From a virus, in IMG/VR virus record IMGVR_UViG_3300007276_000043, positions 1-64,000 of that record: a stretch of DNA of 64,000 bases; one strand, given 5' to 3'. A program made the position numbers and the translations under genes. Each line of letters begins with the position of its first letter. Positions within the stretch are counted from its first letter, which is position 1. A model generated the notes under the pieces. The model had not been told where the DNA came from. It saw only the letters and a list, made by a program, of their open reading frames with translations, and did not search any database. Of the stretch, positions 1-64,000 are shown one piece after another.

Positions 1-803
1 AACCAAGCAAAGAACCGCTGTTTTGCTTTTGATCTCTCGGTTATGTTATGGTATATGTTATTCATATTCCATTCGTGGATATCTTCTTCTGGTTGTTCCT
101 TACCGGCAAGAGAAATTAGGGTTCTAATCTCTGCTCCGTTAAAGTCAAGTTGAACAAAGACATCATTGGTTGGAACAACACAATCGGCGATCTCTTTCTT
201 CAAATTTAGGATTGGAAAAGACCCTTGTTTCGTTGTTAATCTTCCCGTCACAGATCCCCATACATCGTACAGAATGGGGGTATTTTCGCCTTTAACTTGC
301 TCAAATAGATACCTAGCCTTTCTATCGTGCTTGCTATGTCTATAGAGCCGATTTAGGTCAATTGCGGGGATTTTTTGTGAAATATCATCGCACAACTCCA
401 TTACATCAACCATATGTTGGTGATTCTGTGGTTTCTGGTGATTCTCAAGTACCCAATTGGTTATGTCGTTCTTGACCTCGCAATAATGTCGGAGGTGTTG
501 TTGAGGTATAATCTCAAACAAACAAACATCATCATAGTTTATCTTAGCGTGTGCGGTTGCTCTCAAAAAACTTCTAATCTTCCGAGAATATACTTCATAC
601 CGGTCTTGAAGGTGGACGGGACCGACTTTACCAATCTCTCTGCCGCCGCAATAGATAGAGCCATAATTGATATTCCGACCAAGAAGGTGAGGACACCACT
701 CCCAAGTACGATCAAGGTTGCTTGGGAAATTGTCGTAAATAAAACTTCCATTATAATAGATTCCATAGCACTCTCTCCTGTCGTCTAATATTTGGAATGT
801 CAT
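1..803 (-). CDS. Family A DNA polymerase, 3' part cut by window edge
   Basis: The frame is open from an ATG at 803 to the left edge, giving 267 visible residues. It contains the family A nucleotide-binding signature TGRLTTKQGSFPILN at about residues 187-201 and motif A, QLDFNGAEIRTL, with the metal-binding Asp at residue 220. Motifs B and C lie beyond the window. Only about 220 residues precede motif A, too few for both a 3'-5' exonuclease domain and the polymerase thumb, so the protein probably lacks proofreading or has it on a separate gene. The start overlaps the stop of the preceding virion gene as TAATG. Family A is unusual beside a T4-like virion module, since T4 itself uses a family B enzyme. 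The family call is firm; the exact start is inferred. Confidence 0.85.
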   Translation of the reverse strand, partial: MTFQILDDRRECYGIYYNGSFIYDNFPSNLDRTWEWCPHLLGRNINYGSIYCGGREIGKVGPVHLQDRYEVYSRKIRSFLRATAHAKINYDDVCLFEIIPQQHLRHYCEVKNDITNWVLENHQKPQNHQHMVDVMELCDDISQKIPAIDLNRLYRHSKHDRKARYLFEQVKGENTPILYDVWGSVTGRLTTKQGSFPILNLKKEIADCVVPTNDVFVQLDFNGAEIRTLISLAGKEQPEEDIHEWNMNNIYHNITERSKAKQRFFAW

Positions 804-2086
804 TAGTAGCCCCCACTAGACCCTCCGTTGTTTATTTTTGAAGCACCTGAAGTTGATTCAGTGGAGGGCTCGGTATCTTTATTTCTTTCTTCTTCCCTGT
901 GAATGAAGTAATTCAAACCACCATACTTAGATTTGTATGTATCTCGGAAAGTATTATTAATATACCTCATTGCTTGAAAGTTGTCAACATATTTTGTTGT
1001 TTTTATTCTTTTAATAAGCTTATTAAACATTTGCTCACTCAATGCACCCCTTTCTTCAATATTTCTAATCTGAGTATATGCTGAGAGCCATTGATTAATA
1101 GAAATACTTTGTTGTGCTTGGGCTATGGTAATTGGTTCTCTATATTTTATAACTGAGGTTAGTTTCTTTACGCAACGAGGTTTAACTATTTTTTCAAGTT
1201 GAAAATTTGCGACAAAAAGATTGTACCCATCAACAAGTTTGGTCTGCATTAAATCATAATCAAGTGTGTAAGCATACCCATAACGACTCAAAAATACGTC
1301 TTCTGTTGAATATATTGTGTTGTTTTTAGCGAACGGAAGTAAACCTGGGGATAGAATGTCTGCAACCATGACTGTTGGAGCCAATTGCGAAATCAAGAAA
1401 CCATTTGCTCGGCAAACTTTTGAATAGTATGTAAACGAAGGACTGTTTAAAACCAAATTTTCTATAGCAGGGTCGGTTCCAAAAGATAACTGCCCTATGT
1501 TGATTGCTAAACCAGAAGTAAAGATATTAGAAGTTGTTGATCGATGCCAAGAAGTAAGGGTAAATGGGATATGATTTGGATTTTGATGCAAAAATTTGAT
1601 AAAGTGATTAATAAAGTCGCTAAACTTTATTACCTCTTTTCTTACATTATCGTTGTCGAGGTAATCAAAAATATACCTATTCATTAATTGCGTTATATAA
1701 TTATTATATAATTTAACAGGGGATTCATATGCTCTCTTGATACTAAACTTAGAAAATATTGGGTCATTGCTTGGAATGGTTCCATTTTCTTGTGCGGCCT
1801 TCATTGCACCCTTGACGGATACAAAAGCGTCTGATACGAAATCAAGTAACCTATAAGAAGACTCGGTATTATCCTCTGAAACTATGACTTTCATAAAGTT
1901 CTCATTTGGATATATTGTGTTTAACCTTGTATCAACTCTTCCATACAAAACGTCTTCCGCGAAACTAAAGTCCCTAATCTCTGGGTTTGTTTGTCGGGAA
2001 GGCAAAGCCTCTCTTTTATACAGTATTCTGTAATAATAAGCCTGCCATGGAGACGATATTAGATTATTTGCTTTAAAATGAGCCAC
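803..2086 (-). CDS. Unknown protein, probable virion component
   Basis: A 427-residue protein that I do not recognise. It begins with GTG, preceded by AAAGGA about ten bases upstream, and ends in a Ser/Gly-rich tail (GGSSGGY). No catalytic motif, signal peptide or membrane segment is evident. It follows the 1,521-residue baseplate-region gene by 14 bases and overlaps the DNA polymerase start by one base, so it is the last gene of the tail and baseplate run. A structural or tail-assembly role is inferred only from this position. Confidence 0.6.
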   Translation of the reverse strand: MAHFKANNLISSPWQAYYYRILYKREALPSRQTNPEIRDFSFAEDVLYGRVDTRLNTIYPNENFMKVIVSEDNTESSYRLLDFVSDAFVSVKGAMKAAQENGTIPSNDPIFSKFSIKRAYESPVKLYNNYITQLMNRYIFDYLDNDNVRKEVIKFSDFINHFIKFLHQNPNHIPFTLTSWHRSTTSNIFTSGLAINIGQLSFGTDPAIENLVLNSPSFTYYSKVCRANGFLISQLAPTVMVADILSPGLLPFAKNNTIYSTEDVFLSRYGYAYTLDYDLMQTKLVDGYNLFVANFQLEKIVKPRCVKKLTSVIKYREPITIAQAQQSISINQWLSAYTQIRNIEERGALSEQMFNKLIKRIKTTKYVDNFQAMRYINNTFRDTYKSKYGGLNYFIHREEERNKDTEPSTESTSGASKINNGGSSGGY

Positions 2087-2100
2087 AGTTTGTTTTTCCT

Positions 2101-5100
2101 TTATGGGGGGGTTTTCTTATTTTTCTTTTGACCTTTGGTCAATTGTTGCGCTTTAATGCTTCTTTGTAATGCGTTTTCCACAATTTGAACACATTTGAAG
2201 CTTGATTTATTAGAGTCGTCTGATTCGCTAACTTCTGAGGGCGTAGTGGTCACTGTTTGTCCGTCTAAAGCCATTGTTCGCGAATCACCATCACCGCTAT
2301 ATTGAAACACAGCAGAAACATTTGTTTTAAAACCAGAGGGGCTAATAGTGGAGTTAACCTTTGTTATAATATGGTAACCTCCAATGCCTAACGCATTAGC
2401 AACCGACCTTGATTTTCCTCCTGCTGTTGGGTCCCAATCGGAACCACCGAATCCGCGAGGGTCTATAAATATCTCCATACCAGGATAAAATAGTGTATTT
2501 CCAAATAGTTCTAACTCTACATTATAGACTGCTCCAAGTTGTAACAAACCATAGTTACCTTGGTTGTAGAACCTCGCTTCTCGTAAATAAGCCATATCCG
2601 TTTTGGCGAACTTAATGTTTTTCAACAAGCCCCTATCAGAACCTATTTGAAAGTGATAGGTTCCAGTTTTTTCATCGTCAATTCGTTTTCCCCTGCCTGT
2701 GTGGCTAGTGGAAAGGACTGGCGATACTGGATATAATAATGTATAATCAAAATAGTTTTTAAGTGGTATCTCAGGGTCGTCTGGGTCTGCTGTTTTGAGT
2801 GGAAAATATGGTTTTTTTCCCTTGTTATATAACTTATCAACGTTTATAAGACTGCCTTGTGAGGGCTCTTTATCTGTATCTGTTATGAAGTTTACTTTTT
2901 TTGCGTATAAAAGAGAGTCTTTATAAATTTTCTTTTTCCCACCGAGTACTTTACCAAGAGCGGTTATTTGTGTTGTTTGGAACATTAACGAGACATCCAA
3001 TTGCCTATTGATGCAGGCGTCTGTTATAAGATCTACTAGAGCCCTCAAGAGATCTCTAATGAAATCAATCAATGGATATACTTGTTTTTCGCTTTTTACA
3101 ACATTGTTGATCATCCATTCATTAAAGTATTTAACAGAAATGGGCATGTCTGCTATGTTTGCACTGAAGATTGGATCTTTTGAATTGTAATCGCTATAAA
3201 TAAAAGAAGACAAAAGAAGAACAAATTTTTCAGTTTCTTTTCTTCTTTTTATAAACTCTTTTTCAATATCCTTTTTCAAACTAAACCTTTCTGGTACAGG
3301 CCCTGAAGGTAGAAATAAGCAGTCCATAATTGTGTGAATAATGTCGCCCAGAAAATAAAATTTAACCAACTGCTGACCTGGGGCTGCTTTTGTATTTAAA
3401 TTTACCTCACCCGATAATTCTGGTGGATCGGAGACAAAATCTTCTAAATATTCTGATACTGCTTTTTTTGGAAATGAAATAGTTCTCTGTAGACCCCTTG
3501 CGATGAGACGCTTAACAATTGATTCCCTAGAGGCTTTTATGTAATCTTTTTCGCTCTGTGCTTGATTTCTCTTTAATAGTTTTATTTGTCCAGCAGTGCA
3601 TTCGTTATTTTCTAATAGCTTTTGTATCTGCTTTCTTTCTCTTAACTTAAATGCTTCTATTTGCGGAGTTGAAAGAGCGTTCATTAGTGTGGATCTCAAC
3701 TGCGATTCTATATAAGCAGCATATGAAATTTTAATCTCTACAGAGCCGTCGTTTCTAAAGTCAATATCATGATCTATCATATTGAGAAGAAATGTTTTAT
3801 TTATCTTACCTATAGCCTTGTTAAAATCTTCAAGCTTAATGTTTCTACTTTGCAACAAATCTTTGAACTCTTTATCGCTCCTAGGATACCACCCAACGTC
3901 TGCTCTAATTCTAAAGTTTGTTGGATTATATTGATTAGCGTGAATCGCTCCATCAGTTGGTATTTTTTTATTTGGTTTATTGTTAGCAGTGTTAGGATAC
4001 AACAACAAATCAATATATCTATATGATGTCCCAGAGGATACTCTTTGTTTTGTTAGTTCATTAAAAGATTGAAAAAACAATACCAATTCCGCATTAATAT
4101 CTTTTTTTGCAGTTGCGGGAGTTCCACCTTCATAACTAAAGGAAAAACTTTTAATCCCGCCGCCTTGTCCTTTTTGTATTTGATTCGCATTAGAGAGGCT
4201 TTTCACTTCATTTGGGGAAACAAAGTTTTTAAAAATAAATTCTGTTTCTATATCTGAACCATCAACATCTGCTGTAACCCTGAACAATCTTATTTTAGGT
4301 ATTAGAGCACTCATAAGATCTGGTGTTATATCGAGGAATGGTCTTAGGTCATTTCCTGGTGAAGCTGTTAAAAGATTGGGTATAGAAGTGTGTTTTCCTT
4401 CACTATGCTGTAGGAGGTGAAACCTTCCACCAAAAGGCTCAGGGCTCAATGATACAGATTTTGCGGCTGTTCTGTGTATTGTAAAGAATTCTTCATCAGT
4501 TACAAATTTTTTCATTTCGTCTTTAATCAAATTGTGGTATGCAATTTTTAATGGCTCAATGTTGGTTGATAATAAACACTGGTCGATGTTTTTTCTTCTC
4601 TCTTCCATTCTCCTTCGGGCTTCGTCTGGGTCTAAAGGCGGTGGTGGTGCAGCGGGGGCTGCTGGTATTCCTGCTCCTTTATAAACATCGGCTTGGTCGG
4701 AGGGAGTATTGGCGTCAAGCTTTGCTTGTTTTAGAATATCTGCTATCTGATCGTTGGTTTTTCGTTCTCTCACTAAGTTTTTAACAACCGTCCATCGAAT
4801 TACAACTTCTTTAGTTGATTCTTGTATCAGTAACCATTGGGCTACTTTTGCACTAGCAATATTAACTGCGTCTTTCCACAATTGTATGAGAAAATTGTCT
4901 TGTGACTGCGACGAGTTTGGATCGGGAGACCAAGGTTGCAAGGTTAACCCAGAAGTTTTAAGGGCTTCATCTCGCTCTTCTTCGGTTGTATTTTTATCTA
5001 TTTCATTAAACTTATCAACTCTTTTGTTGAGCTTATCCCATTCCTCATTAACAACCTTAATGGCAAATTTTAAAGGTGCAAAGGTCAGGGTAGCGGGTAA

Positions 5101-6666
5101 TTGACCAGAAACAACAACGCTGCCGCCGCCGGTTCCTTGACTAATTTCTCTTGAGGCGGCAGAGACTATTTGTTGCGCTAATTTATCGCCGTGTTTATCG
5201 GGATCATAATCTAAAATTGTATTTTCTTTTGGAATGTCCAATAATTTTGAAACCGTTGGTCCTGGGGCATTGTTTATCTTTACTCTATTTGCAATATCTG
5301 CTTCCAAAATAGCCGTCAGGGTGATTGAGTCTTCAGACTTTGGTGGGCGAGTAATTGGGCTTTTATATGTCTTTATCGACTGTGGTAAGAATTCAATTCC
5401 TGAGTCTTTTAATTGTTCAAACCTTTCCAATGGAATAATTGCAGGATTCTTAAGAAATCTAAATGCCGAGTTGACTTTTAAATTTGGATAGTAGCCAGTG
5501 AATAGAGCTTCAGGGGGGCCGCCCTTTTCTATGAAGGCATCGAATGGACCAGCCTGTACTCCATCGTCAACCCTTGGTGTATCTTTATATGTAAGAGGAG
5601 GGAAAGCAAGAGTCAATTGATCTGGGCTGAATTTTACCATAAACGGAGCGAGCCCTGTTCTTGAGCCGCTGTTACTATATCTCTCGCTATATTGAGGTAT
5701 TGCTACATATCCCTCTGGAGATCCGGGGGAACCATGAGATATATACTTAGCGAAAGTTTGTAATGTAAACGATTCGCCCAACAAGTCTCCCAAACTGGAG
5801 CCTATATTCCCTGTGTCTCTTTCTAATTCATTAGTTTTGCTGTAGTGTTTATCCCAAAAATCCTTTAATGGAAGCACGTTGACGTACTTTTTCTTACCGG
5901 GGCCTGCGTCCATGATGTTTAGATAAGCAACATCATTTTCGGCGTAACGCTTACCACTCATTAAAAGAAACAATTTTCTTTCACCAGAGGTCCAAGTGTC
6001 TGGGCTTCCTTTTTTCTCTAAATGGTCTCTGAAAATGTAATTTAAATATGTAAAGCCATTGTCTTCTATGCTTTTGGGCAGCCCACCAAATATTACAGGC
6101 GGTAGCCTTCCTCTGAAAAAGTCGTCATATTTCTCATAATCTGATTTATTAAAAAAGACTCCGTACTTGAATGTACTGTTGTTTATAGCAGAATAAAAAA
6201 TATTTTGGGCAAGACCGGCCGATTCAAGCAAAGCATTAAATTGTTTGCCTGCGACCTTTGATACCCTGTATTCCTCTGGTATATTAACAGTTTGAACCTC
6301 AGTATTCCCGTTGCTAAAAACTTTTACTTGACTATATGTTTGCAACAAATATGCTATAAAAATAGGATCATTAAAGAAGCCTTTTACTTTATCTATTTCA
6401 CTGTTTTTATAAAGCAAAGACTGCAAATACATACCGATCTGAAGCCCACCAATTGAAGCATTATAATACCCTGAGTCTTTACCTGCTGCTGCTGCTGCGG
6501 GGTCGATATTGTCTCCACTCTTGGGCCAAGACTCGGTGCCTGATTTCCCGGCATCTCTATCAAGCGTGGCTTGATAAAACTCAATAGTACCGATTTTGGC
6601 TGGACCTTGTTCAATCCATTTTTTAAGTTCTCTTAAAAAACGAGAATCTCTTGGGTCTACAGTCAT
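2101..6666 (-). CDS. Giant virion protein, probably baseplate or hub
   Basis: A 1,521-residue protein whose ATG overlaps the stop of the LysM-like gene (TAATG). It has a proline-rich linker near residue 665 (APPPPLDPDE), followed by an Arg/Glu-rich helix. Its last 200 residues are rich in short beta strands, including FYPGMEIFIDPRGFGG and IGGYHIITKVNS, a pattern seen in hub-like phage proteins that bind the tail tube. A basic Lys-rich tail closes it. Its place after tape measure, tube-junction and LysM genes fits the baseplate. No enzyme motif was found. The family assignment is inference; the gene itself is certain from its length and coupling. Confidence 0.6.
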   Translation of the reverse strand: MTVDPRDSRFLRELKKWIEQGPAKIGTIEFYQATLDRDAGKSGTESWPKSGDNIDPAAAAAGKDSGYYNASIGGLQIGMYLQSLLYKNSEIDKVKGFFNDPIFIAYLLQTYSQVKVFSNGNTEVQTVNIPEEYRVSKVAGKQFNALLESAGLAQNIFYSAINNSTFKYGVFFNKSDYEKYDDFFRGRLPPVIFGGLPKSIEDNGFTYLNYIFRDHLEKKGSPDTWTSGERKLFLLMSGKRYAENDVAYLNIMDAGPGKKKYVNVLPLKDFWDKHYSKTNELERDTGNIGSSLGDLLGESFTLQTFAKYISHGSPGSPEGYVAIPQYSERYSNSGSRTGLAPFMVKFSPDQLTLAFPPLTYKDTPRVDDGVQAGPFDAFIEKGGPPEALFTGYYPNLKVNSAFRFLKNPAIIPLERFEQLKDSGIEFLPQSIKTYKSPITRPPKSEDSITLTAILEADIANRVKINNAPGPTVSKLLDIPKENTILDYDPDKHGDKLAQQIVSAASREISQGTGGGSVVVSGQLPATLTFAPLKFAIKVVNEEWDKLNKRVDKFNEIDKNTTEEERDEALKTSGLTLQPWSPDPNSSQSQDNFLIQLWKDAVNIASAKVAQWLLIQESTKEVVIRWTVVKNLVRERKTNDQIADILKQAKLDANTPSDQADVYKGAGIPAAPAAPPPPLDPDEARRRMEERRKNIDQCLLSTNIEPLKIAYHNLIKDEMKKFVTDEEFFTIHRTAAKSVSLSPEPFGGRFHLLQHSEGKHTSIPNLLTASPGNDLRPFLDITPDLMSALIPKIRLFRVTADVDGSDIETEFIFKNFVSPNEVKSLSNANQIQKGQGGGIKSFSFSYEGGTPATAKKDINAELVLFFQSFNELTKQRVSSGTSYRYIDLLLYPNTANNKPNKKIPTDGAIHANQYNPTNFRIRADVGWYPRSDKEFKDLLQSRNIKLEDFNKAIGKINKTFLLNMIDHDIDFRNDGSVEIKISYAAYIESQLRSTLMNALSTPQIEAFKLRERKQIQKLLENNECTAGQIKLLKRNQAQSEKDYIKASRESIVKRLIARGLQRTISFPKKAVSEYLEDFVSDPPELSGEVNLNTKAAPGQQLVKFYFLGDIIHTIMDCLFLPSGPVPERFSLKKDIEKEFIKRRKETEKFVLLLSSFIYSDYNSKDPIFSANIADMPISVKYFNEWMINNVVKSEKQVYPLIDFIRDLLRALVDLITDACINRQLDVSLMFQTTQITALGKVLGGKKKIYKDSLLYAKKVNFITDTDKEPSQGSLINVDKLYNKGKKPYFPLKTADPDDPEIPLKNYFDYTLLYPVSPVLSTSHTGRGKRIDDEKTGTYHFQIGSDRGLLKNIKFAKTDMAYLREARFYNQGNYGLLQLGAVYNVELELFGNTLFYPGMEIFIDPRGFGGSDWDPTAGGKSRSVANALGIGGYHIITKVNSTISPSGFKTNVSAVFQYSGDGDSRTMALDGQTVTTTPSEVSESDDSNKSSFKCVQIVENALQRSIKAQQLTKGQKKNKKTPP

Positions 6667-6998
6667 TATTCCACCACCTGTAAAGCATCAGCCAAACTAA
6701 CTGGTATTTTAATTGTATCTCCAATTTTATTATGTGACTCTGTGGGCTTCTTATTGAAAGAGGCAATAACCCACCAATATTGAGGATCTCCATAGTAAAG
6801 AGAAGATAGTTTCCAATACATGTCTCCATACTTCCAAACATAATTTACGGTCTCAATAGAGTCATAAACCTCTTGTTCTAAGACTTCTTTCTCTAGAGTT
6901 CTGTATTGCTCTATTGATCTTTGACCTCTTTTATCAAGGAGGTTTTTGTATTGCTCATCAGAGTTTATTGCTATTCTTCTTTTGTTGTATCTTGACAT
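6666..6998 (-). CDS. LysM-like baseplate protein, gp53-like
   Basis: A 110-residue protein. Residues 50-105 resemble a LysM-type fold as found in T4 gp53 and many baseplate proteins: WKYGDMYWKLSSLYYGDP, then YWWVIASFNKK and a closing GDTIKIP strand. In T4, gp53 joins baseplate wedges around the hub. The N-terminal 40 residues are charged and probably helical. The gene sits between a tube-junction candidate and the giant baseplate protein, with TAATG coupling to the latter, which matches a baseplate role. Confidence 0.65.
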   Translation of the reverse strand: MSRYNKRRIAINSDEQYKNLLDKRGQRSIEQYRTLEKEVLEQEVYDSIETVNYVWKYGDMYWKLSSLYYGDPQYWWVIASFNKKPTESHNKIGDTIKIPVSLADALQVVE

Positions 6999-7012
6999 AA
7001 TTGTTCTCTGTG

Positions 7013-7609
7013 TTATTTACCAAAAAAGGTATCTGATCCTTTTATCCACTTGTTATCCTTACCAAGACCTTTGGTCGCCTGGTGTAGCACATTAAGTGTA
7101 AAAGACAATGAAATGACTTTTGGATAAAGACTGTTTGAAGAAGTAAACATACCCATTTCTAAAACCGGTGTCCACTCAAGCCCAGACAAATAACCAAGTT
7201 GTGCCTTACTTCCCTCAGAAATTAAGTTTGCAAATTTAACAGATACCAAAGGAGGACGAGATATGAGTTTATCCTTTCCCTTTCCTTTTCCGTCTACATA
7301 ACCAGGATATAGAAATTGAGCCAACTTATCACATTGGTTCAAATTATCCTTTGCTACGTCAAGATTTGCAGCAGGCAAATCAAAGCCTAATGAAATGCTT
7401 CGTCTAGTGCCTTGAAATGTGGCGATTGGATCCATTCTGCCGTATACTTCTTCTTCATTCCAATTGGAAGTAAAGGTTTGCGTGAAAGAGGTTAAAAACG
7501 CAGGAACCACCACTTCAGCACCATTTAGTTTGCTTTTAATTGTTAATTTTGCTTGTTTGTTATCTGCAATTGCTGTTACTGATGTTTCGTAAAATTTTGA
7601 TATTGACAT
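7013..7609 (-). CDS. Putative tube-initiator or baseplate protein
   Basis: A 198-residue protein carrying YGRMDPIATFQGTRRSISL near residues 56-74, a segment I associate with proteins at the baseplate-tube junction of large myophages. Its predicted strand-rich fold would suit a tail-tube relative such as T4 gp48 or gp54. The ATG lies two bases after the tape measure stop, with AGGA upstream. The position between tape measure and LysM/gp53-like genes supports a junction role. I cannot tell which T4 counterpart it matches. Confidence 0.5.
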   Translation of the reverse strand: MSISKFYETSVTAIADNKQAKLTIKSKLNGAEVVVPAFLTSFTQTFTSNWNEEEVYGRMDPIATFQGTRRSISLGFDLPAANLDVAKDNLNQCDKLAQFLYPGYVDGKGKGKDKLISRPPLVSVKFANLISEGSKAQLGYLSGLEWTPVLEMGMFTSSNSLYPKVISLSFTLNVLHQATKGLGKDNKWIKGSDTFFGK

Positions 7610-7610
7610 T

Positions 7611-10022
7611 TTATGTTCCTGATTTTATGTGACCCTTAGCGATCATTCCTTCTAAAAGTTCAGTTGTAGCTGGACCGTCAAGTTGAATCATCATTGACTT
7701 ATCTTTGTCTTTTTCACCTGAGAAATAACCCCCAACACTATCGATGAAGCTGCCGAGGTTTCTACTCAATGCTGCACCAGCACCACCTTGGTTCATTTCA
7801 CCAGCGGCTTGACCGGTTGTAATAAGAGCCACATTAGCCAATACTGAAGATATTTTTGCACCGGATTGAGACTCTAAATTATCCAATGCTGATTGCGAGA
7901 CGCTTAGTCCTTCACCTATTGCGCTAAAAGCTGCTCTGATATCTAGTGCCATCGCGGCGACTTCTTTCAAGCTTGTTGCCATTCTTGTAACAATGTCTGA
8001 GTTTTTTCCTACACTGTTGATTATAAATCCAACGGCGGTGGCGGCGGCGGCCATTGCCGTCAAGACGCCAACAAAGACGGTTGCACCAATAGAACCAATT
8101 GTACCAAGACCTGCAAATGCTGCCGTAAGAACGCCGACTGCGCTAGCCACAAGATAAAGTCCAGCACCAAAGCCCACCATAGAGAAGCCTATACTAATAA
8201 AACTTGCATCTAATTCAGCCAAGGCCACTAATCCGTCAAATATAACTTTAAACATAAGAGCAATACTGCCTGCTATTAATGCGGCACCAATTCCCACACC
8301 TAACATTGAAAACCCAAGCGTGCCCATTGAAGCTCCAAGTGCCGCTACTTTTGGGGCTGAACTTCCGGCTACTTTACCAAATACCTTAACCATACCGGCA
8401 GCAAGAAGACCCTTTGAGGTTATAAAAATAAACCCTGCGCTCACAAGAACAGTCAAGGGGTGAAAATCTTTTAAAAAATTTAAAAACCCTGCGAACCCTT
8501 CTGCTACTTTTTTGATAAATGGTATTATAGGTTGCACATCAATTGCGAAAGCGGCCATGATTTGTTTTAATTCGTCAACAATGGACATTGCTGCTTTCAT
8601 TTTTTTTGCCATTGCTTCTGCGGTTTTATCGGCTGCTTTCTGTTGAGATTGCATATCCCTGTATGCACCCAAACTCATACCAAGAATCTTATTTGCTTGA
8701 GCCATGTCTTTAATGCCCAACTGAGCGGCAATTGCTTGTTGTGTGAATTTGTCAAGATTTTTAAAGGATGTCCCGGTTGCCTGCATTCCTTTAATAACTT
8801 CTTCAACTCTTTGTCCATGATCCATCATCATCATGTTCACGCCAGAAAAGCTTGTTCCCAAAATAGCATTCATTTTAGCTGCGGTTTGTGCCGAATCAGC
8901 AAAAGTATCAAATTTGTTTGCAATGCCCAATAACGTGTTGACTTCAACACCTGCGACTTGGGCCATTGAGGCTATCTTCATAAATACTTCTGGTGCTTTA
9001 TCACCGTAAACGGCAAGTGTAGCAAGAGAAGAATTAAACTCTTTTGTTATTTTGCTTGCGGTCATTCCAAGAGCTTGTCCCGATAAAGCAATTTCTCTTG
9101 TCAGGTTATTGGCTGCCGTTTCAGACATTCCTAAGCCTTTGGTCAAGTTGTTCAGCGTTTGTGCTGAGTCGTCTGCGGCAACGCCTAGTTTTTCAAGCCC
9201 AACAACAGTACCTAATAAATTTTGTTGCGTCGATGCTGATAATTCAGCAAATTGAGACAGTCCTGTTCTTAAGGATACTAAACCCTTACCAACGTCTTCT
9301 GCACTTACATTGAACCTTTTCATGCTATCATTTGTCGCACTAAGCATTCCATCAAACTCACGACCGAAACCAGTTGATTTCGCATAAGCTGCGCCTGCTT
9401 TGTCAACAGCGGTGGCTTGAGCTATTGTAGCTTCTGCTATTTTACTAATAATTGATACGCTAATGTTAGCAGCGTTAAATACATTTGTGAACCCTTTTGC
9501 AAGACCTTTAAGTCCACCTTCTTTCTTGGCTGCGGCTCCGAGTTCGTAAATTTGTCTTAAAAATTTATTACTGCCCTTGGATAAAAGCCCCATTTTCGTG
9601 GCCATATCTTCAAAAAACGGCTGACCTTTTCTCAGAGCCTCTTCATAGCCGGGACCCATAGCTTCAATTTCTTCTATATACTCTTTGGCGGCGTCAGCGG
9701 CGTCTTTAAGCGCAGCGATTTGGGCTCGTTGCATTTCAATTGCTTGTCTTTCAGCTTCTGTTTTCGCTTCAGTTGTTAACACGGCTTGCGCGTTAAGCTT
9801 TTCATAATCTTTTAAAAGAGTGCGAGCGGCATCAAGCTGACCAATGGTGTCACCAAAGGTTTTCGCCATTTCCATTTGTGCGGCTGTTGCTTTTGCTGTC
9901 TCTGTTGAAACTTCTTTTGTTGCTTTAAAAAGCTTTCTCATGCCCTCGGTATACTGATCGCTAGTAATCGTACCTTCAGCTTTAGCTTTGTTCAGTTTTT
10001 CAATTCTTTCAATTTCAGTCAC
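7611..10022 (-). CDS. Tail tape measure protein
   Basis: An 803-residue protein with the usual make-up of tape measures: long Ala/Lys/Glu-rich helices over residues 1-150, then Ala/Met-rich helical stretches, and a hydrophobic block at about 505-680 with several segments long enough to cross a membrane. Tape measures set tail length and are ejected ahead of the DNA. The start is GTG at 10022, with GAGG eight bases upstream; a nearby ATG is in another frame and stops after three codons. The gene follows a chaperone-type pair, the canonical order in contractile and long non-contractile tails. Confidence 0.85.
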   Translation of the reverse strand: MTEIERIEKLNKAKAEGTITSDQYTEGMRKLFKATKEVSTETAKATAAQMEMAKTFGDTIGQLDAARTLLKDYEKLNAQAVLTTEAKTEAERQAIEMQRAQIAALKDAADAAKEYIEEIEAMGPGYEEALRKGQPFFEDMATKMGLLSKGSNKFLRQIYELGAAAKKEGGLKGLAKGFTNVFNAANISVSIISKIAEATIAQATAVDKAGAAYAKSTGFGREFDGMLSATNDSMKRFNVSAEDVGKGLVSLRTGLSQFAELSASTQQNLLGTVVGLEKLGVAADDSAQTLNNLTKGLGMSETAANNLTREIALSGQALGMTASKITKEFNSSLATLAVYGDKAPEVFMKIASMAQVAGVEVNTLLGIANKFDTFADSAQTAAKMNAILGTSFSGVNMMMMDHGQRVEEVIKGMQATGTSFKNLDKFTQQAIAAQLGIKDMAQANKILGMSLGAYRDMQSQQKAADKTAEAMAKKMKAAMSIVDELKQIMAAFAIDVQPIIPFIKKVAEGFAGFLNFLKDFHPLTVLVSAGFIFITSKGLLAAGMVKVFGKVAGSSAPKVAALGASMGTLGFSMLGVGIGAALIAGSIALMFKVIFDGLVALAELDASFISIGFSMVGFGAGLYLVASAVGVLTAAFAGLGTIGSIGATVFVGVLTAMAAAATAVGFIINSVGKNSDIVTRMATSLKEVAAMALDIRAAFSAIGEGLSVSQSALDNLESQSGAKISSVLANVALITTGQAAGEMNQGGAGAALSRNLGSFIDSVGGYFSGEKDKDKSMMIQLDGPATTELLEGMIAKGHIKSGT

Positions 10023-10025
10023 TCA

Positions 10026-10376
10026 TTAACCCTCGTCTTTGAAAGGCCACAATAATCCTGTTGTATTTTCAAAGTTCTGTACTGCTGTATTTAGTTCTTC
10101 GCGAGCTTTTACAGTTTGAAAGTGTTCTTTACCATAACGAGAATAAACATCAAGATATCCCTTCTCGGCTACAATGGCTTGAGCATATGATTTAACATCT
10201 TTGTGCTTTCCACGAATAATAAATTTAGGACCGGCAGCCTCTTCTTCATTGACGTTAGCGACAACCTTAACATCGTCTCCATACATCATTTTTAATAAAG
10301 ATTTAGACCAAGACCCTAACATCTCCATCCATGTCTCTTTAAGAAGTTTCCTTTCTGATAAATCAATTACTAACAT
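10026..10376 (-). CDS. Small unknown protein before tape measure
   Basis: A 116-residue protein with no motif I recognise. It has a helical N-terminus (LSERKLLKETWMEML), a central Glu/Ala-rich turn, and a C-terminal Trp-Pro-Phe patch. It begins after an intrinsic terminator and a candidate late promoter, with GGGGAG nine bases before ATG, so it heads the operon that contains the tape measure. A tail-assembly role is inferred from this placement alone. Confidence 0.6.
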   Translation of the reverse strand: MLVIDLSERKLLKETWMEMLGSWSKSLLKMMYGDDVKVVANVNEEEAAGPKFIIRGKHKDVKSYAQAIVAEKGYLDVYSRYGKEHFQTVKAREELNTAVQNFENTTGLLWPFKDEG

Positions 10377-10399
10377 ATAAATTATCTCCCCAATTGTAG

Positions 10400-10407
10400 T
10401 AAATAGT
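10400..10407 (-). promoter_or_regulatory. Candidate late promoter ACTATTTA
   Basis: ACTATTTAC in mRNA sense, 23 bases before the ATG at 10376 and just downstream of the terminator at 10413-10436. The order terminator, octamer, Shine-Dalgarno, ATG is the best argument that the octamer starts transcription. Confidence 0.6.
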
Positions 10408-10412
10408 TTTAA

Positions 10413-10436
10413 TAAAAAAATGCCCCAAAGGGCATT
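10413..10436 (-). terminator. Intrinsic terminator
   Basis: In mRNA sense AATGCCC, a TTTG loop and GGGCATT form a perfect seven-base stem followed by a T run. It lies three bases after the stop of the gp51-like reading frame and closes the sheath-tube-chaperone operon. Confidence 0.85.
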
Positions 10437-10438
10437 AT

Positions 10439-10624
10439 TTATCTTCGCTTATGAGCTTTATCTATTTCTTTTTTCTCGTCTTTGAATTGTTTTTGCAGTC
10501 TCTTTAAAAACCACAATCTTAATCCAACAGGTAAATTGTAAGCCTCCATAAAAGACCAACCACCATGATGTTTTAAAAGAAAAAACTGCTCATAAATAGC
10601 CTCAACATATTTATCGGTCAGGCC
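10439..10624 (-). CDS. gp51-like chaperone extension, read by frameshift
   Basis: These 61 codons continue the 283-residue chaperone gene in the +1 frame. The frame has no plausible start codon with a ribosome site; the first internal Met is well inside the conserved part. The product runs GLTDKYVEAIYEQFF, then LLKHHGGWSFMEAYNLPVGL and a Lys/Arg-rich tail. The short helical pattern with GGWSFMEAYNLP resembles the C-terminal parts of tail assembly chaperones. A slip on the seven-T run would give a fusion of about 340 residues. A one-base homopolymer sequencing error would give the same fusion as a single frame. Confidence 0.65.
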   Translation of the reverse strand, partial: GLTDKYVEAIYEQFFLLKHHGGWSFMEAYNLPVGLRLWFLKRLQKQFKDEKKEIDKAHKRR

Positions 10625-11462
10625 AAAAAAAGTCAGCCCCAAAGGGCACCTCCAATTCTTGCTCAAAGCCGCATGCGGTACAAGAATAGTCGTCAATAAC
10701 CTTGACATCGGGATTAACTGCTTTGTAGCAAGACCTAAGAAATCTTGAATCTCTTGTAGGTAAATTATTAACAAACTGATTAATGACTTCTTGTTCAGTA
10801 TAGCCAGCCACTGAAACAATCATTCTTTTATATTGATCTGTCAAGGCAGACTCTAATAATTTGCCTTTTGCTTTATTTGTTGAAAGTTGGGACAGATATA
10901 TTTCGTCCTTACCTTTGAGTAATTTAAAGTGTACTTCGTATTTAGACAGAGGCATTGTGACTTTAAAATTGCCTTCTGGTGTTTGACTCACTCCTAAATT
11001 TTCGTCTAATGTTGTTTCGTGAGTCTTTGTATTAGTTAGATCAAAATTAAAGTCTGAGGTGTCACCACATGCTGGGCAGCTTACTCTTGTGACGTAATCT
11101 GCTCCATATCCTGAAATACGGGCGGCGATAATAATAGCATTTCGGTCACCAACAAGCAACGAAGAGGCTTTAAAATTCTTATTTACAATTATATTATCTA
11201 AGAGCCTTTCAATAGCAATCCCTTTCTTTAGAAGCGTTTTAGAGGTTAATATATCCTCATCTTTAGCTGTCATGTAACGAATTTCAATCGTATCTTGGCC
11301 ATGCATTGGGTGACTACTATCGTAACCTAAACCCTTCGAGGGAAGATCAACAAACTCTGTTGGTGCAACAAAATGCATTGGGCTCTGAACACTTGTTGTC
11401 TCTGGGGTTGGAGCCTCTGCTTGAGGGACTGCTCCAGTTCGTCCCATATTGTTTCTACTCAA
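10611..11462 (-). CDS. gp26-like tail assembly chaperone, zero frame
   Basis: A 283-residue protein resembling the T4 gp26 baseplate family. It carries a four-cysteine metal site split between CPACG (about residue 129) and CTACG (about 261), and ends FFWPDR. The N-terminus is a disordered Pro/Thr-rich stretch, followed by EFVDLPSKGLGYDSSHPM, typical of this family. It lies directly after the tail tube genes and before the tape measure, the classic place for a tail assembly chaperone. The gene stops four codons after a seven-T run, and a second conserved frame continues there. The tube-chaperone-tape order is firm; the gp26 assignment is from recalled motif features. Confidence 0.75.
   Translation of the reverse strand: MSRNNMGRTGAVPQAEAPTPETTSVQSPMHFVAPTEFVDLPSKGLGYDSSHPMHGQDTIEIRYMTAKDEDILTSKTLLKKGIAIERLLDNIIVNKNFKASSLLVGDRNAIIIAARISGYGADYVTRVSCPACGDTSDFNFDLTNTKTHETTLDENLGVSQTPEGNFKVTMPLSKYEVHFKLLKGKDEIYLSQLSTNKAKGKLLESALTDQYKRMIVSVAGYTEQEVINQFVNNLPTRDSRFLRSCYKAVNPDVKVIDDYSCTACGFEQELEVPFGADFFWPDR
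10625..10631 (-). other. Candidate programmed frameshift site (T7)
   Basis: In mRNA sense the zero frame reads GAC TTT TTT TGG CCT GAC CGA TAA. A +1 or -2 slip lets the Phe tRNA re-pair perfectly on the seven-T run and enter the frame that starts GGC CTG ACC GAT. Mu-type phages are known to use a -2/+1 slip at the equivalent chaperone gene. No clear downstream stimulatory structure was seen. Confidence 0.55.
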
Positions 11463-11479
11463 TTTTCACCTCTTTAAAA

Positions 11480-12016
11480 TTATTTTTCTGTTGTCGCATA
11501 ATCATAAGCGACAGTTATTTCTATTGAAACCAGGTCATCGCTGCTATAATCTAAATCGCCATAATTAACAGACTTAATGAATGAATTTACCAATGTCCAA
11601 GTTCTTAATGTAGTACCATCGTCCTTCATTTGTTCTATTACAAAATTAGATACTTTTGCAGCAGCGGTGGTGGTGGCGGCTACTCCGGCGGCGGCGGGGG
11701 TGGTTTTTTTCTTTGTAACTGATTCTATCTTTAAAATCCCCTCCTCTTGGAGAAAATTAAAATCTTTAGAAACCAACACCTTTTTAACTTCTTCAACAGC
11801 GGAAGCAACATCGACAATACTAATGGTCACATCATTCCAAGTGGGTACACCAGGATACTTAAACTTTTGATTTAAAAGTTGATATTCATTAGTATTGATC
11901 TCAAATGAAGGCAAAGTAACAGAATTAGCGTACCACCAATTGATATTCTGAGTTGTTCCTACTTTAAATCTGTATTTTCTTGCGGGACTTGCGTCCTTGT
12001 TACTCCAAAAAGCCAT
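11480..12016 (-). CDS. Tail tube protein, gp19-like copy B
   Basis: A 178-residue tail tube protein. MAFWSNKD at the start, WWYANSVTLPSFEI, a PGVPTWNDVTI strand, and the ending VNYGDLDYSSDDLVSIEIT match the gp19 family, whose hexamers stack to form the tube inside the sheath. It is clearly a paralogue of the gene just upstream (12034-12585). It differs by an Ala/Thr-rich insert near residue 105 (TPAAAGVAATTTAAA). Both copies keep the LDYSSDDL segment near the C-terminus. Confidence 0.85.
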   Translation of the reverse strand: MAFWSNKDASPARKYRFKVGTTQNINWWYANSVTLPSFEINTNEYQLLNQKFKYPGVPTWNDVTISIVDVASAVEEVKKVLVSKDFNFLQEEGILKIESVTKKKTTPAAAGVAATTTAAAKVSNFVIEQMKDDGTTLRTWTLVNSFIKSVNYGDLDYSSDDLVSIEITVAYDYATTEK

Positions 12017-12033
12017 TTAAACCTCTTATTGAA

Positions 12034-12585
12034 TTAACTTTTAGCTTCAAATCGTGTATCTGCACCGGCACCGCCAGTACAAGTTGCCCAATCATAACGA
12101 AGAGTCATATCAATTTGTTTCAAATCGTCGCTACTATAGTCTAGATCGCCAAACTTAGCAGACTTAATGAACGGATTTTTCAATTCCCAAATTTCAATTT
12201 CTTTTCCTTCAGCGTCTAAGACTTCAATCTTAACCAATCCTAAGCCAGCGGCTTTCTTCTTGGAAATAGAAGGCTTGTTTGCTGCGGCACCTTCGTTTGC
12301 AGGTACGATATATCCACTGTCTACAAGCATCTTATTTAATAAGTCGGTTGCATCGGGAGAAATAGGATCAACAAGAGTCAATGAGACCTCTGACCAAGAG
12401 ACTCTCCCTGGGAAGTAATATTTATTATCCATATGATTGTGTTCAACTTCTGAAACATCAAATGAAGGAAGAGTGGCTGTTTTTGCCCACCATACGATAG
12501 AGTTAGCTTGTCCGAAAGGGATCATAGTAACTTTAAATCTATAATTTCTTTTTGCCTCTGATGTGTGGCTGCTCCAAAATGCCAT
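12034..12585 (-). CDS. Tail tube protein, gp19-like copy A
   Basis: A 183-residue gp19-type tube protein, immediately downstream of the sheath gene as in T4. Key segments are MAFWSSHTSEAKRNYRFKV, WWAKTATLPSFDVSEVEHN, FPGRVSWSEVSLTLVD and the ending KFGDLDYSSDDLKQIDMTL. It is preceded by AAGGAG. Two tube-type genes in tandem suggest either a tube built from two subunits or one copy serving as a tube terminator or initiator; the sequence does not decide which. Confidence 0.85.
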   Translation of the reverse strand: MAFWSSHTSEAKRNYRFKVTMIPFGQANSIVWWAKTATLPSFDVSEVEHNHMDNKYYFPGRVSWSEVSLTLVDPISPDATDLLNKMLVDSGYIVPANEGAAANKPSISKKKAAGLGLVKIEVLDAEGKEIEIWELKNPFIKSAKFGDLDYSSDDLKQIDMTLRYDWATCTGGAGADTRFEAKS

Positions 12586-12625
12586 AATTTGTTTTCTCCT
12601 TATTATAACTTAATTAGTTTCTACT

Positions 12626-15577
12626 CTAGAATTGAACGCCTGATCTTGTGATAACAAAATCAATTGCAATAAATTCTATTGCTCTTGCTGGCTTGACGAA
12701 AATCTTAGCATATAAAATGTTTTGATCAACCAAAGAAGGTGTCGTAGTTGTTTCGTCTAGAATAAGCTTGTATTCTGTGATTCCAAATCTTGCTTGGACA
12801 TCAGCCAAGATCAAATCAGCACTTGACTTGAAACGTGACCATGTTGCTTGAACATTTTGATCAAAAAGAATAGTATCTGCAATTGCTCCAACTCTCTTCT
12901 TGAGGTAAATCATCAATCGTCTTACATTGATCCTGTCCAATGCGGAAGGAGTTTGTTGCAGTGTCTTCTGACCGAAGATTACAATTTCTCCAACTGCTGG
13001 GAATCGTGCGATTGGGTTGATATTTAATTCATATAGTTCATCGCGATCTGCTTTTGGAAGGTTCTTCCAAGTTCCGACAACGCGAGGGCCGTCATTTCCA
13101 CCAAGGATAGAGATACCACCACGATTGAACCCAGCAGGTGCGAACCAAGGTCCTTCTGAATTTGCGTCAGAGAAAGCCAAAGCTCCAAGGCCAGCTACAG
13201 AAGCAGGAGCGACAAATACATCACCGTTTCCAGAAAGTGTATCGCGCATACGAACTCTTGGGTAGTAAGTGGCTGCGTAGCTAGTGTTTAAATCTCTAGT
13301 GCGAGCAGTGGCTTTAACATCATTAATTGAACCACCGGTTCTTGTACCTGAATTTTCGTATGTTTCTTTGTATTCATCATCCAAATCAATAATCGCTAAT
13401 GCATCGCCACGATCTTCAACGTCGGAAAGTAATTGATTACTTAGTGCTGTGTTTGTGAGGCCAGGAATAGAAACAACATCATAAGCTACTACTTCACTAT
13501 CTGATATAGAATCAATTGCTTTCTTAATTGAATAATTAGCATAGTGCGTAGTGTCATCGCGACTAGTAACATCTAAAACATTTTTATTTGAAAATGGATC
13601 TACTTGTGTTATATCAAGACCGTCAAATCCACCAAACATTGGAAGAGCAAACTTGCGAACACCGTCAGTCAATAGTGATTGTGATCCTGAAGCTGCTGTT
13701 TCGGCATGACCGGTTGCATGAGACCCAGAGGCCCAATAAAATTTACCATCAAGTTTTCTAACTTCATCTAAAGAAAATACAAAAGAATATTGTGTTGCAT
13801 CAGCAGCATTGTGTAGATCTATTCCACCGCCTTGGTAACGAAGTAGATCAATATAACTTCTATCACTTAAAGTATTTCTTTCGTTTTTAGAAGCAAACTT
13901 GTGCTTTAATCCAAAAAGATCTTTTGCAAGGTAATTTGAACCAGCCCTTGCTGTATTTTGTTCTGTTAATTTTAATCTTGGAGTAGAGAAAGACATTGTT
14001 AATTCCACTGTTGCGTCTTCCGTTCCGAGACCGTAGAAAATAGCATTAGCTGCGTCTCCACTAAAATAAGGAACACCAGCGGCGGCAGCTTTAGCATAAA
14101 GACCAGTCGCTGCTGTTGCGTTAGCAAGTAATGTACCTTCGGGAAGAAGATTTGCACCACTACCAGAAACAATAGAAAAACCTTTTTGATGGACTGGGCC
14201 AAAGAATCCCCAAGGAATCTTGTATGCATCATCGATTGTAGCTTTCCAGTCATCAGCCATTTCTATACGAATGTAATCTGATTGATTTGGATACTCTCCA
14301 TATAATTCATACCGCTCTTTGTTATTGTCCCAGGTTTGAAATTGATCGCCTAATCTCTTTCCTACAAAGTCTTCTGAGGATTCGTCAAGGTTTAGGTTTG
14401 AAAATTGCTCTACTATATCGTCATTTAAGTTACGAACTGTGATTGAAAAAGATGAATTTGGATTCTTAACTGATCCGAGTTGTAGATCTTCAACTGCAAT
14501 ATAGTAATTTTTCTCAAACCAATCGCCTTCACTTAGAGCAACCAAACGAAAAAGTTTTGATTGCTTATCAGAAGCAAAGTTTGCAGTATCTACTGTGGGA
14601 GCAGGATCACGATTGATGACCCAACCGGTCTTTGAGGTAGTTGCTTGTGCCGTGTGGTATAACAGGTTATTGGCAGCAAGCGAACCTGATTGCAATGGTA
14701 GCAATAAACCATATTGTTGACCAGCGGTGGCGGCTGTGCCACCTGGGCTTGTTATCAAGCGGCTAACTGCTTCTTCATATGTTTCTCCAACAAAATAATT
14801 TTTTGCCTGACCAGCAGCAAAATTAGTTGAATAGGTTTTTTGCGGATTTGTGTTTAAAACATTTCTAATATAGTTTGTTTTCTCATCTGGGTCTAGGTGG
14901 AATACCAATGATTCAGCAGGACTCCAAGATGCAGGGGCAACGGCAGCAGCATCAGTTGATACTTCTATTTTAAAGGTTGCAGGTTTTCCTGCTGTTGAGA
15001 TAGACTCAATAAGGGCACCAGCGGAAGAAGTAGTAACTGTTCCACCAGTACCTGCTAGAGTTCCACTTAAAGTAAGTGCCGAACCTGTTGTATAAAAAAC
15101 TGCCGCTAGTGTTCCATTAAGCTGCGAGCCTCCGGAGCCAGAAGGAACTATAAATAACCCATAAGCAGTTCCATTAGACGCTGGGGCCGCTTCTAAGTCT
15201 GCGCCTCCAAGATCCCAACCAGCTTTAACATAGCCGTCGGCTTGGCTTGGTGAATCTTCACCAAGAAGGCGCACAAATGTAACAGGAGATGTGTTTGATG
15301 CCAACCATGCTTGGGCAGCATACATCGCATATGTAGGGCCTTGGTTGTTACCATCACGCCAAACATCATCATTGATTGTGCCTTTGCCACTAACTGGCTT
15401 TCCAAATACATCAGTGAAATTTTCTAAACTATTAACCTTAATCGGCTTGAGAGCCGGTCCACTTGGTGAACGGCCAATAACTAATAAACCATCGTCTTGC
15501 AACGGAGCTTCAATTTTACTCTGATCAATCTCTGTGATCTGAACTCCAGGTGAAACGAAATCAAACTTTCTAGGCAT
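12626..15577 (-). CDS. Tail sheath protein, gp18-like
   Basis: A 983-residue contractile sheath protein. The N-terminus FDFVSPGVQITEID and the C-terminal 100 residues (INVRRLMIYLKKRVGAIADT, then ATWSRFKSSADLILADVQA) are the conserved inner-layer parts that hold neighbouring sheath rings together. T4 gp18 has 659 residues, so about 320 extra residues sit in the middle, probably as surface-exposed domains. The gene follows the gp15-like stabiliser and precedes the tube genes, as in T4, and has its own candidate late promoter. Confidence 0.9.
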   Translation of the reverse strand: MPRKFDFVSPGVQITEIDQSKIEAPLQDDGLLVIGRSPSGPALKPIKVNSLENFTDVFGKPVSGKGTINDDVWRDGNNQGPTYAMYAAQAWLASNTSPVTFVRLLGEDSPSQADGYVKAGWDLGGADLEAAPASNGTAYGLFIVPSGSGGSQLNGTLAAVFYTTGSALTLSGTLAGTGGTVTTSSAGALIESISTAGKPATFKIEVSTDAAAVAPASWSPAESLVFHLDPDEKTNYIRNVLNTNPQKTYSTNFAAGQAKNYFVGETYEEAVSRLITSPGGTAATAGQQYGLLLPLQSGSLAANNLLYHTAQATTSKTGWVINRDPAPTVDTANFASDKQSKLFRLVALSEGDWFEKNYYIAVEDLQLGSVKNPNSSFSITVRNLNDDIVEQFSNLNLDESSEDFVGKRLGDQFQTWDNNKERYELYGEYPNQSDYIRIEMADDWKATIDDAYKIPWGFFGPVHQKGFSIVSGSGANLLPEGTLLANATAATGLYAKAAAAGVPYFSGDAANAIFYGLGTEDATVELTMSFSTPRLKLTEQNTARAGSNYLAKDLFGLKHKFASKNERNTLSDRSYIDLLRYQGGGIDLHNAADATQYSFVFSLDEVRKLDGKFYWASGSHATGHAETAASGSQSLLTDGVRKFALPMFGGFDGLDITQVDPFSNKNVLDVTSRDDTTHYANYSIKKAIDSISDSEVVAYDVVSIPGLTNTALSNQLLSDVEDRGDALAIIDLDDEYKETYENSGTRTGGSINDVKATARTRDLNTSYAATYYPRVRMRDTLSGNGDVFVAPASVAGLGALAFSDANSEGPWFAPAGFNRGGISILGGNDGPRVVGTWKNLPKADRDELYELNINPIARFPAVGEIVIFGQKTLQQTPSALDRINVRRLMIYLKKRVGAIADTILFDQNVQATWSRFKSSADLILADVQARFGITEYKLILDETTTTPSLVDQNILYAKIFVKPARAIEFIAIDFVITRSGVQF

Positions 15578-15610
15578 TAAAATACTCTGCTTTAAATAAT
15601 TAACTCACAG

Positions 15611-15618
15611 TAAATAGT
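15611..15618 (-). promoter_or_regulatory. Candidate late promoter ACTATTTA
   Basis: ACTATTTAC in mRNA sense lies 33 bases before the sheath start codon, in the 60-base gap after the gp15-like gene. Confidence 0.55.
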
Positions 15619-15637
15619 ATTGTTTTAGTCTAAAAAC

Positions 15638-16477
15638 CTATTCTCTGTAATCGTTGTCTTTTTCTTTCCAGGGAATCTTGTCTCCAACGATAACCCGCTC
15701 TCTAGATACCCGAATTTTAACATAATTCTCTCTGATTGTGACTTTTGGACGCTCTCGATTCTTGCCTTCTCCAATCAAATATCCAAGCACTTTAATTTGC
15801 ACAATTGTCTCGAACATTCGCTCGTCGTCGCCCAGATCCTTAACATTTTTAACTTCTGTAAAATCAGGTTGAATGAAGCCTTCGTATTTATAGCCGTCTT
15901 GTTCGAAGAAAAAGCCATTGATATTTCCCGTTTTAGTGATAAAAGGGGCAACTAAGTCGTTCATTTGCTGCTGATATTCCGTTCTTATGATAATACTATA
16001 CATTACAGTAACATATGAAGGCACAGGAATCGTTATTTCTTGATATACGGTCTTGTGCTTGTTGTTCAATTGTGGACCAGTTTCTCTACTGTCCTTTAAT
16101 AATCTCGCAATATCAGCATTAGTGAAGTTTCTTGTTTTCTCTTGCTGTATTCTTCGTGTGATTGTAACTGTGCCGCCTTTATAGTCGTCCTTTTCGGGAT
16201 AATGAGCTTGAAATCTACCCTTGAAAGTTGGGTCTTTTGTGATCGATTCACGGGTTACAGAAATTATAGGGAGTTTCAATCTGTCGTCACCGTCTCTTAA
16301 AAGTTCGTCTTTTTTGACCTGAAATGCCCTTTCGGATCCAAGCCAAATAACTGGGACTTTCTTCCAACCTTCGTTAGTTGTTGTATGTAAAGCGAGGGTA
16401 TTATCTGCCCAATTATAAAGCCCCATATCAATTGTTTCAATCGTTGAGGGGTCAAATATTATTTCTTTAACTTGCAT
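15638..16477 (-). CDS. Tail sheath stabiliser, gp15-like
   Basis: A 279-residue protein similar in pattern to T4 gp15, which caps the tail tube and sheath before joining the head. The visible family pattern is VPVIWLGSERAFQVKK, then LKLPIISVTRESITKD, and a middle section VTVMYSIIIRTEYQQQMNDL. It overlaps the neck gene upstream by 11 bases and precedes the sheath gene, as gp15 does before gp18. The C-terminal 50 residues are highly charged. The assignment is by recalled family pattern and gene order. Confidence 0.6.
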   Translation of the reverse strand: MQVKEIIFDPSTIETIDMGLYNWADNTLALHTTTNEGWKKVPVIWLGSERAFQVKKDELLRDGDDRLKLPIISVTRESITKDPTFKGRFQAHYPEKDDYKGGTVTITRRIQQEKTRNFTNADIARLLKDSRETGPQLNNKHKTVYQEITIPVPSYVTVMYSIIIRTEYQQQMNDLVAPFITKTGNINGFFFEQDGYKYEGFIQPDFTEVKNVKDLGDDERMFETIVQIKVLGYLIGEGKNRERPKVTIRENYVKIRVSRERVIVGDKIPWKEKDNDYRE

Positions 16478-16955
16478 TGAATAATCCGTCTCTTGCTCTA
16501 ATACACTCTGCTACTGTTTCAAACTCATGCTCTGGTTGTCCAAACAAATGTTTGGGTTCAGATTTTTTCATGATCTCGTAGTAAATATCGCCATATCTAA
16601 CAAAATCACCAACTCTAACTTCTAAGTCTTGGTCTTCAGTTAATCTCCTTCTGTGGAATTTAACGGTTATCTTTTCCATTGCATCAACTGCGATATTGGA
16701 TAAGAAGCTTGTTTCTTCTCCACCGTATTCAACAAGAGCGAATACTCTAACTGGTGGTAAGAAAGTTTTTTCTATAGCCTCGCCATAAAGAGGATGGTAA
16801 TTTGTGTGTTCTATATCAATTGGAAAATAAAGCACCTGTTGTCCGATAACTCTTTCAATGATTTCGTCATTTACTTGTTTTACCAGATCTCTTTCTTTCT
16901 CTCCAAGAAACATTGGAGGAGGAGGTTGGGCTGCTTTTTTCCACTTATCTGCCAT
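16467..16955 (-). CDS. Neck protein, gp14-like
   Basis: A 162-residue protein between the gp13-like and gp15-like genes. Its core, NDEIIERVIGQQVLYFPI, HPLYGEAIEKTFLPPVRVFA and VEYGGEETSF, resembles the head-completion and neck proteins of T4-type phages. A proline-rich N-terminus (AAQPPPPMF) precedes it. The order 13-14-15-18-19 in this window matches T4 and supports the call. Such proteins form the ring that closes the filled head and takes the finished tail. Confidence 0.6.
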   Translation of the reverse strand: MADKWKKAAQPPPPMFLGEKERDLVKQVNDEIIERVIGQQVLYFPIDIEHTNYHPLYGEAIEKTFLPPVRVFALVEYGGEETSFLSNIAVDAMEKITVKFHRRRLTEDQDLEVRVGDFVRYGDIYYEIMKKSEPKHLFGQPEHEFETVAECIRARDGLFNAS

Positions 16956-16959
16956 TTAT

Positions 16960-18213
16960 TTATCCTACGAAAATCTTCAAGGGCGTTTTGCCAACAACAT
17001 TTTGAGCATTATCAGACATCTCAGAGTCAGTGGCAAGAAGCTTTGGATAGGTCATTTCATCCAACTGGGTCTTTAATTCTTCTCTTAGAGTCTGTTGTTC
17101 GTCTTTTGCTTGAGACAGTAAGTCAGAAGCGTTTAGACTAATATTATCTCCGGGGATCGGTATAGACCCTCCAAATTTTCCTCTAATCTGTCCCAACGTC
17201 TCCTTAGATAAAGCAAGAGAAAATCTGCGGATCCATTGCTTACCAATTGAATTAATATTTTCATAAGGAAGATTTTCAAAAGGAAGCGTATTCATATTAT
17301 TGATTCCGTTTTGCCCAGACTCATAATCGTCTTCCCATGGTTCTTTTTCTTTTTCAATTGAAAACCTAAACCAAAAACTCTGAGGGGAGACACTATCTGG
17401 TATAGGATATAACCTTAATTTGTTATTAATAATTTCATATGAATAGTGAGAAGTTCTAGTATACAAATGATCCTCATATTGAATGGCTTGTATTTTATTT
17501 TGCCATACTGGGATTACTTGAAAAGAAGAATCATCTGAATATTGTCCGTAAGTGTTCATATTTCCAACGACATTTAGGCCACCATAATATCCATAAAATC
17601 TCCACATCTGTCGAGGAGTTATATAATAAACTTGATGAATCTTGACTCTTCGGCCATCAACTTTATTATAGTAAGGAGCACCTGTGTCTGTTGCCGCTGA
17701 TTCAGATACAATGGTTTGTAAGTCATAATCTTGCTCGTCAGATACTGTTGCAAAAGAAGCAGAATATATTGTCTGTCTTCCTCCTACAACTGCTTCTGTT
17801 GAATATGCATCGGCAATACGAAATGCCGCTTCAAAGGAATATTTTGGGTATTTAAGAGCTACATCTTCAGGGCCAGTAGTTACCTCCCCTTTGTGGTCGA
17901 AACTTGCTGTTTGCGCCCCTAGCATTGATCCTAGAGTGTTTTTTGATTGATGTATGTTTACTAAATAAGAATATTCTAATACTGCTTCCTCATAATTGGC
18001 ATAAACGTTCTGTTCGGTCAGTTCAATGTCCAGAACATCGCCACCTAATTTTTTATAAGTAAAGTTAACTTGTTTAGCTGCACCGGTTACAAAGTGAACC
18101 GAGCCAGAATAAACTCCAAGCGGAAGCCCAGCAACAACATTTGCTGTACTACCGGTCTCTGGTAGCACTATAGCACTCTTAGTAGAAGCTGGTGTTAAAG
18201 TTGGTATTGACAT
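16960..18213 (-). CDS. Neck protein, gp13-like
   Basis: A 417-residue protein. Its C-terminal part, FSLALSKETLGQIRGKFGGS followed by IPIPGDNISLN and an LLSQAKDEQQTLREEL helix, is typical of gp13-like neck proteins. The middle is rich in Tyr and Trp (RFYGYYGGLNVVGNMNTYGQ). I place the start at ATG 18213, seven bases after GGGGGA; a TTG 15 bases further upstream would put that ribosome site inside the gene. The candidate late promoter at 18236 fits this start. At 417 residues it is longer than T4 gp13 (309). Confidence 0.65.
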   Translation of the reverse strand: MSIPTLTPASTKSAIVLPETGSTANVVAGLPLGVYSGSVHFVTGAAKQVNFTYKKLGGDVLDIELTEQNVYANYEEAVLEYSYLVNIHQSKNTLGSMLGAQTASFDHKGEVTTGPEDVALKYPKYSFEAAFRIADAYSTEAVVGGRQTIYSASFATVSDEQDYDLQTIVSESAATDTGAPYYNKVDGRRVKIHQVYYITPRQMWRFYGYYGGLNVVGNMNTYGQYSDDSSFQVIPVWQNKIQAIQYEDHLYTRTSHYSYEIINNKLRLYPIPDSVSPQSFWFRFSIEKEKEPWEDDYESGQNGINNMNTLPFENLPYENINSIGKQWIRRFSLALSKETLGQIRGKFGGSIPIPGDNISLNASDLLSQAKDEQQTLREELKTQLDEMTYPKLLATDSEMSDNAQNVVGKTPLKIFVG

Positions 18214-18235
18214 ACATAAATCCCCCAATCAAGAT

Positions 18236-18243
18236 TAAATAGT
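18236..18243 (-). promoter_or_regulatory. Candidate late promoter ACTATTTA
   Basis: ACTATTTAA in mRNA sense lies 22 bases before the neck gene start at 18213, with GGGGGA in between. Confidence 0.55.
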
Positions 18244-18262
18244 TTCCAGAATGGGAAAGCTT

Positions 18263-18574
18263 CTATCTCTTCTTTGTAGTTGTCTTTGTTGCTTTTTTGC
18301 GAAAGCTTTTTTTAACTGGGGTTGCTTTTTTTGCTTTTGCTTCGGCTTCTTTCTTTGCTTCTTCTTTGGCTCTGAGTTCAGCAGCTTCAGCTTCGGCTTT
18401 GAGTTTAGCTGCTTTGGCTTCGGCTTCTTGTGCTTCTTTCAATTTTTGAATTCTTACGGAGTTTTCTTCTACGATTCTACCAAGGCCATTTCTAATAAGG
18501 TCTTGATCTGGGACTTCTTGTCCAGCATTTAATTTTCTAATAATTAACTTTTTTCTTTTGGATCTTCTACCCAT
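18263..18574 (-). CDS. Small basic coiled-coil protein
   Basis: A 103-residue protein with a very basic N-terminus (MGRRSKRKKLIIRK), a long Ala/Glu/Lys helix over residues 38-85, and a Lys/Thr-rich tail (KKATKTTTKKR) reminiscent of histone-H1-like tails. No known domain. It is preceded by AAGGAG and follows a terminator. A DNA-contacting or head-associated role is possible from its charge and its place beside the neck genes, but this is only inference. Confidence 0.6.
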   Translation of the reverse strand: MGRRSKRKKLIIRKLNAGQEVPDQDLIRNGLGRIVEENSVRIQKLKEAQEAEAKAAKLKAEAEAAELRAKEEAKKEAEAKAKKATPVKKSFRKKATKTTTKKR

Positions 18575-18606
18575 AATATTCTCCTTAAATATAAAATAAT
18601 TAGTCT

Positions 18607-18614
18607 CAAATAGA
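18607..18614 (-). promoter_or_regulatory. Degenerate candidate late promoter
   Basis: TCTATTTG in mRNA sense differs from ACTATTTA at both ends. It directly follows the terminator at 18614-18636 and precedes the 18574 start by 32 bases, the same layout as the better copies. Confidence 0.35.
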
Positions 18615-18636
18615 AAAAGCCCACCGAAGTGAGCTT
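18614..18636 (-). terminator. Intrinsic terminator with TTCG loop
   Basis: In mRNA sense AAGCTCAC and GTGGGCTT pair over eight positions (one G-U) around a TTCG tetraloop, followed by TTTTTC. It follows the 163-residue decoration-like gene. Confidence 0.85.
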
Positions 18637-18660
18637 AGTCTTAATAAGTGGAAATATTTC

Positions 18661-19152
18661 CTATGATCCAGAGAATACAGCAGTAATGTTGCTTGTGTGG
18701 TTTGTCAAGAAATCATATCTTACATACCAGCCAGTCCCATCACAAACACACTCAATTGAGCTACCAGCCATAAGCAAGTGTGTATCGCCAGCTCCATCAG
18801 CAAAAGTTAATGTGTGGTGATTCTCACCAAGCTTTGCAGCACCAGCGGTTGGGCACGGAACATGACTACTGTAGTTTCCGTTTAGAAGGGTTCTTACACC
18901 ATAGCCAGCCATTTTTTCTGTTGCAGTGGTTCCTGTTTTAATTACAAGATTAGCGGAGTTAAGACCAGCCAAATCATCTTTAATAATAAATTTAAAATAC
19001 GCTCCGTCTTGTACCGCTGGAAGGGTGATGGTGCATAAAGCACTAATCAAATAGGTCTCACCGGTTTCAGCAGTTTCAATTGTTTTGCTCGCAGAAATCG
19101 TTTCCATTCTTTGACGACTTGCGACTCTTGCACTTCTTGCGCTCTTTGACAT
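18661..19152 (-). CDS. Putative capsid decoration protein
   Basis: A 163-residue protein next to the major capsid gene, with its own terminator and candidate promoter. After a basic N-terminus (SARSARVASRQR) it has a strand-rich body with CTITLPAVQDGAYFKFIIKD, a looser version of the C-terminal module seen in the proteins at 24-31 kb. A head-surface or fibre role is inferred from this relation and from its position. Its own transcription unit would suit a protein made in large amounts. Confidence 0.55.
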   Translation of the reverse strand: MSKSARSARVASRQRMETISASKTIETAETGETYLISALCTITLPAVQDGAYFKFIIKDDLAGLNSANLVIKTGTTATEKMAGYGVRTLLNGNYSSHVPCPTAGAAKLGENHHTLTFADGAGDTHLLMAGSSIECVCDGTGWYVRYDFLTNHTSNITAVFSGS

Positions 19153-19198
19153 AGTTAATATCTCCTAAAAATATATATTCGCTCTATGCGATCAATAG

Positions 19199-19206
19199 TA
19201 AATAGT
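19199..19206 (-). promoter_or_regulatory. Candidate late promoter ACTATTTA
   Basis: ACTATTTAC in mRNA sense lies 46 bases before the ATG at 19152 and a few bases after the capsid gene terminator. Confidence 0.6.
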
Positions 19207-19217
19207 ATGTTCAAAAA

Positions 19218-19249
19218 GAAAAACCCCCGATGAAATAAATCATCGAGGG
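19218..19249 (-). terminator. Intrinsic terminator after major capsid gene
   Basis: In mRNA sense CCCTCGATGA pairs with TCATCGGGGG over ten positions (one G-U) around TTTATT, then TTTTTC follows. It is one of the strongest hairpins in the window and closes the scaffold-capsid unit. Confidence 0.9.
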
Positions 19250-19273
19250 CATTTATTTATCCTAAGTTAATTT

Positions 19274-21091
19274 CTAGGAACCAGACTCACCATTCAATCC
19301 ACGAACGATAACAAGACCGTACATGTCAGGACGAACCATCTTCTTGGCATAACGAGTCATTACGCCCTTGCGAGGTACAAAGTCCTCAACACCGAAGATA
19401 GTTGGTGTAACTTGGAGAGGTACATAAGGAGCATATACATAGCCACTTTCAAGGAAAGAGCTACCCTTACGACCAACAAGAACAACATTACGAGGGAAAT
19501 AAGGATCCACGATAACATCAAACTTGCGACTCAAAGAACCAACTTTTTGTGCTCCGATTTCGCCTTTGTCTGCATCAGCAGTAACATTGGCACGGAAACC
19601 AGCGGTGAACTCAAGTACATTAGCAACTTCTGGTGAACAAACAACAAAGTTTGCGCCGCCACGAAGTGTCTTACGGTGAATTTGAGCAGAAACATCATTG
19701 ATAGTTTCAATCAAAGTCTCGTACCATTCGCTAACAGTACCTGTGAAGTCAGGAGCAGCAGAAGTTGCACCCAATTCAAGACCAGTAGTACGGTCAACAA
19801 AAAGACCAGGAGAACGTGACCAGTAATAAGTACCAGCAGTTGCACCGTTAACGAGGTCAGCAAGGATCTCGCGGTCAATTTCCAAAGCAATTTGCTCTGA
19901 AAGGATAGAAGTCAATTCAACTTCAGCATCCAAGTTGTGATAAGCATTCAAGTCTTGACCCAATTCTGGAGTCCACTTGGCTTTCAATTTCTTGGTTTGC
20001 GCTGTAATAGCTGTACTGTCAACTTTGATGTCAATCTCAGGAATTCGGGCTTCGCCTTCCAATCCATAAGCATTAGCATCTGTGTTAACTGAACCTAAAG
20101 CAGCACCAGCATTGAGCAAGTCAATAACTGGGAATTCCAAAGCACCAGCGGCCAAGTCAGCAGAAGCAGCGGCAGCAGCGGTAGCGACAACGGAACTGAC
20201 TCCGAGAGCCTCAACTGCTACATAACGAATTGCAGAAGCTGAAAGGTTAGTATTAGCAGCAGCAACGCGAGAAGTAAGACGTCTTACAACAGTAATATCA
20301 CCATTGGCTTGAGTCTCAACAGCATTACCAAGTGCAGCATCGCCAATTACAAATGCACTCATGTTATCAAAATCAGGTGTCATTGCGCCATTAGATGATG
20401 TGTGTGCGGATTCCAAAATATCAACAATACAAATACCAGTTCCATCTGTCAAAGACAAAAGGTCTGGGTCATACTGGATAAGTTTTTTGTTTGCTTCTGT
20501 GACACTACCATTTAAGTTGAATGCTCGGTGACATTTTATAAATGAAATGTGTGTTGCAGCAGCATTTGATCCAGTTGGTGAGCCATAAGCATAACCAACA
20601 CGACCTTCACGACCAGGGCCGCCAAAATCAGCTTTGTTACCTGGTAAAAGATCAACACCAGAAATGATGTCTTTACCAACTTGATCTGTACCGTAAATTG
20701 ATTTATTTACAGCGTTACCAAGTCTAGCAGTAATAGTATCTGCTCCAAGATTCGGACTAAATGTGAAATCTAGGAAGAAAATAAGACCTGATGGTAAGCT
20801 CATTGGTTGAACTGATACCAAGTCGTTAGCAATCAATCCAGCGAAAACACGACGGACGATTGGGAAAGCGACAGCAGCGAAACCTTCAACGTCGCCAGCA
20901 GCCATAGAAGAACTTTCACGAAGAAGTTCCTTTGCTTGGTTTTCTAAAAGACGAGCCATTCCGTGCTTTTGTCTCTCAGTTTGAAGACCTTCAAGTAAAC
21001 CTGTTTGTGACCATTTGTTGAGAAGAGCTTCGCCTTCTTTGGCCATGTCACGGTTTACTATGCCTTCTGTAAGTGTATTCAAAATAGACAT
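19274..21091 (-). CDS. gp23: Major capsid protein, gp23-like
   Basis: A 605-residue HK97-fold capsid protein of the T4 type. The N-terminal propeptide parallels T4: EALLNKWSQTGLLEG, ARLLENQAKELLRE, then SSSMAAGD. The prohead protease consensus (L/I)xE puts the probable cut after Glu59. The body has AFPIVRRVFAGLIANDLVSV and QPMSLPSGLIFFLDF, matching the T4 region VRRAIPNLIAFDICGVQPM. The C-terminus KMVRPDMYGLVIVRGL is also family-typical. The ribosome site TAAGGAGGT is a nine-base match to the 16S tail, the best seen here, as expected for the most abundant virion protein. Confidence 0.95.
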   Translation of the reverse strand: MSILNTLTEGIVNRDMAKEGEALLNKWSQTGLLEGLQTERQKHGMARLLENQAKELLRESSSMAAGDVEGFAAVAFPIVRRVFAGLIANDLVSVQPMSLPSGLIFFLDFTFSPNLGADTITARLGNAVNKSIYGTDQVGKDIISGVDLLPGNKADFGGPGREGRVGYAYGSPTGSNAAATHISFIKCHRAFNLNGSVTEANKKLIQYDPDLLSLTDGTGICIVDILESAHTSSNGAMTPDFDNMSAFVIGDAALGNAVETQANGDITVVRRLTSRVAAANTNLSASAIRYVAVEALGVSSVVATAAAAASADLAAGALEFPVIDLLNAGAALGSVNTDANAYGLEGEARIPEIDIKVDSTAITAQTKKLKAKWTPELGQDLNAYHNLDAEVELTSILSEQIALEIDREILADLVNGATAGTYYWSRSPGLFVDRTTGLELGATSAAPDFTGTVSEWYETLIETINDVSAQIHRKTLRGGANFVVCSPEVANVLEFTAGFRANVTADADKGEIGAQKVGSLSRKFDVIVDPYFPRNVVLVGRKGSSFLESGYVYAPYVPLQVTPTIFGVEDFVPRKGVMTRYAKKMVRPDMYGLVIVRGLNGESGS

Positions 21092-21114
21092 TAGATAACC
21101 TCCTTAAAATATGT

Positions 21115-22149
21115 CTAAGAAATGCCAGCGAGTGCTTTCATTCTATCAGTGAAAGAATGATCTTTATTCTCGTTAACACTTCTTTTTGTTCTTTGCAAAA
21201 TATTGGACAAATTAGACTTTCTGTTGACTGACTCGCTAAGTGATTTTGGACCATCATTTTTGGTGGTTCCCACTGTAGCTTTAAGAGTCTCACAAAGAGC
21301 CTTTGCTTCATCTTTTGTTTTTGCGTTAGCGATGGCTTCAACAATTTTATCTTTTTGTCGCTCATTCAAGGAGGCATCGCCTAATATTCTGTTAGAATAA
21401 ATCAATTTTGCATTTGATAGCATTGATTCTTCTAACTTGTTATTAATCTGCTTTATTGCAGAATATAATTCTTTATTTTTTGTCTTGTAAGATTCGATGG
21501 ACTCTTTCATGTCTTTCAATTTCTTTTCAAGTACCTCGTTCTCTTCTTTATATTCAGTTGATTCTGTCTTGGCCAATTCCATTTCTTGCTCATAGGCCAA
21601 TTGGCCAGCATTTGTTTGAAAGGTTCCATCTTTTACTTGGCCCATATCAACAACCAACTCTTCTTCTAAAACTTCTTCTTCTGTATCTTTAGAAAGCATA
21701 TCAAGAATTTCTTGAAGTGCTAATTCTTCTTCGTCAGCAGCAGGTTGTTCTTCGCCTTCTTCTGCGTCCAATCCTAAGTCGGTCATTAATTCTTCTGTAC
21801 TTTCTTGTTCTGCTTCAACTGCCTGCGGCTCTTCTTCTGTCGCTGCTGCTTGCTTGAGATCGCCTAAGTCAAGAAACATGTCTGCGTCGAAAGTGAACTC
21901 AACACCCAAGTCAACTTCTTGATTTGGACTTTGATCTGCAACGGCGAAAGGTGCTTCAATAGCAGCAGCGGGTGCTGCTTCCATTCCCATTTCTTGTTCC
22001 GTTATCACATTATCACTTTCCAGCAGGGAATCAACCGCTGCTTTGATTTCTGGTGCATACTTCTCAATAACTGATTGTTCTGCGTTTTTGAGGGCTGCTT
22101 CGCGAAGGGCGGCGGCATCCACAATTGCTTGTTCTAACATTGAAGACAT
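21115..22149 (-). CDS. gp22: Prohead scaffold protein, gp22-like
   Basis: A 344-residue, strongly acidic, helical protein directly before the capsid gene. Residues 45-170 are Glu/Asp/Ala-rich (EEPQAVEAEQESTEELMTDL), and 190-260 form a coiled coil with many Lys and Glu. A basic C-terminus (LQRTKRSVNENKDHSFTDRM) would suit contact with the capsid shell. Scaffold proteins fill the prohead and are then degraded by the gp21-type protease; several (L/I)xE sites are present. Gene order and composition support the call; there is little sequence signature in this family. Confidence 0.75.
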   Translation of the reverse strand: MSSMLEQAIVDAAALREAALKNAEQSVIEKYAPEIKAAVDSLLESDNVITEQEMGMEAAPAAAIEAPFAVADQSPNQEVDLGVEFTFDADMFLDLGDLKQAAATEEEPQAVEAEQESTEELMTDLGLDAEEGEEQPAADEEELALQEILDMLSKDTEEEVLEEELVVDMGQVKDGTFQTNAGQLAYEQEMELAKTESTEYKEENEVLEKKLKDMKESIESYKTKNKELYSAIKQINNKLEESMLSNAKLIYSNRILGDASLNERQKDKIVEAIANAKTKDEAKALCETLKATVGTTKNDGPKSLSESVNRKSNLSNILQRTKRSVNENKDHSFTDRMKALAGIS

Positions 22150-22182
22150 TAAATTTAACTCCTAAGATACTATTAACAAGAG

Positions 22183-22190
22183 TAAATAGT
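22183..22190 (-). promoter_or_regulatory. Candidate late promoter ACTATTTA
   Basis: ACTATTTAC in mRNA sense lies 33 bases before the scaffold ATG at 22149, with AGGAG nine bases before the start. It would drive scaffold and capsid, the classic late genes. Confidence 0.6.
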
Positions 22191-22218
22191 GTTTTAAACG
22201 AGAAAAGTCCGATATAGA

Positions 22219-24051
22219 TTAAGTAAGACCAACTGAGCCTGATTTGACTTGTCCGATAGAATCTTTTATTCTAAAGAAAAGTTTATTGTTACCCTCATCA
22301 AGGTAAAAAGTAACAGATCCGCTATGAAGGTTATCGTTGTGAATTGGCGTTGCTGGTGCGCCGAGAACGGCGGCACCGCTTATATAAAGATTTGCATTAA
22401 AAGCAGCAGGGACAATATTAGAAGATATCATACCACCCTCCACTACAGCAAACAGATTTGCATGCGTTGGAGATCTAATTTCTAAAAGAGACTTCCCGCC
22501 ACCGGCAAATGTTGAAGATGCAGATATTTGAAATTGAGACCCACTCATAAAAGCATACATACCATCTTGTTCAGCCTTAAAAGCACCACTTACATGGAGA
22601 GCATCCACTGGGGTGGCTTTATTGATACCTATTCTTTTATTAGTCTGATCTAAAACCAAAGTGTTTGAATTAAAATTCAAGCCATTTGGAATTGTAACAG
22701 CGGTTCCATTAATTGTTGTAACATCACCCGATGCATTACCAAGTGTGCTATTTCCATTAATGGTTAAATTTGAATCAAAAATAGCACTACCAGTTGGACT
22801 TATTGTGAGATCGCCATTAGCAGCAACAGTAAATTCAGCGGCTGATCCGGTATGGTTTGATAACTTGAGTTGAGTTGCTGAGGAAGAAGAAATCTCAAGC
22901 AACGTATTTGGAGTATTCGTGCCTATACCAACATTTCCTCCATTGAAAAATGTTGAACCATTTGCATGAATTGTTGTGGTTATACTGTTGTTGGCATATC
23001 CAGCAATAACACCATCATCGGACGAATCATAAATTTGAACAACCGTGTCCGAGGATACGTCGTCTTGAATGATTAAATCGTTTTTAACAATTGTTTTTCC
23101 GCCAGAAGGCGCAAAGGTTAAGTGTCCAAAATCATCAACACTTATTGTTGCATAATCTCCAGAATTATAAGACAATTGCAACTGTGCATTAGTACTGAGA
23201 ATCTCCAAAGGAGCGGCAGGAGTAACGGTCCCAATACCAACTCTATTGTTGGAGGCACTAACAAACAAGGTGTTAGAATCAACATTCAAACTACTATTAA
23301 CAGTTAATGTAGAGGCAGCAAATGATAAATTAGCATCTGATGTGATCGTTCCTATTCCGCCGTCAAGCAAAACTCTTCCAGCGTTTCCAAGAGCACTAGC
23401 ATCTGATATTGGTGCGTTTGCCATTAAATTCGTTACAGTGCATTTTTTTGCACCAGAACCCTGATCTATTATAACTGTGTTACCACCGGCAGGGGTGACC
23501 ACGGCAAGACCAGCGACATCCAGAGCGAGACCAGAATCATCTTGTATTCCCTTGGAACTGGCTAATTGAACTTGAGATCCAAGAATAGTCGCACCGGCCC
23601 AGTTGCCATAAAAAGCAGAACCAGAAATGTTACCAGAGCCAGAGATTGAAGTTGCCTTAAAGTCTAAAACAGTTCCATTAAAAGTTAAATTTGCTTCTCC
23701 GTCAAGTTCTGTTGTTGTTGATCCAATGGTCACAAGACGGCTTTCTACTCTGTTGTTAAGTGCAGTAACAACACCTCCTCCTCCAGTCAATAATACTCCA
23801 TTCGCATAAAATGCAGAACCAGAAATATTACCTGATGCACTTACAGGACCGGCAACATTTACAATATGATCATTAGCATTTGTACCGCCAACCTGTAACA
23901 TATTTGTGAAATGCGCCCTTGACCCAGATAAGTCATTAATTGTTTTCTGACCTGATACGGTTTGATCAGAGTGAGTGTCAACAATATTTTCAATTGTGCC
24001 TTGAGTTGCACCTTCAAAATTAACACTTCCGCTTAGAAGATTATACGACAT
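22219..24051 (-). CDS. Fibre-like virion protein with VGIGT repeats
   Basis: A 610-residue beta-rich protein. Three copies of a NNRVGIGTVTPAAPLEILS-type repeat occur at about residues 268, 373 and 488, the pattern common in phage tail and head fibres. A module containing LVTIGSTTTELDGEANLTF is shared with the 257-residue protein at 29852-30625. The N-terminus MSYNLLSGSVNF resembles other array members. The gene begins the stretch between scaffold and protease and has its own candidate promoter. A receptor-binding or surface-decoration role is inferred. Confidence 0.65.
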   Translation of the reverse strand: MSYNLLSGSVNFEGATQGTIENIVDTHSDQTVSGQKTINDLSGSRAHFTNMLQVGGTNANDHIVNVAGPVSASGNISGSAFYANGVLLTGGGGVVTALNNRVESRLVTIGSTTTELDGEANLTFNGTVLDFKATSISGSGNISGSAFYGNWAGATILGSQVQLASSKGIQDDSGLALDVAGLAVVTPAGGNTVIIDQGSGAKKCTVTNLMANAPISDASALGNAGRVLLDGGIGTITSDANLSFAASTLTVNSSLNVDSNTLFVSASNNRVGIGTVTPAAPLEILSTNAQLQLSYNSGDYATISVDDFGHLTFAPSGGKTIVKNDLIIQDDVSSDTVVQIYDSSDDGVIAGYANNSITTTIHANGSTFFNGGNVGIGTNTPNTLLEISSSSATQLKLSNHTGSAAEFTVAANGDLTISPTGSAIFDSNLTINGNSTLGNASGDVTTINGTAVTIPNGLNFNSNTLVLDQTNKRIGINKATPVDALHVSGAFKAEQDGMYAFMSGSQFQISASSTFAGGGKSLLEIRSPTHANLFAVVEGGMISSNIVPAAFNANLYISGAAVLGAPATPIHNDNLHSGSVTFYLDEGNNKLFFRIKDSIGQVKSGSVGLT

Positions 24052-24073
24052 AAAAGTTCTCCAAATTTTATTA

Positions 24074-24081
24074 TAAATAGT
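24074..24081 (-). promoter_or_regulatory. Candidate late promoter ACTATTTA
   Basis: ACTATTTAT in mRNA sense lies 22 bases before the ATG at 24051, followed by TTGGAG as ribosome site. Confidence 0.55.
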
Positions 24082-24106
24082 TTATTTTTTTATAGTTCTC
24101 GGATAC

Positions 24107-24676
24107 TTATGATATTCTCAACCAATTGGACCCATCGGAGATCAAGAACATGCTTTCATTGTCCGAATCCATTGTCCTTGTTGTAGAACCGTCAATTGTT
24201 TGAGAACTATTTCCATCGACTGTGACTGTCTTGCCTTCGGCATTTCCTGATATCTTTACAACCACTTGGGCATTTGAAGAAGCAGCGGGCAAAGTAATTG
24301 TAACATCGCCTGATGCTCCAATAAGATTAACAGGAACAACTTCGTTATTAGAAGCAGTATAATTTGCTGTCTTTGGTGAAACGACGGTTAAGCTGCTTCC
24401 TCCACCACCTCCACCGCCGGAAGCATTAGCAAAAGATAGCTGCCCACTTCCGTTTGTTTGAAGAACTTGGTTGTTCTGTCCGTCTGTAACTGGAAATGTG
24501 TAAGCACCATTAAAGGTTATGGCTCCACTTGATCCAGAAATTTTAAATCTATCAGTACCATTGGTTACTAAATGTATTGCATCTTCTTCAAAATCAATAC
24601 CGGTATTCCTATTGGCATCATCAGAGCCAGAAATATCGCCCATTATCTGATAGCCGCTTGAATATTTATATGACAT
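24107..24676 (-). CDS. Array virion protein with shared C-terminal module
   Basis: A 189-residue protein. The N-terminus MSYKYSSGYQIMGDISGS is variable; a poly-Gly hinge (SGGGGGGGSS) near residue 90 leads to the C-terminal module VTITLPAASSNAQVVVKISG, then QTIDGSTTRTMDSDNESM and SDGSNWLRIS. The same ending occurs almost unchanged in the gene at 26147-26755. It is coupled to the LamG gene upstream by TAATG. The module probably serves as a common head-binding or trimer-forming unit; this is inference. Confidence 0.65.
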   Translation of the reverse strand: MSYKYSSGYQIMGDISGSDDANRNTGIDFEEDAIHLVTNGTDRFKISGSSGAITFNGAYTFPVTDGQNNQVLQTNGSGQLSFANASGGGGGGGSSLTVVSPKTANYTASNNEVVPVNLIGASGDVTITLPAASSNAQVVVKISGNAEGKTVTVDGNSSQTIDGSTTRTMDSDNESMFLISDGSNWLRIS

Positions 24677-25419
24677 TAATCTACTCTTTTATAGCCTAGT
24701 GTTTTTCTCGCAAGATACTTGATTTGATTTGCTGTAAGTTCTTGGTCGTAGATCGCACAAGATGTTTGAACATAAGTTGGATTCAAAGTGTTGGGAAAAT
24801 TATATAAATTACCTACTGAAAAGTATCCCGAATTTTGTGCCACATCTTCTCCCGGTGCTTTTGTGGTTGTCCCAGAGGCAACTTCGTTCCCATTTAAATA
24901 CACTTTTACACCGGTGCCGTTTGAATCTCTAGTAAAAGCAACATGGTGCCAATCATGAGCCGTTGGTATGTTTGCATGTGTATCCACTCTGTGGTATGTC
25001 CCTTGTTGACTTTCGTGCACGTAGCCAATTTGATATGGCAAGACACCACCAATTCTTGTAATTTGAAGAGCATACATCGAAGCTCCTACTGCACCAGATC
25101 CATCAAAAGATACAAAATAATGTGCTTTAGATGTTGAATCTGGTTCGTCATCTGTTGTATAAAATAGACAACAAAAAGACATTGCACCGGTATACTTAAA
25201 ATCAGTATTACTATTGCGATAATAACTAAAATGAGATAAACCCTCTGCCTCACCGGGAACAAAATCCACCTCATCGATCGGCGCATCTTGTTCTGTTAGA
25301 GTTTTACTATTACCAGAAGAATCAACAAGTTCGCTTCCTTTTACAAAGTTCCAAAGCCCAGTTGGACTAAAAGTTGTATCGTGTGCGCTTATTAAAAAGT
25401 TTTCTTTCATTACTGACAT
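24676..25419 (-). CDS. LamG-type lectin-like protein, copy B
   Basis: A 247-residue protein with a concanavalin/LamG-like jelly-roll over most of its length. The diagnostic stretch is HDWHHVAFTRDSNGTGVKVY, then LNGNEVASG and the closing CAIYDQELTANQIKYLARKT. Such domains in phages usually bind sugars on the host surface or decorate the head. It is a tandem paralogue of the gene at 25431-26147, with closely matching DNA at both ends. AAGGAG precedes the ATG, and its stop is coupled to the array gene at 24676 by TAATG. Confidence 0.75.
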   Translation of the reverse strand: MSVMKENFLISAHDTTFSPTGLWNFVKGSELVDSSGNSKTLTEQDAPIDEVDFVPGEAEGLSHFSYYRNSNTDFKYTGAMSFCCLFYTTDDEPDSTSKAHYFVSFDGSGAVGASMYALQITRIGGVLPYQIGYVHESQQGTYHRVDTHANIPTAHDWHHVAFTRDSNGTGVKVYLNGNEVASGTTTKAPGEDVAQNSGYFSVGNLYNFPNTLNPTYVQTSCAIYDQELTANQIKYLARKTLGYKRVD

Positions 25420-25430
25420 TATAAATCTCC

Positions 25431-26147
25431 TTATTTAATCCTATCATATCCGAGTGTCTTTCTCGCAAGATATTTAATTTGATTCGCTGAAAGCTCTTGT
25501 TCGTAAATCGCACAAGAGGTAACAACAACTGTATTTGTTCTAGTGGTTTCGTTGCTTTCAATATCGCCAACACAATAATATGCAGTCCCTTGTGTACCGG
25601 GTCCTTGACCTAAAGTTTCGCTATGAACTTGCTGGCCATTAAAATAAATTTTAATACCAGTTCCATTTGAATCTCTAGTAAAAGCAACATGATTCCATTT
25701 ATAATGTTCTCTAACTTTTCTATCAACAACTGCTGTACTTAATGAACCGTTGTTTTGATGAGCATAGCGAAGATATCCTGTGTTGTTAATTTGCAAACTC
25801 CACCTTGCATCATTTCCCCCACCATTGCTATCACACAAGCCCAATTGAGCATGCTTGTTAGAACTATCGGGTACTGAGCCAGTTGTGAAAATCAAACAAG
25901 CATAAGACATAGCCCCCGTGTAGTTGAAATCGCCAGAATTATTACGATAATAACTAAAGTGTGAAAGACCTTCGGCTGCTCCAAATGAAAAATCAACATC
26001 GTCAACCGCCTCATCGCTTTCGGTTAGTGTTTTACTATTACCTGATGAATCAGTCAATAAGCTTCCGCTAACAAAGTTATAAAGACCAGTTGGGCTAAAA
26101 GTTGTATCGTGTGCATTTCTTAAAAAGTTTTCTTTCATTATACCCAT
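25431..26147 (-). CDS. LamG-type lectin-like protein, copy A
   Basis: A 238-residue LamG-like jelly-roll protein, paralogous to 24676-25419: KWNHVAFTRDSNGTGIKIYF, NGQQVHSE and CAIYEQELSANQIKYLARKT. I start it at ATG 26147, which overlaps the preceding stop (TAATG), has GGAGG eight bases upstream, and gives MGIMKENF, matching MSVMKENF in the other copy. A start 18 bases further upstream would lie inside the ribosome site. A glycan-binding surface role is inferred from the fold. Confidence 0.75.
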   Translation of the reverse strand: MGIMKENFLRNAHDTTFSPTGLYNFVSGSLLTDSSGNSKTLTESDEAVDDVDFSFGAAEGLSHFSYYRNNSGDFNYTGAMSYACLIFTTGSVPDSSNKHAQLGLCDSNGGGNDARWSLQINNTGYLRYAHQNNGSLSTAVVDRKVREHYKWNHVAFTRDSNGTGIKIYFNGQQVHSETLGQGPGTQGTAYYCVGDIESNETTRTNTVVVTSCAIYEQELSANQIKYLARKTLGYDRIK

Positions 26148-26755
26148 TATGCTATCCTCCACCAATTAGAGCCGTCAGAGACGACATGCATTATTTCGTT
26201 ATCCGAATCCATTGTTCTTGTTGTCGAGCCGTCAATTGTTTCTGAACCGTTACCGTCAACTGTGACGACATAACCATTTGCTGCTCCAGCGATTTTTACT
26301 ATCACTTCTGCATCTGCCGAAGCCGCTGGGAGCGTAACTGTAATATCGGCACCTGCTGATACTAAATTTACCAAAACAAGATCTGAGGCAGAAGCCGTAT
26401 ATGCACTTGTCTTTTGAGCCTGCACGTTAAAGCCACTTGGGGTTCCACCGCCGCCTGTGTTAGCATCAACTGAATTTGATAGAACAGTCCAGCCGCTTCC
26501 ATTTGATTTCAAAGAAACACGACCGTTGTTCGTGCTAATAGTTAAACTTGCACTTCCACCGATGGTCTGACCACCAGTAGCATTAATTGTAATATTATTA
26601 GAACCAGCATCTCCAACTGTATCGGTGATTGTCCAAACAACACCAGAATCAGGTGCGGTTCCTAAATTGATTGTTTTTGTTGCAGTTGAGTTAGATAAAA
26701 TTCTCCAACCGCCAGTGGGGCTTATAGCATCCCCATTTGCATCTGTAATAGCCAT
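26147..26755 (-). CDS. Array virion protein with shared C-terminal module
   Basis: A 202-residue protein. It has two similar halves: TWTITDTVGDAGSNNITINA followed by QTIGGSASLTI, and then the shared C-terminal module ITVTLPAASADAEVIVKIAG with ETIDGSTTRTMDSDNEIM and SDGSNWWRIA. It closely matches the last 75 residues of the gene at 24107. It is coupled to LamG copy A by TAATG, mirroring the arrangement on the other side of the LamG pair. Confidence 0.65.
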   Translation of the reverse strand: MAITDANGDAISPTGGWRILSNSTATKTINLGTAPDSGVVWTITDTVGDAGSNNITINATGGQTIGGSASLTISTNNGRVSLKSNGSGWTVLSNSVDANTGGGGTPSGFNVQAQKTSAYTASASDLVLVNLVSAGADITVTLPAASADAEVIVKIAGAANGYVVTVDGNGSETIDGSTTRTMDSDNEIMHVVSDGSNWWRIA

Positions 26756-26791
26756 ATGATTTCTCCTATGAATAATAGCTTTGATTATTTG

Positions 26792-26799
26792 TAAATAGT
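26792..26799 (-). promoter_or_regulatory. Candidate late promoter ACTATTTA
   Basis: ACTATTTAC in mRNA sense lies 36 bases before the ATG at 26755 and about 35 bases after the terminator at 26834-26858. Confidence 0.6.
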
Positions 26800-26833
26800 T
26801 TTATTTTTGTTCTTTTCCTTATTCTCGGAAGAT

Positions 26834-26858
26834 AAAAAAAGGGGGGCCTAAACCCCCC
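26834..26858 (-). terminator. Intrinsic terminator
   Basis: In mRNA sense GGGGGG, TTTAGG and CCCCCC form a six-base GC stem followed by seven T. The other strand also carries T-rich flanks, so it could act in both directions. It follows the 181-residue array gene. Confidence 0.85.
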
Positions 26859-26876
26859 AAAAACAAATAAGTTTTT

Positions 26877-27422
26877 TTATAGGACAAACCATGCTGTGCC
26901 GTTACAAACTAATGTAACACCGGCATGAGGCGATTCAAGAATAATAGAAGCAACACCGTCAATAGTTTCAGAACTATTTCCGTCAATTGTGATATTATTA
27001 TTGTGGGCATTTCCACCAACATCTTTAATCTTTAAAACTCTTCCGCTGTGGCTGGCCGCAGCAGGTAAAGTAATAGTGATTGTATTACTAGCAGAACTAG
27101 CAGCGACAAAGTAATCTGTAGCTGCAATGGTGTAAGTTGAAGAAGTAACAGAAGTTACTTTTCCAGCTTGCGCTCCATTGAAAGTTACCTTGGCATCAAA
27201 GCTAGCATTGCCTTGAAAAGCAGATGTGCTATTGCAATCTAAAGTTCCATCAATCTGTAGCATAGAGCTAAACAAAGCATCTTCTACCACAGTCAATCCA
27301 CCGCGAACGGCAGCAGTTTGACCAGGAAGTGCGAGATTAACAGAACCAGAAAGATCGACATCACCCTCTTGTGTGAGGGAGCCGCTCATTATGGATTCTC
27401 CTACTTGGTATTTATAAGCCAT
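26877..27422 (-). CDS. Array virion protein with shared C-terminal module
   Basis: A 181-residue protein with the array-type start MAYKYQVGESIMSGSLTQEG and the C-terminal module ITITLPAAASHSGRVLKIKD, then NNITIDGNSSETIDGVASI and a final aromatic strand (NGTAWFVL). The middle is Ser/Gly-rich and probably strand-forming. GGAGG precedes the ATG. It lies between two terminators without an ACTATTTA copy, so it may depend on readthrough of the upstream hairpin. Confidence 0.65.
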   Translation of the reverse strand: MAYKYQVGESIMSGSLTQEGDVDLSGSVNLALPGQTAAVRGGLTVVEDALFSSMLQIDGTLDCNSTSAFQGNASFDAKVTFNGAQAGKVTSVTSSTYTIAATDYFVAASSASNTITITLPAAASHSGRVLKIKDVGGNAHNNNITIDGNSSETIDGVASIILESPHAGVTLVCNGTAWFVL

Positions 27423-27443
27423 TTTTTATCTTTCCTCCGAATA

Positions 27444-27471
27444 AAAAAGGGGGAGAGGAGACCCCTCCCCC
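27444..27471 (-). terminator. Intrinsic terminator
   Basis: In mRNA sense GGGGGAG pairs with CTCCCCC around a nine-base loop, followed by TTTTTT. It lies 36 bases after the stop of the 737-residue gene. A second small hairpin (CGAAC, TTCTT, GTTCG) lies just upstream of it. Confidence 0.8.
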
Positions 27472-27507
27472 AGCAAATAAGCCAATAAGGCGAACAAGAA
27501 GTTCGTC

Positions 27508-29721
27508 CTAGAAGACTCTCCATGCATCAGCAGCAATATATACCAATTCAACAGCAGCGAATGGTGATTCTAAACGGATTGAGGCTTGACCATCAATTGT
27601 TTGAGAACCTGCTTTGTTGATTGTGATATAACGAGCAGCAGAACAGTCGCTTGGAGCCTTAACTTTAACAGATTGTCCAACAGTTGGAGAAGCTGGAAGA
27701 GTTACAGCATCTTCACCATCAGCACTCATATCAGAGAAGTAGTTAACTCCAACAACAAGAGTACCAGCAGCGGCGACATTCTGAACAACAGCAGCAGCAT
27801 CAGACATGTATACTTTGAGGCTATCAAGACCAACTTTCTTAAGTGTTCCACCGTCAGAGATCATCATCTCATCAGCATCAACAACAGCACCAGAAGCCAA
27901 TTCAGTTTGACCAGAAATAACATTGTCATTAAGCATAGAACCTTCAACTGCGTCAGCAGCGATAGTTAAAGCACCAGCAGAGCTAACAGTAGCATCGCCA
28001 GAGAACTTAGCATAAGCATACTCAGCAATCTTAAGAATGTTAGTTTGCTTCATTGTTCCAGCATCATTGTGCAAGAAACCATCACCATCAGCAAGAGCAG
28101 GTGTTTCAACAGAAGACGCACCATCAAGGAGGGCGAATTCAGCAGCAGTAACAGCAGCAGAAGCATCTGTTGCAGCAGTAGCCAAAGCTGGGATGAAGTA
28201 AGAACCAGCACTCAAAGTTGGCAAACTAAGAGTGGTATCAGCACCCGGAGTTGCACAAGTAAGAATTGTTTCGTGATCGTCAGCCGGACCTTCAAAAGTG
28301 AAAGAACTTGTGATCTCGATTGTAGTAGAATTAATGCTAGTAAGAGCACCGTTTACAGTCAAGTTACCACCAACGACAACTGGACCACTGAAAGTAGCGA
28401 TATCATCAGATTGGTTACCAATAGTGAAGTTACCACCCATATCAACATTTGTAGCGATTTTATTAAAATCGATAGCAGCATTTGAAGCAACAGAGGCATT
28501 AACGACAGCATTTGCAGCCAATTCGTCAGCACCAACAGCATCATCAGCAATCATGCTGTTTTCAACTGCTTGAGCAGCGATAGTTAAAGCACCACCAGCA
28601 GCGATAGTAGCATCACCAGAGATGTTACCAAAGATAGCATCTTCAAGATCTGAGAAAGTGATTGATTTAAGAGCATTAGAATCATCAATATCACCAGCAT
28701 ACATCAAGTCGCCTTGTGCAAGGTCACTCAAAGAAGAAGCCAAAGAACCACCATCAAGCTTGTCCATGTCGATTGCAGCATTTGCAGCAATAGAAGCATT
28801 AACAACAGCGTTTGCAGCCAATTCGTCAGCACCGACAGCATCGTCAGCTAACATAGCATTTGAGATACCACCTGCTTTAACACGAACAGCATCGGAGAAT
28901 AATTCGATAGAAGAATCATCAACACCAACAGCCAAAACACCAGCAGAAGCAGCGAGACCGTTACCAGCAACGAGAGCCATAATGTCAGCGACAGTATCAG
29001 CTTTTAAGTTACCATTGTCGTTTTGATCTTTAAAATAAAGAGCATCGTTAGCAAGGCTAATAGTAGCGTCTAAGTTAGCATCAAATCTAACAGCACCGTT
29101 TGTTACCAAAGCAGCACCACCAGAGCCAGAAATCAAAACATCAGCAGAAGCTGTGATTTCAGCAAAAGAAGCATTGTTACCTTGGAAGTTACCAGCAGAA
29201 CTAATAATATTGTTTCCACCTAAATCGTATGAAGTAGCATTAACTTCACCGCTTGAACCGTAAATAACAGCTTTGCTGTTAACGATTGTGTCGGCGGCTG
29301 CGCCGTCAAGCAAGTTTAATTCAGCAGCAGTTGATGAAACAGCACCGTCAGCCAATTGAAGACCGCCAGTTTTACCGATAATGAAGTCAAGATCGTTAGC
29401 GATTGTGATATCAGCACCCGGATCCAAAAGGATCATGTCAGAGTCTGAATCTGTACCGATGTATGAGTCGTCATCAATCTTCAAAGATTTCATAGCGACA
29501 TCACCGTCAGCATCGACAGCGAAACCAGACATAGTAATAGTGCCCATTGTAAGGTCACCAGAACCGTCGATGGAAGTAGCACCAGCGATTGCGCCAGCGT
29601 TTGTAACTCCACCTGATTGTAAGTTCAATGAATCAGCGGTAAGTGCGTCAACTTCAGCAGCACCTTCCTGAACCAAAGAACCAGATGCAGTGTATGCACC
29701 TAATTGAAATTTATAAGCCAT
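27508..29721 (-). CDS. Long fibre-like array protein with internal repeats
   Basis: A 737-residue protein, Ala/Asp-rich and predicted strand-rich, with the array start MAYKFQLGAYTASGSLVQEG and the shared C-terminal module (AVTLPASPTVGQSVKVKAP, QTIDGQASIRLESPFAAVEL). Two near-identical repeats of about 35 residues lie at roughly 288-325 and 386-423 (ADDAVGADELAANAVVNAS); a looser GDAT-xx-AGGALTIAA unit recurs. AGGAGG precedes the ATG. Length and repeats suggest an elongated trimeric fibre. No catalytic motif was seen. Confidence 0.65.
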   Translation of the reverse strand: MAYKFQLGAYTASGSLVQEGAAEVDALTADSLNLQSGGVTNAGAIAGATSIDGSGDLTMGTITMSGFAVDADGDVAMKSLKIDDDSYIGTDSDSDMILLDPGADITIANDLDFIIGKTGGLQLADGAVSSTAAELNLLDGAAADTIVNSKAVIYGSSGEVNATSYDLGGNNIISSAGNFQGNNASFAEITASADVLISGSGGAALVTNGAVRFDANLDATISLANDALYFKDQNDNGNLKADTVADIMALVAGNGLAASAGVLAVGVDDSSIELFSDAVRVKAGGISNAMLADDAVGADELAANAVVNASIAANAAIDMDKLDGGSLASSLSDLAQGDLMYAGDIDDSNALKSITFSDLEDAIFGNISGDATIAAGGALTIAAQAVENSMIADDAVGADELAANAVVNASVASNAAIDFNKIATNVDMGGNFTIGNQSDDIATFSGPVVVGGNLTVNGALTSINSTTIEITSSFTFEGPADDHETILTCATPGADTTLSLPTLSAGSYFIPALATAATDASAAVTAAEFALLDGASSVETPALADGDGFLHNDAGTMKQTNILKIAEYAYAKFSGDATVSSAGALTIAADAVEGSMLNDNVISGQTELASGAVVDADEMMISDGGTLKKVGLDSLKVYMSDAAAVVQNVAAAGTLVVGVNYFSDMSADGEDAVTLPASPTVGQSVKVKAPSDCSAARYITINKAGSQTIDGQASIRLESPFAAVELVYIAADAWRVF
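28460..28865 (-). repeat. Internal direct repeat, two ~100-bp copies
   Basis: Copies at about 28460-28565 and 28755-28865 encode the same stretch, ADDAVGADELAANAVVNAS followed by NAAID, with only scattered third-position changes. They lie in frame within the 737-residue fibre-like gene and look like a recent internal duplication. Confidence 0.7.
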
Positions 29722-29851
29722 ATATATTTCCTCCTAAATATAGCATGAGGTAAGGCACGTCAAGCAAAGCAAGACGCACCAATCCCCTCAACTTAACTAG
29801 GGAGCAGCAAGTCGTTTAGAACAAAAAAAATAATATATTTTTATATCTCAA
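29722..29851 (-). other. Gene-free leader with a long imperfect hairpin
   Basis: This 130-base gap has no ACTATTTA copy. In mRNA sense GGTGCGTC pairs with GACGTGCC over eight positions (two G-U) around an 11-base loop, nested inside a TGAGG/CCTCA stem, and followed after about 13 bases by the AGGAGG of the 737-residue gene. A weak A/T-only hairpin with eight T lies near the upstream gene end. It may be a regulatory leader or a processed remnant. Confidence 0.4.
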
Positions 29852-30625
29852 TTAGAAGATAAAATATTTGTCCGATCCATTGCTGTAAACATTAACTGCG
29901 GCAAATGGGCTTTCTAATCTGATGCTTGAATAATCATCAATTTTTTGAGATCCCGAAGCAAGAATAAGAATTGTGTGTGTTCCTGCTGTTCCGTTCTCGT
30001 CTTTAAATATAAGTGCTTGACCGCTTGATAAAGCAGAGGCAGGCGGCAATCTTATATCTAAATTTGTTGATGCGGAAATTCCGATAAAATAATCTGTTGC
30101 GGAGGCTGTTATTGTAGAAGATATCTGGCGGCGTTTTAATATAAGACCAGATTGTATATTTAAAACATTTCCATCAAATGTAAGATTTGCCTCTCCATCA
30201 AGATCAGTTGTTGCGGAACCTATAGTAACAAGGCGGTTTGTTGCATTGTTATTTAAGGCCGTAATTGCACCGCCTTGGGTTAAAATAACATTGTTATTTG
30301 AATCCAGACCAAGAACACTAGAAGTTGTTGCTGTTGTTCCTTGTGCAAGCCCCGTGAAGTTCATACCCGAAGAGGCTGATAATCTAGATAAAGATAAGGT
30401 GTCGGTATTAGGATTGAAGGTGAATGTAGTATCGCCTTCTAAGTGTGTTTCTCCTGATACGGATTTGTAGTATGGTATAACACCACCGGCTGATTCTCCA
30501 AAAAGATCAAACTGTTTTACATTTTCTAAATTTGTTCCATCTCCACCGAAAGAACCAGTGAAAGAGCCAGAGCCAATAAAACCAGATACAGAAGAAACAC
30601 TACCAGATAATACATTGTAGCCCAT
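29852..30625 (-). CDS. Array virion protein with shared modules
   Basis: A 257-residue protein. The N-terminus MGYNVLSGSVSSVSGFIGSG resembles that of the 610-residue protein, and both carry ALNN plus a LVTIGSATTDLDGEANLTF segment, here at about residues 123-158. The C-terminus has the array module IRLPPASALSSGQALIFKD and SIRLESPFAAVNVYSNGSDK. It thus combines pieces of two other array members, a sign of module exchange. A virion-surface role is inferred. Confidence 0.65.
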   Translation of the reverse strand: MGYNVLSGSVSSVSGFIGSGSFTGSFGGDGTNLENVKQFDLFGESAGGVIPYYKSVSGETHLEGDTTFTFNPNTDTLSLSRLSASSGMNFTGLAQGTTATTSSVLGLDSNNNVILTQGGAITALNNNATNRLVTIGSATTDLDGEANLTFDGNVLNIQSGLILKRRQISSTITASATDYFIGISASTNLDIRLPPASALSSGQALIFKDENGTAGTHTILILASGSQKIDDYSSIRLESPFAAVNVYSNGSDKYFIF

Positions 30626-30642
30626 TCAAGTTTCCCCCTATA

Positions 30643-31254
30643 TCAATAAATAAACCATTTTGATATGCCGTTACTATAAATAGTCAAAGCTGGGCTATCG
30701 CCAGAAAGAGAATAGGCTGATTGACCATCTATTGTTTCTCCACCGGATGCAGAGACCGCTATTTGATTAGAACTTGCTCTGGTTGAAGTAGTTTCATCCT
30801 TGATTATTAAAGTTTTACCAGCACCTGCGACTGAAGCTGAAGGAATCGTCAATGAAACATATGATGTTGATGTAATGCCAACTATGGAGTCATATGTATT
30901 CAAGCTGTAAGAAGTTGATGCAGAAGAAGAGTAGTGTTGATTGAGTCCACCAGAAATTATAGATATTGAGCCAGTGAACACATGAGTGTCGCCTGAATCA
31001 TCTCCAAAGCGCGTACTTCCGCTTATGTCTATTTCGGTTTTAGTTGTAGTGATAACATCAAAAACATTTGCCCTAAGTGTTCCACTTATATCCATATTTC
31101 CACTAAGAACTAAAAAATCACTAGTGTAATCATACATCAAGTTAGAGCTACCAGAAATTTCCCCTAGAGAGCCACTCGCAAATTGAAGAGACTGGTCTGG
31201 TCCTTTTGCTGGTTTTTGTGCGTCTGTAATATGTACCCAACCAAATTTACCCAT
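30643..31254 (-). CDS. Array virion protein with shared C-terminal module
   Basis: A 203-residue protein. A unique N-terminal part (MGKFGWVHITDAQKPAKGPD) leads to Ser/Gly/Thr-rich strands and the C-terminal module VSLTIPSASVAGAGKTLIIK, with ETIDGQSAYSLSG and SNGISKWFIY. It lies 12 bases after the 150-residue gene and 17 before the next array gene, so the three form one unit behind the candidate promoter at 31750. Confidence 0.6.
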   Translation of the reverse strand: MGKFGWVHITDAQKPAKGPDQSLQFASGSLGEISGSSNLMYDYTSDFLVLSGNMDISGTLRANVFDVITTTKTEIDISGSTRFGDDSGDTHVFTGSISIISGGLNQHYSSSASTSYSLNTYDSIVGITSTSYVSLTIPSASVAGAGKTLIIKDETTSTRASSNQIAVSASGGETIDGQSAYSLSGDSPALTIYSNGISKWFIY

Positions 31255-31266
31255 TAAATAATCCTA

Positions 31267-31719
31267 CTAAAAAGTGCTACACGCAGCGAAAGCTCTCGTA
31301 TGTGCAGTGCTACGAACAAATGCAACTCGATCAACTCCAACAATTTCATATGTTCGATATTCTCTCTCATCTGGAGTTATATCGGCAGGGTCTGCATGGC
31401 CTGAGTCAGCAGGGGCCGGAATAGTAATGGCGGTGGGGGCAGTGTTAGTACCAACCGGTTGAAATGACTGCGGAAGTTCAAACCATCTTTGAAAAGCGTG
31501 GGTGTAACCATATACCTTTACGGTTCCCGGTGTACCACCATTATTGTCTTCAGTTAGAACATGAAGGTATCTTTGATTTTCAGTGGCATACCCTGTGGTT
31601 GTTGCCGTAACACCTAACAAGTCACCCGCAACACTAAATGTAACTTCAGTTGATGGTGGGCCTGCTAAATTTTTTGGGCCTCTTGTCCTTCCCCAGCTTG
31701 CTGCCTTATATACTGACAT
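31267..31719 (-). CDS. Unknown protein heading the array operon
   Basis: A 150-residue protein with a predicted beta-rich body and a Pro/Ala/Asp-rich loop (PAPADSGHADPADITPD) near residue 105. I do not recognise a family. TAGGAG precedes the ATG, and the candidate promoter lies 30 bases upstream, overlapping the end of the S21 gene. Grouping with the decoration array suggests a virion protein. Confidence 0.55.
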   Translation of the reverse strand: MSVYKAASWGRTRGPKNLAGPPSTEVTFSVAGDLLGVTATTTGYATENQRYLHVLTEDNNGGTPGTVKVYGYTHAFQRWFELPQSFQPVGTNTAPTAITIPAPADSGHADPADITPDEREYRTYEIVGVDRVAFVRSTAHTRAFAACSTF

Positions 31720-31748
31720 TTGTTCTCTCCTATAATACTATTTACAAA

Positions 31749-31964
31749 CTAAATAGTTCGTTTCCTTTGTTTTGCTAACTCTTTTCGGCGTCTTGCATCT
31801 GATCGTTTCTTGGCTTTTCTTTTTCTTTCCGAGGGCTTGATATAGTGGCGACGTTCTTTGGCCTCATCAATGATACCCAATTTCTTAACTTTTTTATTAA
31901 ATCTTTTTATTACTCTCTCGATGTTTTCATTCTTTCGAGGTTTTACTTTATAATTACAAGCCAT
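31749..31964 (-). CDS. rpsU: Ribosomal protein bS21 homologue
   Basis: A 71-residue, very basic protein. It aligns over its length with bacterial S21: NENIERVIKRFNKKVKKLGI corresponds to the [20 protein letters not shown] region, then RRHYIKPSERKRKAK matches the FYEKPTTERKRAK region, and an Arg/Lys tail follows. In bacteria S21 sits near the anti-Shine-Dalgarno end of 16S rRNA and aids initiation. Phage S21 genes have been reported in aquatic phages. This copy sits one base after the 140-residue gene, within the prohead operon, so it is probably made late. Incorporation into host ribosomes is inference. Confidence 0.9.
   Translation of the reverse strand: MACNYKVKPRKNENIERVIKRFNKKVKKLGIIDEAKERRHYIKPSERKRKAKKRSDARRRKELAKQRKRTI
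31750..31757 (-). promoter_or_regulatory. Candidate late promoter in an inverted repeat
   Basis: ACTATTTAG in mRNA sense overlaps the last codons and TAG stop of the S21 gene, 30 bases before the ATG at 31719. It is followed by GTTTG and TAAATAGT, giving a 21-base inverted repeat of the octamer not seen at the other copies. Confidence 0.5.
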
Positions 31965-31965
31965 G

Positions 31966-32388
31966 TTATTTACCTACTACCTTTTTCCAATTGTGTGCGG
32001 ATCCCATTAAAGAACTGATGTCAACACCGGGATCACTTGGTGCTATATCGCTCAGAGGTCCTTGTGTCTGTGGTTGCCCTGGGGATGGGCCTGCTCTTGT
32101 CGGTGTTGTCCCCTCAAATACATTTACACCGTTATAAGCATCCGTTCCAATAGAATCAAGAAGCTTTCGTTTTTGTTCCAATAGCCGCTTTCTTTTAGCT
32201 TCTTGGGCTGCTGAGTTATCTATCTGTGGTTTTTGTTTGGGTTGTTTTGTTTCAACAATACGAGTACTAGCAGTGCCTTTCATAACCTCTGCTATCACTG
32301 TTGATAGAATGCCCTCTTCTAGCAATACTTCATTGATACATTGTTTTACTAAAGGTTTGAGAACCTTTTTCAATTCGTCTTTATTCAT
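31966..32388 (-). CDS. Unknown prohead-region protein
   Basis: A 140-residue protein with a helical N-terminus (NKDELKKVLKPLVKQCINEV), a Lys/Arg-rich middle helix (AQEAKRKRLLEQKRKLLDS) and a Pro/Gly-rich, probably disordered C-terminus. GAGG precedes the ATG. It lies between the prohead protease and S21. The N-terminal helix ending in LLEEG is of the type that a gp21-like protease could trim, so an internal head protein is possible. Confidence 0.55.
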   Translation of the reverse strand: MNKDELKKVLKPLVKQCINEVLLEEGILSTVIAEVMKGTASTRIVETKQPKQKPQIDNSAAQEAKRKRLLEQKRKLLDSIGTDAYNGVNVFEGTTPTRAGPSPGQPQTQGPLSDIAPSDPGVDISSLMGSAHNWKKVVGK

Positions 32389-32400
32389 TATTGCCTCAGA

Positions 32401-33024
32401 TTAGTCTTTTAAAATCTTTTTAAATAAGTCTCCGATAATTTCGGTCTTATTTTCATTAATTTTCTTCTCATAAATAGAAGTGGAGATACTTTTTGGTTTA
32501 TTATCGGGATAAATATAAGCATCAGGTGTTGAAGGTTCAGATACAATATCAAAACAAATTAGTTCAAAATCTTCTTGAACCATAGAAGCACCCATTTGTT
32601 CTTGGACGGAACCCATACCTCTTGACGAGATACCAAGCTTAACACCGGAGTTAACAAGGTCTTTTACAACTTTGCCTGATGGTGTGTCCAAAATTTTGAT
32701 CTTTCCGATAACATCGTTACCATCCCACCAAATATCGGTAATTAAATGAGATACATTACGAAGATTAATAACTGAATCGTCTGGGTGATCTAGTTCTCCT
32801 AATGCTCTGTTGTCTTTTACAACATTCTCATATTTTTGTATTTCTCTTCTCAAAACATTACAGGGGTAGATTCTACCATTACCATTCTTCTTCTCGCAAG
32901 TTTGAATGCGACCGGAAAGATAAAGGGCACCATCGGCAACTTCCTTTTTCTCTCTTTCGGTTAAAAGATCTTGGCAGATTCCGTCTTTACATAATTCATA
33001 AAATTCTGTTAAAAGTTTTTTCAT
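32401..33024 (-). CDS. gp21: Prohead core protease, gp21-like
   Basis: A 207-residue protease of the T4 gp21 / herpes assemblin-like type. The catalytic His is in GELDHPDD (His80), and the nucleophile Ser in KLGISSRGMGSV (residues 133-134), with the conserved NVSHLITDIWW strand between. It matures the prohead by cutting scaffold, capsid and internal proteins after (L/I)xE sites. Its own N-terminus (MKKLLTEF, then DLLTERE) contains such sites and may be self-cleaved. AAGGGA precedes the ATG. Confidence 0.9.
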   Translation of the reverse strand: MKKLLTEFYELCKDGICQDLLTEREKKEVADGALYLSGRIQTCEKKNGNGRIYPCNVLRREIQKYENVVKDNRALGELDHPDDSVINLRNVSHLITDIWWDGNDVIGKIKILDTPSGKVVKDLVNSGVKLGISSRGMGSVQEQMGASMVQEDFELICFDIVSEPSTPDAYIYPDNKPKSISTSIYEKKINENKTEIIGDLFKKILKD

Positions 33025-33035
33025 TAGTTTGTCCC

Positions 33036-33314
33036 TTAGTTAGCAGGTATATTCATTTTCTTTGCTTTTTTATAAACAAGATCAAGCCCATCCATATCTT
33101 TCTTTTTTGCCATATTATGTATCATTTCCATTTCACCATCTGGACCATATTGATATCTTGTTAAAAGAACTCCAACAATATCATCACGACCAATTGCTTT
33201 TAAATCGGCTTTCAATTGTTCCATTTCTTTTGAATTCCACTCATATGAACCTTCTCGTAATGAGTTTAATTCTTCTTTAATAATCTCTATCAATCTTTCT
33301 TTTGTAATCTTCAT
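33036..33314 (-). CDS. Small protein with candidate capsid-targeting tag
   Basis: A 92-residue protein beginning MKITKERLIEIIKEELNSL, an amphipathic helix that ends in an IKE protease-type site. Two other small proteins here begin alike (39252-39362 and 40224-40625). The rest is charged and helical, with no known motif. It lies after a terminator and just before the prohead protease. An internal head protein, delivered to the prohead by its N-terminus and then trimmed, is a reasonable hypothesis. Confidence 0.6.
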   Translation of the reverse strand: MKITKERLIEIIKEELNSLREGSYEWNSKEMEQLKADLKAIGRDDIVGVLLTRYQYGPDGEMEMIHNMAKKKDMDGLDLVYKKAKKMNIPAN

Positions 33315-33331
33315 TATTATAATTCCTTAAA

Positions 33332-33356
33332 AAATAAAAAACGGGCGCAACCCGTT
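33332..33356 (-). terminator. Intrinsic terminator
   Basis: In mRNA sense AACGGG, TTGCG and CCCGTT followed by TTTTTATT. It separates the terminase-portal operon from the protease-S21 genes. Confidence 0.85.
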
Positions 33357-33360
33357 CGAG

Positions 33361-33420
33361 TTAGGATCCAGAACAGCAGCGACGAACTGGTTGAAGCATC
33401 CATTTAGTTGTCCAAGTCAT
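33361..33420 (-). CDS. Possible 19-codon ORF, ATGA-coupled
   Basis: This frame encodes 19 residues (MTWTTKWMLQPVRRCCSGS). Its ATG overlaps the stop of the membrane-protein gene as ATGA, AGGAG lies within ten bases upstream, and it stops five bases before the terminator stem. It is rich in Trp, Arg and Cys. Such a short frame can occur by chance; the coupling and ribosome site are the only support. Confidence 0.35.
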   Translation of the reverse strand: MTWTTKWMLQPVRRCCSGS

Positions 33421-33794
33421 TTGTCCTCTCCTGTTTTGTTAATTTTTAAACCACCATCATTAATTAGCATAGATAATATGTATGAAGTTCCCGAAGCAAC
33501 CCAGCCACATATAAACATATTTCCAATGGAGTATTTGAAAGTAAATAGTTCTGTCCATCCGTTTATGAAAAACAAAAACATTCCTACCCAAAATCCCATA
33601 CACATGGCACAATTCGCCATATATCCAATAAGACCGTATTGGTCTCTCCGGGGGCGGATTTTTTCAAATATTTTAGAATAAACTAAAATCTGTGTTAGTC
33701 CGTATGCGGCTAAAATAAACCAAATCATTCCCATATCAAACTCTACCATATTAAGATCGTCTGCGATGTTTATATTGCTACTATCAATATTCAT
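33417..33794 (-). CDS. Small membrane protein, DUF1360-like
   Basis: A 125-residue protein with three probable membrane segments at about residues 20-40, 60-80 and 85-110. The central loop and segment read GYMANCAMCMGFWVGMFLFF, similar to the CxxC-xGFWVG pattern of DUF1360 membrane proteins. Function unknown. It lies in the packaging operon after the 196-residue gene. Confidence 0.6.
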   Translation of the reverse strand: MNIDSSNINIADDLNMVEFDMGMIWFILAAYGLTQILVYSKIFEKIRPRRDQYGLIGYMANCAMCMGFWVGMFLFFINGWTELFTFKYSIGNMFICGWVASGTSYILSMLINDGGLKINKTGEDK

Positions 33795-33797
33795 TTT

Positions 33798-34388
33798 CTA
33801 CTCATATGAATACCGACCATAAATATAAGACCCAAATACATCGCTTTGAGGTATTGACCCTTTTTCAGTTTCTTGTGGAACTTCGCCGAGTTCAGTTGAA
33901 TTTGCAGCATCAGGGTCAAGCAACGCATCATCCATCATATCGTCGTATGCTTCCATTGCTTTAAAGTATGGTCGCTCTCCGTCCATCCATTGGCTGATTT
34001 CATATAAAGAAGCTTTGACCGAATCAAGCTCTGTTGATTCTAAAATTTTAGCCTCAAGGGACCCGTAGACATTACCGCCTTGAATTGAATCAAAAGCAAC
34101 AACACCCTTTTTCTTGAGGTGATCAAATAGTCGGCTCTCTGCTCCATAAACCACTTCGGACATTAAATCTTTAGCAAAGGCAACAATCTTATTTGATTCA
34201 AGCATAACAACGATATCAATATCAGCATGATCAAAGATCATTAAGTCGCCGTTCAGAGCCCTTCGCATATTTAATTTAAATTCCAGCATTTGTCTATTGG
34301 GATCAACGATCTTAATATTAACCGTCTCGTTTGCTGGCTGTTCGATTGGTTCTGGGGTAGGATCGGTAATATTTACTTTAATAGCCAT
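33798..34388 (-). CDS. Unknown prohead-region protein
   Basis: A 196-residue acidic protein. It starts MAIKVNITDPTPEPIEQPAN, has a central mixed region (NGDLMIFDHADIDIVVML), and ends in an acidic tail. Its ATG is coupled to the stop of the 274-residue gene. No family recognised. Its place between portal and protease suggests prohead assembly, where T4 carries small core genes such as 67 and 68. Confidence 0.55.
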   Translation of the reverse strand: MAIKVNITDPTPEPIEQPANETVNIKIVDPNRQMLEFKLNMRRALNGDLMIFDHADIDIVVMLESNKIVAFAKDLMSEVVYGAESRLFDHLKKKGVVAFDSIQGGNVYGSLEAKILESTELDSVKASLYEISQWMDGERPYFKAMEAYDDMMDDALLDPDAANSTELGEVPQETEKGSIPQSDVFGSYIYGRYSYE

Positions 34389-35212
34389 TATTCGAGCACC
34401 TCAGAAACAAAATCTTGAATATAAAATACTTCTTTTACCAATTCTTCGGTAATTGGAGTTTTCTTATAATTTTCAAGCTTCTCAAGAATTCTTTGAGTAT
34501 TATTATAGAATTCTTTATTATTTTTAATTTTATCTGTCTCGGAACATTTTGAGACTTGTTCCTTGAGTCGGGCCACTTCTTCGTTCAAAAACGATTTAAG
34601 ACCAAGGCCGTTATCTGAGAAAGATGTGATATAGTTTGTTAAGAGATCCTTTTGTTCTTTACGAAGGGTATTATCATAAGTTTCATTAAATTTGTTAACG
34701 AATGTCTTATACTCCAAACTATCAATATGTTTCATTTCTTGCTTTTCTTCTGTCTTTGTAGAAGCAAGCATTCCAACGACTCTTTGTTCCAAAATCAAAC
34801 GAGTTTTAGCATTAGCACCCTCTGAATTGAAATACTGATACAAAGATCCGATGTTCTTATAATTTGATATAAAGTTTGAGAAAACAGCATTAGAATAAGA
34901 TTCGTTGATCTCTTTAATTAAAGCGGTCTGTTGGTTGAAGATTTCTTTCTTATCAAGATTATTGAAATCTTTTTTGACCTCAAACAAAAATCTTTGAGAA
35001 AGATTCGGAGACATTACTTCTGCTTCTAATACAGATTTGTAGATTTCCAATTCTTTTTTAAGCGGAGAACCAGCATTAAAATATTTTTTAATGGTCTCCA
35101 GCACTTTTTGTTTTTTCTCTTCTTGTCCTCGGACAATTGCTTTTGTTAATTCTGTGATTAATGATTCGTAAAGAAAAGCGGTATTTCTTTTCTTATTGTG
35201 TCTTACTCTCAT
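34388..35212 (-). CDS. Unknown helical prohead-region protein
   Basis: A 274-residue protein, almost wholly helical and Lys/Glu/Asn-rich, beginning MRVRHNKKRNTAFLYESLI. It has coiled-coil segments at about 45-75 and 210-260. The start overlaps the end of the portal gene by 20 bases, so the two are translationally coupled. No catalytic motif was found. A prohead core or portal-associated role is inferred from position. Confidence 0.55.
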   Translation of the reverse strand: MRVRHNKKRNTAFLYESLITELTKAIVRGQEEKKQKVLETIKKYFNAGSPLKKELEIYKSVLEAEVMSPNLSQRFLFEVKKDFNNLDKKEIFNQQTALIKEINESYSNAVFSNFISNYKNIGSLYQYFNSEGANAKTRLILEQRVVGMLASTKTEEKQEMKHIDSLEYKTFVNKFNETYDNTLRKEQKDLLTNYITSFSDNGLGLKSFLNEEVARLKEQVSKCSETDKIKNNKEFYNNTQRILEKLENYKKTPITEELVKEVFYIQDFVSEVLE

Positions 35213-37124
35213 TTTCTGTGTTCTCCGATTTGTTTAAGCCTTCTAAAAGCTTCTTTATTTCTGTTGATGTTTTAAATAGTTTTTCTTCTTCTATTTTGTC
35301 CAATGATTTATTTTCTGTTATACCTCTGGCTAATGAGTCCAGCCCACCATAGCCAGTCTTACCTTTATAAATACTTCTGGTTGTGTTTCCAAACTCGCCT
35401 GTGGCTTGATTTTTCATATGTTTAGAAAAGCCGCCTTTGCGATATTTTAACTGATGTTTCTTATATGGACCTCTGGTTTTATCGTCGTCTCGTTTACCGG
35501 GGGCAGCGAGAAGAGTACCATCGTCTTCAGCAGCAGCGGGTTCTTCGGCAGCACCTTCGTCCCCGCCAAGATCAAGTTCATCACCGCCGCCAAGATCAAG
35601 TTCATCACCGCCAGTATCATCACCGCCGAGGTCAAGGTCTCCACCGCCGCCAGTGGCTTCGGGTGCTTGTCCAGCGGCTTCAAGTCCAGCCATAAACTTT
35701 CTATCATAGAACATTTCTCTTTGCATTCTAATGAATTCGTCTTCGGAGATACCAAACATATGTTCAGCGATCCATCGCATGGAAAAGAACCCTTCAGTAG
35801 CAGCACCGGCGACATCAAATTTGGTTTTCCAATGTTCAAGTTCTTGGAGTTCAGCGATCTTTGAAGGATTATTCAAAGCAAGGTCAAATGCTAAAAGATC
35901 GTCTCCTCTGAAGCCTAAAGTAAAAAGATGAATAATTCCAATTTTTTCCAATTCTGAAATAACAACTCTTTGTAATCTTTGAATTGTTCTGGCGAAACGA
36001 ATATCCTTTTGTGCTAAAGTTGTTTTATCCTCTGAGGATCCTTCGCCCATAACAAGATATGATTGGGGAACTTTAAGAGCAGCAAATAATTTTTCTCTTA
36101 AATACTTAACATCTTCTACGGTTCCTGTAAATTGACCACCGGGGAGGTTTTGTATTTCTGTTCCAGAAGCACCACCGCGAATAGGAATAAAGTAATCTTC
36201 TTCAATTGATAAGGGATTATAGCGAAGATCAACTCGACCAGTTTTTGGATCAACAACTTGATGTCGTTTCATTTGAGTCATAACTTTCTGCATATACTGT
36301 TCAACATCGTTTGGTGCGATATTTCCAACATCAATTTTAAACACTCGTCTTTCTGGGCTTCTTACAATTCTATATGCCATCATAGCATCTTCAAGAAGAG
36401 TTAATTGTCTCCAGATACGACGGGCAGGCTCAAGAACCGAAGTTCCATAAGGAGAATGCTTGTCGTTACCAAGAATGCGGAAATGAGCCATTTGCCAGTT
36501 TTCAAGAGTCATACCGGCACTATTCCATTGATATTGGACATAATTTGGGTTTGTCTCATCTTCTCCCTCTAATCTTTCAATTTCTTGGGGAGGTAGACCG
36601 ATTACGCTTCTGATTCCCATTTTGTCATCAATGTCCAAATATAAAAACAAATCCCCATACTTACACATTGTACGAGACCAACCAAAGAGATTGTGGTCAA
36701 TGTTTAAAACATTATGATACAAAGAGTGTAAAATAGACTTTATTTCTTCATTAGGGCACTTAATTCTTAACATGGGTTGTAAAGAAGAATGAGTGGTCAT
36801 TTCATCAGCATAAATATCAATAGCAGAAGCAATGATAGGTTCATATTCCATTTGGTCAAAATCGACATACCTCTCAGAACGACCCCTGTTGGAAATCATA
36901 TTAAGAGTGGTCACATTCATTGGGTTGTATTCTGACTTCTTAAATTGTTGTCCGGAAGCAGATTTAAACTTAGAAGAATAAATATCCAAATGTCTTCTTC
37001 TTAATTGGCGACCCGATTGTGTTCGTCTCTGTGTTAGTGGACCAGAGAGCAATCTTGTTAGTTGCTTAAATAATCCTGATTCGTCATTATATGGGTTTCT
37101 TGTATTCTTTCTTCTTGGGGCCAT
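35193..37124 (-). CDS. gp20: Portal protein, gp20-like
   Basis: A 643-residue portal, the ring through which DNA enters the head. Family features are SNRGRSERYVDFDQMEYEPI, then ASAIDIYADEMTTHS, and EPARRIWRQLTLLEDAMMAY with RSPERRVFKIDVGN. T4 gp20 has 524 residues; the extra length is a C-terminal extension with acidic Gly-rich repeats (DELDLGG units at about residues 495-525) followed by a basic stretch (KKHQLKYRKGGFSKHMKNQ). It lies five bases after the terminase large subunit, as gene 20 follows 17 in many relatives. Confidence 0.9.
   Translation of the reverse strand: MAPRRKNTRNPYNDESGLFKQLTRLLSGPLTQRRTQSGRQLRRRHLDIYSSKFKSASGQQFKKSEYNPMNVTTLNMISNRGRSERYVDFDQMEYEPIIASAIDIYADEMTTHSSLQPMLRIKCPNEEIKSILHSLYHNVLNIDHNLFGWSRTMCKYGDLFLYLDIDDKMGIRSVIGLPPQEIERLEGEDETNPNYVQYQWNSAGMTLENWQMAHFRILGNDKHSPYGTSVLEPARRIWRQLTLLEDAMMAYRIVRSPERRVFKIDVGNIAPNDVEQYMQKVMTQMKRHQVVDPKTGRVDLRYNPLSIEEDYFIPIRGGASGTEIQNLPGGQFTGTVEDVKYLREKLFAALKVPQSYLVMGEGSSEDKTTLAQKDIRFARTIQRLQRVVISELEKIGIIHLFTLGFRGDDLLAFDLALNNPSKIAELQELEHWKTKFDVAGAATEGFFSMRWIAEHMFGISEDEFIRMQREMFYDRKFMAGLEAAGQAPEATGGGGDLDLGGDDTGGDELDLGGGDELDLGGDEGAAEEPAAAEDDGTLLAAPGKRDDDKTRGPYKKHQLKYRKGGFSKHMKNQATGEFGNTTRSIYKGKTGYGGLDSLARGITENKSLDKIEEEKLFKTSTEIKKLLEGLNKSENTENESKTQ
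35560..35650 (-). repeat. Short tandem repeats in portal gene tail
   Basis: Two near-perfect copies of a roughly 25-base unit and further degenerate ones encode DELDLGG/DLDLGG. The repeats are coding and give the portal an acidic, Gly-rich linker. Confidence 0.7.
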
Positions 37125-37129
37125 TTTAT

Positions 37130-38713
37130 TTATCCTTTAAAAATCCAAACAAAATCACTCATTTGTTGTTTTGCTTCTAATTGTTTTTCTTTGATGTCTG
37201 ATCCGTATCCATTCATTCCTTTAATTGAAGTGTTCATTGTGGTTTTGTTTAGATACATAGAATTTAACATTGCTTTTTTATATTCTGCTTCTCTTTGATT
37301 TACTTGTAGTGCGGTATCTCTAACCCAACATGCGATAGCCAAAGACATAACCAAGTCGTCATGATAAGATCGCATGGCTTGGGGTTTTCCATTTTTCCAA
37401 ATAAAGGTTTTAAACTCATGAAAAGTTCTTGACGAATAAAGATTTATCATTTTATTTCTTATAAACTCCTCAAGTTTTGCTACAATCAAAGGACGAGTCT
37501 TTGTAGAAGTTGTGAAACCCGCTACAGCAGTGTCCATTGCTTCGCCTTGAACAGACTCCACAAATTCATGTGTTGATTTGATTGAGTAATAAAGGTTGGG
37601 ATACCCAAGAGTAATTAGTTTTTCCAAGATCGATATACCAATTCCGTTGTTTTCAACAACTAAAAGGCAATTTCCGTATTCCGTACCTGCACTGAACAAC
37701 ATTTGAGAGTACATATCAAGAGTTGGTTTGCCTTGGTATTCTGCTACAATTTCCATTGTTTCTAATTTTAAAACATGAAATACAGAATTATCAGCACCGT
37801 CGCCTCTAGCAACATCAGCAACAAGCATATAGGAAAACCCTTCTTCAAATTTCTCCCAAATCCAAAAGTTTCTATCATACCCTGTTCTATATACTGGTTC
37901 TCTAATTGTTTCGTTTATCCAAGCAATATCATCAGGGTGGATTACTGTGTCGCCTGATGTATTAAAGTTGCATTCTAACTCTTGTGCTATTTGTCTCCGA
38001 GACATATTTTTTGTCTCTTTGTTGAACCACTCATGGTTTCTTTCGGGGTGAACATCCCATGGAAGACAAACCGGGTGGAAATCGTTCTCTTTATTGTCGG
38101 CATCAATATAGGTTTTATGAAACCAGTTTCCAACACCGTTTGGAGTTGAAAGAGCAATGCAGCGACCACCAGTTGATAGAGTAGGATACAAACCAGTCCA
38201 GAGTTCTTTTAACCCATCAACGTGAGCAGCCTCATCAATTACCAAAAGCGAAAGAGCTTCAGAACGACCGGCGTCGCCAGAAGTAGAAGCGGCTTTGATT
38301 TGTGATCCATTTGATAATTCAAATGATGTTCTGTTATCAATTGAAATTGTAGCCACTTGCATCCAAGGAGGCAGATTCTTCATTATAGCTTTTACTTTCT
38401 TTACCAAGTTGGCAGCAGTCGCAAATTTGGTTGCGATGACCAGAACATTTTTATCACGATGAAACAACATAAGCCACACACAATATGCGGCTGTAATAGT
38501 TGAAATGCCCAACTGTCGGGCTTTTAGTATAACTGTAAAGCGGAAATCATTGTAGTCGTTTAATAAATCATCTTGATACGGATAAGTTTTAAACGGAACG
38601 AGTCCTTTCAGTGGGTGTGAGATCCTACAAAAATTATTTGTAAAGTAAACTGGATCTTTCCCGCATTTAAGGATTTCTTTTACAATCTCCTTTTTTGAGA
38701 GTTTAAAAGACAT
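37130..38713 (-). CDS. gp17: Terminase large subunit, gp17-like
   Basis: A 527-residue DNA-packaging motor. The ATPase has a Walker A variant KARQLGIST at residues 64-72, Walker B LLVIDEAAH with Asp159 and Glu160, and a coupling motif ALSTPNG near 186-192. The nuclease begins at MLVADVARGDGADNSVF with Asp299. T4 gp17 has 610 residues; this is a compact version. It overlaps the preceding 180-residue gene by one base and precedes the portal gene. Confidence 0.95.
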   Translation of the reverse strand: MSFKLSKKEIVKEILKCGKDPVYFTNNFCRISHPLKGLVPFKTYPYQDDLLNDYNDFRFTVILKARQLGISTITAAYCVWLMLFHRDKNVLVIATKFATAANLVKKVKAIMKNLPPWMQVATISIDNRTSFELSNGSQIKAASTSGDAGRSEALSLLVIDEAAHVDGLKELWTGLYPTLSTGGRCIALSTPNGVGNWFHKTYIDADNKENDFHPVCLPWDVHPERNHEWFNKETKNMSRRQIAQELECNFNTSGDTVIHPDDIAWINETIREPVYRTGYDRNFWIWEKFEEGFSYMLVADVARGDGADNSVFHVLKLETMEIVAEYQGKPTLDMYSQMLFSAGTEYGNCLLVVENNGIGISILEKLITLGYPNLYYSIKSTHEFVESVQGEAMDTAVAGFTTSTKTRPLIVAKLEEFIRNKMINLYSSRTFHEFKTFIWKNGKPQAMRSYHDDLVMSLAIACWVRDTALQVNQREAEYKKAMLNSMYLNKTTMNTSIKGMNGYGSDIKEKQLEAKQQMSDFVWIFKG

Positions 38714-39255
38714 TATTTCCTAGTGTCGTTACTTGGCCTCTTTTTAGAACTAAGAGAAAGAAAATCTCTGATTGATTTATCTACTGTGTCCTCGGAAGGA
38801 GACAAGATTGGTTCTGAATCAACACCGGAGATTTTATACCATTGGTATGCCTGTACCCAAGAATGAACACGGGAAACAGATTGCACTAACACTTTCATTT
38901 CGTCTTCTTTCATAAGAGTGATTTTAACTGATTCGCCAGTAATGGCTTTATATTCTTTTTGCAAGAACTTTTTAATTTCATTAATTCGTCTCGCGATTTC
39001 ATCTTCAAACCCACCAGCATAAACTTCTTTGAGTTTAACTTCTGATTGATAATTGATGCACATCGCATCACCAGAAAATTTAACTTTAAATCCATCAATA
39101 ACTCTTGAATCAAGAATAGGATCGCCTTCTTCGCGATTAAGTCCCATTGATCGTGCTTTTCCATCGGCAGCATATCGCTCGTCGTGTGAGCCGTCATATG
39201 AATTGGCTGCTGCTTGAGCAAGACCTTGTACGATTTTTAGTGTGTTTGAACTCAT
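38713..39255 (-). CDS. Unknown protein before terminase
   Basis: A 180-residue protein coupled to the terminase gene by a one-base overlap. It has a mixed core (VIDGFKVKFSGDAMCINYQS) and helices rich in Lys and Glu (DEIARRINEIKKFLQKEYK). Its place directly before the large terminase is where a small terminase subunit often lies, and the size is right. But I see no DNA-binding helix-turn-helix, so that role is only positional. Confidence 0.55.
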   Translation of the reverse strand: MSSNTLKIVQGLAQAAANSYDGSHDERYAADGKARSMGLNREEGDPILDSRVIDGFKVKFSGDAMCINYQSEVKLKEVYAGGFEDEIARRINEIKKFLQKEYKAITGESVKITLMKEDEMKVLVQSVSRVHSWVQAYQWYKISGVDSEPILSPSEDTVDKSIRDFLSLSSKKRPSNDTRK

Positions 39256-39362
39256 TTGCTTATTTCCTCTTCTGTGTTTTGCTCTTCAGAGGCATCTTGT
39301 GTTGTAAGTTTTTCAAGTTCTTCTTTAATAATTTGCTTGAGTTGTTCTTTAGTGAGTTTCAT
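39252..39362 (-). CDS. 36-residue protein with candidate capsid-targeting tag
   Basis: A 36-residue frame, MKLTKEQLKQIIKEELEKL followed by an acidic tail, joined by ATGA overlaps to genes on both sides (39359 and 39255). The N-terminus matches that of 33036-33314 almost residue for residue. The double coupling and the shared motif make it very probably real. It is nearly all tag; it could be an internal head peptide like those T4 makes by proteolysis. Confidence 0.65.
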   Translation of the reverse strand: MKLTKEQLKQIIKEELEKLTTQDASEEQNTEEEISK

Positions 39363-39736
39363 TTTTTGGGTCTCCAACCTTTTTTCCATCTATCTTCCCG
39401 ACCTTCAATCCACTGTATGTAACACTTTTCGCAGCAATCAAACTTCGTCATATAGACATCATCGTTTGATTTAAAAGAGTATGTATTACAAACCGGACAA
39501 GATCGTTCGGATTCTTTATTAAGTAGTTTTTTGGGAATAAAAACCCCATTTACTTCTTCTCGATCAAAATCTTCTTTGTCTTCATAGTATTTGTGTGTTT
39601 CTTTTAGTTGAGCCAAATACTCTTTTTCTTTCTCATCTGTCCAATTGCTCTTCGGGTGTTGTATTGTTTCTTCACCATATTTCTTCGCAATTGCTTTCTC
39701 AACTTTTACTGTATAATTCGGATCTTTTTTGGTCAT
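39359..39736 (-). CDS. Small zinc-ribbon protein
   Basis: A 125-residue protein with a likely four-cysteine zinc site: SCPVC near residue 86 and CCEKC near 107. The N-terminal half is charged and helical. It is coupled by ATGA to genes on both sides. A nucleic-acid or protein contact is likely from the zinc ribbon, but nothing more precise can be said. Confidence 0.65.
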   Translation of the reverse strand: MTKKDPNYTVKVEKAIAKKYGEETIQHPKSNWTDEKEKEYLAQLKETHKYYEDKEDFDREEVNGVFIPKKLLNKESERSCPVCNTYSFKSNDDVYMTKFDCCEKCYIQWIEGREDRWKKGWRPKK

Positions 39737-40164
39737 TGAATCCCCGGTTTAATCGCATACATAATACCGATTGCTGCTCCTGCACCAACTGTGAAGCCAC
39801 CAATAGCCCACCAATGGGCATTTGAAGGGCGAACATACTTTTCTAAACTCTGGATATGCTGGTCTCGAATATTAATAATCTCTTGATATTTTTGATTGTC
39901 TGCTTCTGATTTGGCATAGAAAATATCGTATTTGTACTGTTCTTCGGCTCTTACTTGACCAATCTCAAAATCAACTCTCAGTTTGCACTCAAGGTTTTGA
40001 AATTGATTATCAACAATAATCTTGGATACAGCAGCATCGTTAAAAAGCCGCCCATCAAATGGTGCGACTTCGCCTTGTTTAATGTTACTAAATTTTGGTT
40101 TCTCGTCTTCGCCGTTTGCGGCAGAGGACCAAGTGAGCAAAGCTCCCATAAGTAGATACTTCAT
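39733..40164 (-). CDS. Exported or membrane-anchored small protein
   Basis: A 143-residue protein with a probable signal peptide (MKYLLMGALLTWSSAANG), a helical middle section rich in Gln, Asp and Lys, and a C-terminal membrane segment (WWAIGGFTVGAGAAIGIMYA). That layout would span the periplasm, as spanin-like lysis proteins do, though no family is recognised. A consensus sigma-70 promoter lies 30 bases upstream and GGAGAG precedes the ATG, so it can be expressed without the late genes. Confidence 0.55.
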   Translation of the reverse strand: MKYLLMGALLTWSSAANGEDEKPKFSNIKQGEVAPFDGRLFNDAAVSKIIVDNQFQNLECKLRVDFEIGQVRAEEQYKYDIFYAKSEADNQKYQEIINIRDQHIQSLEKYVRPSNAHWWAIGGFTVGAGAAIGIMYAIKPGIQ

Positions 40165-40193
40165 GTTCTCTCCAAGATTAAAAGGATGAATGT

Positions 40194-40222
40194 ATTATAA
40201 CATATTTTTAATAACTTGTCAA
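40194..40222 (-). promoter_or_regulatory. Consensus sigma-70 promoter
   Basis: In mRNA sense TTGACA (40222-40217) and TATAAT (40199-40194) are separated by exactly 17 bases, a full consensus match. Expected initiation is near 40187, leaving a leader of about 23 bases with GGAGAG before the ATG at 40164. Confidence 0.85.
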
Positions 40223-40223
40223 G

Positions 40224-40625
40224 TTATTTTTCTGGTGTCTCTGGTGTGCCTGTCTTATCAAGCATCTTGCTAATTCCCATTGCAGCAGCGGCGGCTGGTA
40301 CAGCTAAAAGACCAAGGTCTTTGAGAACACTAATGACCATCATAATATTCTCTGGTGTGATGTGTTCCATAGAAGGTGATTCGTTGAGTGGTACATCCAT
40401 CACATCGGAGAAAAGCATTTCAAGCATTCCTTCAACATCAGCACGGCTAAGATTATTAACTTCTACAAAGTTTTGAAACTCTCCAAATATTTCTTTTGGT
40501 GATAGTCGCTTGGGCATATCAAGTGCATTATATATTTCATCTTCACCACCCATATCGTGATAATCGCCTTCTGTTTGTACTTCTTCTTGAATAAGTTTTT
40601 TAAGTAATTTTGCTGTGAGTTTCAT
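40224..40625 (-). CDS. Small protein with tag-like N-terminus
   Basis: A 133-residue protein. I start it at ATG 40625, overlapping the preceding stop as ATGA with AAGGA eight bases upstream; this gives MKLTAKLLKKLIQEEVQ, a third member of the tag family, with LIQE as possible protease site. The centre is acidic and helical, and the C-terminus has a hydrophobic stretch (VLKDLGLLAVPAAAAAMGIS). Function unknown. Confidence 0.6.
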   Translation of the reverse strand: MKLTAKLLKKLIQEEVQTEGDYHDMGGEDEIYNALDMPKRLSPKEIFGEFQNFVEVNNLSRADVEGMLEMLFSDVMDVPLNESPSMEHITPENIMMVISVLKDLGLLAVPAAAAAMGISKMLDKTGTPETPEK

Positions 40626-40822
40626 TTTTTGCATCCTTTTGGTAAATGAGATCTTAAAGATTTTTTATATACTTCAATATCGGGTTGTGACCATCTTTTT
40701 TTGGGACAATAAGTTCTGTGATCTTCTTGGTCTTGAAGAAACAATTCTAATGCTCTCATATCTCTTTTGAGATTATCATCTCCACCGGTTAACATAGAAG
40801 CGATTAGAAGAGCCGCTTTCAT
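40622..40822 (-). CDS. Small unknown protein
   Basis: A 66-residue protein with a short hydrophobic start (MKAALLIASMLTGG), then a charged helix and a basic C-terminus with two cysteines (YCPKKR and KGCKK). It is joined by ATGA overlaps to both neighbours. The hydrophobic part is short for a signal peptide. Function unknown; it belongs to the run of small membrane-related genes. Confidence 0.5.
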   Translation of the reverse strand: MKAALLIASMLTGGDDNLKRDMRALELFLQDQEDHRTYCPKKRWSQPDIEVYKKSLRSHLPKGCKK

Positions 40823-41103
40823 TGCTCTCTCCTCGTCACCATCGACTCGATCCGTCCCAGAGACCCCTTCATATATTCGATGTCTTTTTCCATTCCGATT
40901 ATTTGCTTTGAGTTGTCGTCGGAATTTAGAATTTTTTTTTCTAGGGACTCAATAACTTGTTCGGCGTCACCTAAATCATTTTTAAGTTCGGCAACCTTTA
41001 AATTGGTTGACCAAACCCAGCCAGCAAGTGGAAGAACCAATACTGACATAAGTAAGGAAAATAATTTCCAAATATCATCTTTTGTTATATTAGCCATGTT
41101 CAT
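40819..41103 (-). CDS. Membrane-anchored coiled-coil protein
   Basis: A 94-residue protein with an N-terminal membrane segment (LFSLLMSVLVLPLAGWVW) and a coiled coil over residues 35-90 (AELKNDLGDAEQVIESLEKK). Two in-frame ATGs, at 41103 and 41097, are equally plausible starts with AGGGA upstream. Its topology is common among phage lysis-region proteins. Confidence 0.55.
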   Translation of the reverse strand: MNMANITKDDIWKLFSLLMSVLVLPLAGWVWSTNLKVAELKNDLGDAEQVIESLEKKILNSDDNSKQIIGMEKDIEYMKGSLGRIESMVTRREQ

Positions 41104-41494
41104 TAATCCCTAATTCATCTTCTAAAATTTTATCAATCTCTGAAGGGTTATTCTTTGCTTGTTTCAGTTTTTTTCTAACTTCAAATTCTTTCTCTATAAT
41201 AAGAGAATCAAACTCTCCCTTATATTTCTCACGAACAGTCTTCATTGCATTATCATATTTCTGCTTTGCTTGTTCGCGAAGTTTCTTTTCGGTCTCGTAT
41301 GCTTTTACAATAGCATCTTTCTCTTGCTTATAATGTTTAAGAGTAAGCTTGGCTTGGATGAGTTCCGCTCTATTTTGTCTCTTACCAAGAAGATAAACAA
41401 TAGCAAGAGCAGCAATCATCACAAGCCAACGCCAATGTTGCCGACACCAAACAGAAGCAATGTCCCACCATTTTTTAATCAACAACATAGACAT
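41090..41494 (-). CDS. Membrane-anchored coiled-coil protein, spanin-like shape
   Basis: A 134-residue protein with one N-terminal membrane helix (HWRWLVMIAALAIVYLLG) followed by a long Lys/Glu coiled coil. That is the shape of an inner-membrane spanin, without recognised sequence similarity. I prefer ATG 41494, which has GGAG ten bases upstream; an in-frame GTG at 41503 lies too close to that site. It follows a holin-like gene. Confidence 0.55.
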   Translation of the reverse strand: MSMLLIKKWWDIASVWCRQHWRWLVMIAALAIVYLLGKRQNRAELIQAKLTLKHYKQEKDAIVKAYETEKKLREQAKQKYDNAMKTVREKYKGEFDSLIIEKEFEVRKKLKQAKNNPSEIDKILEDELGINEHG

Positions 41495-41499
41495 AAAGC

Positions 41500-41709
41500 T
41501 CACTCTCCGTGTTTATAAACCTTCACAGTGTCGATGACCGATTGACCACCAACATAAACAATCGCAATCATGCCCCAGGTTTCTGGGTCAAGAAGCGAAT
41601 AGGCCATAAGACCGGTTGCTGTTGCGAATACAAGAAGTTTTCTTGAGATTGCTTTTTCAAGCAATTGATCAATTACACTTCCGGTTTTTTCTTTTAGTGC
41701 TTGTACCAT
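41500..41709 (-). CDS. Holin-like small membrane protein
   Basis: A 69-residue protein with an amphipathic N-terminus and two hydrophobic segments (LLVFATATGLMAYSLL and GMIAIVYVGGQSVI) joined by a short acidic turn, ending in a charged tail. Size and topology suit a holin, which times lysis by opening the inner membrane. It heads the cassette, with AGGAG and a candidate late promoter 23 bases upstream, consistent with late expression. No endolysin gene is recognised beside it. Confidence 0.5.
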   Translation of the reverse strand: MVQALKEKTGSVIDQLLEKAISRKLLVFATATGLMAYSLLDPETWGMIAIVYVGGQSVIDTVKVYKHGE

Positions 41710-41732
41710 ATTTATCTCCTAATATGACACAA

Positions 41733-41740
41733 TAAATAGT
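41733..41740 (-). promoter_or_regulatory. Candidate late promoter ACTATTTA
   Basis: ACTATTTAT in mRNA sense lies 23 bases before the holin-like ATG at 41709 and just after the SbcDC-type gene stop. Its presence in front of a lysis-type gene fits a late role. Confidence 0.55.
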
Positions 41741-41745
41741 AAGTT

Positions 41746-44700
41746 CTATTTTAAAACAACATTAGCATATCCATCAATCTTATCTATATCAATGGTCATG
41801 TCTACAACATCTTTTAGTGATTCAAGGTGAGATACGAGCAATACAATCTTAAATTGTGTCTTTACCATCTCTAACAAACGAACAAATCCTTCCATGTGCT
41901 CGGCATCCAATGCTGTTGCTGGTTCATCAAGCACAAAAAGGTTTCCAACTGGTAAGTTAGTAATTGAAATCATACCAAGCCGTATAGCCATAGAAGCCAA
42001 TGTTTTCTCAGCACCAGAAGCCATAGAAAGAGGTCTTGGGTCATATGCTGGGTGTTTGATAAATATATCTAACTTGGAGTCTGTATTATCAAAAAAGACC
42101 TCGAAGTCAACAATATTAGCCAGAACTTTTCCTATTTCTTCATTAATAATTGGAAGACGATCTTTAATAATGTTGTATGAGATTCCATTAGCGTGCATAC
42201 ATCGCATAAACATTTCATAAGCAACCCACTTGTTTTCATAGCCCTTATACTCTTCAAGTTCTTTCTCGATGTTCTTTATGATTTGGGCGGTTGATCCCTG
42301 TTCAATAAGACATTCTTGCAACTGCTCATTACATTTAGTATGTACTTGTCGCAGTTGGGATATCTTTGTTTCAAGTGCTTTCTTTTCTCTCGTAAGTGTT
42401 CCAAGGTTCTCAATGGCTTCTCTGTTTTCTTCATATTCCGCTTCCTGATTTCTTAAACTTTCTATTTGATTCTTTAAAAGATTCAACTTGTCTTTATTAG
42501 ACGATAGTTCCATAGATTTTATTTCATTTTGATTCTGTAATTGATCAATATCTTGAGAAAACTTATTGTGTCTCTCAATATTAGAAGTAATCTCTTCTGG
42601 ATTTATAAAGTTTATTTTTTCTTGTATGTCTGAGACAAACTCTTGTAATTCCTCAATCATTTTGGTTGTGGGCATTATTTTAGTTGAAGCATCGTGAGCA
42701 TCTTTTACAAACTGATTGCTTACACAATACTTGCAATTAGGATCATACTGGTGTTCGTCAAGAAGTTTAACTTTTGATTTTAGATTTTCTAATATTTTTG
42801 TTTGTTGATTTAATTTTAATGTTATTATTGACTTTCGTTCTTTATGAGTTTTACAAGTTTCATTTAGAGAAACAAGTTGTTCATAATTCAAATCGTCAAG
42901 AACCATTTTATATTGTTCTACAAACTCTTCATTATTTAATATTTCTTTTTGAAGGTCGATGTTTTCATGTAAAATTCTCTTAACACCTTCTTCTTTAGAA
43001 ACAATATCGGCCTTAACTTTATCAATATCAATTATCTCCGCTGGTATTGAAGATATAATATCTTCTACTTCTTTTAATTTGCCGGTAAAAGATTCAACTG
43101 ATTTTGTTGTCTTCTGACATTCTTTTTTCTTATTCTCAATTGCTTCAACTATTTCTTCTAAAAGTTCTTGGTTTTTGGTTATATCTTCAAGATAATTCTT
43201 TGCTTCAAACTTCTTAATTAAAGTTTTAATATCAGCGGAGTCCTTTTTGGCTAATTTAAACTTCTGATCGAAGATATCCAAGTCAAGGAATTTAGCAATA
43301 ATCTCTTTCCTCTTCGTCGAACCTTCTTTGATAAACGACAGGGAGTCAAGCTGTGAGGCCATAGAGGTTAGTAGAAAGTCGTCAATCGTACCAAACTTCC
43401 TTCTGATATTAGCATCGGTCTCGTTGCGAGTGGTTCCGTTTAAACTCTCTTCAACTCCACCAATTTCTTTTGTAAAATCAAGATCAACCTTTGCTTCAAT
43501 TGTTTCCTTGCCTTTTAGTTTTCTTGTATACTTGTTCAAATTGCGAGCAATCTTGTATGTCGCATTATCTGATTCTATTTCAAGAAGAATTTTGGCATCT
43601 TGTTTGTTCTGGTTGATTATGTGGACATTTTTTCTTTCATTTTTAGAAGTTGTATTATACATTCCGTATAAAACACTATCAATAATAGAAGATTTACCGG
43701 AGTAGTTCTTACCAAAAATACCCACGATACCATTAAGTCGATCAAAGTTGATAGTGTTCTTTTCGCCATAGTTAAAAAGATTGTCCCAAGTCGCACTCTT
43801 AAGTTTCCAAATAACATTTCTTGTTATCTCCTCGTTTTCTTCAACGGTTTGATTATATTTTCTGTTTAATTCCAATACCTTATCCATGATTCCATCATCG
43901 AGTTCCATATCTTTAAGGTATTTTCTAATATATTTCTCTTGTACTGTGATATCTCGGAGGTTTTCTTTCTTTAAAGCATCGGAAAGGTTTGTCTTTTCGT
44001 TACCTTTGTAGCTCGTCTTGACACTAAATGAGACACTTATTGGTCGCCACTTAACCTTGGCAAAATCCATCGCTCTTTTCATTTTAATTGGAGGTATAAG
44101 ATTAGAACCAATTAAACGCAAGCGACAACCAATAGGAACATCAACTTTGGGCAATTGTCCTGTCTTAGTTAACACAACGTTAACAAACGGACGAGGGTTG
44201 TTAAGCTTATGAAATTTAACCTTAAAATCTGTTTTGTCGTTAATGTGCCACATTAAGTAGCCTTTATCAACATCCTCTCCAAAGTTCTGCTGAACAGTGG
44301 AGCCGCAATATGCTATTGTGCCTGTCTTATTAAGGAACTGCTTCTTATGTATATCTCCGAGCATAGCATAATCAAAATTCTTGAATATATCCGAATCATG
44401 CTCTCCAAACTCCATGGTATAGCCTAAATCGGTTTGACAATTTGAGATTGCTCCATGGTATAGGGCGACATTAATCTTGCTATCATCGGTGGGCTGTGTC
44501 CAATTTTCTTCGTCAAACACTGAAAGGACATTAAATACTATCTTATCATCGAGTGAAAATTCACCGGCATCTTTGAGAAAATGAAGATTAGGGTGCTTTA
44601 GTGCTGCGACGATTGGACCAATAGCATCTTCGCGATTAGCATTTTTAAGGTTACCATCGTGGTTACCTGCTATAATAATAGTGGGTGCTACATTCGCAAG

Positions 44701-44913
44701 GTTACTTAAAAACTCTGTTGCAAGAGAAAAATACTCTGGTGATAGTTGTGTCTTTGTGTGAGCCAAGTCGCCACAATGAACAATATAATCTGGTTGAGAT
44801 TCTTTCAACTGCTTATAAAGATCAGCAAAGGCTTCACGATATTCAAAATGGTATTTTAAATTACGGATATGAGTATCGGCTATATGAGCCAATTTAATTG
44901 TCTTGTTATTCAT
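41746..44913 (-). CDS. Fused Mre11/Rad50-type nuclease (gp47-gp46, SbcDC)
   Basis: A 1,055-residue fusion of two proteins that are separate in T4 and in bacteria. Residues 1-350 are a metallophosphoesterase nuclease: IADTH (Asp13, His15), CGDLAH, GNHD (83-86) and GDIHKKQ near 186. From about 370 an SMC-like ATPase follows, with Walker A GIFGKNYSGKSS (398-409), long coiled coils with a zinc-hook CKYC near 725, and a C-terminal signature SMASGAEKT with Walker B LFVLDEPATALD near 991. It resects DNA ends for recombination-dependent replication. It starts eight bases after the PEP carboxykinase stop. Confidence 0.9.
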   Translation of the reverse strand: MNNKTIKLAHIADTHIRNLKYHFEYREAFADLYKQLKESQPDYIVHCGDLAHTKTQLSPEYFSLATEFLSNLANVAPTIIIAGNHDGNLKNANREDAIGPIVAALKHPNLHFLKDAGEFSLDDKIVFNVLSVFDEENWTQPTDDSKINVALYHGAISNCQTDLGYTMEFGEHDSDIFKNFDYAMLGDIHKKQFLNKTGTIAYCGSTVQQNFGEDVDKGYLMWHINDKTDFKVKFHKLNNPRPFVNVVLTKTGQLPKVDVPIGCRLRLIGSNLIPPIKMKRAMDFAKVKWRPISVSFSVKTSYKGNEKTNLSDALKKENLRDITVQEKYIRKYLKDMELDDGIMDKVLELNRKYNQTVEENEEITRNVIWKLKSATWDNLFNYGEKNTINFDRLNGIVGIFGKNYSGKSSIIDSVLYGMYNTTSKNERKNVHIINQNKQDAKILLEIESDNATYKIARNLNKYTRKLKGKETIEAKVDLDFTKEIGGVEESLNGTTRNETDANIRRKFGTIDDFLLTSMASQLDSLSFIKEGSTKRKEIIAKFLDLDIFDQKFKLAKKDSADIKTLIKKFEAKNYLEDITKNQELLEEIVEAIENKKKECQKTTKSVESFTGKLKEVEDIISSIPAEIIDIDKVKADIVSKEEGVKRILHENIDLQKEILNNEEFVEQYKMVLDDLNYEQLVSLNETCKTHKERKSIITLKLNQQTKILENLKSKVKLLDEHQYDPNCKYCVSNQFVKDAHDASTKIMPTTKMIEELQEFVSDIQEKINFINPEEITSNIERHNKFSQDIDQLQNQNEIKSMELSSNKDKLNLLKNQIESLRNQEAEYEENREAIENLGTLTREKKALETKISQLRQVHTKCNEQLQECLIEQGSTAQIIKNIEKELEEYKGYENKWVAYEMFMRCMHANGISYNIIKDRLPIINEEIGKVLANIVDFEVFFDNTDSKLDIFIKHPAYDPRPLSMASGAEKTLASMAIRLGMISITNLPVGNLFVLDEPATALDAEHMEGFVRLLEMVKTQFKIVLLVSHLESLKDVVDMTIDIDKIDGYANVVLK

Positions 44914-44921
44914 TGAAGTTC

Positions 44922-46373
44922 CTATTGTTCAGGTTTCAGTTTTTTTATCAAGTCGTTTGCTGTCTTTTTATATTCCTCTATGTCCGTCCAACCTTGTTCT
45001 GGGAACATAATATTATTTGGAGCATAGTTTACCAATGGGATTGAGAATCCCGTGTATCGATGTTTAGTAAACATAACCTTAGAGAACTCGCCTGTCAAGA
45101 TTAAATTAATAATTTTTCTTGTTATCTCTAGAGAAATTCTTTTTCCTTTTCCGTAACCACCACCAGTCCAACCAGTATTAACAAGCCAGCAGTTAATATT
45201 GTGTTCTTCTATTTTGTTCTTCAGTAAGTTAGCATATGTATCAACCTTTAAAGGCATAAATGGTTGTCCGAAACAGGCTGAGAAGGTTGGGACAGGCTCT
45301 TTAACACCTTTCTCAGTTCCAGCAACTTTAGCAGTATATCCAAGTTTAAATTGCTGAACTGCTTCTTCTGTGGATAATTTCATCACTGGCGGTAGAACTC
45401 CGAAAGCATCACAAGTCAACATAACAATGTTTTTAGGGTGCTTATTAACATAGCCCATTATATGGGAATTGGGCACCACATCCGTTGAATAAGAGGCTCT
45501 ACCGTTCTCTGTGATGGACCCATCATCAAAGTCGGGCTTACCGTCTTTCATTACAACATTTTCCAATATCGTTCCTACCGACTTACAAGCATTCCAGATC
45601 TCTGGTTCTCCTGTTTCTGAAAGGCGAATGGTTTTAGCGTAACAGCCGCCTTCGATATTTGTAAGACCATTATCTGTCCAAAGGTGTTCATCATCGCCAA
45701 TTAAGACTCTATTGGGGTCAGCAGATAGGGTTGTTTTACCTGTGCCTGATAATCCAAAGAAAATAGTTGGATTTTCATTGCCCTTATCAACGTTCACAGA
45801 ACAATGCATTGGTAGAAAGCCTTTACTCGGTGTTAAAAAATTGATAAGAGTAAAAGCCGCTTTCTTGATTTCACCAGCATAATAAGTTCCAGAAATAAGA
45901 ATTAACTTTTCTGATACTGAAATCATTACCCTTGGTTCGTCTAAAAGTGACGGCAAGTGTAAAATAGTATATATATCAGTGACTTCCGGCGAATCTATAA
46001 CTTGTTCTTTTGTGATAAACATATTCCTAACAAACTGTGAGTGTCTCGCATATTCCGTATATACACGGAATCCAATTGCATGCTCAGGGTCTCTTATTAG
46101 AAGAGCGTCTTGTAAGTAAACTTCTTTATCTTTGACTGTGTTTAAGAACTTTCTCTTCATTTTATTAAAAGCACCTTTGGTCATTTTTTGATTCTCGGAC
46201 CAATCTACTTTTGTTTTTGTTTGCTTCTCATTAACAATATACTTTGCTGTTGGGCAGCGACCAGTATATTCACCAGTATAAGTGACGAGTGCTCCGTCTT
46301 CCGTTAAAGAACAACCTTCTTTTTCTATGGCGATCTCTAACAGTTTCGGTGTTTCTAAATTTTTATAAATCAT
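44922..46373 (-). CDS. pckA: Phosphoenolpyruvate carboxykinase, ATP-type
   Basis: A 483-residue enzyme that converts oxaloacetate plus ATP to phosphoenolpyruvate, CO2 and ADP, or the reverse. All key parts are present: TGRCPTAKYIV (Arg39), GTYYAGEIKK (Tyr165, Lys170, Lys171), LPMHCSVNV (His190), the P-loop FFGLSGTGKTTLSADP (205-220), LIGDDEHLW (Asp227, Asp228), NIEGGCYAK, and NGRASYS (Arg292). Bacterial PckA has about 530-540 residues, so this is shortened mainly at the N-terminus but looks active. Its ATG overlaps the primase stop as ATGA, and the recombination nuclease follows. It would thus be made with replication proteins. Confidence 0.93.
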   Translation of the reverse strand: MIYKNLETPKLLEIAIEKEGCSLTEDGALVTYTGEYTGRCPTAKYIVNEKQTKTKVDWSENQKMTKGAFNKMKRKFLNTVKDKEVYLQDALLIRDPEHAIGFRVYTEYARHSQFVRNMFITKEQVIDSPEVTDIYTILHLPSLLDEPRVMISVSEKLILISGTYYAGEIKKAAFTLINFLTPSKGFLPMHCSVNVDKGNENPTIFFGLSGTGKTTLSADPNRVLIGDDEHLWTDNGLTNIEGGCYAKTIRLSETGEPEIWNACKSVGTILENVVMKDGKPDFDDGSITENGRASYSTDVVPNSHIMGYVNKHPKNIVMLTCDAFGVLPPVMKLSTEEAVQQFKLGYTAKVAGTEKGVKEPVPTFSACFGQPFMPLKVDTYANLLKNKIEEHNINCWLVNTGWTGGGYGKGKRISLEITRKIINLILTGEFSKVMFTKHRYTGFSIPLVNYAPNNIMFPEQGWTDIEEYKKTANDLIKKLKPEQ

Positions 46374-47308
46374 AAATTCCTCAAAGCATTAATTAGAAAA
46401 AAATTGTCGTAATCTACCGACTTTGCTTGGTTTTTTCTCTCAATAAAAACGTCATGAGACATAGAACCAACGTCCTCACAACCAGAGGTATCTATTTCAA
46501 GCAACTCGATATCATATTGTAGCATATTTTTAACGATTTGTCCAGTCTTTTTTTTCGCGTCTTCGTCTAAAGCCAAGTAAACTGGTGTATCATTTATCGC
46601 AATTGCTTGAAATAGTTTGGTGTTTTCTCGGAGAGTTGAGCCGAGAATAGGAATAGCGTTTTCCCCAGCCACTATGGCGTCAAAAACTCCTTCTACGAGG
46701 ATCACCGGACTATCCCAGTCTACAGAAAGTTGATTGAATATTATGTCCTTCTCGGCTGTTGGATTGAGATACTTTCTCTGGTGACCAACATACGATCTCG
46801 CAATAAAATAATTAACATTTCCGTCGTTGTTAAAAGACGGTATAATTACTCTGCCGCCGAAACGACCATCGTCACAATAACCAATCTTCCATTTCAATAT
46901 TTGTTCTCTGGTTATTCCTCTCAATTGAAGATAGTTGAGAACTCTTTTGGAGGAGTAGGGCAGGTGCTTGTTACAAAGAGAGATAAATTTCTCTGGTAGT
47001 TCAATTACTTGCTCTTCTTCTACATCATTCATTTCTGCGAAGATATTCTCAAATTCGTTTAAATCAAGACGACCTTCAAGTTCAAGCCACTTCTGTCGTT
47101 GTTGGTATGTTCCAAATTTACGAACAAGACGATAAATGTTCTTGCCGCTAGCAGAACATACCCAACATTTATAGCAACCTTTCGCAAAATTAACGGACAT
47201 TTTCTTTTTGTGGTGATTACAAACTGGGCAAGAAAAAATAAACTCGTCTCTAGACTTTCTATAAGATCCAAGTATATTACAAATAATCTTCTTTTTTTGC
47301 TCAAACAT
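46370..47308 (-). CDS. DNA primase, DnaG/gp61-like
   Basis: A 312-residue primase. The N-terminal zinc finger has CPVC (27-30), HH and CWVC (48-51), and the TOPRIM domain has VILVEGVFDAI (Glu206) and YLALDEDAKKK. The length suits a primase without a fused helicase, like T4 gp61. GAGAGGTGAC precedes the ATG, with a sigma-70-type promoter just upstream. Its stop is coupled to the PEP carboxykinase start. No replicative helicase lies in this window. Confidence 0.9.
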   Translation of the reverse strand: MFEQKKKIICNILGSYRKSRDEFIFSCPVCNHHKKKMSVNFAKGCYKCWVCSASGKNIYRLVRKFGTYQQRQKWLELEGRLDLNEFENIFAEMNDVEEEQVIELPEKFISLCNKHLPYSSKRVLNYLQLRGITREQILKWKIGYCDDGRFGGRVIIPSFNNDGNVNYFIARSYVGHQRKYLNPTAEKDIIFNQLSVDWDSPVILVEGVFDAIVAGENAIPILGSTLRENTKLFQAIAINDTPVYLALDEDAKKKTGQIVKNMLQYDIELLEIDTSGCEDVGSMSHDVFIERKNQAKSVDYDNFFLINALRNL

Positions 47309-47326
47309 AAGTCACCTCTCAAAAAC

Positions 47327-47354
47327 AACATAACATATTATATTATTTTGTCAA
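47327..47354 (-). promoter_or_regulatory. Sigma-70-type promoter for primase operon
   Basis: In mRNA sense TTGACA (47354-47349) and TATGTT (47332-47327) are 16 bases apart. The -35 lies in the end of the nucleotidyltransferase gene. It would drive primase, PEP carboxykinase and the fused nuclease. Confidence 0.65.
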
Positions 47355-47965
47355 GAAGAAACGATTATTCTCATAAAGTCATCATACATTGCTGGTAGTG
47401 GGAGGGCTTTTTCTACCTCTTCTTTATTTCCATCAGCAATAGCATTTCTTAAGTTTGTGGCTGATATTTCATCGGCATTAACTGTAATTGGGGGTAAATC
47501 TGTCTGGGCATTGTTATAGTCTTTTGTTATCTTTGCGAACTTCTCTCCACGACCAGCATCTTTTGATGAGTGACCAAGAGCAAACACCTTGCCTTGAAAT
47601 AAAGCAGGGTCGGCGTCCTTTACAAAATCAATAGCATCGGCAAATGGATTTTCATACTCTTTGCCTTTGCTTGAGATTCTTGAAGACGATCTAATCAACT
47701 CAACCTTGGGATCTTTGGTAACTCCGTAAAGATCAAATATTTTAAGAGTTTTATCAACATCAAAAGACATCGTTCCGTCGTCACTTTGTCTCGGAGCAGA
47801 ACCAACAAACACAAATACCTTCTCGACATCGGGGTGTTCGGCATATTTTCTGATCATTTGAAGGTGACCTTTATGTGGAGGTTTATACCCACCGGGCAAA
47901 AGAATAATATATTTATCTTTTTCTTCGGTTAAGAATCTTCTCCAATTTTCAAACAGTCTTCTCAT
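47351..47965 (-). CDS. HxGH nucleotidyltransferase with N-terminal tag
   Basis: A 204-residue enzyme of the cytidylyl/adenylyltransferase superfamily. The signature is LLPGGYKPPHKGHLQMI (HKGH at about residues 33-36) and the second motif ISATNLRNAI near 175, a variant of the ISxTxxR site. NMN adenylyltransferase in NAD synthesis is one candidate; the substrate cannot be fixed. Before the fold is an 18-residue tag, MRRLFENWRRFLTEEKD, containing FLTE, the same four residues as the T4 capsid-protein cleavage site. Related tags begin the two genes upstream. AAAGGA precedes the ATG. Confidence 0.8.
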   Translation of the reverse strand: MRRLFENWRRFLTEEKDKYIILLPGGYKPPHKGHLQMIRKYAEHPDVEKVFVFVGSAPRQSDDGTMSFDVDKTLKIFDLYGVTKDPKVELIRSSSRISSKGKEYENPFADAIDFVKDADPALFQGKVFALGHSSKDAGRGEKFAKITKDYNNAQTDLPPITVNADEISATNLRNAIADGNKEEVEKALPLPAMYDDFMRIIVSS

Positions 47966-48303
47966 AATAAGGCTTTCCTTTCATTATAAATAGCCATTAT
48001 TCTATAAAGAGACTCCAAAGCATCAGGATCAAGATATCTTTGTGGTATTCCGATTACCTCTAAAGACATTGTTATTGAAGCCTTTTCGTTTACCTCTAAG
48101 AATGCAAATTTAAAATAATTTGCTCTTTCCTCAACTTGTTGTTCGTAATCTTCAGCCTCATTATCAAGGCTCATATCTTGAAAAGCAAGGTATTCAAACC
48201 ATTCGTATAATTCTTCCGCTGCTTTATTAAGAGCATATCGGTTTAGATTAACAACTTTGCTATTATCTACTGATTTGTTCCACTCTTCAAAGTGCTTTTT
48301 CAT
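47962..48303 (-). CDS. Small protein with tag-like N-terminus
   Basis: A 113-residue acidic helical protein beginning MKKHFEEWNKSVDNSK, similar in pattern to the tags on its neighbours but without an (L/I)xE site at its end. The body has YEWFEYLAFQDMSLDNEAED and strand-like VNEKASITMSLEVIGIP. It overlaps the nucleotidyltransferase start by four bases (ATGA). No family recognised. Confidence 0.55.
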   Translation of the reverse strand: MKKHFEEWNKSVDNSKVVNLNRYALNKAAEELYEWFEYLAFQDMSLDNEAEDYEQQVEERANYFKFAFLEVNEKASITMSLEVIGIPQRYLDPDALESLYRIMAIYNERKALL

Positions 48304-48304
48304 T

Positions 48305-48826
48305 TTACTCTTTTACGAAATCAAGCGTTCCCTTGTTGGCATCACGAACTCTTTGTTGCATAGTTTTAGATGAAGCATCGTCTTCTTTCTCTGCTTGGTC
48401 GGCTGAGACTTTGCCCTGGAGTTTATCTACTTTTAATTTTAATGCTTGTAGTGCTTCCGGTGAATCAACTTGGCTAGCCATTTGATCAACTAAATAAGCA
48501 TCAGCCATTTGATCTTTCTCAAGATCTCCAAAACTAAGTTTTTCTGCTGGGTTGCTTGCTATGTCTTTTGCTAAATCTGCTGCACCTTTCAAAGAAGTGT
48601 CTTTTTGTGAAAGTATCTGAAGAGCACTGGAGACGACATCCATAGTTGCATCATCAGCATTCTCAAATCCAGCACCCATAGCATTAGGGCTGAAACCCAT
48701 ACCTAAGCCCAATAGGAGAGCGGCGATCTTCTGCTTCATTCCTTCTTCAAGCAATTCTTGTTCGGTTTTCTCAGGAGTTGAAAAATTTCTCCAACCTTCC
48801 ATGATAAGTTTCATATCTTTAGACAT
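48305..48826 (-). CDS. Unknown protein with tag-like N-terminus
   Basis: A 173-residue protein starting MSKDMKLIMEGWRNFSTPEK and continuing to LLEEG, with a hydrophobic stretch at residues 33-50 (IAALLLGLGMGFSPNAMG) that could be a membrane helix or buried helix. The rest is an Asp/Ala/Lys-rich helical region. AGAGGA precedes the first ATG; a second in-frame ATG five codons on would expose the motif directly. Function unknown. Confidence 0.55.
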   Translation of the reverse strand: MSKDMKLIMEGWRNFSTPEKTEQELLEEGMKQKIAALLLGLGMGFSPNAMGAGFENADDATMDVVSSALQILSQKDTSLKGAADLAKDIASNPAEKLSFGDLEKDQMADAYLVDQMASQVDSPEALQALKLKVDKLQGKVSADQAEKEDDASSKTMQQRVRDANKGTLDFVKE

Positions 48827-48856
48827 AATAAATCCTCTTAATTTATCCTTAATTAG

Positions 48857-49402
48857 TTATGAATTTAGGATTATTCCTGCTAAAGCAACAACAACAGCAT
48901 CGGCTTTATCGTCTGTTCCCGGCTTGGGATTTCCATATCTCGTAAGTTCATAATTAAAATCTTCTGGATATTCATTTTTAACCCACTCTATAACTTTCTT
49001 TTTTGTGTCTTCGCCTCTTTTGATCTTGAGACCAACGGCTCCTCTTGCTTTGTTTGCGGCGATCAACTCGGCATCAAAACCAAATTGCTTCCTTACCATA
49101 AAAGAGATCATACCATTAAATCGCTGAAGTTTGCTCATCGTCATAGCGGTTGTTTTTCCACCGGAGAACATCATAAACGGAGACTCAATGTAAACTTTAG
49201 TGATATTGAATCTGTTCTTCTTGTTGATGTAATTATATGCATTAAGAGAAGAGAGGGTGTGTTCAACGACCAAGCACCTATCTTCCAATGAGGTTTTGTT
49301 ATCTAATTTTATTGTTTCAGATTTTACGAGGTTTTTGTTAGTATCAAGTATAGATAACCCTAATTTACTTGTGCTAACATCCAAGCCTAAAATATAATTC
49401 AT
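48857..49402 (-). CDS. RuvC-like Holliday junction resolvase
   Basis: A 181-residue RNase-H-fold nuclease. Catalytic acidic residues are in ILGLDVSTSKLGLSILD, VYIESPF and the C-terminal TDDKADAVVVALAG, the order found in RuvC-type resolvases. It would cut branched DNA before packaging; T4 uses the unrelated gp49. The start must lie before the first Asp, which favours ATG 49402. An upstream in-frame TTG is the first triplet of the -35 promoter box and cannot be a start. The ATG is almost at the predicted transcription start. Confidence 0.85.
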   Translation of the reverse strand: MNYILGLDVSTSKLGLSILDTNKNLVKSETIKLDNKTSLEDRCLVVEHTLSSLNAYNYINKKNRFNITKVYIESPFMMFSGGKTTAMTMSKLQRFNGMISFMVRKQFGFDAELIAANKARGAVGLKIKRGEDTKKKVIEWVKNEYPEDFNYELTRYGNPKPGTDDKADAVVVALAGIILNS

Positions 49403-49409
49403 AACATTT

Positions 49410-49438
49410 ATTATAACATTAAATTTATTAAATGTCAA
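49410..49438 (-). promoter_or_regulatory. Consensus sigma-70 promoter
   Basis: In mRNA sense TTGACA (49438-49433) and TATAAT (49415-49410) are exactly 17 bases apart. Initiation is expected near 49403, one base from the resolvase ATG. The -35 overlaps the end of the preceding virion gene. Confidence 0.85.
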
Positions 49439-50579
49439 GTTTTAGTTTAAAAGTATATTGATCTGCTTCTGTCTTGCGAACAGGAGTTGCCATTTTGGCT
49501 ATTCCAATAAGGTTTTTATCTTTGTCGTAAATTCCAACTTTTGATAGATATGTCGTCTTTTCAAACTTTGGTTCTTCGTCAGTAAATGAAGAACTTACAA
49601 TATTTCGTATTTCTTTTGCTTGCTCAATATATTGATATGAGCCTGTGGAAACAGATAAGGAGTCTGATGAAGAAACAAATGTTGGATTTGTTGAATGGTT
49701 AAGTTCGCCATACTTGGCATGAGCAAGCATTGTCATTGTCTGAAATTGGTTTGATCCTGAGAACTCTAAAGAATAACTTGCCGACAAGGTGGTTAAAGCG
49801 ACTGAGGCGGCATCGTGAACTCCAAATCCATAATAAATCCATTTAGAAGTCTGTGCGGCTGCTGGGTCATATTTGATTGTGGTGCTGTCTAATTCCCAAC
49901 TTCCTGTGAGAGCCACAAAACCTTCGTTATAAAGAACAACACCAGCCACAGAACCTGATCCTGTTGACCCCACAGGTCCTATCTGAACCAAGTCACCATT
50001 CTCTCTATAATCACTTAGTTCGCCGATTAATGTTCCAGTTATATAATACTTTAAATTTACAGTTCCTTTTTTAATTGAAGATCCATAAAAAATAGAAGGA
50101 ATTGTTATTAAATTTACTGTCTGGTTTGCTTTGTCTCCAAGGGACGAGGAATATTGATAATGCGGAGACAAATATGAATAATGGTTAAATGTATTCTCTA
50201 ATGCTTTTATAGAGGCTGAATTGGAAGTTGCAGAAGCTATTATGCGGCCAATACTAGCAGACATGCTATATGAAGAAGTAATTATATCGCCATATTGTGC
50301 TGAATTATATGAAGCAGTTGGTGTGACTTTGAAGCCGTCTTTCATGCCGTTTTTAAATAAAAACGGATATACACTATTGCCAGCCGGTCTATCAATATTA
50401 TATTCATACAACGAAATAAATCCAGCAGGCACCCCAATGTGATTTGCGGTGTTTTGCCCTGCTAAGTTCGGGAAATTATTAATATATACTGTTCCACTTT
50501 GAATGTAAAACTTATTTTGCGGGTAAGCCTCAACAGTGTTTAAAAACAGATCGTCTTCTTCAAATTTATAAAAAGCCAT
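49428..50579 (-). CDS. Virion protein, paralogue of next gene upstream
   Basis: A 383-residue beta-rich protein with many Ser and Tyr. It starts MAFYKFEEDDLFLNTVEAYP and ends VGIYDKDKNLIGIAKMATPV followed by LKLDI, an ending shared with the 364-residue gene at 50626 (VGLYSDNNELMAVSKLSEPL, RVRLDY). Function unknown; a structural role is inferred from the virion genes around it. It has its own candidate late promoter, with AGAGAGG before the ATG. Confidence 0.6.
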   Translation of the reverse strand: MAFYKFEEDDLFLNTVEAYPQNKFYIQSGTVYINNFPNLAGQNTANHIGVPAGFISLYEYNIDRPAGNSVYPFLFKNGMKDGFKVTPTASYNSAQYGDIITSSYSMSASIGRIIASATSNSASIKALENTFNHYSYLSPHYQYSSSLGDKANQTVNLITIPSIFYGSSIKKGTVNLKYYITGTLIGELSDYRENGDLVQIGPVGSTGSGSVAGVVLYNEGFVALTGSWELDSTTIKYDPAAAQTSKWIYYGFGVHDAASVALTTLSASYSLEFSGSNQFQTMTMLAHAKYGELNHSTNPTFVSSSDSLSVSTGSYQYIEQAKEIRNIVSSSFTDEEPKFEKTTYLSKVGIYDKDKNLIGIAKMATPVRKTEADQYTFKLKLDI

Positions 50580-50595
50580 TTATCAACCTCTCTCT

Positions 50596-50603
50596 TAAAT
50601 AGT
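50596..50603 (-). promoter_or_regulatory. Candidate late promoter ACTATTTA
   Basis: ACTATTTAA in mRNA sense lies 16 bases before the ATG at 50579, the shortest spacing among the copies. Confidence 0.5.
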
Positions 50604-50625
50604 TTTATTGAGGTTTATTGCTAGA

Positions 50626-51720
50626 TCAGTAATCCAATCTAACACGAATGGTAAATTCGTTATCAGGAGTCTTCTTAAGGGGTTCAGATAATTTAGAAAC
50701 AGCCATCAACTCATTGTTGTCGCTATAGAGACCAACAGTAGTGATATATGAAACAGGCAGATCTGTTGTTTTTGTCTTTACTCGAATTTTACTTCCACTC
50801 AAATATGTTGGGTTAGAAGAATAATTGAATTCATTATGATTTACACGACAGAAATACACTGTTGAGTTTAGTTCTACTGTGTTGTTGAACTGTAGGTTAT
50901 ATAAACGTGCCCTGATTGCATCGGCGGAACCTGATATACTAGATCCGGTAATAAATTGAAACCCTGTTGGGCCAGTAGAATAGCCCATCTGGACAGACCC
51001 TGAAGTATTGCTTATAATTCCACCTTGCGTTGCTGAATTGAAAATAGACCCTGATATAACTGCTACTCCAGCTTGGTAAAATAATAATCCAACGGGGTAA
51101 CTTTTATTTTCTGCTAATACTTTTATACCGGCACTTTGTGTTGCAAATAAAATACCATATTCTCCAACTGGTGAATTAACCAAATAGCCGCTTGATCCAC
51201 TTGCATCAGTTAACTTGATTCTTGAAGAAAAAGCAGTTCCATCTTGTGCGAAAGTTCCCGATACTCCTAGCTCCAATTCAAAAGATCCTTTTTTAATCTC
51301 ATCCTTCGTCAGTAAACGAGAAAAATTCATAAAGAAAACATTTTTTTGCTTTGATCCACCAGCAAGCAAGTCACCATCCTCATCAAATTGCAAAATAGAA
51401 CCAGTCTGATCATATCCCATAAGGACCTGGGACATCTGATTGTAAATATTAATCTTCTTTGCATTTTGTGTGTTTGCCGAGGCAGATAATCCTGAATCGT
51501 TGGAATAGCCAGCGGTTAAATCAAAAATATGATTAGCTGAGGAGCTTAAAAAAGGATAATCATAGACTGATTGAAACATTCCGTGTGAATAGTCTTTAAT
51601 ATTGGAAACACCATATGTACCAGAGACTATAGTTCCAGTTAAAGGAATAGCTTCATGAAGAAGTGTTCTTGTATTAACAATATCGTTAGATTGATTTAAT
51701 GATTTATAAAAATTGGCCAT
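50626..51720 (-). CDS. Virion protein, paralogue of 49428-50579
   Basis: A 364-residue Ser/Gly-rich, strand-forming protein beginning MANFYKSLNQSNDIVNTRTL. It shares its C-terminal 60 residues in pattern with the gene at 49428, including NPTYLSGSKIRV versus NPTFVSSSDSLS and the KKTP/RKTE end. It follows the 313-residue gene by 11 bases. No enzyme motif. A tail or head structural role is inferred. Confidence 0.6.
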   Translation of the reverse strand: MANFYKSLNQSNDIVNTRTLLHEAIPLTGTIVSGTYGVSNIKDYSHGMFQSVYDYPFLSSSANHIFDLTAGYSNDSGLSASANTQNAKKINIYNQMSQVLMGYDQTGSILQFDEDGDLLAGGSKQKNVFFMNFSRLLTKDEIKKGSFELELGVSGTFAQDGTAFSSRIKLTDASGSSGYLVNSPVGEYGILFATQSAGIKVLAENKSYPVGLLFYQAGVAVISGSIFNSATQGGIISNTSGSVQMGYSTGPTGFQFITGSSISGSADAIRARLYNLQFNNTVELNSTVYFCRVNHNEFNYSSNPTYLSGSKIRVKTKTTDLPVSYITTVGLYSDNNELMAVSKLSEPLKKTPDNEFTIRVRLDY

Positions 51721-51731
51721 GTTTTACTCTC

Positions 51732-52673
51732 TTATGAAATAACTGCTTTAATAAAGCGTATTGGGATATCGATAGTATATCCAGTTGACATTCCGGTGGC
51801 TCTAACCATAGTGTCTATAAAATTAACCACCGAAGCACCCGATGCCTTGTTTGTCATACCAGCGGTGCCACCAAGCTGAGTGAACAAATAGGTACTCGTA
51901 TTTAAGTCCAAACTTGCTCCAATTTTAAATTCTAATTTTGTACCTCTAGGTCCAGCGATTGTTTGTGAAGTAGAATTAGAGTCGTCTAGGTTATCAGAAA
52001 CCACATTGTCACTCGAATCAACGGTATAAAAAGCGATATTGTCGTCATCAATATAATCAGCAGCAACTCTATTTCCATTACGATCAACAATATATCCCAT
52101 TCGATTATCAATTTGAATTATATATGAACTTTCAATCATATCGCTTATTGAACTTCTTTGTTTTGGAGATATTTCTGTTGTATCTAAACCCTGGTCTATT
52201 CTAATATAATTTGAATCCTCAAAGGATTCTCCAAACAAAATACCTTGAACCTGGTCTGACCCTATATAGCCAACGGCAGAGGTTGTCCCAGCGGCATCTG
52301 TTCCTTCTGTTGAGCGATCAACAGCGACCATGAATGCACCAGAAGTATGTGTTTTAGTGTTTGTAAGATTTTGATTTAATTTTAAAACTGGTAAATAAAG
52401 CAAATTTGTATTCGCAATTGTGACAAGTTTTGTTTTCATTGAAGAACCATTATTTGTAAATGATTCAAGAACTGGCGTTTGCAAGATTTCCAAATCGTAA
52501 TATGCTGAACCTGATGTTTGGTTTGGATTATAAAGAGTATAATTAATCTCTTCGTCTCCAAGGGCAAATTTTGTGATTCGGAAAGATCCATCGCCCTTTG
52601 AAAGAACCTTTCTACCGTGATCGGTTAAAACCGCATCAAGTATTATATCACCACTGTTGTCTAAAAAAGCCAT
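51732..52673 (-). CDS. Virion protein with LTxHGR motif, copy B
   Basis: A 313-residue protein. Its first 50 residues, AVLTDHGRKVLSKGDGSFRI followed by FALGDEEINY, share a motif with the 310-residue gene at 57553 (ELTPHGRQLLMKGELKPEYY, FFDDDILY). The rest is strand-rich. Such proteins recur in large marine myophages as unnamed structural proteins; I know no fixed role. It has a candidate late promoter 34 bases upstream. Confidence 0.6.
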   Translation of the reverse strand: MAFLDNSGDIILDAVLTDHGRKVLSKGDGSFRITKFALGDEEINYTLYNPNQTSGSAYYDLEILQTPVLESFTNNGSSMKTKLVTIANTNLLYLPVLKLNQNLTNTKTHTSGAFMVAVDRSTEGTDAAGTTSAVGYIGSDQVQGILFGESFEDSNYIRIDQGLDTTEISPKQRSSISDMIESSYIIQIDNRMGYIVDRNGNRVAADYIDDDNIAFYTVDSSDNVVSDNLDDSNSTSQTIAGPRGTKLEFKIGASLDLNTSTYLFTQLGGTAGMTNKASGASVVNFIDTMVRATGMSTGYTIDIPIRFIKAVIS

Positions 52674-52707
52674 TAATGAACTCCCAAATATGTCACTTTT
52701 CTCATAA

Positions 52708-52715
52708 TAAATAGA
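52708..52715 (-). promoter_or_regulatory. Near-match candidate late promoter
   Basis: TCTATTTAT in mRNA sense, one base from the octamer, lies 34 bases before the ATG at 52673 and directly abuts the stop of the upstream gene. Confidence 0.4.
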
Positions 52716-54563
52716 TTACACAGAGAAATCTTCTTCACTTTCTTCTTTTATCAAGTTAACTTTAACATTAAAATCTATAATTTTTCCGCTATCGTTTGAT
52801 CTCACTCTAAATTTAAACTTTCTTCCCCAAATTTTATGAGCCAATTCTTCAATCCCTTCTGTATTTCCAAGACTTGCTGATTGAAGTTGTTGTTTGAACG
52901 TTGGAATAAAACCATCATTGTTTCTAAAATTTTCAATATTAAAATAAATTTGTTGTTCTGCTGCCTGCAACTGCAATAGGCTCCTAAAATTCAAATTAGA
53001 AGAGTTTGGAATTAAATTCCTTTGTTCAGTAATTAGGATTGAGTTTACTAAAACTCTCGAATCATCAGCGTCTTTTAACAATTCAACTTCATATGCAGCA
53101 CTTGGGTTGGAATATGAACCAAATTCATTAATCGTTCTAAAAATATAATAATATTTTTTATTTGGACGTATGTTATCCAAAACAACCATATTTTCAGTCA
53201 TATCAAGATTTTGAAATGTACCTATTAGATTATCTGTGAAATCATCATATATCGTTGGTCTCGTAGAAGTTCTGTAAATCTGAAATCTTGCGGATTCTTT
53301 TCTATATTTAAACTGTACTTCTCCATTTGGCAAATTATAGTTTGGTCCAATTTTATTATTTAATATCGAAAATGAGGATAAATCAGCCTGTTCTTCGCCT
53401 TTTTGTAATTCTAAATAAATCTTAACTTTTCCTTCTGAGGACATTTTGTTGTGAAATGATACAAAAGGTGGTAATGGAGGTGCCGGTATGTTTATCAATG
53501 TATTTTCAAAAATAACTACATTATCTAATCTTATTTTAGGTCTAACATTGACCACACATTCGCCAGAGTCACCATTATCAACAACATCACTAAAGAAGTA
53601 TTCTTGTCCTATAACAGCATAATAAGCAGTAGCACGATAATAATATGTTTTATTTTCTTTAATCTGGGTATCGATGAAGAGCTTATTTTCTTGTGTTGCA
53701 GCCATAAAGAAAACCTGATCGGGTGTTCCAACCGCTGTTTCCGAAAACCACTTCTCTACTCTAAAGAAAAGATATTCATTTGCATTTTCATCACCTTTAA
53801 ATATATCAACATAGTCCATTGAGTTTTTTGAAATCGTTTTTCTTATTTGACCAAAGACTTCTTGTTGTATTATATCATATGAAAGATCAATAGGTTTATT
53901 TGATATTGGATAATATGCATCAACTGGGAAAGGGTAATTGAAATTGTCTATAAATGATTTCAACGTTAAATCTTCTTCATTTGTTAGTCTAGAAACAGAA
54001 TTTGAATAGTGTCCAAAAAGCACCATGAACCTTTCATATATGCTAAATCCATATCCCAATCTATCAGCTTCTTGAATGTGATTAGAGATTTGACCATCGG
54101 TTGGATAAGTCATATATAATATATTAGAGAACTGATATTTGCTAAAATCTGCTTCTGGGTTTCCTATTAATGGTGTATTGCTATTAAAAACAATATTTCT
54201 TTGATTGGTAGAGCCTTCTTCTCTGGTGTAAAATAAGGGCAATTCTATTTCATCTGCCGGGTTTGGAGTTGCTTCAAAAAATCTATTTGTTGTAAGTGAA
54301 TATGTCGGAGTTCCAGAAGGAGTTTCGGTATCAATTTCTTGAGGAGTAATTGGCTCCAATATACTTGAATTAAAATAAGTTATTATTTCACCAGGCAATA
54401 AATCTATTGCGTTTTGTTCTTCAGTTTTGGTAAACTTTATTTTTGTTGTCTTATGATAAACATCACCCATATCAGCCAAATTTAACTGCCCTATTTCAAG
54501 TATAGAGAGAGTCTCGTCCTTAAATGGATCAGTGCCTGGTTCATTTATAACAATCTTAGACAT
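52716..54563 (-). CDS. Virion protein with fibronectin-like domains
   Basis: A 615-residue protein. Residues 370-510 look like fibronectin-type-III beta sandwiches (FQIYRTSTRPTIYDDFTDN, then NIRPNKKYYYIFRTINEFG), a fold common on phage tail surfaces. I start it at ATG 54563, six bases after GGGGGGAT; an upstream in-frame ATG lies within the preceding gene without a ribosome site. It lies two bases beyond the stop of the 330-residue gene. A tail or fibre-attachment role is inferred. Confidence 0.6.
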   Translation of the reverse strand: MSKIVINEPGTDPFKDETLSILEIGQLNLADMGDVYHKTTKIKFTKTEEQNAIDLLPGEIITYFNSSILEPITPQEIDTETPSGTPTYSLTTNRFFEATPNPADEIELPLFYTREEGSTNQRNIVFNSNTPLIGNPEADFSKYQFSNILYMTYPTDGQISNHIQEADRLGYGFSIYERFMVLFGHYSNSVSRLTNEEDLTLKSFIDNFNYPFPVDAYYPISNKPIDLSYDIIQQEVFGQIRKTISKNSMDYVDIFKGDENANEYLFFRVEKWFSETAVGTPDQVFFMAATQENKLFIDTQIKENKTYYYRATAYYAVIGQEYFFSDVVDNGDSGECVVNVRPKIRLDNVVIFENTLINIPAPPLPPFVSFHNKMSSEGKVKIYLELQKGEEQADLSSFSILNNKIGPNYNLPNGEVQFKYRKESARFQIYRTSTRPTIYDDFTDNLIGTFQNLDMTENMVVLDNIRPNKKYYYIFRTINEFGSYSNPSAAYEVELLKDADDSRVLVNSILITEQRNLIPNSSNLNFRSLLQLQAAEQQIYFNIENFRNNDGFIPTFKQQLQSASLGNTEGIEELAHKIWGRKFKFRVRSNDSGKIIDFNVKVNLIKEESEEDFSV

Positions 54564-54564
54564 A

Positions 54565-55557
54565 TCAATATCCCCCCGTTGTTGGAGTTGTAGTTGAGGC
54601 TGGGGCGGTAGCAACAGGGCTGCCTACGGTACCACCGCTGCTGTCGCTTGGTGCTGTAAATCCGCCGCTTCCATCATTCGGTCTTGTATAGCCAGCAGTT
54701 CCAGTTTGAGCAACAATATTGGAAGTTGATCCAATCACATCATAATCTTTAGAAATATAGTGCTGAACTGATATGTTCTTTATTTCCCTTTCTTGATTGC
54801 TTGGTCTTACAGTTTGTGTAATGGAATTTTCTGGCTGTATGAAAAAATATTGCCCTTCAATTGGAAAAGATAGCAAGTCTCTTTTTATTTTTAAATTATT
54901 GTTATAATATCTCTTTAACCTGCAAAGTGTTGTCGTGGTTAAAGAATCAATATCACCTTTTTTTAAAAGTTTAAATTTTGGCTTATTAATCATAATTTCA
55001 CCTTCTTTGGACATTTCATATCCGTCAAACATTTCAACTTGGACCAACTTAAAATGATTTACATTCATTGCGGCTTGGGTTTTTAAGTTCTTAATTAAAT
55101 CTCCAGTGGGGTTGCCTTTCAGTTTTTTGACAAATTCTAATTGATATAAAAATAATGCTTTTATCTGATTTGGTAACTCGGCTAAAAATTCAGTGAATTC
55201 TCTTTTTGTTAAATTTTCATTTGCTAATGCAATAAAATTTTTCTCAAATTCTAAGTTATAGTCTCTTCCTTTTGAAATATTTATATCAGGTGGAGTGTTA
55301 AAGTTTTCAGCCACTTCGGGGGATACCTCAGTAGTAGAGGTATCAAATGCTTCATTTTCATCACTAATAAAAGAGTATCTTACAAATAATGAATTATCTC
55401 CCAAGAACTCACTGGATTCAATAAAGTCTTCAAACTGACTCACAGACACAGTTTTCGTGCTGACTGCTTCTATTGCTTTGAAATTTTCACTATTTTGTGT
55501 TATCTCAGAAACAACCAATTTTTCTTGCGGAGTTGATGATGGACTTTTAGCTGGCAT
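54565..55557 (-). CDS. Unknown virion-region protein
   Basis: A 330-residue protein with a Pro/Ser-rich start (MPAKSPSSTPQEK), a helical Asn/Lys-rich middle (TKREFTEFLAELPNQIKALF), and a Thr/Gly/Ser-rich, probably disordered tail ending in TTTPTTGGY. No family recognised. It overlaps the 668-residue gene by 11 bases. The tail resembles the GGSSGGY ending of the gene at 803. Confidence 0.55.
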   Translation of the reverse strand: MPAKSPSSTPQEKLVVSEITQNSENFKAIEAVSTKTVSVSQFEDFIESSEFLGDNSLFVRYSFISDENEAFDTSTTEVSPEVAENFNTPPDINISKGRDYNLEFEKNFIALANENLTKREFTEFLAELPNQIKALFLYQLEFVKKLKGNPTGDLIKNLKTQAAMNVNHFKLVQVEMFDGYEMSKEGEIMINKPKFKLLKKGDIDSLTTTTLCRLKRYYNNNLKIKRDLLSFPIEGQYFFIQPENSITQTVRPSNQEREIKNISVQHYISKDYDVIGSTSNIVAQTGTAGYTRPNDGSGGFTAPSDSSGGTVGSPVATAPASTTTPTTGGY

Positions 55558-57553
55558 TTGACTTCTCCTTTTTTATTTCAGAATTTGGCTTGCTCATTTC
55601 TTCAGTAACATTTTTCAAATCTGCTGGTTTTTGTCTTCCAACTTTAAAAACATTTGTATCAAATGTCGGATTAAATATCTTATTTACTTCTTCTAATTTG
55701 ATTGTTGATATATCTTTTAAATTAGTTGATAAATCTTTACCAAAAACCATTAAGTTTGGGCTTAAAAAAGAATATAAATTTTCCTGTAGGTCTAAAAGTT
55801 TTTCGTAACTCTTTGGGACCAACTCAGTATCCTTGTCGCTTGGAGAGGAATTGAAAAATTTATTAAATTCGTTATTTGCACGATTTTCAAATTGACTACT
55901 CTGTAGTATGGCTGCGCCTTCACCAGTATTCATATTCATATAGTTATAAGACATTGAATAATTTTTTAAAACAACCGCCTCTTTGAAAAGATAATCTAAA
56001 AATATAACGTTTCTACTGTTTGGTGTATTAACAAACGCCCTTAGCGAGTCTGCCTGTGTATTGTTGTTGGACAAATCAAATGAACTTTCAAAATCTCTTG
56101 CTAATTTAGATAAATCCTCGCTAAAACCTCTCAAAGAAAAAAGAGTTGCATTTCTAGGGTCAACTTTTGTAGATATAGAGTTGGTTAAATCCCGTTTGTT
56201 CTTATTTGATAATTCATATAAATATGAAAAAGCACGAACATAAACTTCATTAGCAGTGGACCAAGAGGGGCTATCTGGGTCGCTTATATTAAAATCGTTA
56301 AATTGTGATTCATATAATCTTGATTTTGTACGATTCAAATCAAAATCATAGTTTTTACTTCTCTCAACCATTGTATAATAATCGCTTATTTCTTTCTCCG
56401 AGATTCTCAAATCGTCTATGATGTTTGAAACAAAATCAACCGTAGGATCTTTGAAAGTTAAACCTAAACGATATTGATAGCGACCCAAAGAAGTTTTGTC
56501 TACTGTTTTATCTGTAAATTGAAACATTCTTATATCATTTTGTCCAGTATTTATTTCACTAATCAATCCAAAATCCTCTTCTACAGAATCTATTTGAAAG
56601 CCCTGACCTGATGAGAATGTCTTAACTATAATGGCAGTTTCATCGACATCCATTCGTTTTCTTGTAATTTGTAGATTTTTTATTTTAATATTGTTGATAT
56701 TTTCTGAGATTGCTTGTTGGCTCAATGTTCTTAAAAAATATCCATATTTTGTATTATAAAGAACCAAATTCTTAAAGTTTATTGAAAAAATACCAGTTAC
56801 ATTTCCTTCATTATTGATAGAGTATTTTAAATCACTAAACGAGGAAACCTGTTTTTCTCCGATTGCTTTTGGCGAATCAAATTGTTTTTTTCTGAAATCT
56901 TTAATTTTAAAATTGATAATATCCAAGGTCGTAAGTAAACTATGTTCTTCCTCAATATGCCTTGGTCCAACCATATATCCTTTCTCTGGGTGTAAGTGCA
57001 CTGGGCCGCTGTATTGTTCTCCAGTTGGTAACACAAAAACAGTCGCTGTGGATACAGCACTTCCCAAATCAATAACCGAATCAGAAGCAATGTTTCCATA
57101 ACGGCGAACAGCACCTGAGAAGTCTAAATTTGCTGCTTGTAAAATTTCGGACATTTCAAAATAAACAGAACAAAATACTTTAACTTGTTGTTCTTGATTA
57201 TTAAATTTTACATCATAAGAGTCTATAAATCTAACATTGTCTTCGGAATTTACTTGATTAAGGGACTTTGCCGGTCTGGAAATGATTTTAACCGATTCGT
57301 CTTCACCATAGTTTGAAATTAAAAAGTCTTTATCAAATTGAATTTGACCTAAAGTAATATTATCGTTCAAGCCAACATTTGAAGATATAACCATAAGAAC
57401 TCTCATGTGTTGTGAGGTCTCTGGTGTAGACCAACTATTGTTATCTTTTGAGTCACCGATTACTGTTGTGACCTTTATGCTCATTTCTTCATTAGAGGCA
57501 TCGAATAAATCTATTTCTTTTATAAAAATATTTGGTATTTGTCCTTTGCTCAT
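55547..57553 (-). CDS. Unknown large virion-region protein
   Basis: A 668-residue protein, mixed strands and helices, rich in Asn, Asp and Ser. I start it at ATG 57553, overlapping the preceding stop as TAATG, with GAGG ten bases upstream; the frame also opens at a TTG nine bases earlier. Recognisable stretches include FCSVYFEMSEILQAANLDFS and QYRLGLTFKDPTVDFVSNII. No motif points to an enzyme. Probably a tail or baseplate part by position. Confidence 0.55.
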   Translation of the reverse strand: MSKGQIPNIFIKEIDLFDASNEEMSIKVTTVIGDSKDNNSWSTPETSQHMRVLMVISSNVGLNDNITLGQIQFDKDFLISNYGEDESVKIISRPAKSLNQVNSEDNVRFIDSYDVKFNNQEQQVKVFCSVYFEMSEILQAANLDFSGAVRRYGNIASDSVIDLGSAVSTATVFVLPTGEQYSGPVHLHPEKGYMVGPRHIEEEHSLLTTLDIINFKIKDFRKKQFDSPKAIGEKQVSSFSDLKYSINNEGNVTGIFSINFKNLVLYNTKYGYFLRTLSQQAISENINNIKIKNLQITRKRMDVDETAIIVKTFSSGQGFQIDSVEEDFGLISEINTGQNDIRMFQFTDKTVDKTSLGRYQYRLGLTFKDPTVDFVSNIIDDLRISEKEISDYYTMVERSKNYDFDLNRTKSRLYESQFNDFNISDPDSPSWSTANEVYVRAFSYLYELSNKNKRDLTNSISTKVDPRNATLFSLRGFSEDLSKLARDFESSFDLSNNNTQADSLRAFVNTPNSRNVIFLDYLFKEAVVLKNYSMSYNYMNMNTGEGAAILQSSQFENRANNEFNKFFNSSPSDKDTELVPKSYEKLLDLQENLYSFLSPNLMVFGKDLSTNLKDISTIKLEEVNKIFNPTFDTNVFKVGRQKPADLKNVTEEMSKPNSEIKKEKSNAS

Positions 57554-58485
57554 TATTCGCAATCCTCGATGTCTTCATCAGTAACTAATGTTTGATATAT
57601 ATTTACTTCGCCGTCTTGTATGTCTTCACATTTTATATCCAATCCTAAGTAAATATTTTTTTCTTTAAGTTTTGATATACCCTGGCATAAATCAGAATTA
57701 GGTATTTCTCTATCTCTTGATATATTGAAATAGTTTTCAACACTATTTTCGTCAACTATGAGACCCATGACGGTTGATTCTGCGGAAAAAGGCGACTCTT
57801 CTTTTAAAATATCAATGTCTTTTTCTTGATTATCTAATGCAAAAATAAGTTTATCAAAAGTGACTTCATCATAATCATATTTAAACACTTCTATTGAAAG
57901 AGAATCTTTATAAGAGAATCCATTTTTCTCCAATAGGTGCAATAATAATTGCTCTTTTTCTAATTTTAAAAATGTATCGTCTTCTGCGACTTCTGAGGAT
58001 TCATAATCCATACTAATATATGCATCTCTGCTTAAATGTGCCAAAGACATAGTGAAATTCAACTCACACTCTACTTGAGGGACATTATAAAGGGGACTTG
58101 TTGAAGAAGAAATATAACTATTTGAAGAACTAAATTCTCCCAAAAGTGCGGTTGCTTCCCAACCATTCGCTTTTTTAGAAGAAGGCTTATTGGTTCCAAT
58201 AGGATATATTAAAATATTATCGTCTTCTGTTGTGTTTTGGTCGTAATATTTGCTTTCAACACCTGTTAAAGTTGTCTGTGGTTTTAGGCTTGGTGTATCA
58301 GTTAAAATTCTAACTTTTGTTTGTGTATTATTCTCGGAAAATCCACCGGCTTGAGTATCATATAAAATGTCATCATCAAAAAAAGCATAATATTCAGGCT
58401 TGAGTTCACCCTTCATTAAAAGTTGTCTTCCGTGCGGAGTCAACTCAATCTTTATTACGTCTTCTTTTTTATTGAAAAATGTCAT
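57553..58485 (-). CDS. Virion protein with LTxHGR motif, copy A
   Basis: A 310-residue acidic protein starting MTFFNKKEDVIKIELTPHGR and continuing QLLMKGELKPEYYAFFDDDI, the same N-terminal motif as the gene at 51732. The body is strand-rich with many Asp and Glu. GAGG precedes the ATG. The repeat of this N-terminal motif in two proteins of one late cluster suggests a shared docking site in the virion. Confidence 0.6.
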   Translation of the reverse strand: MTFFNKKEDVIKIELTPHGRQLLMKGELKPEYYAFFDDDILYDTQAGGFSENNTQTKVRILTDTPSLKPQTTLTGVESKYYDQNTTEDDNILIYPIGTNKPSSKKANGWEATALLGEFSSSNSYISSSTSPLYNVPQVECELNFTMSLAHLSRDAYISMDYESSEVAEDDTFLKLEKEQLLLHLLEKNGFSYKDSLSIEVFKYDYDEVTFDKLIFALDNQEKDIDILKEESPFSAESTVMGLIVDENSVENYFNISRDREIPNSDLCQGISKLKEKNIYLGLDIKCEDIQDGEVNIYQTLVTDEDIEDCE

Positions 58486-58501
58486 TGTTTATTCCTCATT
58501 A

Positions 58502-61500
58502 TCAAGATCCACTCTTTATACAATCACTTAATTGCTGTCGATGCAAATCACTCATATTACTACGACCAATAACATCCCTTAATGCTCTCAATTCACTACA
58601 TAAGAGCCCCAATTGATCTGGTGAAATAGCAACTTGGCTGTAAGGGTCGCTTGGGTTTGCTGAAATACCAGCACTTCCGAGTGTCCCGGCACCTGTAGCA
58701 CCAACGCCAATTGCTGTACCCGCAGGGGCACCAGTCGGACCAGTGGCTATCGCGGCGAGACCTGCTTTGCCGGGAACGCCAGCACTAACAGACGATTGTG
58801 CTTCTTCTGTTAGAGCCTCAGAAACAGGAACAGCGGCTTCTGCTATTTTACCCTGTGGTTTGACTAATGTTTTGAGACCACCTGGTTCAAATTGTCCGAT
58901 GGCAACTTCAGCATCAAGTTTTGCCAATTCCACAAGAGAAAAGAAATCATATGGCCAATTAAAAGTGTTTCTTGGAACTTCTTGAAGTTTATCGCCTTCT
59001 GTTCCTACTACAGATCTCCAATAATTGGTAGTTGCTCTTTGTTTTACCTTGAAAACCATCCAACGAATTTTTGATGGTAACGGTGTTCCTTTATCGCTAG
59101 TATCCAATACTTTGCCACCAGGTTGTTGGAGGACCGTTGCTCCGCCGCCAAGAAGTTCTTGTGCTAACAATGGATGAGAAATTTCAGATCTGACTGCTTC
59201 AAATTTTGAAGTTATACTTGGATAAAGCCCTTGCCATATGTCTGCGAGGTCTTGTTTTGATAGTGTTTGTGAGAACTCAAATATATACATCGCGAAGGGC
59301 TCAATTGATTCCGTGGCTAAAAAGTCCATACTCGGTGGAAATACATAATCTCGCATTTTATTAACCATATTTGTAACAGAATCACCTGTGCCGTTGTTGG
59401 ATAAAATAGCATTTGTTATGTCTTTGCGAGGTATGTGGAAATATTTTCTAAGTCCCTCCGCTTCAATGAATGGAACCGCGACCACCGCTTCTTTAATAAC
59501 TTTTTCATTGGCGACTTCTCCCATTCTCTTTGGTTTTGTTGAGAAGTCAAGTTGGTCTGCTAATGACCGAATATTTCCAGTGTCTTTTTCAAGTATATTA
59601 GTTAACCAGTTTGAATCAATATCCTCAATCTGTAAAAAGACACCTTTTGCTTGGTCTTCTTCTATTCTTCCATACTGATGCCACATTCCTCTTGGAACCG
59701 ACTGGGAGGCGTTAAGAGGAAGTGTGACCGAAGTTTTTGAAGACAAGTGGGCAAAGTTTAACATTGGGGACTCCCACTTACTTTGAATAACTAAGCGAGC
59801 AGTCTCTTCGTTAAGGTCTCCAGATTGATCTCTTTCAATAGAAAGAAGGTTAACGGAGGCACTCAATTGCAAAGCATTAGCATTATATGCGTAGTTTTGA
59901 GCATAAGCAGACTCTATCTTTTTCGGACTACCAGCAGGAATATCAAAAATATCTTCGCCTGTATCTGTATTTGGATCAACATATCTATAATACGTTATGG
60001 AGGCAGATCTTTGAATATCTTTGGCGGTATAAATTCCGTCTTCTGTTGGCGTAAATTTAATATCAGCCCAAGCTTGTCCGTGATAATAAGGAGGAGTAAA
60101 AGGGTAATTTTCCCCTTTACTGGATTTATTACCTATTTGAGTCTCGCTGGCGAAGACAACACTTCCACCTGTATATCCGACCCCTTGTGCTTCAATTAAC
60201 GAAGGAGGACCAAATGCTGTTGGTCTTGAATACATTGTAAAATTCTCTGTAGAGTCAGCAGAATATTGCGGGGCGGTAAAATATTTAGACCCAACACCAC
60301 CAGAGACATTAGATATTTGAGCATCAGAAGTGGTTTTATACATCTTTACTCGCATCATATAATCTTTGCCTGCTTCAAACTGTTTTAATTCATTTGACGG
60401 CTTAGAGAAAAATGTAGTATAATTCTTATTTTGTAAGAAAAAGTTTGATGTCTCTGATAAAAAATTATGAGTCATCAAGGTGTATAGTCTGTCTCCAGCA
60501 ACAGAATTTAATGTTGCTGAGGAAGAGTGGTTAGCAATAATATCTGGTTCGTTACAAAACAATTCAACACCCTGTAAGGTCTCTGGTTTTATGATTGCTT
60601 CAAATGGTATTCGTTTATCAAATATTAGACCCTCTCCATTATTTATTGAGTATCTATTCTCGTTGCTAGCCAGAGAACCACTATAAGAACAATAGTAGTC
60701 GCTACCAGAAACAAATACTCTTTTGTTTGCTGATCCTGATTCTTTCAATGACCCATTGATTAAAGGATAGTCAACTGCCACACCAGATTTGATTGAATTA
60801 TACATAATCCCTGGGGCAAATAAAGGTGCAAGAATGTTTTGGAAAGTAATTTTTGCTGGTCCACCGGCAAAACCTCCTGTTCCTGATCCTGATGCTGCTA
60901 AAGAAGCACTATAAGAAGTAAAAAACTGCTGGGCTATTTGCACTGTTCTCTGTTGTGGGTAAAAACCCTCATAAGGAAGTAACTTTTTAATTGCTTTGCA
61001 TTTTAAAGTTATTTTTAATGGCTCTCCCATACTTTCGTTGTCGTTTAGAACCATTTCAAAGTTTTTCATAAAATCAGAATTTGAATAAATTTGATAAAAA
61101 TTGTCTTCGTTGGAGCCAGTTGTGCTTGATAGACCTCCGTTCAATTCAAAAATATTTAAATTTTCATCAATCGGAGACTTTGTTTCATAAAAAGAAACAT
61201 GATTTGATATTCTAAATTCTGGTATGATTGTATGGTCTTTTCCAAGCTGTCTTGGTCCTTGTATGAAATCTCCATAAGAATCATAAAATGGGTTTTTACC
61301 TGATTGTGATCCTGCTTCCCATTTTGCCTCTCCGGAAGGGACGGAATAATCTGCATCCAGATCGCTAAACAAAGATCCGCTATTGACGCCTTCAACTTCC
61401 ATTCCATTTATATTGACTGCGGAAGAGAGTGGAGTGATTGTGTGTTTTCTATTATAAATTGGAGCAGGTCTTAAATAAAGATCTAAAAAGTTAAATGCCG

Positions 61501-62515
61501 TAGAAGAAGAAAGGGCTCCAGCACCATAGGAATATTGGTTTTGTAAAATACCATAATCTGTTTTACCTGGGTTTATTATATCGAGAACATTTTTGTCCCA
61601 ACCATACCACTTAGACGCTCTTTCGTTTGTAGTGTCAATCGCTTGAGTGTTCCAATTTCTATAGGCATCCATAGTCCAAACACTTTGAGACACTTCTGCT
61701 CCAAAGCCATTATCAACTTGATCAATTGGGGTCCTGTTTGATCTATTATCTCGCCAAGGAAATGTGAATGTTGTTCTTTGTCTCACATAATTCTTATATG
61801 TGTGAAGCTGTGGGGGATAAACTGTTTCTCCGTAAGTCATAATCTCAAAGATATCAAGAGGGCTTTTCCCTCCAAGCAGGGCTCCATTTAAATAAAGTTC
61901 TTTTGCATCTTCATACAAGTCTGGGGTTATATTGACTAAACCCAATTCTTCGTTTAATTGTGCATTATTAAATTGAGAAATTGCATTTCCGAGTGGGGCT
62001 GCTATGCTTACTCTTTTTGTCCCTTTTTCTGTGATTGTAGAGCCATAAACAACAACAGGTTTAAACTTTGAAAGCACAGGAGTTTCAGAAAATTTTAAAA
62101 TAGGACCATATTTTGCTTTCTGTGATCTTGTTTTGCTGTTTCTTGTAAAAGTAAATTCTGGTCCTGGTTCTTGGACAATTGTTAAGATATTTTCTTTGAC
62201 TTGTCTACGAGTAAGTGGATTTTGACCAACTCTTATTTGTCTCCAGGTTGGAAAACCATATGGTCCATTTCTATGAAGCATAAGAGCGGGGAAGAATGAT
62301 GCTGTTGTTGGTAAATGATGTGAAAAAATAAAATTTTTATAATTTGATAAAACAGCATTAGATTCTAGTGTCTCTGGTATGCCGATTATATTTTGCTCTT
62401 TATCAATAGAAGCACCACTTGTGAGTGTTTCGGATAGATCTTCAACTATATCCCAACCCACGGGTTCATATATAAATGTATTTAATCCGACAAAATCTTG
62501 ATAATATTTAGCCAT
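58502..62515 (-). CDS. Giant virion protein of unknown role
   Basis: A 1,337-residue protein starting MAKYYQDFVGLNTFIYEPVG. Early conserved-looking stretches are FFPALMLHRNGPYGFPTWRQ and IRVGQNPLTRRQVKENILT. The body is strand-rich with many Tyr, Ser and Asn; the last 120 residues are an Ala/Gly-rich linker (VPGKAGLAAIATGPTGAPAG) and a short helical end. No signature for an enzyme or known tail part was found. GGAGA lies five bases before ATG. It is the second largest gene in the window. Confidence 0.6.
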   Translation of the reverse strand: MAKYYQDFVGLNTFIYEPVGWDIVEDLSETLTSGASIDKEQNIIGIPETLESNAVLSNYKNFIFSHHLPTTASFFPALMLHRNGPYGFPTWRQIRVGQNPLTRRQVKENILTIVQEPGPEFTFTRNSKTRSQKAKYGPILKFSETPVLSKFKPVVVYGSTITEKGTKRVSIAAPLGNAISQFNNAQLNEELGLVNITPDLYEDAKELYLNGALLGGKSPLDIFEIMTYGETVYPPQLHTYKNYVRQRTTFTFPWRDNRSNRTPIDQVDNGFGAEVSQSVWTMDAYRNWNTQAIDTTNERASKWYGWDKNVLDIINPGKTDYGILQNQYSYGAGALSSSTAFNFLDLYLRPAPIYNRKHTITPLSSAVNINGMEVEGVNSGSLFSDLDADYSVPSGEAKWEAGSQSGKNPFYDSYGDFIQGPRQLGKDHTIIPEFRISNHVSFYETKSPIDENLNIFELNGGLSSTTGSNEDNFYQIYSNSDFMKNFEMVLNDNESMGEPLKITLKCKAIKKLLPYEGFYPQQRTVQIAQQFFTSYSASLAASGSGTGGFAGGPAKITFQNILAPLFAPGIMYNSIKSGVAVDYPLINGSLKESGSANKRVFVSGSDYYCSYSGSLASNENRYSINNGEGLIFDKRIPFEAIIKPETLQGVELFCNEPDIIANHSSSATLNSVAGDRLYTLMTHNFLSETSNFFLQNKNYTTFFSKPSNELKQFEAGKDYMMRVKMYKTTSDAQISNVSGGVGSKYFTAPQYSADSTENFTMYSRPTAFGPPSLIEAQGVGYTGGSVVFASETQIGNKSSKGENYPFTPPYYHGQAWADIKFTPTEDGIYTAKDIQRSASITYYRYVDPNTDTGEDIFDIPAGSPKKIESAYAQNYAYNANALQLSASVNLLSIERDQSGDLNEETARLVIQSKWESPMLNFAHLSSKTSVTLPLNASQSVPRGMWHQYGRIEEDQAKGVFLQIEDIDSNWLTNILEKDTGNIRSLADQLDFSTKPKRMGEVANEKVIKEAVVAVPFIEAEGLRKYFHIPRKDITNAILSNNGTGDSVTNMVNKMRDYVFPPSMDFLATESIEPFAMYIFEFSQTLSKQDLADIWQGLYPSITSKFEAVRSEISHPLLAQELLGGGATVLQQPGGKVLDTSDKGTPLPSKIRWMVFKVKQRATTNYWRSVVGTEGDKLQEVPRNTFNWPYDFFSLVELAKLDAEVAIGQFEPGGLKTLVKPQGKIAEAAVPVSEALTEEAQSSVSAGVPGKAGLAAIATGPTGAPAGTAIGVGATGAGTLGSAGISANPSDPYSQVAISPDQLGLLCSELRALRDVIGRSNMSDLHRQQLSDCIKSGS

Positions 62516-62516
62516 T

Positions 62517-64000
62517 CTATTCTCCGAAAATCTCTGAAGCGGTTGGGAAGTTTATCGCTGGAACAAAACCAGAATCCCCTCCTATAATTACTGACGAACT
62601 CAAAATTCCATCTCTTGGCGAATAACCATATATTCTTTGGTTTCCACTTGTAACTGAATAATTATTACCTAATGAGGAAGTTACCCAACCATATTGGAAG
62701 TCAGATTGGGGTATTGGTGAGTTCACAAAAGCATTATCAAAATTATCCGTAAGGACCGGGGATAACACCGTTGAGTTATCCGCTGGTATTTTTCTTCCGT
62801 TTCTTTGAATCTTATGAAAATTAGGAACAACGACATAACTTTCAGCAACAGGATTAGCGTGTTGCGAATCTGCTCCAAACTGACCGCAGTGTCTTCTTAA
62901 AAGTGTTTGTAAGCCTTCACGATAGTTGTTTTGACTGTTCATTCGGATTGTACCGGCTTCGCCACTTCCAGAAGAACGAACAGTATAGTTTCTATAATTT
63001 AAATTATTATATACTGAGTATTCTCTCGCATAAACATCAAGGTATCCGAGGGAATTTACTTCGATACCGCCGGGTGCGGAAAATCGTGAAGTAATGATTG
63101 TGTTTGTAACCGACGATGTAATGACGGCATTAACTACATCTAAGGCACTTCTTGTATCTCCACCTGTTGAGGAGCCACCATCGACAGCCACAAATGTTCT
63201 ATAACTGTTTCCGGGGTCTGGGACAGGGGTATAGCCAGAAGCTTGAATTTCAAGCAAAGAATCGCCAGTGCTAGATGTGATTCCTATTGTCGCCTTACCA
63301 ACAGAAGGAACATCGGCATAGATATTAAAAGAATAATTTGTATTAAAGTAAGAGTCTGCTTGAATAGCACCGGTAACATTTGCAAAAAATTCAGCATTAG
63401 AGGAGCCAGTTAATATAGCATTTGAACCGGGAGTTACTCCCCCACCAAGTTCTATTTCAATTATAACAGATGCTCCTGCAACATTTGCGATTCTCAATCG
63501 GTCTGCATCAACAACGGAAGAACTTGTTTCTATAATAAAAGATCCGCTGTGTAATACTTCTGTTGTTGGTACGACTACTAACGAACCTGTGTCTGGTTGC
63601 CTGTTATTTTGATAAACACCAAAAACATTCCCCGAAACAAATGGTGCTTGTCCAAATAAGGACATTGGGTGTGTTGTTTCTGGTAGGATTGAGCCAATTG
63701 AAGTCGGTAGATAAAGAGACTGTTCTGGGTTCTTGACCAAATATAGGTTGTTTTCGTGCTTTCCGAAGCTTTGAACAATTTCGTGATTTTCTTTGTAGTT
63801 TCCGTGAGTAAAGAAAGGACTTCCGCCAGTATTTGTTTTAATATTTTTAATATTAACTGGTCTTTTTGCTCTTTCTTCTCGATAGTATGTTGCACCTTTT
63901 CTTGCAGGGTCGGGATATGGGCTACCATAGTCTGCCCCTACGAACCCAAAAGCACCGTCAGATCCAGTATATTCACTGAATAATATTTGCCATGCTTCTT
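62517..64000 (-). CDS. Unknown virion protein, 5' part cut by window edge
   Basis: The frame runs without a stop from the right edge to TAG at 62517, giving about 493 visible residues, so the true start lies outside. The part nearest the edge reads YTGSDGAFGFVGADYGSPYP and KTNTGGSPFFTHGNYKENHE. The middle is Ser/Thr/Val-rich and strand-forming (GGVTPGSNAILTGSSNAEFF). It precedes the 1,337-residue gene by a single base. Probably a structural protein of the same tail or head set. Confidence 0.6.
   Translation of the reverse strand, partial: EAWQILFSEYTGSDGAFGFVGADYGSPYPDPARKGATYYREERAKRPVNIKNIKTNTGGSPFFTHGNYKENHEIVQSFGKHENNLYLVKNPEQSLYLPTSIGSILPETTHPMSLFGQAPFVSGNVFGVYQNNRQPDTGSLVVVPTTEVLHSGSFIIETSSSVVDADRLRIANVAGASVIIEIELGGGVTPGSNAILTGSSNAEFFANVTGAIQADSYFNTNYSFNIYADVPSVGKATIGITSSTGDSLLEIQASGYTPVPDPGNSYRTFVAVDGGSSTGGDTRSALDVVNAVITSSVTNTIITSRFSAPGGIEVNSLGYLDVYAREYSVYNNLNYRNYTVRSSGSGEAGTIRMNSQNNYREGLQTLLRRHCGQFGADSQHANPVAESYVVVPNFHKIQRNGRKIPADNSTVLSPVLTDNFDNAFVNSPIPQSDFQYGWVTSSLGNNYSVTSGNQRIYGYSPRDGILSSSVIIGGDSGFVPAINFPTASEIFGE

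Follow-up and report, generated by a model that had tools for sequence, protein, structure and literature searches.

A probable +1 programmed frameshift joins the gp26-like and gp51-like parts of a tail assembly chaperone in a clade of T4-related phages

The DNA analyzed here (the window) is a stretch of 64,000 nucleotides that comprises positions 1 to 64,000 of the viral record IMGVR_UViG_3300007276_000043, itself a fragment of 76 kb. Its minus strand carries tail genes in the order sheath, tube, tube, ORF1, a 116-aa open reading frame and a probable tape measure gene, with the following features.

12626 to 15577, minus strand: tail sheath protein (phrog_23, 4.4e-56)
12034 to 12585, minus strand: tail tube protein (gp19-like), copy 1 (PF06841, 0.0013, below the cut-off of that family)
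11480 to 12016, minus strand: tail tube protein (gp19-like), copy 2 (phrog_4542, 3.6e-22; PF06841, 5.8e-7)
10611 to 11462, minus strand: ORF1, gp26-like (PF12322), predicted short chaperone form (TAC-N), 283 aa, TTG start with AGAGGTG upstream
10649 to 10653, minus strand: internal Shine-Dalgarno-like GGAGG, candidate stimulator, 17 nt upstream of the first slip codon
10625 to 10631, minus strand: putative slip site of seven T (T7), codons TTT (10631-10629) and TTT (10628-10626), then the T of TGG (10625-10623)
10611 to 10613, minus strand: 0-frame TAA stop that closes the short form
10439 to 10624, minus strand: second (+1) frame, predicted T domain of the long form (TAC-NC), GLTDKY...KRR, 61 aa plus stop
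10026 to 10376, minus strand: 116-aa open reading frame between chaperone and tape measure genes, without a Pfam or PHROG match
7611 to 10022, minus strand: probable tape measure protein, 803 aa, assigned by position, length and a weak phrog_10613 match (E 0.0088)

ORF1 thus occupies the place of a tail assembly chaperone, between the tail tube and a tape measure gene whose own profile match is weak, and the original prediction had likewise put it just ahead of the tape measure region. The two tube genes are adjoining gp19-like paralogues (11480-12585), the downstream one with a GC-rich insert rich in Ala and Thr at about 11650-11720, and the sheath protein (12626-15577, 983 aa) has, between its conserved N- and C-terminal parts, a long middle stretch that is unmatched in named phages.

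The 3' end of ORF1 reads GAC TTT TTT TGG CCT GAC CGA TAA on the minus strand, so that the gene does end four codons after the seven T, at the stop of 10613-10611, as had been noticed from the sequence. The frame one base forward, which is equivalent to two bases back, is open across the slip site, encodes FFGLTDKYVEAIYEQFFLLKHHGGWSFMEAYNLPVGLRLWFLKRLQKQFKDEKKEIDKAHKRR and reaches a stop at 10441-10439; the sequence TTTTTTTGGCCT occurs once in the 64 kb, both strands counted.

Profile comparisons identify ORF1 and the second frame as the gp26/gp51 tail assembly chaperone pair of a T4-superfamily myovirus, with ORF1 as the counterpart of gp26 and the second frame as that of the gp51 C-terminal domain. 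ORF1 matches PF12322 (T4_baseplate) at 4.8e-15 and 56.3 bits, above the family cut-off of 24.5, as well as phrog_150 (baseplate hub) at 4.3e-18. The same Pfam family covers T4 gp26 (8.8e-64) and residues 1-201 of T4 gp51 (3.9e-52), after which about 45 residues of gp51 remain; the cyanophage proteins named 'gp51' or 'baseplate hub assembly catalyst' consist of the small C-terminal domain only. In hhalign comparisons, the T domain of cyanophages matches both that of the window (P 5e-8, probability 95%) and the T4 gp51 C-terminus (P 4e-9, 96%). When the window T domain was aligned directly with just the C-terminus of T4 gp51, the match was not significant, so homology to gp51 is drawn through the cyanophage intermediates. 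The fused window protein scores hardly better than ORF1 alone on phrog_150 (67.4 vs 66.7 bits), and this profile is therefore blind to the T domain.

Structure predictions are consistent with this assignment. ORF1 and the second frame were folded separately with AlphaFold, each as a plain translation, giving pLDDT 90 for ORF1 and a three-helix T domain at pLDDT 89. Foldseek matched ORF1 to baseplate hub proteins of T4-like phages, that of SP-15 among them. The top-probability match listed in a PDB fold search of ORF1, the HK97 tail assembly chaperone 2ob9 (0.47, E 0.71), was not significant, nor were the weak matches of the T domain to P-HM1 gp51 and to proteins named tape measure chaperone or tail assembly chaperone. 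Two further sets of matches were taken as chance: a PDB sequence search of the family returned only a de novo protein (E 0.025), and the T domain gave Staphylococcus phage matches (E 0.1-1). In T4, gp26 and gp51 are described as hub assembly chaperones and gp51 is not in the particle, an absence that fits a chaperone reading (PMC3004832). PF12322 was found only in ORF1 across the 76-kb record, with no second copy and hence no fused duplicate there; a second gp51-like gene could lie elsewhere, since the record is a fragment.

The frame relation was then compared across relatives collected by four IMG/VR scans, which used as queries ORF1 of the window, ORF1 of phage Mel-JY01, ORF1 of phage immuto, and the second domain alone without the slip site. 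Together with the two isolates, Microcystis phage Mel-JY01 and Flavobacterium phage immuto, the scans yielded 319 loci, of which 261 differ from one another over 300 nt. The T domain lies in the +1/-2 frame in every locus, both isolates included, and neither a fused T domain nor one in the -1 frame was found among the 261 distinct loci (0/261 in the -1 frame). In each of the 261, an extension in another frame overlaps the end of the gene and meets it at a conserved slippery site close to the 3' end, and the 0-frame stop is preceded by 3, 4 or 6 codons from TGG on (TGG included) in 260 of them and by 8 in one. By this comparison the frame relation is established, and an arrangement shared by so many distinct loci, always with the same relation, is far beyond chance. 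Selection on the second frame points the same way: pN/pS is 0.10 in the T frame compared with 1.3 and 2.9 in the other two, indicating that the +1 frame is under purifying selection as coding sequence. The clade is a large one, made up of T4 relatives from marine and fresh waters. In one member (IMGVR_UViG_3300043908_006583) the second frame is only 49 aa, against 62 in near-identical relatives, which is either a contig-specific frameshift or an error.

The sequence at the junction is similarly constrained. With the two slip codons and the base that follows them written out, the 261 sites are TTTTTTT (215), TTTCTTT (37), TTTCTAT (4), CTTTTTT (3) and TTCTTTT (2), and each of them keeps UUU followed by U or C, a regularity referred to here as the 'UUU-Y rule'. 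The slip codons are nearly without synonymous variation (TTT:TTC of 256:2 and 220:0), compared with 171:66 at a control conserved Phe column elsewhere in the same alignment and with entropies of 0.74-0.95 bits at other two-fold codons. The 0-frame Pro codon is CCT in 256/256, a constancy to be expected of a codon whose bases also specify Leu in the second frame. Among named phages the site reads AAC TTT TTT TGG in Mel-JY01, AGC TTT CTT TGG in immuto, AAC TTT CTA TTC in the 484-kb LR756508 and CTG TTT CGC in Streptomyces phage BRock. No downstream RNA structure was detected at the slip site (z -0.31). A different candidate +1 site is seen in SP-15, LIS04 and GXN1, phages of Bacillus, Listeria and Streptococcus respectively, where a shared NCC CGA TTY precedes a T domain in the +1 frame.

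The original prediction had left the shift at +1 or -2, and on T7 itself both do pair: a slip of two bases back, as in Mu, reaches the same frame with perfect re-pairing of the second Phe codon, and would give DFFFGL instead of DFFGL. The direction assigned to the window therefore rests on its relatives. At 261/261 sites at least one of the two codons allows tRNA-Phe to re-pair perfectly after a +1 shift (UUU to UUU or UUC), whereas 43 of the 261 (TTTCTTT 37, TTTCTAT 4, TTCTTTT 2) cannot re-pair two bases back and yet retain the frame relation. On a tree of ORF1 from which the slip columns had been left out, parsimony requires at least 11 changes in the type of slip site, and the variants that break -2 pairing have more than one origin. 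A Mu-type mechanism, which calls for such re-pairing at all homologous sites, is accordingly the wrong analogy, and -2 slippage is an improbable account of the window as well; the shift is read as +1.

It is about equally improbable that the T domain is translated as a protein of its own, from a start within ORF1 or through re-initiation beyond its stop. The window does offer what such a start would need, as the TTG at 10642-10640 is in the second frame and 6 nt after GGAGG (10653-10649), so the description of this frame as lacking a usable start did not strictly hold for the window. It holds for most of the relatives in which this was scored: that place is without a start codon in 93 of 131 loci of the window clade, and 55/261 loci have no ATG, GTG or TTG anywhere upstream in the open T frame. 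The internal element itself is under selection in the window clade, pairing with the anti-Shine-Dalgarno sequence at -8.4 kcal/mol vs -3.6 for synonymous shuffles, but it is no weaker where the start codon is missing: the mean is -8.67 in those 93 loci and -7.82 in the loci that have a start codon. These energies were computed with the E. coli anti-Shine-Dalgarno sequence as a proxy for that of the actual host, though several window genes have clear Shine-Dalgarno sequences. Independent initiation would also lose the conserved FFGL and the residues that follow it, which are encoded ahead of the first in-frame ATG of the window, and leaves the synonymous freezing of TTT TTT unexplained.

Because GGAGG is equally strong where no start codon follows, a part in pausing or in stimulating the frameshift is likelier for it than one in initiation, and it is suspected of stimulating the shift. 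Its distance from the slip codon is longer than in familiar cases: the Shine-Dalgarno element lies about 3 nt upstream of the shift codon in release factor 2 and about 10 in dnaX, compared with 17 nt for the strongest such element of the window clade. We know of no other +1 shift with a Shine-Dalgarno-like stimulator 17 nt upstream.

Two alternatives place the change of frame outside the ribosome. Slippage of the polymerase on T7 would yield a mixed mRNA population in which edited messages, read normally, give the long form, and seven T are in principle long enough for this; however, the run is broken in 43 loci (TTTCTTT, TTTCTAT, TTCTTTT) with an unchanged frame relation, which excludes transcriptional slippage as the general mechanism and makes it very improbable here. 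A homopolymer sequencing error within one continuous gene, the rival named at the outset for a single-base difference in one metagenomic contig, can be dismissed, as contigs of other metagenomes (L001, L002) have the identical site, 261 distinct loci that include two isolates have homologous ones, some of them without a homopolymer, and no fused relative was found.

The reading preferred here, that of a tail assembly chaperone made in short and long forms, the latter by a +1 programmed frameshift at UUU-Y, is very probably correct on the comparative evidence; a programmed frameshift in this gene, as first proposed, is the best reading of the out-of-frame extension in 261/261 loci and of the frozen slip codons. 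We infer both the ribosomal shift at this site and the role of the products as chaperones. In the proposed mechanism, most ribosomes would terminate at the TAA of 10613-10611 and release the 283-aa gp26-like form (TAC-N). A fraction would slip forward one base while tRNA-Phe is on a UUU with U or C after it, re-pair perfectly at UUU or UUC, and resume reading at GGC CTG ACC. The resulting 340-aa form (TAC-NC, equivalent to T4 gp51) would end in the helical T domain. By analogy with the G/GT paradigm of lambda, both forms may coat the tape measure, the T domain may recruit tube subunits, and neither would stay in the virion.

This proposal resembles several known systems in part. The G/GT system of lambda and its counterparts in P2 and Mu share with it the gene position, the two-form logic and the C-terminal extension by frameshift, but no sequence relation of their chaperones to that of the window was found; lambda and P2 shift by -1 and Mu by -2. 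A +1 shift is very likely in the tail chaperone of another phage, HSTV-2, and one occurs in a tail gene of Listeria phage PSA, but on a proline codon (PMC5009743). The shift codon itself is of the YUU_U type used by release factor 2 (prfB) in 257/261 loci, the other four being TTTCTAT sites where UUU_C serves; 37 sites offer a CUU_U shift as an alternative, and CUU_UGG (36 loci) resembles the CUU_UGA of release factor 2. The difference is in the A site, where release factor 2 has a stop codon and the 261 loci have a sense codon, UGG or UAC, and not a stop. In release factor 2 the site is CUU_U, or UUU_U in a minority, and in E. coli tests UUU_U shifts much less than CUU_U, so the efficiency of the shift proposed here may be low (PMC5009743).

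The closest comparisons lie within the family itself. In Kyanoviridae and Pootjesviridae (P-SSM4, S-CAM1, Syn19, RHph_Y68, Atu_ph04) the same two domains are present and the T domain is likewise out of frame right after the gp26 end at a poly-T site, but the site is a classical -1 heptamer, T TTT TTC (or with TTT or TTG as its last codon), and the T domain is in the -1 frame. A scan started from P-SSM4 gave 80 cyanophage-type loci, 79 of which have T TTT TTC, and in none of these 79 is there a start codon upstream in the T-domain frame; the combination of T TTT TTN with a T domain in the -1 frame is found in 79/80 of these loci and in 0/261 of the +1 clade. T4 and 44RR have gp26 plus a separate gp51 with its own gp26-like domain, so that T4 uses two genes, a short gp26 and a gp51 that is a duplicate fused to a T domain, without a frameshift, whereas the +1 clade has one gene and a proposed +1 shift. 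Thus, by sequence, the long form appears to be made by -1 slippage in cyanophages, by duplication and fusion in T4, and by a +1 shift in the clade analyzed here.

Parts of this picture have precedent. Papers that cite Vladimirov, Gautam and Davidson (2022) credit that work with the chaperone identity of T4 gp26/gp51 and with poly-T -1 signals in the TAC genes of T4-like phages (PMC10885494, PMC12846349); going by these citing papers, the chaperone identity, the duplication and -1 shifting were published previously and are not claimed as new. No description of the +1 branch, the UUU-Y rule or the distant Shine-Dalgarno-like element was found in the open-licence literature searched. It can be proposed, tentatively, that one homologous chaperone family obtains its long form by -1 shifting, +1 shifting or duplication, which might make shift direction evolutionarily interchangeable, and that the +1 branch is set apart by a stop-independent UUU-Y rule, two alternative slip codons and a conserved Shine-Dalgarno-like element 17 nt away.

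The long form is unannotated or split in this clade: immuto has no gene call for the T domain, and Mel-JY01 has two hypothetical proteins. The T domain is also without annotation in S-CAM1 and LIS04, and in P-SSM4, Melnitz-3, C48C1 and Syn19 it is entered as a small gene of its own, called gp51 or hypothetical, whose start is inside or downstream of the shifted frame; records with a missed or split T domain include NC_055915.1 (3708-3960), KU686192.1 (1914-2099) and OQ999172.1 (2702-2933).

If the proposed shift is correct, frameshifting in tail chaperone genes would also cover a large clade of T4-superfamily phages, most of them uncultured, and a single gene family would contain a natural contrast of -1, +1 and duplication solutions, together with a +1 site in several hundred naturally occurring versions, ready for use in reporters. 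G-T frameshifting has been described as widespread except in T4 (Atkins et al., 2016, PMC5009743), and the relatives analyzed here suggest that this exception belongs to the T4 lineage and not to the gene family.

Follow-up and report, generated by a model that had tools for sequence, protein, structure and literature searches.

The window, by which we mean the first 64,000 nucleotides of the IMG/VR virus record IMGVR_UViG_3300007276_000043, carries in a phage replication operon a gene, pckA, that encodes an intact and probably active ATP-type phosphoenolpyruvate (PEP) carboxykinase (ATP-PEPCK). We consider it rather probable that this is a working enzyme of a virus-only branch, held as cargo in a variable slot, probably made early or in the middle of infection and most likely converting oxaloacetate to PEP. 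Its activity, time of expression, direction of reaction and benefit to the phage are what we infer from the evidence given below. Metabolic genes of phages are commonly interpreted as recent acquisitions from a host. The present enzyme of central carbon metabolism falls in a virus-only branch that occurs in many large phages and bears signs of lasting selection. If this is correct, some phages would have long had a point of control of their own over which way host carbon flows.

The pckA gene and its product

The gene and its assignment are as follows.

44922..46373, minus strand: pckA, ATP-type PEP carboxykinase, 483 amino acids, assigned by PF01293, active-site residues and structural model

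The reading frame starts with ATG and contains no internal stops. The product matches PF01293 (PEPCK_ATP) with E = 4.3e-171 and 570.2 bits (cut-off 26.5), residues 2–446 aligning with positions 3–456 of the 465 in the profile, and this is the sole PF01293 match within the virus record (76,463 bases). The score against TIGR00224 falls short of the equivalog cut-off (494.3 against 590.05 bits), and the protein is therefore named ATP-PEPCK by family and residues and not as a TIGR00224 equivalog. Of the six NCBIfam PckA models listed, TIGR00224 included, five have cut-offs that are missed, the subfamily model NF006821 alone being passed (403.5 against 369), and no PHROG matches the protein at E ≤ 0.001.

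The active site was inspected at 19 positions in an alignment of E. coli PckA with 80 bacterial and 17 phage rows. The window enzyme carries the E. coli residue at all 19. Seventeen of these are invariant in every phage row that covers them, namely, in E. coli numbering, R65, Y207, K212, K213, H232, S250, T252, K254, T255, D268, D269, E270, K288, E297, R333, F413 and R449 (the R65 position is uncovered in one partial phage row); positions 451 and 455 vary among the 17. The P-loop GLSGTGKTT (S250, T252, K254 and T255) corresponds to Ser209, Thr211, Lys213 and Thr214 of the window protein and the metal-binding pair D268/D269 to Asp227 and Asp228, both motifs being kept in all 17 branch rows. R65, Y207, K212, K213, H232 and R333, which we take to bind substrate or metal, correspond to Arg39, Tyr165, Lys170, Lys171, His190 and Arg292, and K288, F413 and R449, presumably forming the adenine site, to Lys247, Phe372 and Arg412. 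Mutants of the E. coli enzyme at R65, Y207, K212, K213, S250, K254 and D269 are named in PDB titles. The original prediction had listed the P-loop, both metal-binding aspartates and the Arg, Tyr, Lys and His residues as retained, and the alignment bears this out. Three other residues are typical of the phage rows, Ala43 (16 of 16), Val193 (16 of 17) and Thr441 (16 of 16), where most cellular enzymes have D69, A235 and F478 (E. coli numbering).

An AlphaFold2 model, calculated from a 15-sequence alignment, has a mean pLDDT of 88.9 and one weak loop (residues 350–357). It superposes on Thermus PckA, the solved enzyme nearest by sequence, with a TM score of 0.91–0.93 (by query length) and an r.m.s.d. 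of 1.8–2.4 Å, on other solved ATP-PEPCKs with TM scores of 0.86–0.92 and on GTP-dependent enzymes with 0.75–0.78 at 13–16% identity; the E values of the structural matches are 3.4e-59 for the Thermus ATP-type enzyme against 2.6e-22 for the best GTP-type one. Fold, P-loop, aspartate pair and substrate and adenine residues are thus alike in the window protein and cellular PckA (EC 4.1.1.49; Thermus 1j3b/1xkv, E. coli 1aq2). With the crystal structures listed by Foldseek the phage protein shares 34–40% identity, and it is shorter (483 residues against 524–560 in the solved cellular chains).

The ratio dN/dS for pckA is 0.083 between the window and one related contig (L003) and 0.120 between the window and another (L004); both values are rough because dS (1.6–2.3) is near saturation. 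Low dN/dS and the conservation of the active site over a deep branch indicate that selection has long acted on the protein. The family match and the active-site residues agree with the earlier view of an intact enzyme that is probably active.

Organization of the operon

The genes and signals around pckA, in minus-strand order, are as follows.

47351..47965, minus strand: cytidylyltransferase-like protein, upstream of the promoter element (PF01467, E = 1e-4, 22.9 bits, cut-off 21; phrog_395, E = 7.3e-7)
47327..47354, minus strand: sigma70-like promoter element TTGACA-16-TATGTT with extended -10, just upstream of the primase gene (10 of 12 matches)
46370..47308, minus strand: DNA primase, 312 amino acids (phrog_47, E = 1.7e-41; DNAG_N, 29.9 bits, cut-off 26)
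46379..46382, minus strand: GAGG, Shine–Dalgarno-like site of pckA, read from the sequence
44914..44921, minus strand: 8-nt gap between pckA and the SbcDC gene
41746..44913, minus strand: SbcD–SbcC fusion nuclease/ATPase (SbcDC), 1055 amino acids (phrog_77, E = 1.7e-51; phrog_100, E = 5.5e-34; Metallophos and AAA_23)

The order is therefore cytidylyltransferase-like protein, promoter element, primase, pckA and SbcD–SbcC fusion. The DnaG zinc ribbon of the primase scores 24.3 bits, slightly below its cut-off of 24.9. The stop codon of the primase gene and the start codon of pckA share the ATGA at 46370–46373, and the fusion nuclease, whose ATG is preceded by a ribosome-site-like AGGA, starts at 44913; the ATGA junction and the recombination nuclease eight bases further on had both been noted beforehand and are read directly in the sequence.

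The same gene order occurs on L003 and L004, the PckAs of which are 79 and 64% identical to that of the window (63% in a third phage relative). On G004, the record behind locus L005, a primase 63% identical to that of the window is directly followed by pckA, then by a 72-residue ORF, a GIY-YIG ORF (PF01541, E = 5e-8) and the SbcDC gene. The pckA frame of G004 is broken by a TGA and a frame change, which may reflect either decay or a sequencing error, and pckA of another record, G023, likewise reads in two frames.

Promoter-like sites are common in the region (45 observed against 32.5, s.d. 5.9, in shuffles), so that the match alone is weak and the sigma70-type promoter proposed at the outset draws its weight from place and conservation. 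The element recurs before the primase gene in all three relatives. In L003 it is identical letter for letter, in L004 it reads TTGACA-16-TATGAT, with the hexamers kept and a different spacer, and in G004 it reads TTGACA-16-TATGTT, again with a different spacer, and lies 25 bases upstream of the primase match. The strict pattern lies upstream of five of the 35 related primases tested (80 were fetched), one of them on the contig of L003; random sequence pieces showed it in 33 cases out of 1800. The promoter was accordingly rejected as a mark shared by all such loci. The data support an arrangement of primase, pckA and SbcDC as one operon behind a host-type promoter element common to four viruses, from which co-transcription of the three genes would follow.

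Possible role of the enzyme

In the reading that we favour, pckA is probably read on one message with the primase and SbcDC genes from the host-sigma70-type promoter, and PckA would be made alongside the early or middle replication proteins. The enzyme would most likely run ATP + oxaloacetate → PEP + CO2 + ADP; most known ATP-PEPCKs work toward PEP. The PEP could then feed gluconeogenesis and the pentose phosphate pathway and so provide sugar phosphates at the time when nucleotides are needed.

The neighbours of pckA in other phages are suggestive of a link to nucleotides. At loci L013, L018 and L031 pckA comes after genes for a 5'-3' exonuclease, DnaB and a B12-type ribonucleotide reductase (RNR) and two small ORFs, in that order, and L021 and L024 have the same order with DnaB not called. 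At L203, L206 and L215 DnaE lies upstream of pckA with two ORFs between, one of which in L203 is a D12-class DNA methyltransferase; otherwise neither the ORFs between DnaE and pckA nor the small ORFs beside pckA of L013 match a family above cut-off. In a second, all-viral PckA branch, described below, 38 of 39 rows have an N6/N4 DNA methyltransferase ahead of pckA, immediately so in 37; ThyA is found farther upstream in six, many loci being too short to reach that point, and lysozyme lies downstream in some, for example L244. These families were confirmed on L244 (the methyltransferase also on L264) and the remainder assigned by BLAST likeness. RNR is found on 15 of 23 pckA records, four by short weak matches, with a profile that also matches 11 of 14 controls.

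Several observations count against the favoured reading: the slot is variable, so that position in the operon is no proof of a replication role, the G004 copy is broken and pckA stands beside other genes in several lineages. Such unrelated neighbours include MgtC and OmpA (L015), UvdE and DnaJ (L022), DnaJ (L020) and SAH hydrolase (L026).

Two further kinds of neighbour were seen. A protein with two fasciclin stretches (L264:6570-7613) directly follows pckA in a second-branch phage, and large proteins with MopE-like metal-binding motifs lie near pckA in two lineages (L225:1617-3893 and L022:1698-3839).

The PEPCK reaction is reversible, and an active phage enzyme might instead turn PEP + CO2 + ADP into oxaloacetate and ATP, the oxaloacetate supplying aspartate for pyrimidines and purines. 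The same active site serves both directions and its residues are kept, aspartate feeds the nucleotides served by the RNR and ThyA encoded near pckA in other phages, and the structures that match the window protein include those from Actinobacillus succinogenes and Anaerobiospirillum succiniciproducens, whose PEPCKs run in the carboxylating direction. The nearest solved relative, however, is the Thermus enzyme and not that of a succinate producer, and the prevailing direction of known ATP-PEPCKs also argues against this alternative, to which we give perhaps one chance among several. Formation of PEP remains the direction that we prefer.

A variable cargo slot between primase and SbcDC

A scan of IMG/VR with the primase profile gave at least 80 loci, some of them near-copies, with L004 and L005 outside the matches listed. 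SbcDC follows the primase in 74 of the 80 loci listed, and the remaining six loci end within 80–2634 nt. The spacing is at most 64 nt in 17 of the 74 listed pairs and 127–4088 nt, with varying ORFs, in the other 57. Among these 57 wider gaps pckA occupies one, L113, which is the contig of L003. The ten large slot ORFs examined (L113–L192) have no Pfam match above cut-off. In Microcystis phage Mel-JY01 a 57-residue ORF separates the primase and SbcDC genes and in LR756508 the primase adjoins SbcD; neither record contains a PF01293 match. The gap is a variable cargo slot of 0–4 kb with changing content. As a site in T4-like phages at which genes come and go, it offers a ready place to seek new phage accessory genes.

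A GIY-YIG ORF (PF01541; L005:1309-1854) between pckA and SbcDC is a possible mover of slot cargo, and a gene annotated as GIY-YIG also lies upstream of the primase gene in Mel-JY01 (L007).

Because the slot is variable and most related phages lack pckA there, its position is weak evidence of a role in replication. The original prediction had taken the coupling of the genes to suggest expression during genome replication. The layout as one operon behind a promoter element found in four viruses is supported. The variability of the slot weakens the link to a replication role; position says more about when pckA may be transcribed than about what it is for. The search for primase–pckA neighbours in other phages, which had been proposed as a check, recovered L003, L004 and G004.

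These features raise the question of whether pckA is opportunistic cargo in transit at a hot spot, any benefit being unrelated to replication or not lasting. The changing content of the slot and the broken copy in G004 are in keeping with this. So is the divergence between the window and L003, for which dS is 1.58 in pckA against 0.66 in the primase and 0.72 in the SbcDC gene. The higher value may mean that the pckA allele itself has been exchanged, and four of 15 other genes compared also exceed 1.5, all of them upstream of the cytidylyltransferase gene. The low, if rough, dN/dS values and the conservation of the active site across a deep branch count against such transience, which we consider improbable.

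A virus-only branch of PckA

Viral PckAs were collected by profile scans that gave 23 loci and then the best 80 of 204, the two sets overlapping; cellular sequences for the first tree were the best 80 bacterial loci listed. All trees are unrooted. The first tree sets 20 viral rows, including the window, apart from 80 bacterial and four other viral rows with an SH-aLRT support of 100, the four nesting among bacteria. Later trees omit a partial row (L031) and two near-copies (L016 and L017). A wider, simpler tree places 25 viral rows, again including the window, in one group (99). It also contains the second all-viral branch, of 39 rows within L229–L270 with many near-copies, the PckAs of which are about 40% identical to that of the window (e.g. 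L244:4986-6467). L223 and L272 lie outside all groups in this tree and were excluded from later ones.

A 65-row tree took in some of the other viral rows, five members of the second branch, and L025 and L225, which are long. It splits 31 cellular and eight other viral rows from 26 phage-side rows with 100/99 support. The 26 are 21 rows plus five of the second branch, and the phage group of the window is not one side of a branch in this tree (two changes). Once long branches are removed, a split with 100/100 support, present in 100% of 200 bootstrap trees, divides 19 phage rows from a set of 28 cellular and three other viral ones. This final tree omits 18 rows of the 65-row tree (L025, L225, five of the second branch, five other viral rows on the cellular side and six bacterial rows, for thinning), adds three Pseudomonadota rows and includes the nearest Bacteroidota and Pseudomonadota PckAs. 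The phylogeny against bacterial and viral PckA that had been called for thus places the window enzyme, in the sample, in a branch made up of many viruses and none of the bacteria.

Recent capture from a host, the usual origin of auxiliary metabolic genes, is hence very improbable for the window branch. The best cellular identities among the matches listed are 49% (Bacteroidota; 395 genomes, of which 270 gave a match) and 48% (Pseudomonadota; 200 genomes, 34 matched at a strict limit), well below those of the phage relatives given above, and the trees lead us to reject a recent capture from among the cellular PckAs sampled. Such events do occur, and capture is likely for LR756504 (L006), L220 and L222, which group with Bacteroidota PckA. 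L006 (LR756504.1, 636 kb) is a very large uncultured phage; its grouping, seen in the first tree as well as in the final one, indicates a separate capture.

From the virus-only branch it appears that phages have long kept and exchanged pckA and did not take it recently from a host. Mean tree distances are 1.84 within the 19 phage rows, 1.31 within the 28 cellular rows and 2.42 between them, so that divergence inside the phage lineage seems to equal or exceed that among the sampled cellular PckAs; faster evolution could contribute. One may tentatively go further, to an ancient phage-owned lineage that would have retained its activity while moving between large phages whose gene neighbourhoods differ, as a recurring enzyme at the branch between TCA cycle and gluconeogenesis, cellular PckAs being possibly sisters and not donors. 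We regard this as a fair way short of probable.

The phage nature of the branch was examined with a terminase profile. It gives 12 strong matches and one weak one on 18 branch records and none on three tested records outside the branch. At E ≤ 0.001 the profile also matches 11 of the 14 genomes used as controls, and only the 12 strong matches (E ≤ 3.6e-46) were therefore counted as phage marks. Among the records tested G008–G010 carry near-identical PckAs and G001 is the virus of the window. Seven branch loci lie on contigs of 180–285 kb.

Phage genome context

The structural and packaging genes of the window include the following.

37130..38713, minus strand: terminase large subunit (phrog_2, E = 3.5e-52)
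35193..37124, minus strand: portal protein (phrog_213, E = 1.3e-74)
19274..21091, minus strand: major head protein (phrog_138, E = 1.5e-71)
12626..15577, minus strand: tail sheath, 983 amino acids, contractile tail (phrog_23, E = 4.4e-56)

By these assignments the phage has head, tail and packaging genes of T4 type. Its terminase is most similar, at 40–48%, to those of Flavobacterium, Microcystis and uncultured phages. The tail sheath, at 983 residues, is roughly double the 496 of the phrog_23 profile.

Viral genes lie on both sides of pckA, as for a phage auxiliary metabolic gene: primase and SbcDC adjoin it, and terminase, portal, head and sheath genes are within the window. An assembly chimera or host contamination, a concern given that five records in the GenBank phage set hold a host pckA, is negligibly probable here and was rejected, since pckA matches the window in composition (GC 0.374 and 0.376), has phage genes on either side and keeps its place in the gene order of three further viruses (L003, L004 and G004), each with a different metagenome number in its contig name. 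Bacterial flanks or assembly breakpoints would have spoken for a chimera; the flanks are those of a phage, in an order found in three other viruses. Contig L002 and the window are 100% identical over the 17,449 bases compared, so L002 is the same virus and no independent check.

Among 50,697 GenBank phage records LR756504 alone seems both to be a genuine phage and to match pckA well. The five just mentioned (OR851181, OR845349, OR845858, AGRM01000003 and AFYI01000003) have a pckA 92–95% identical to E. coli PckA and hence seem to contain host chromosome. The pckA matches of Staphylococcus phages UPMK_1 and SA 1298 Kay we also take to be host DNA, and four 'Bacteriophage sp.' records match only by pieces at record ends.

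Relation to known systems

Cyanophages carry auxiliary genes that feed nucleotide synthesis (talC, zwf, gnd and cp12), transaldolase being among the cargo. Like them, the window pckA brings a host-type enzyme of central carbon metabolism into a large tailed phage. It differs from them in acting at the junction of the TCA cycle and gluconeogenesis, and transaldolase occurs on one of the 23 pckA records.

Giant viruses (Catovirus and Klosneuvirus) likewise encode an ATP-type PckA, and the Catovirus enzyme is the best match to our model among viral predicted structures (TM score 0.84, 36% identity). These viruses infect eukaryotes, unlike the window phage, and the trees here were built without their PEPCKs. 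PEPCK of Mimiviridae is described in one report (PMC9270025).

The gene is also on a list of viral auxiliary metabolic genes from trench sediments, as an entry with a sentence on its function (PMC12448302); the likeness is that of the same KEGG gene on viral contigs. In PMC10547907 PEPCK/pckA is an archaeal host gene. No paper on PEPCK in jumbo phages or in bacteriophage genomes from metagenomes came up in the literature covered, which excludes most subscription journals and bioRxiv preprints. Lambda-type CI, according to three papers, represses host pckA (PMC6359870, PMC11959909 and PMC12724203); there a phage acts on the same metabolic step, but by repressing the host gene in lysogens, which is opposite to supplying the enzyme.
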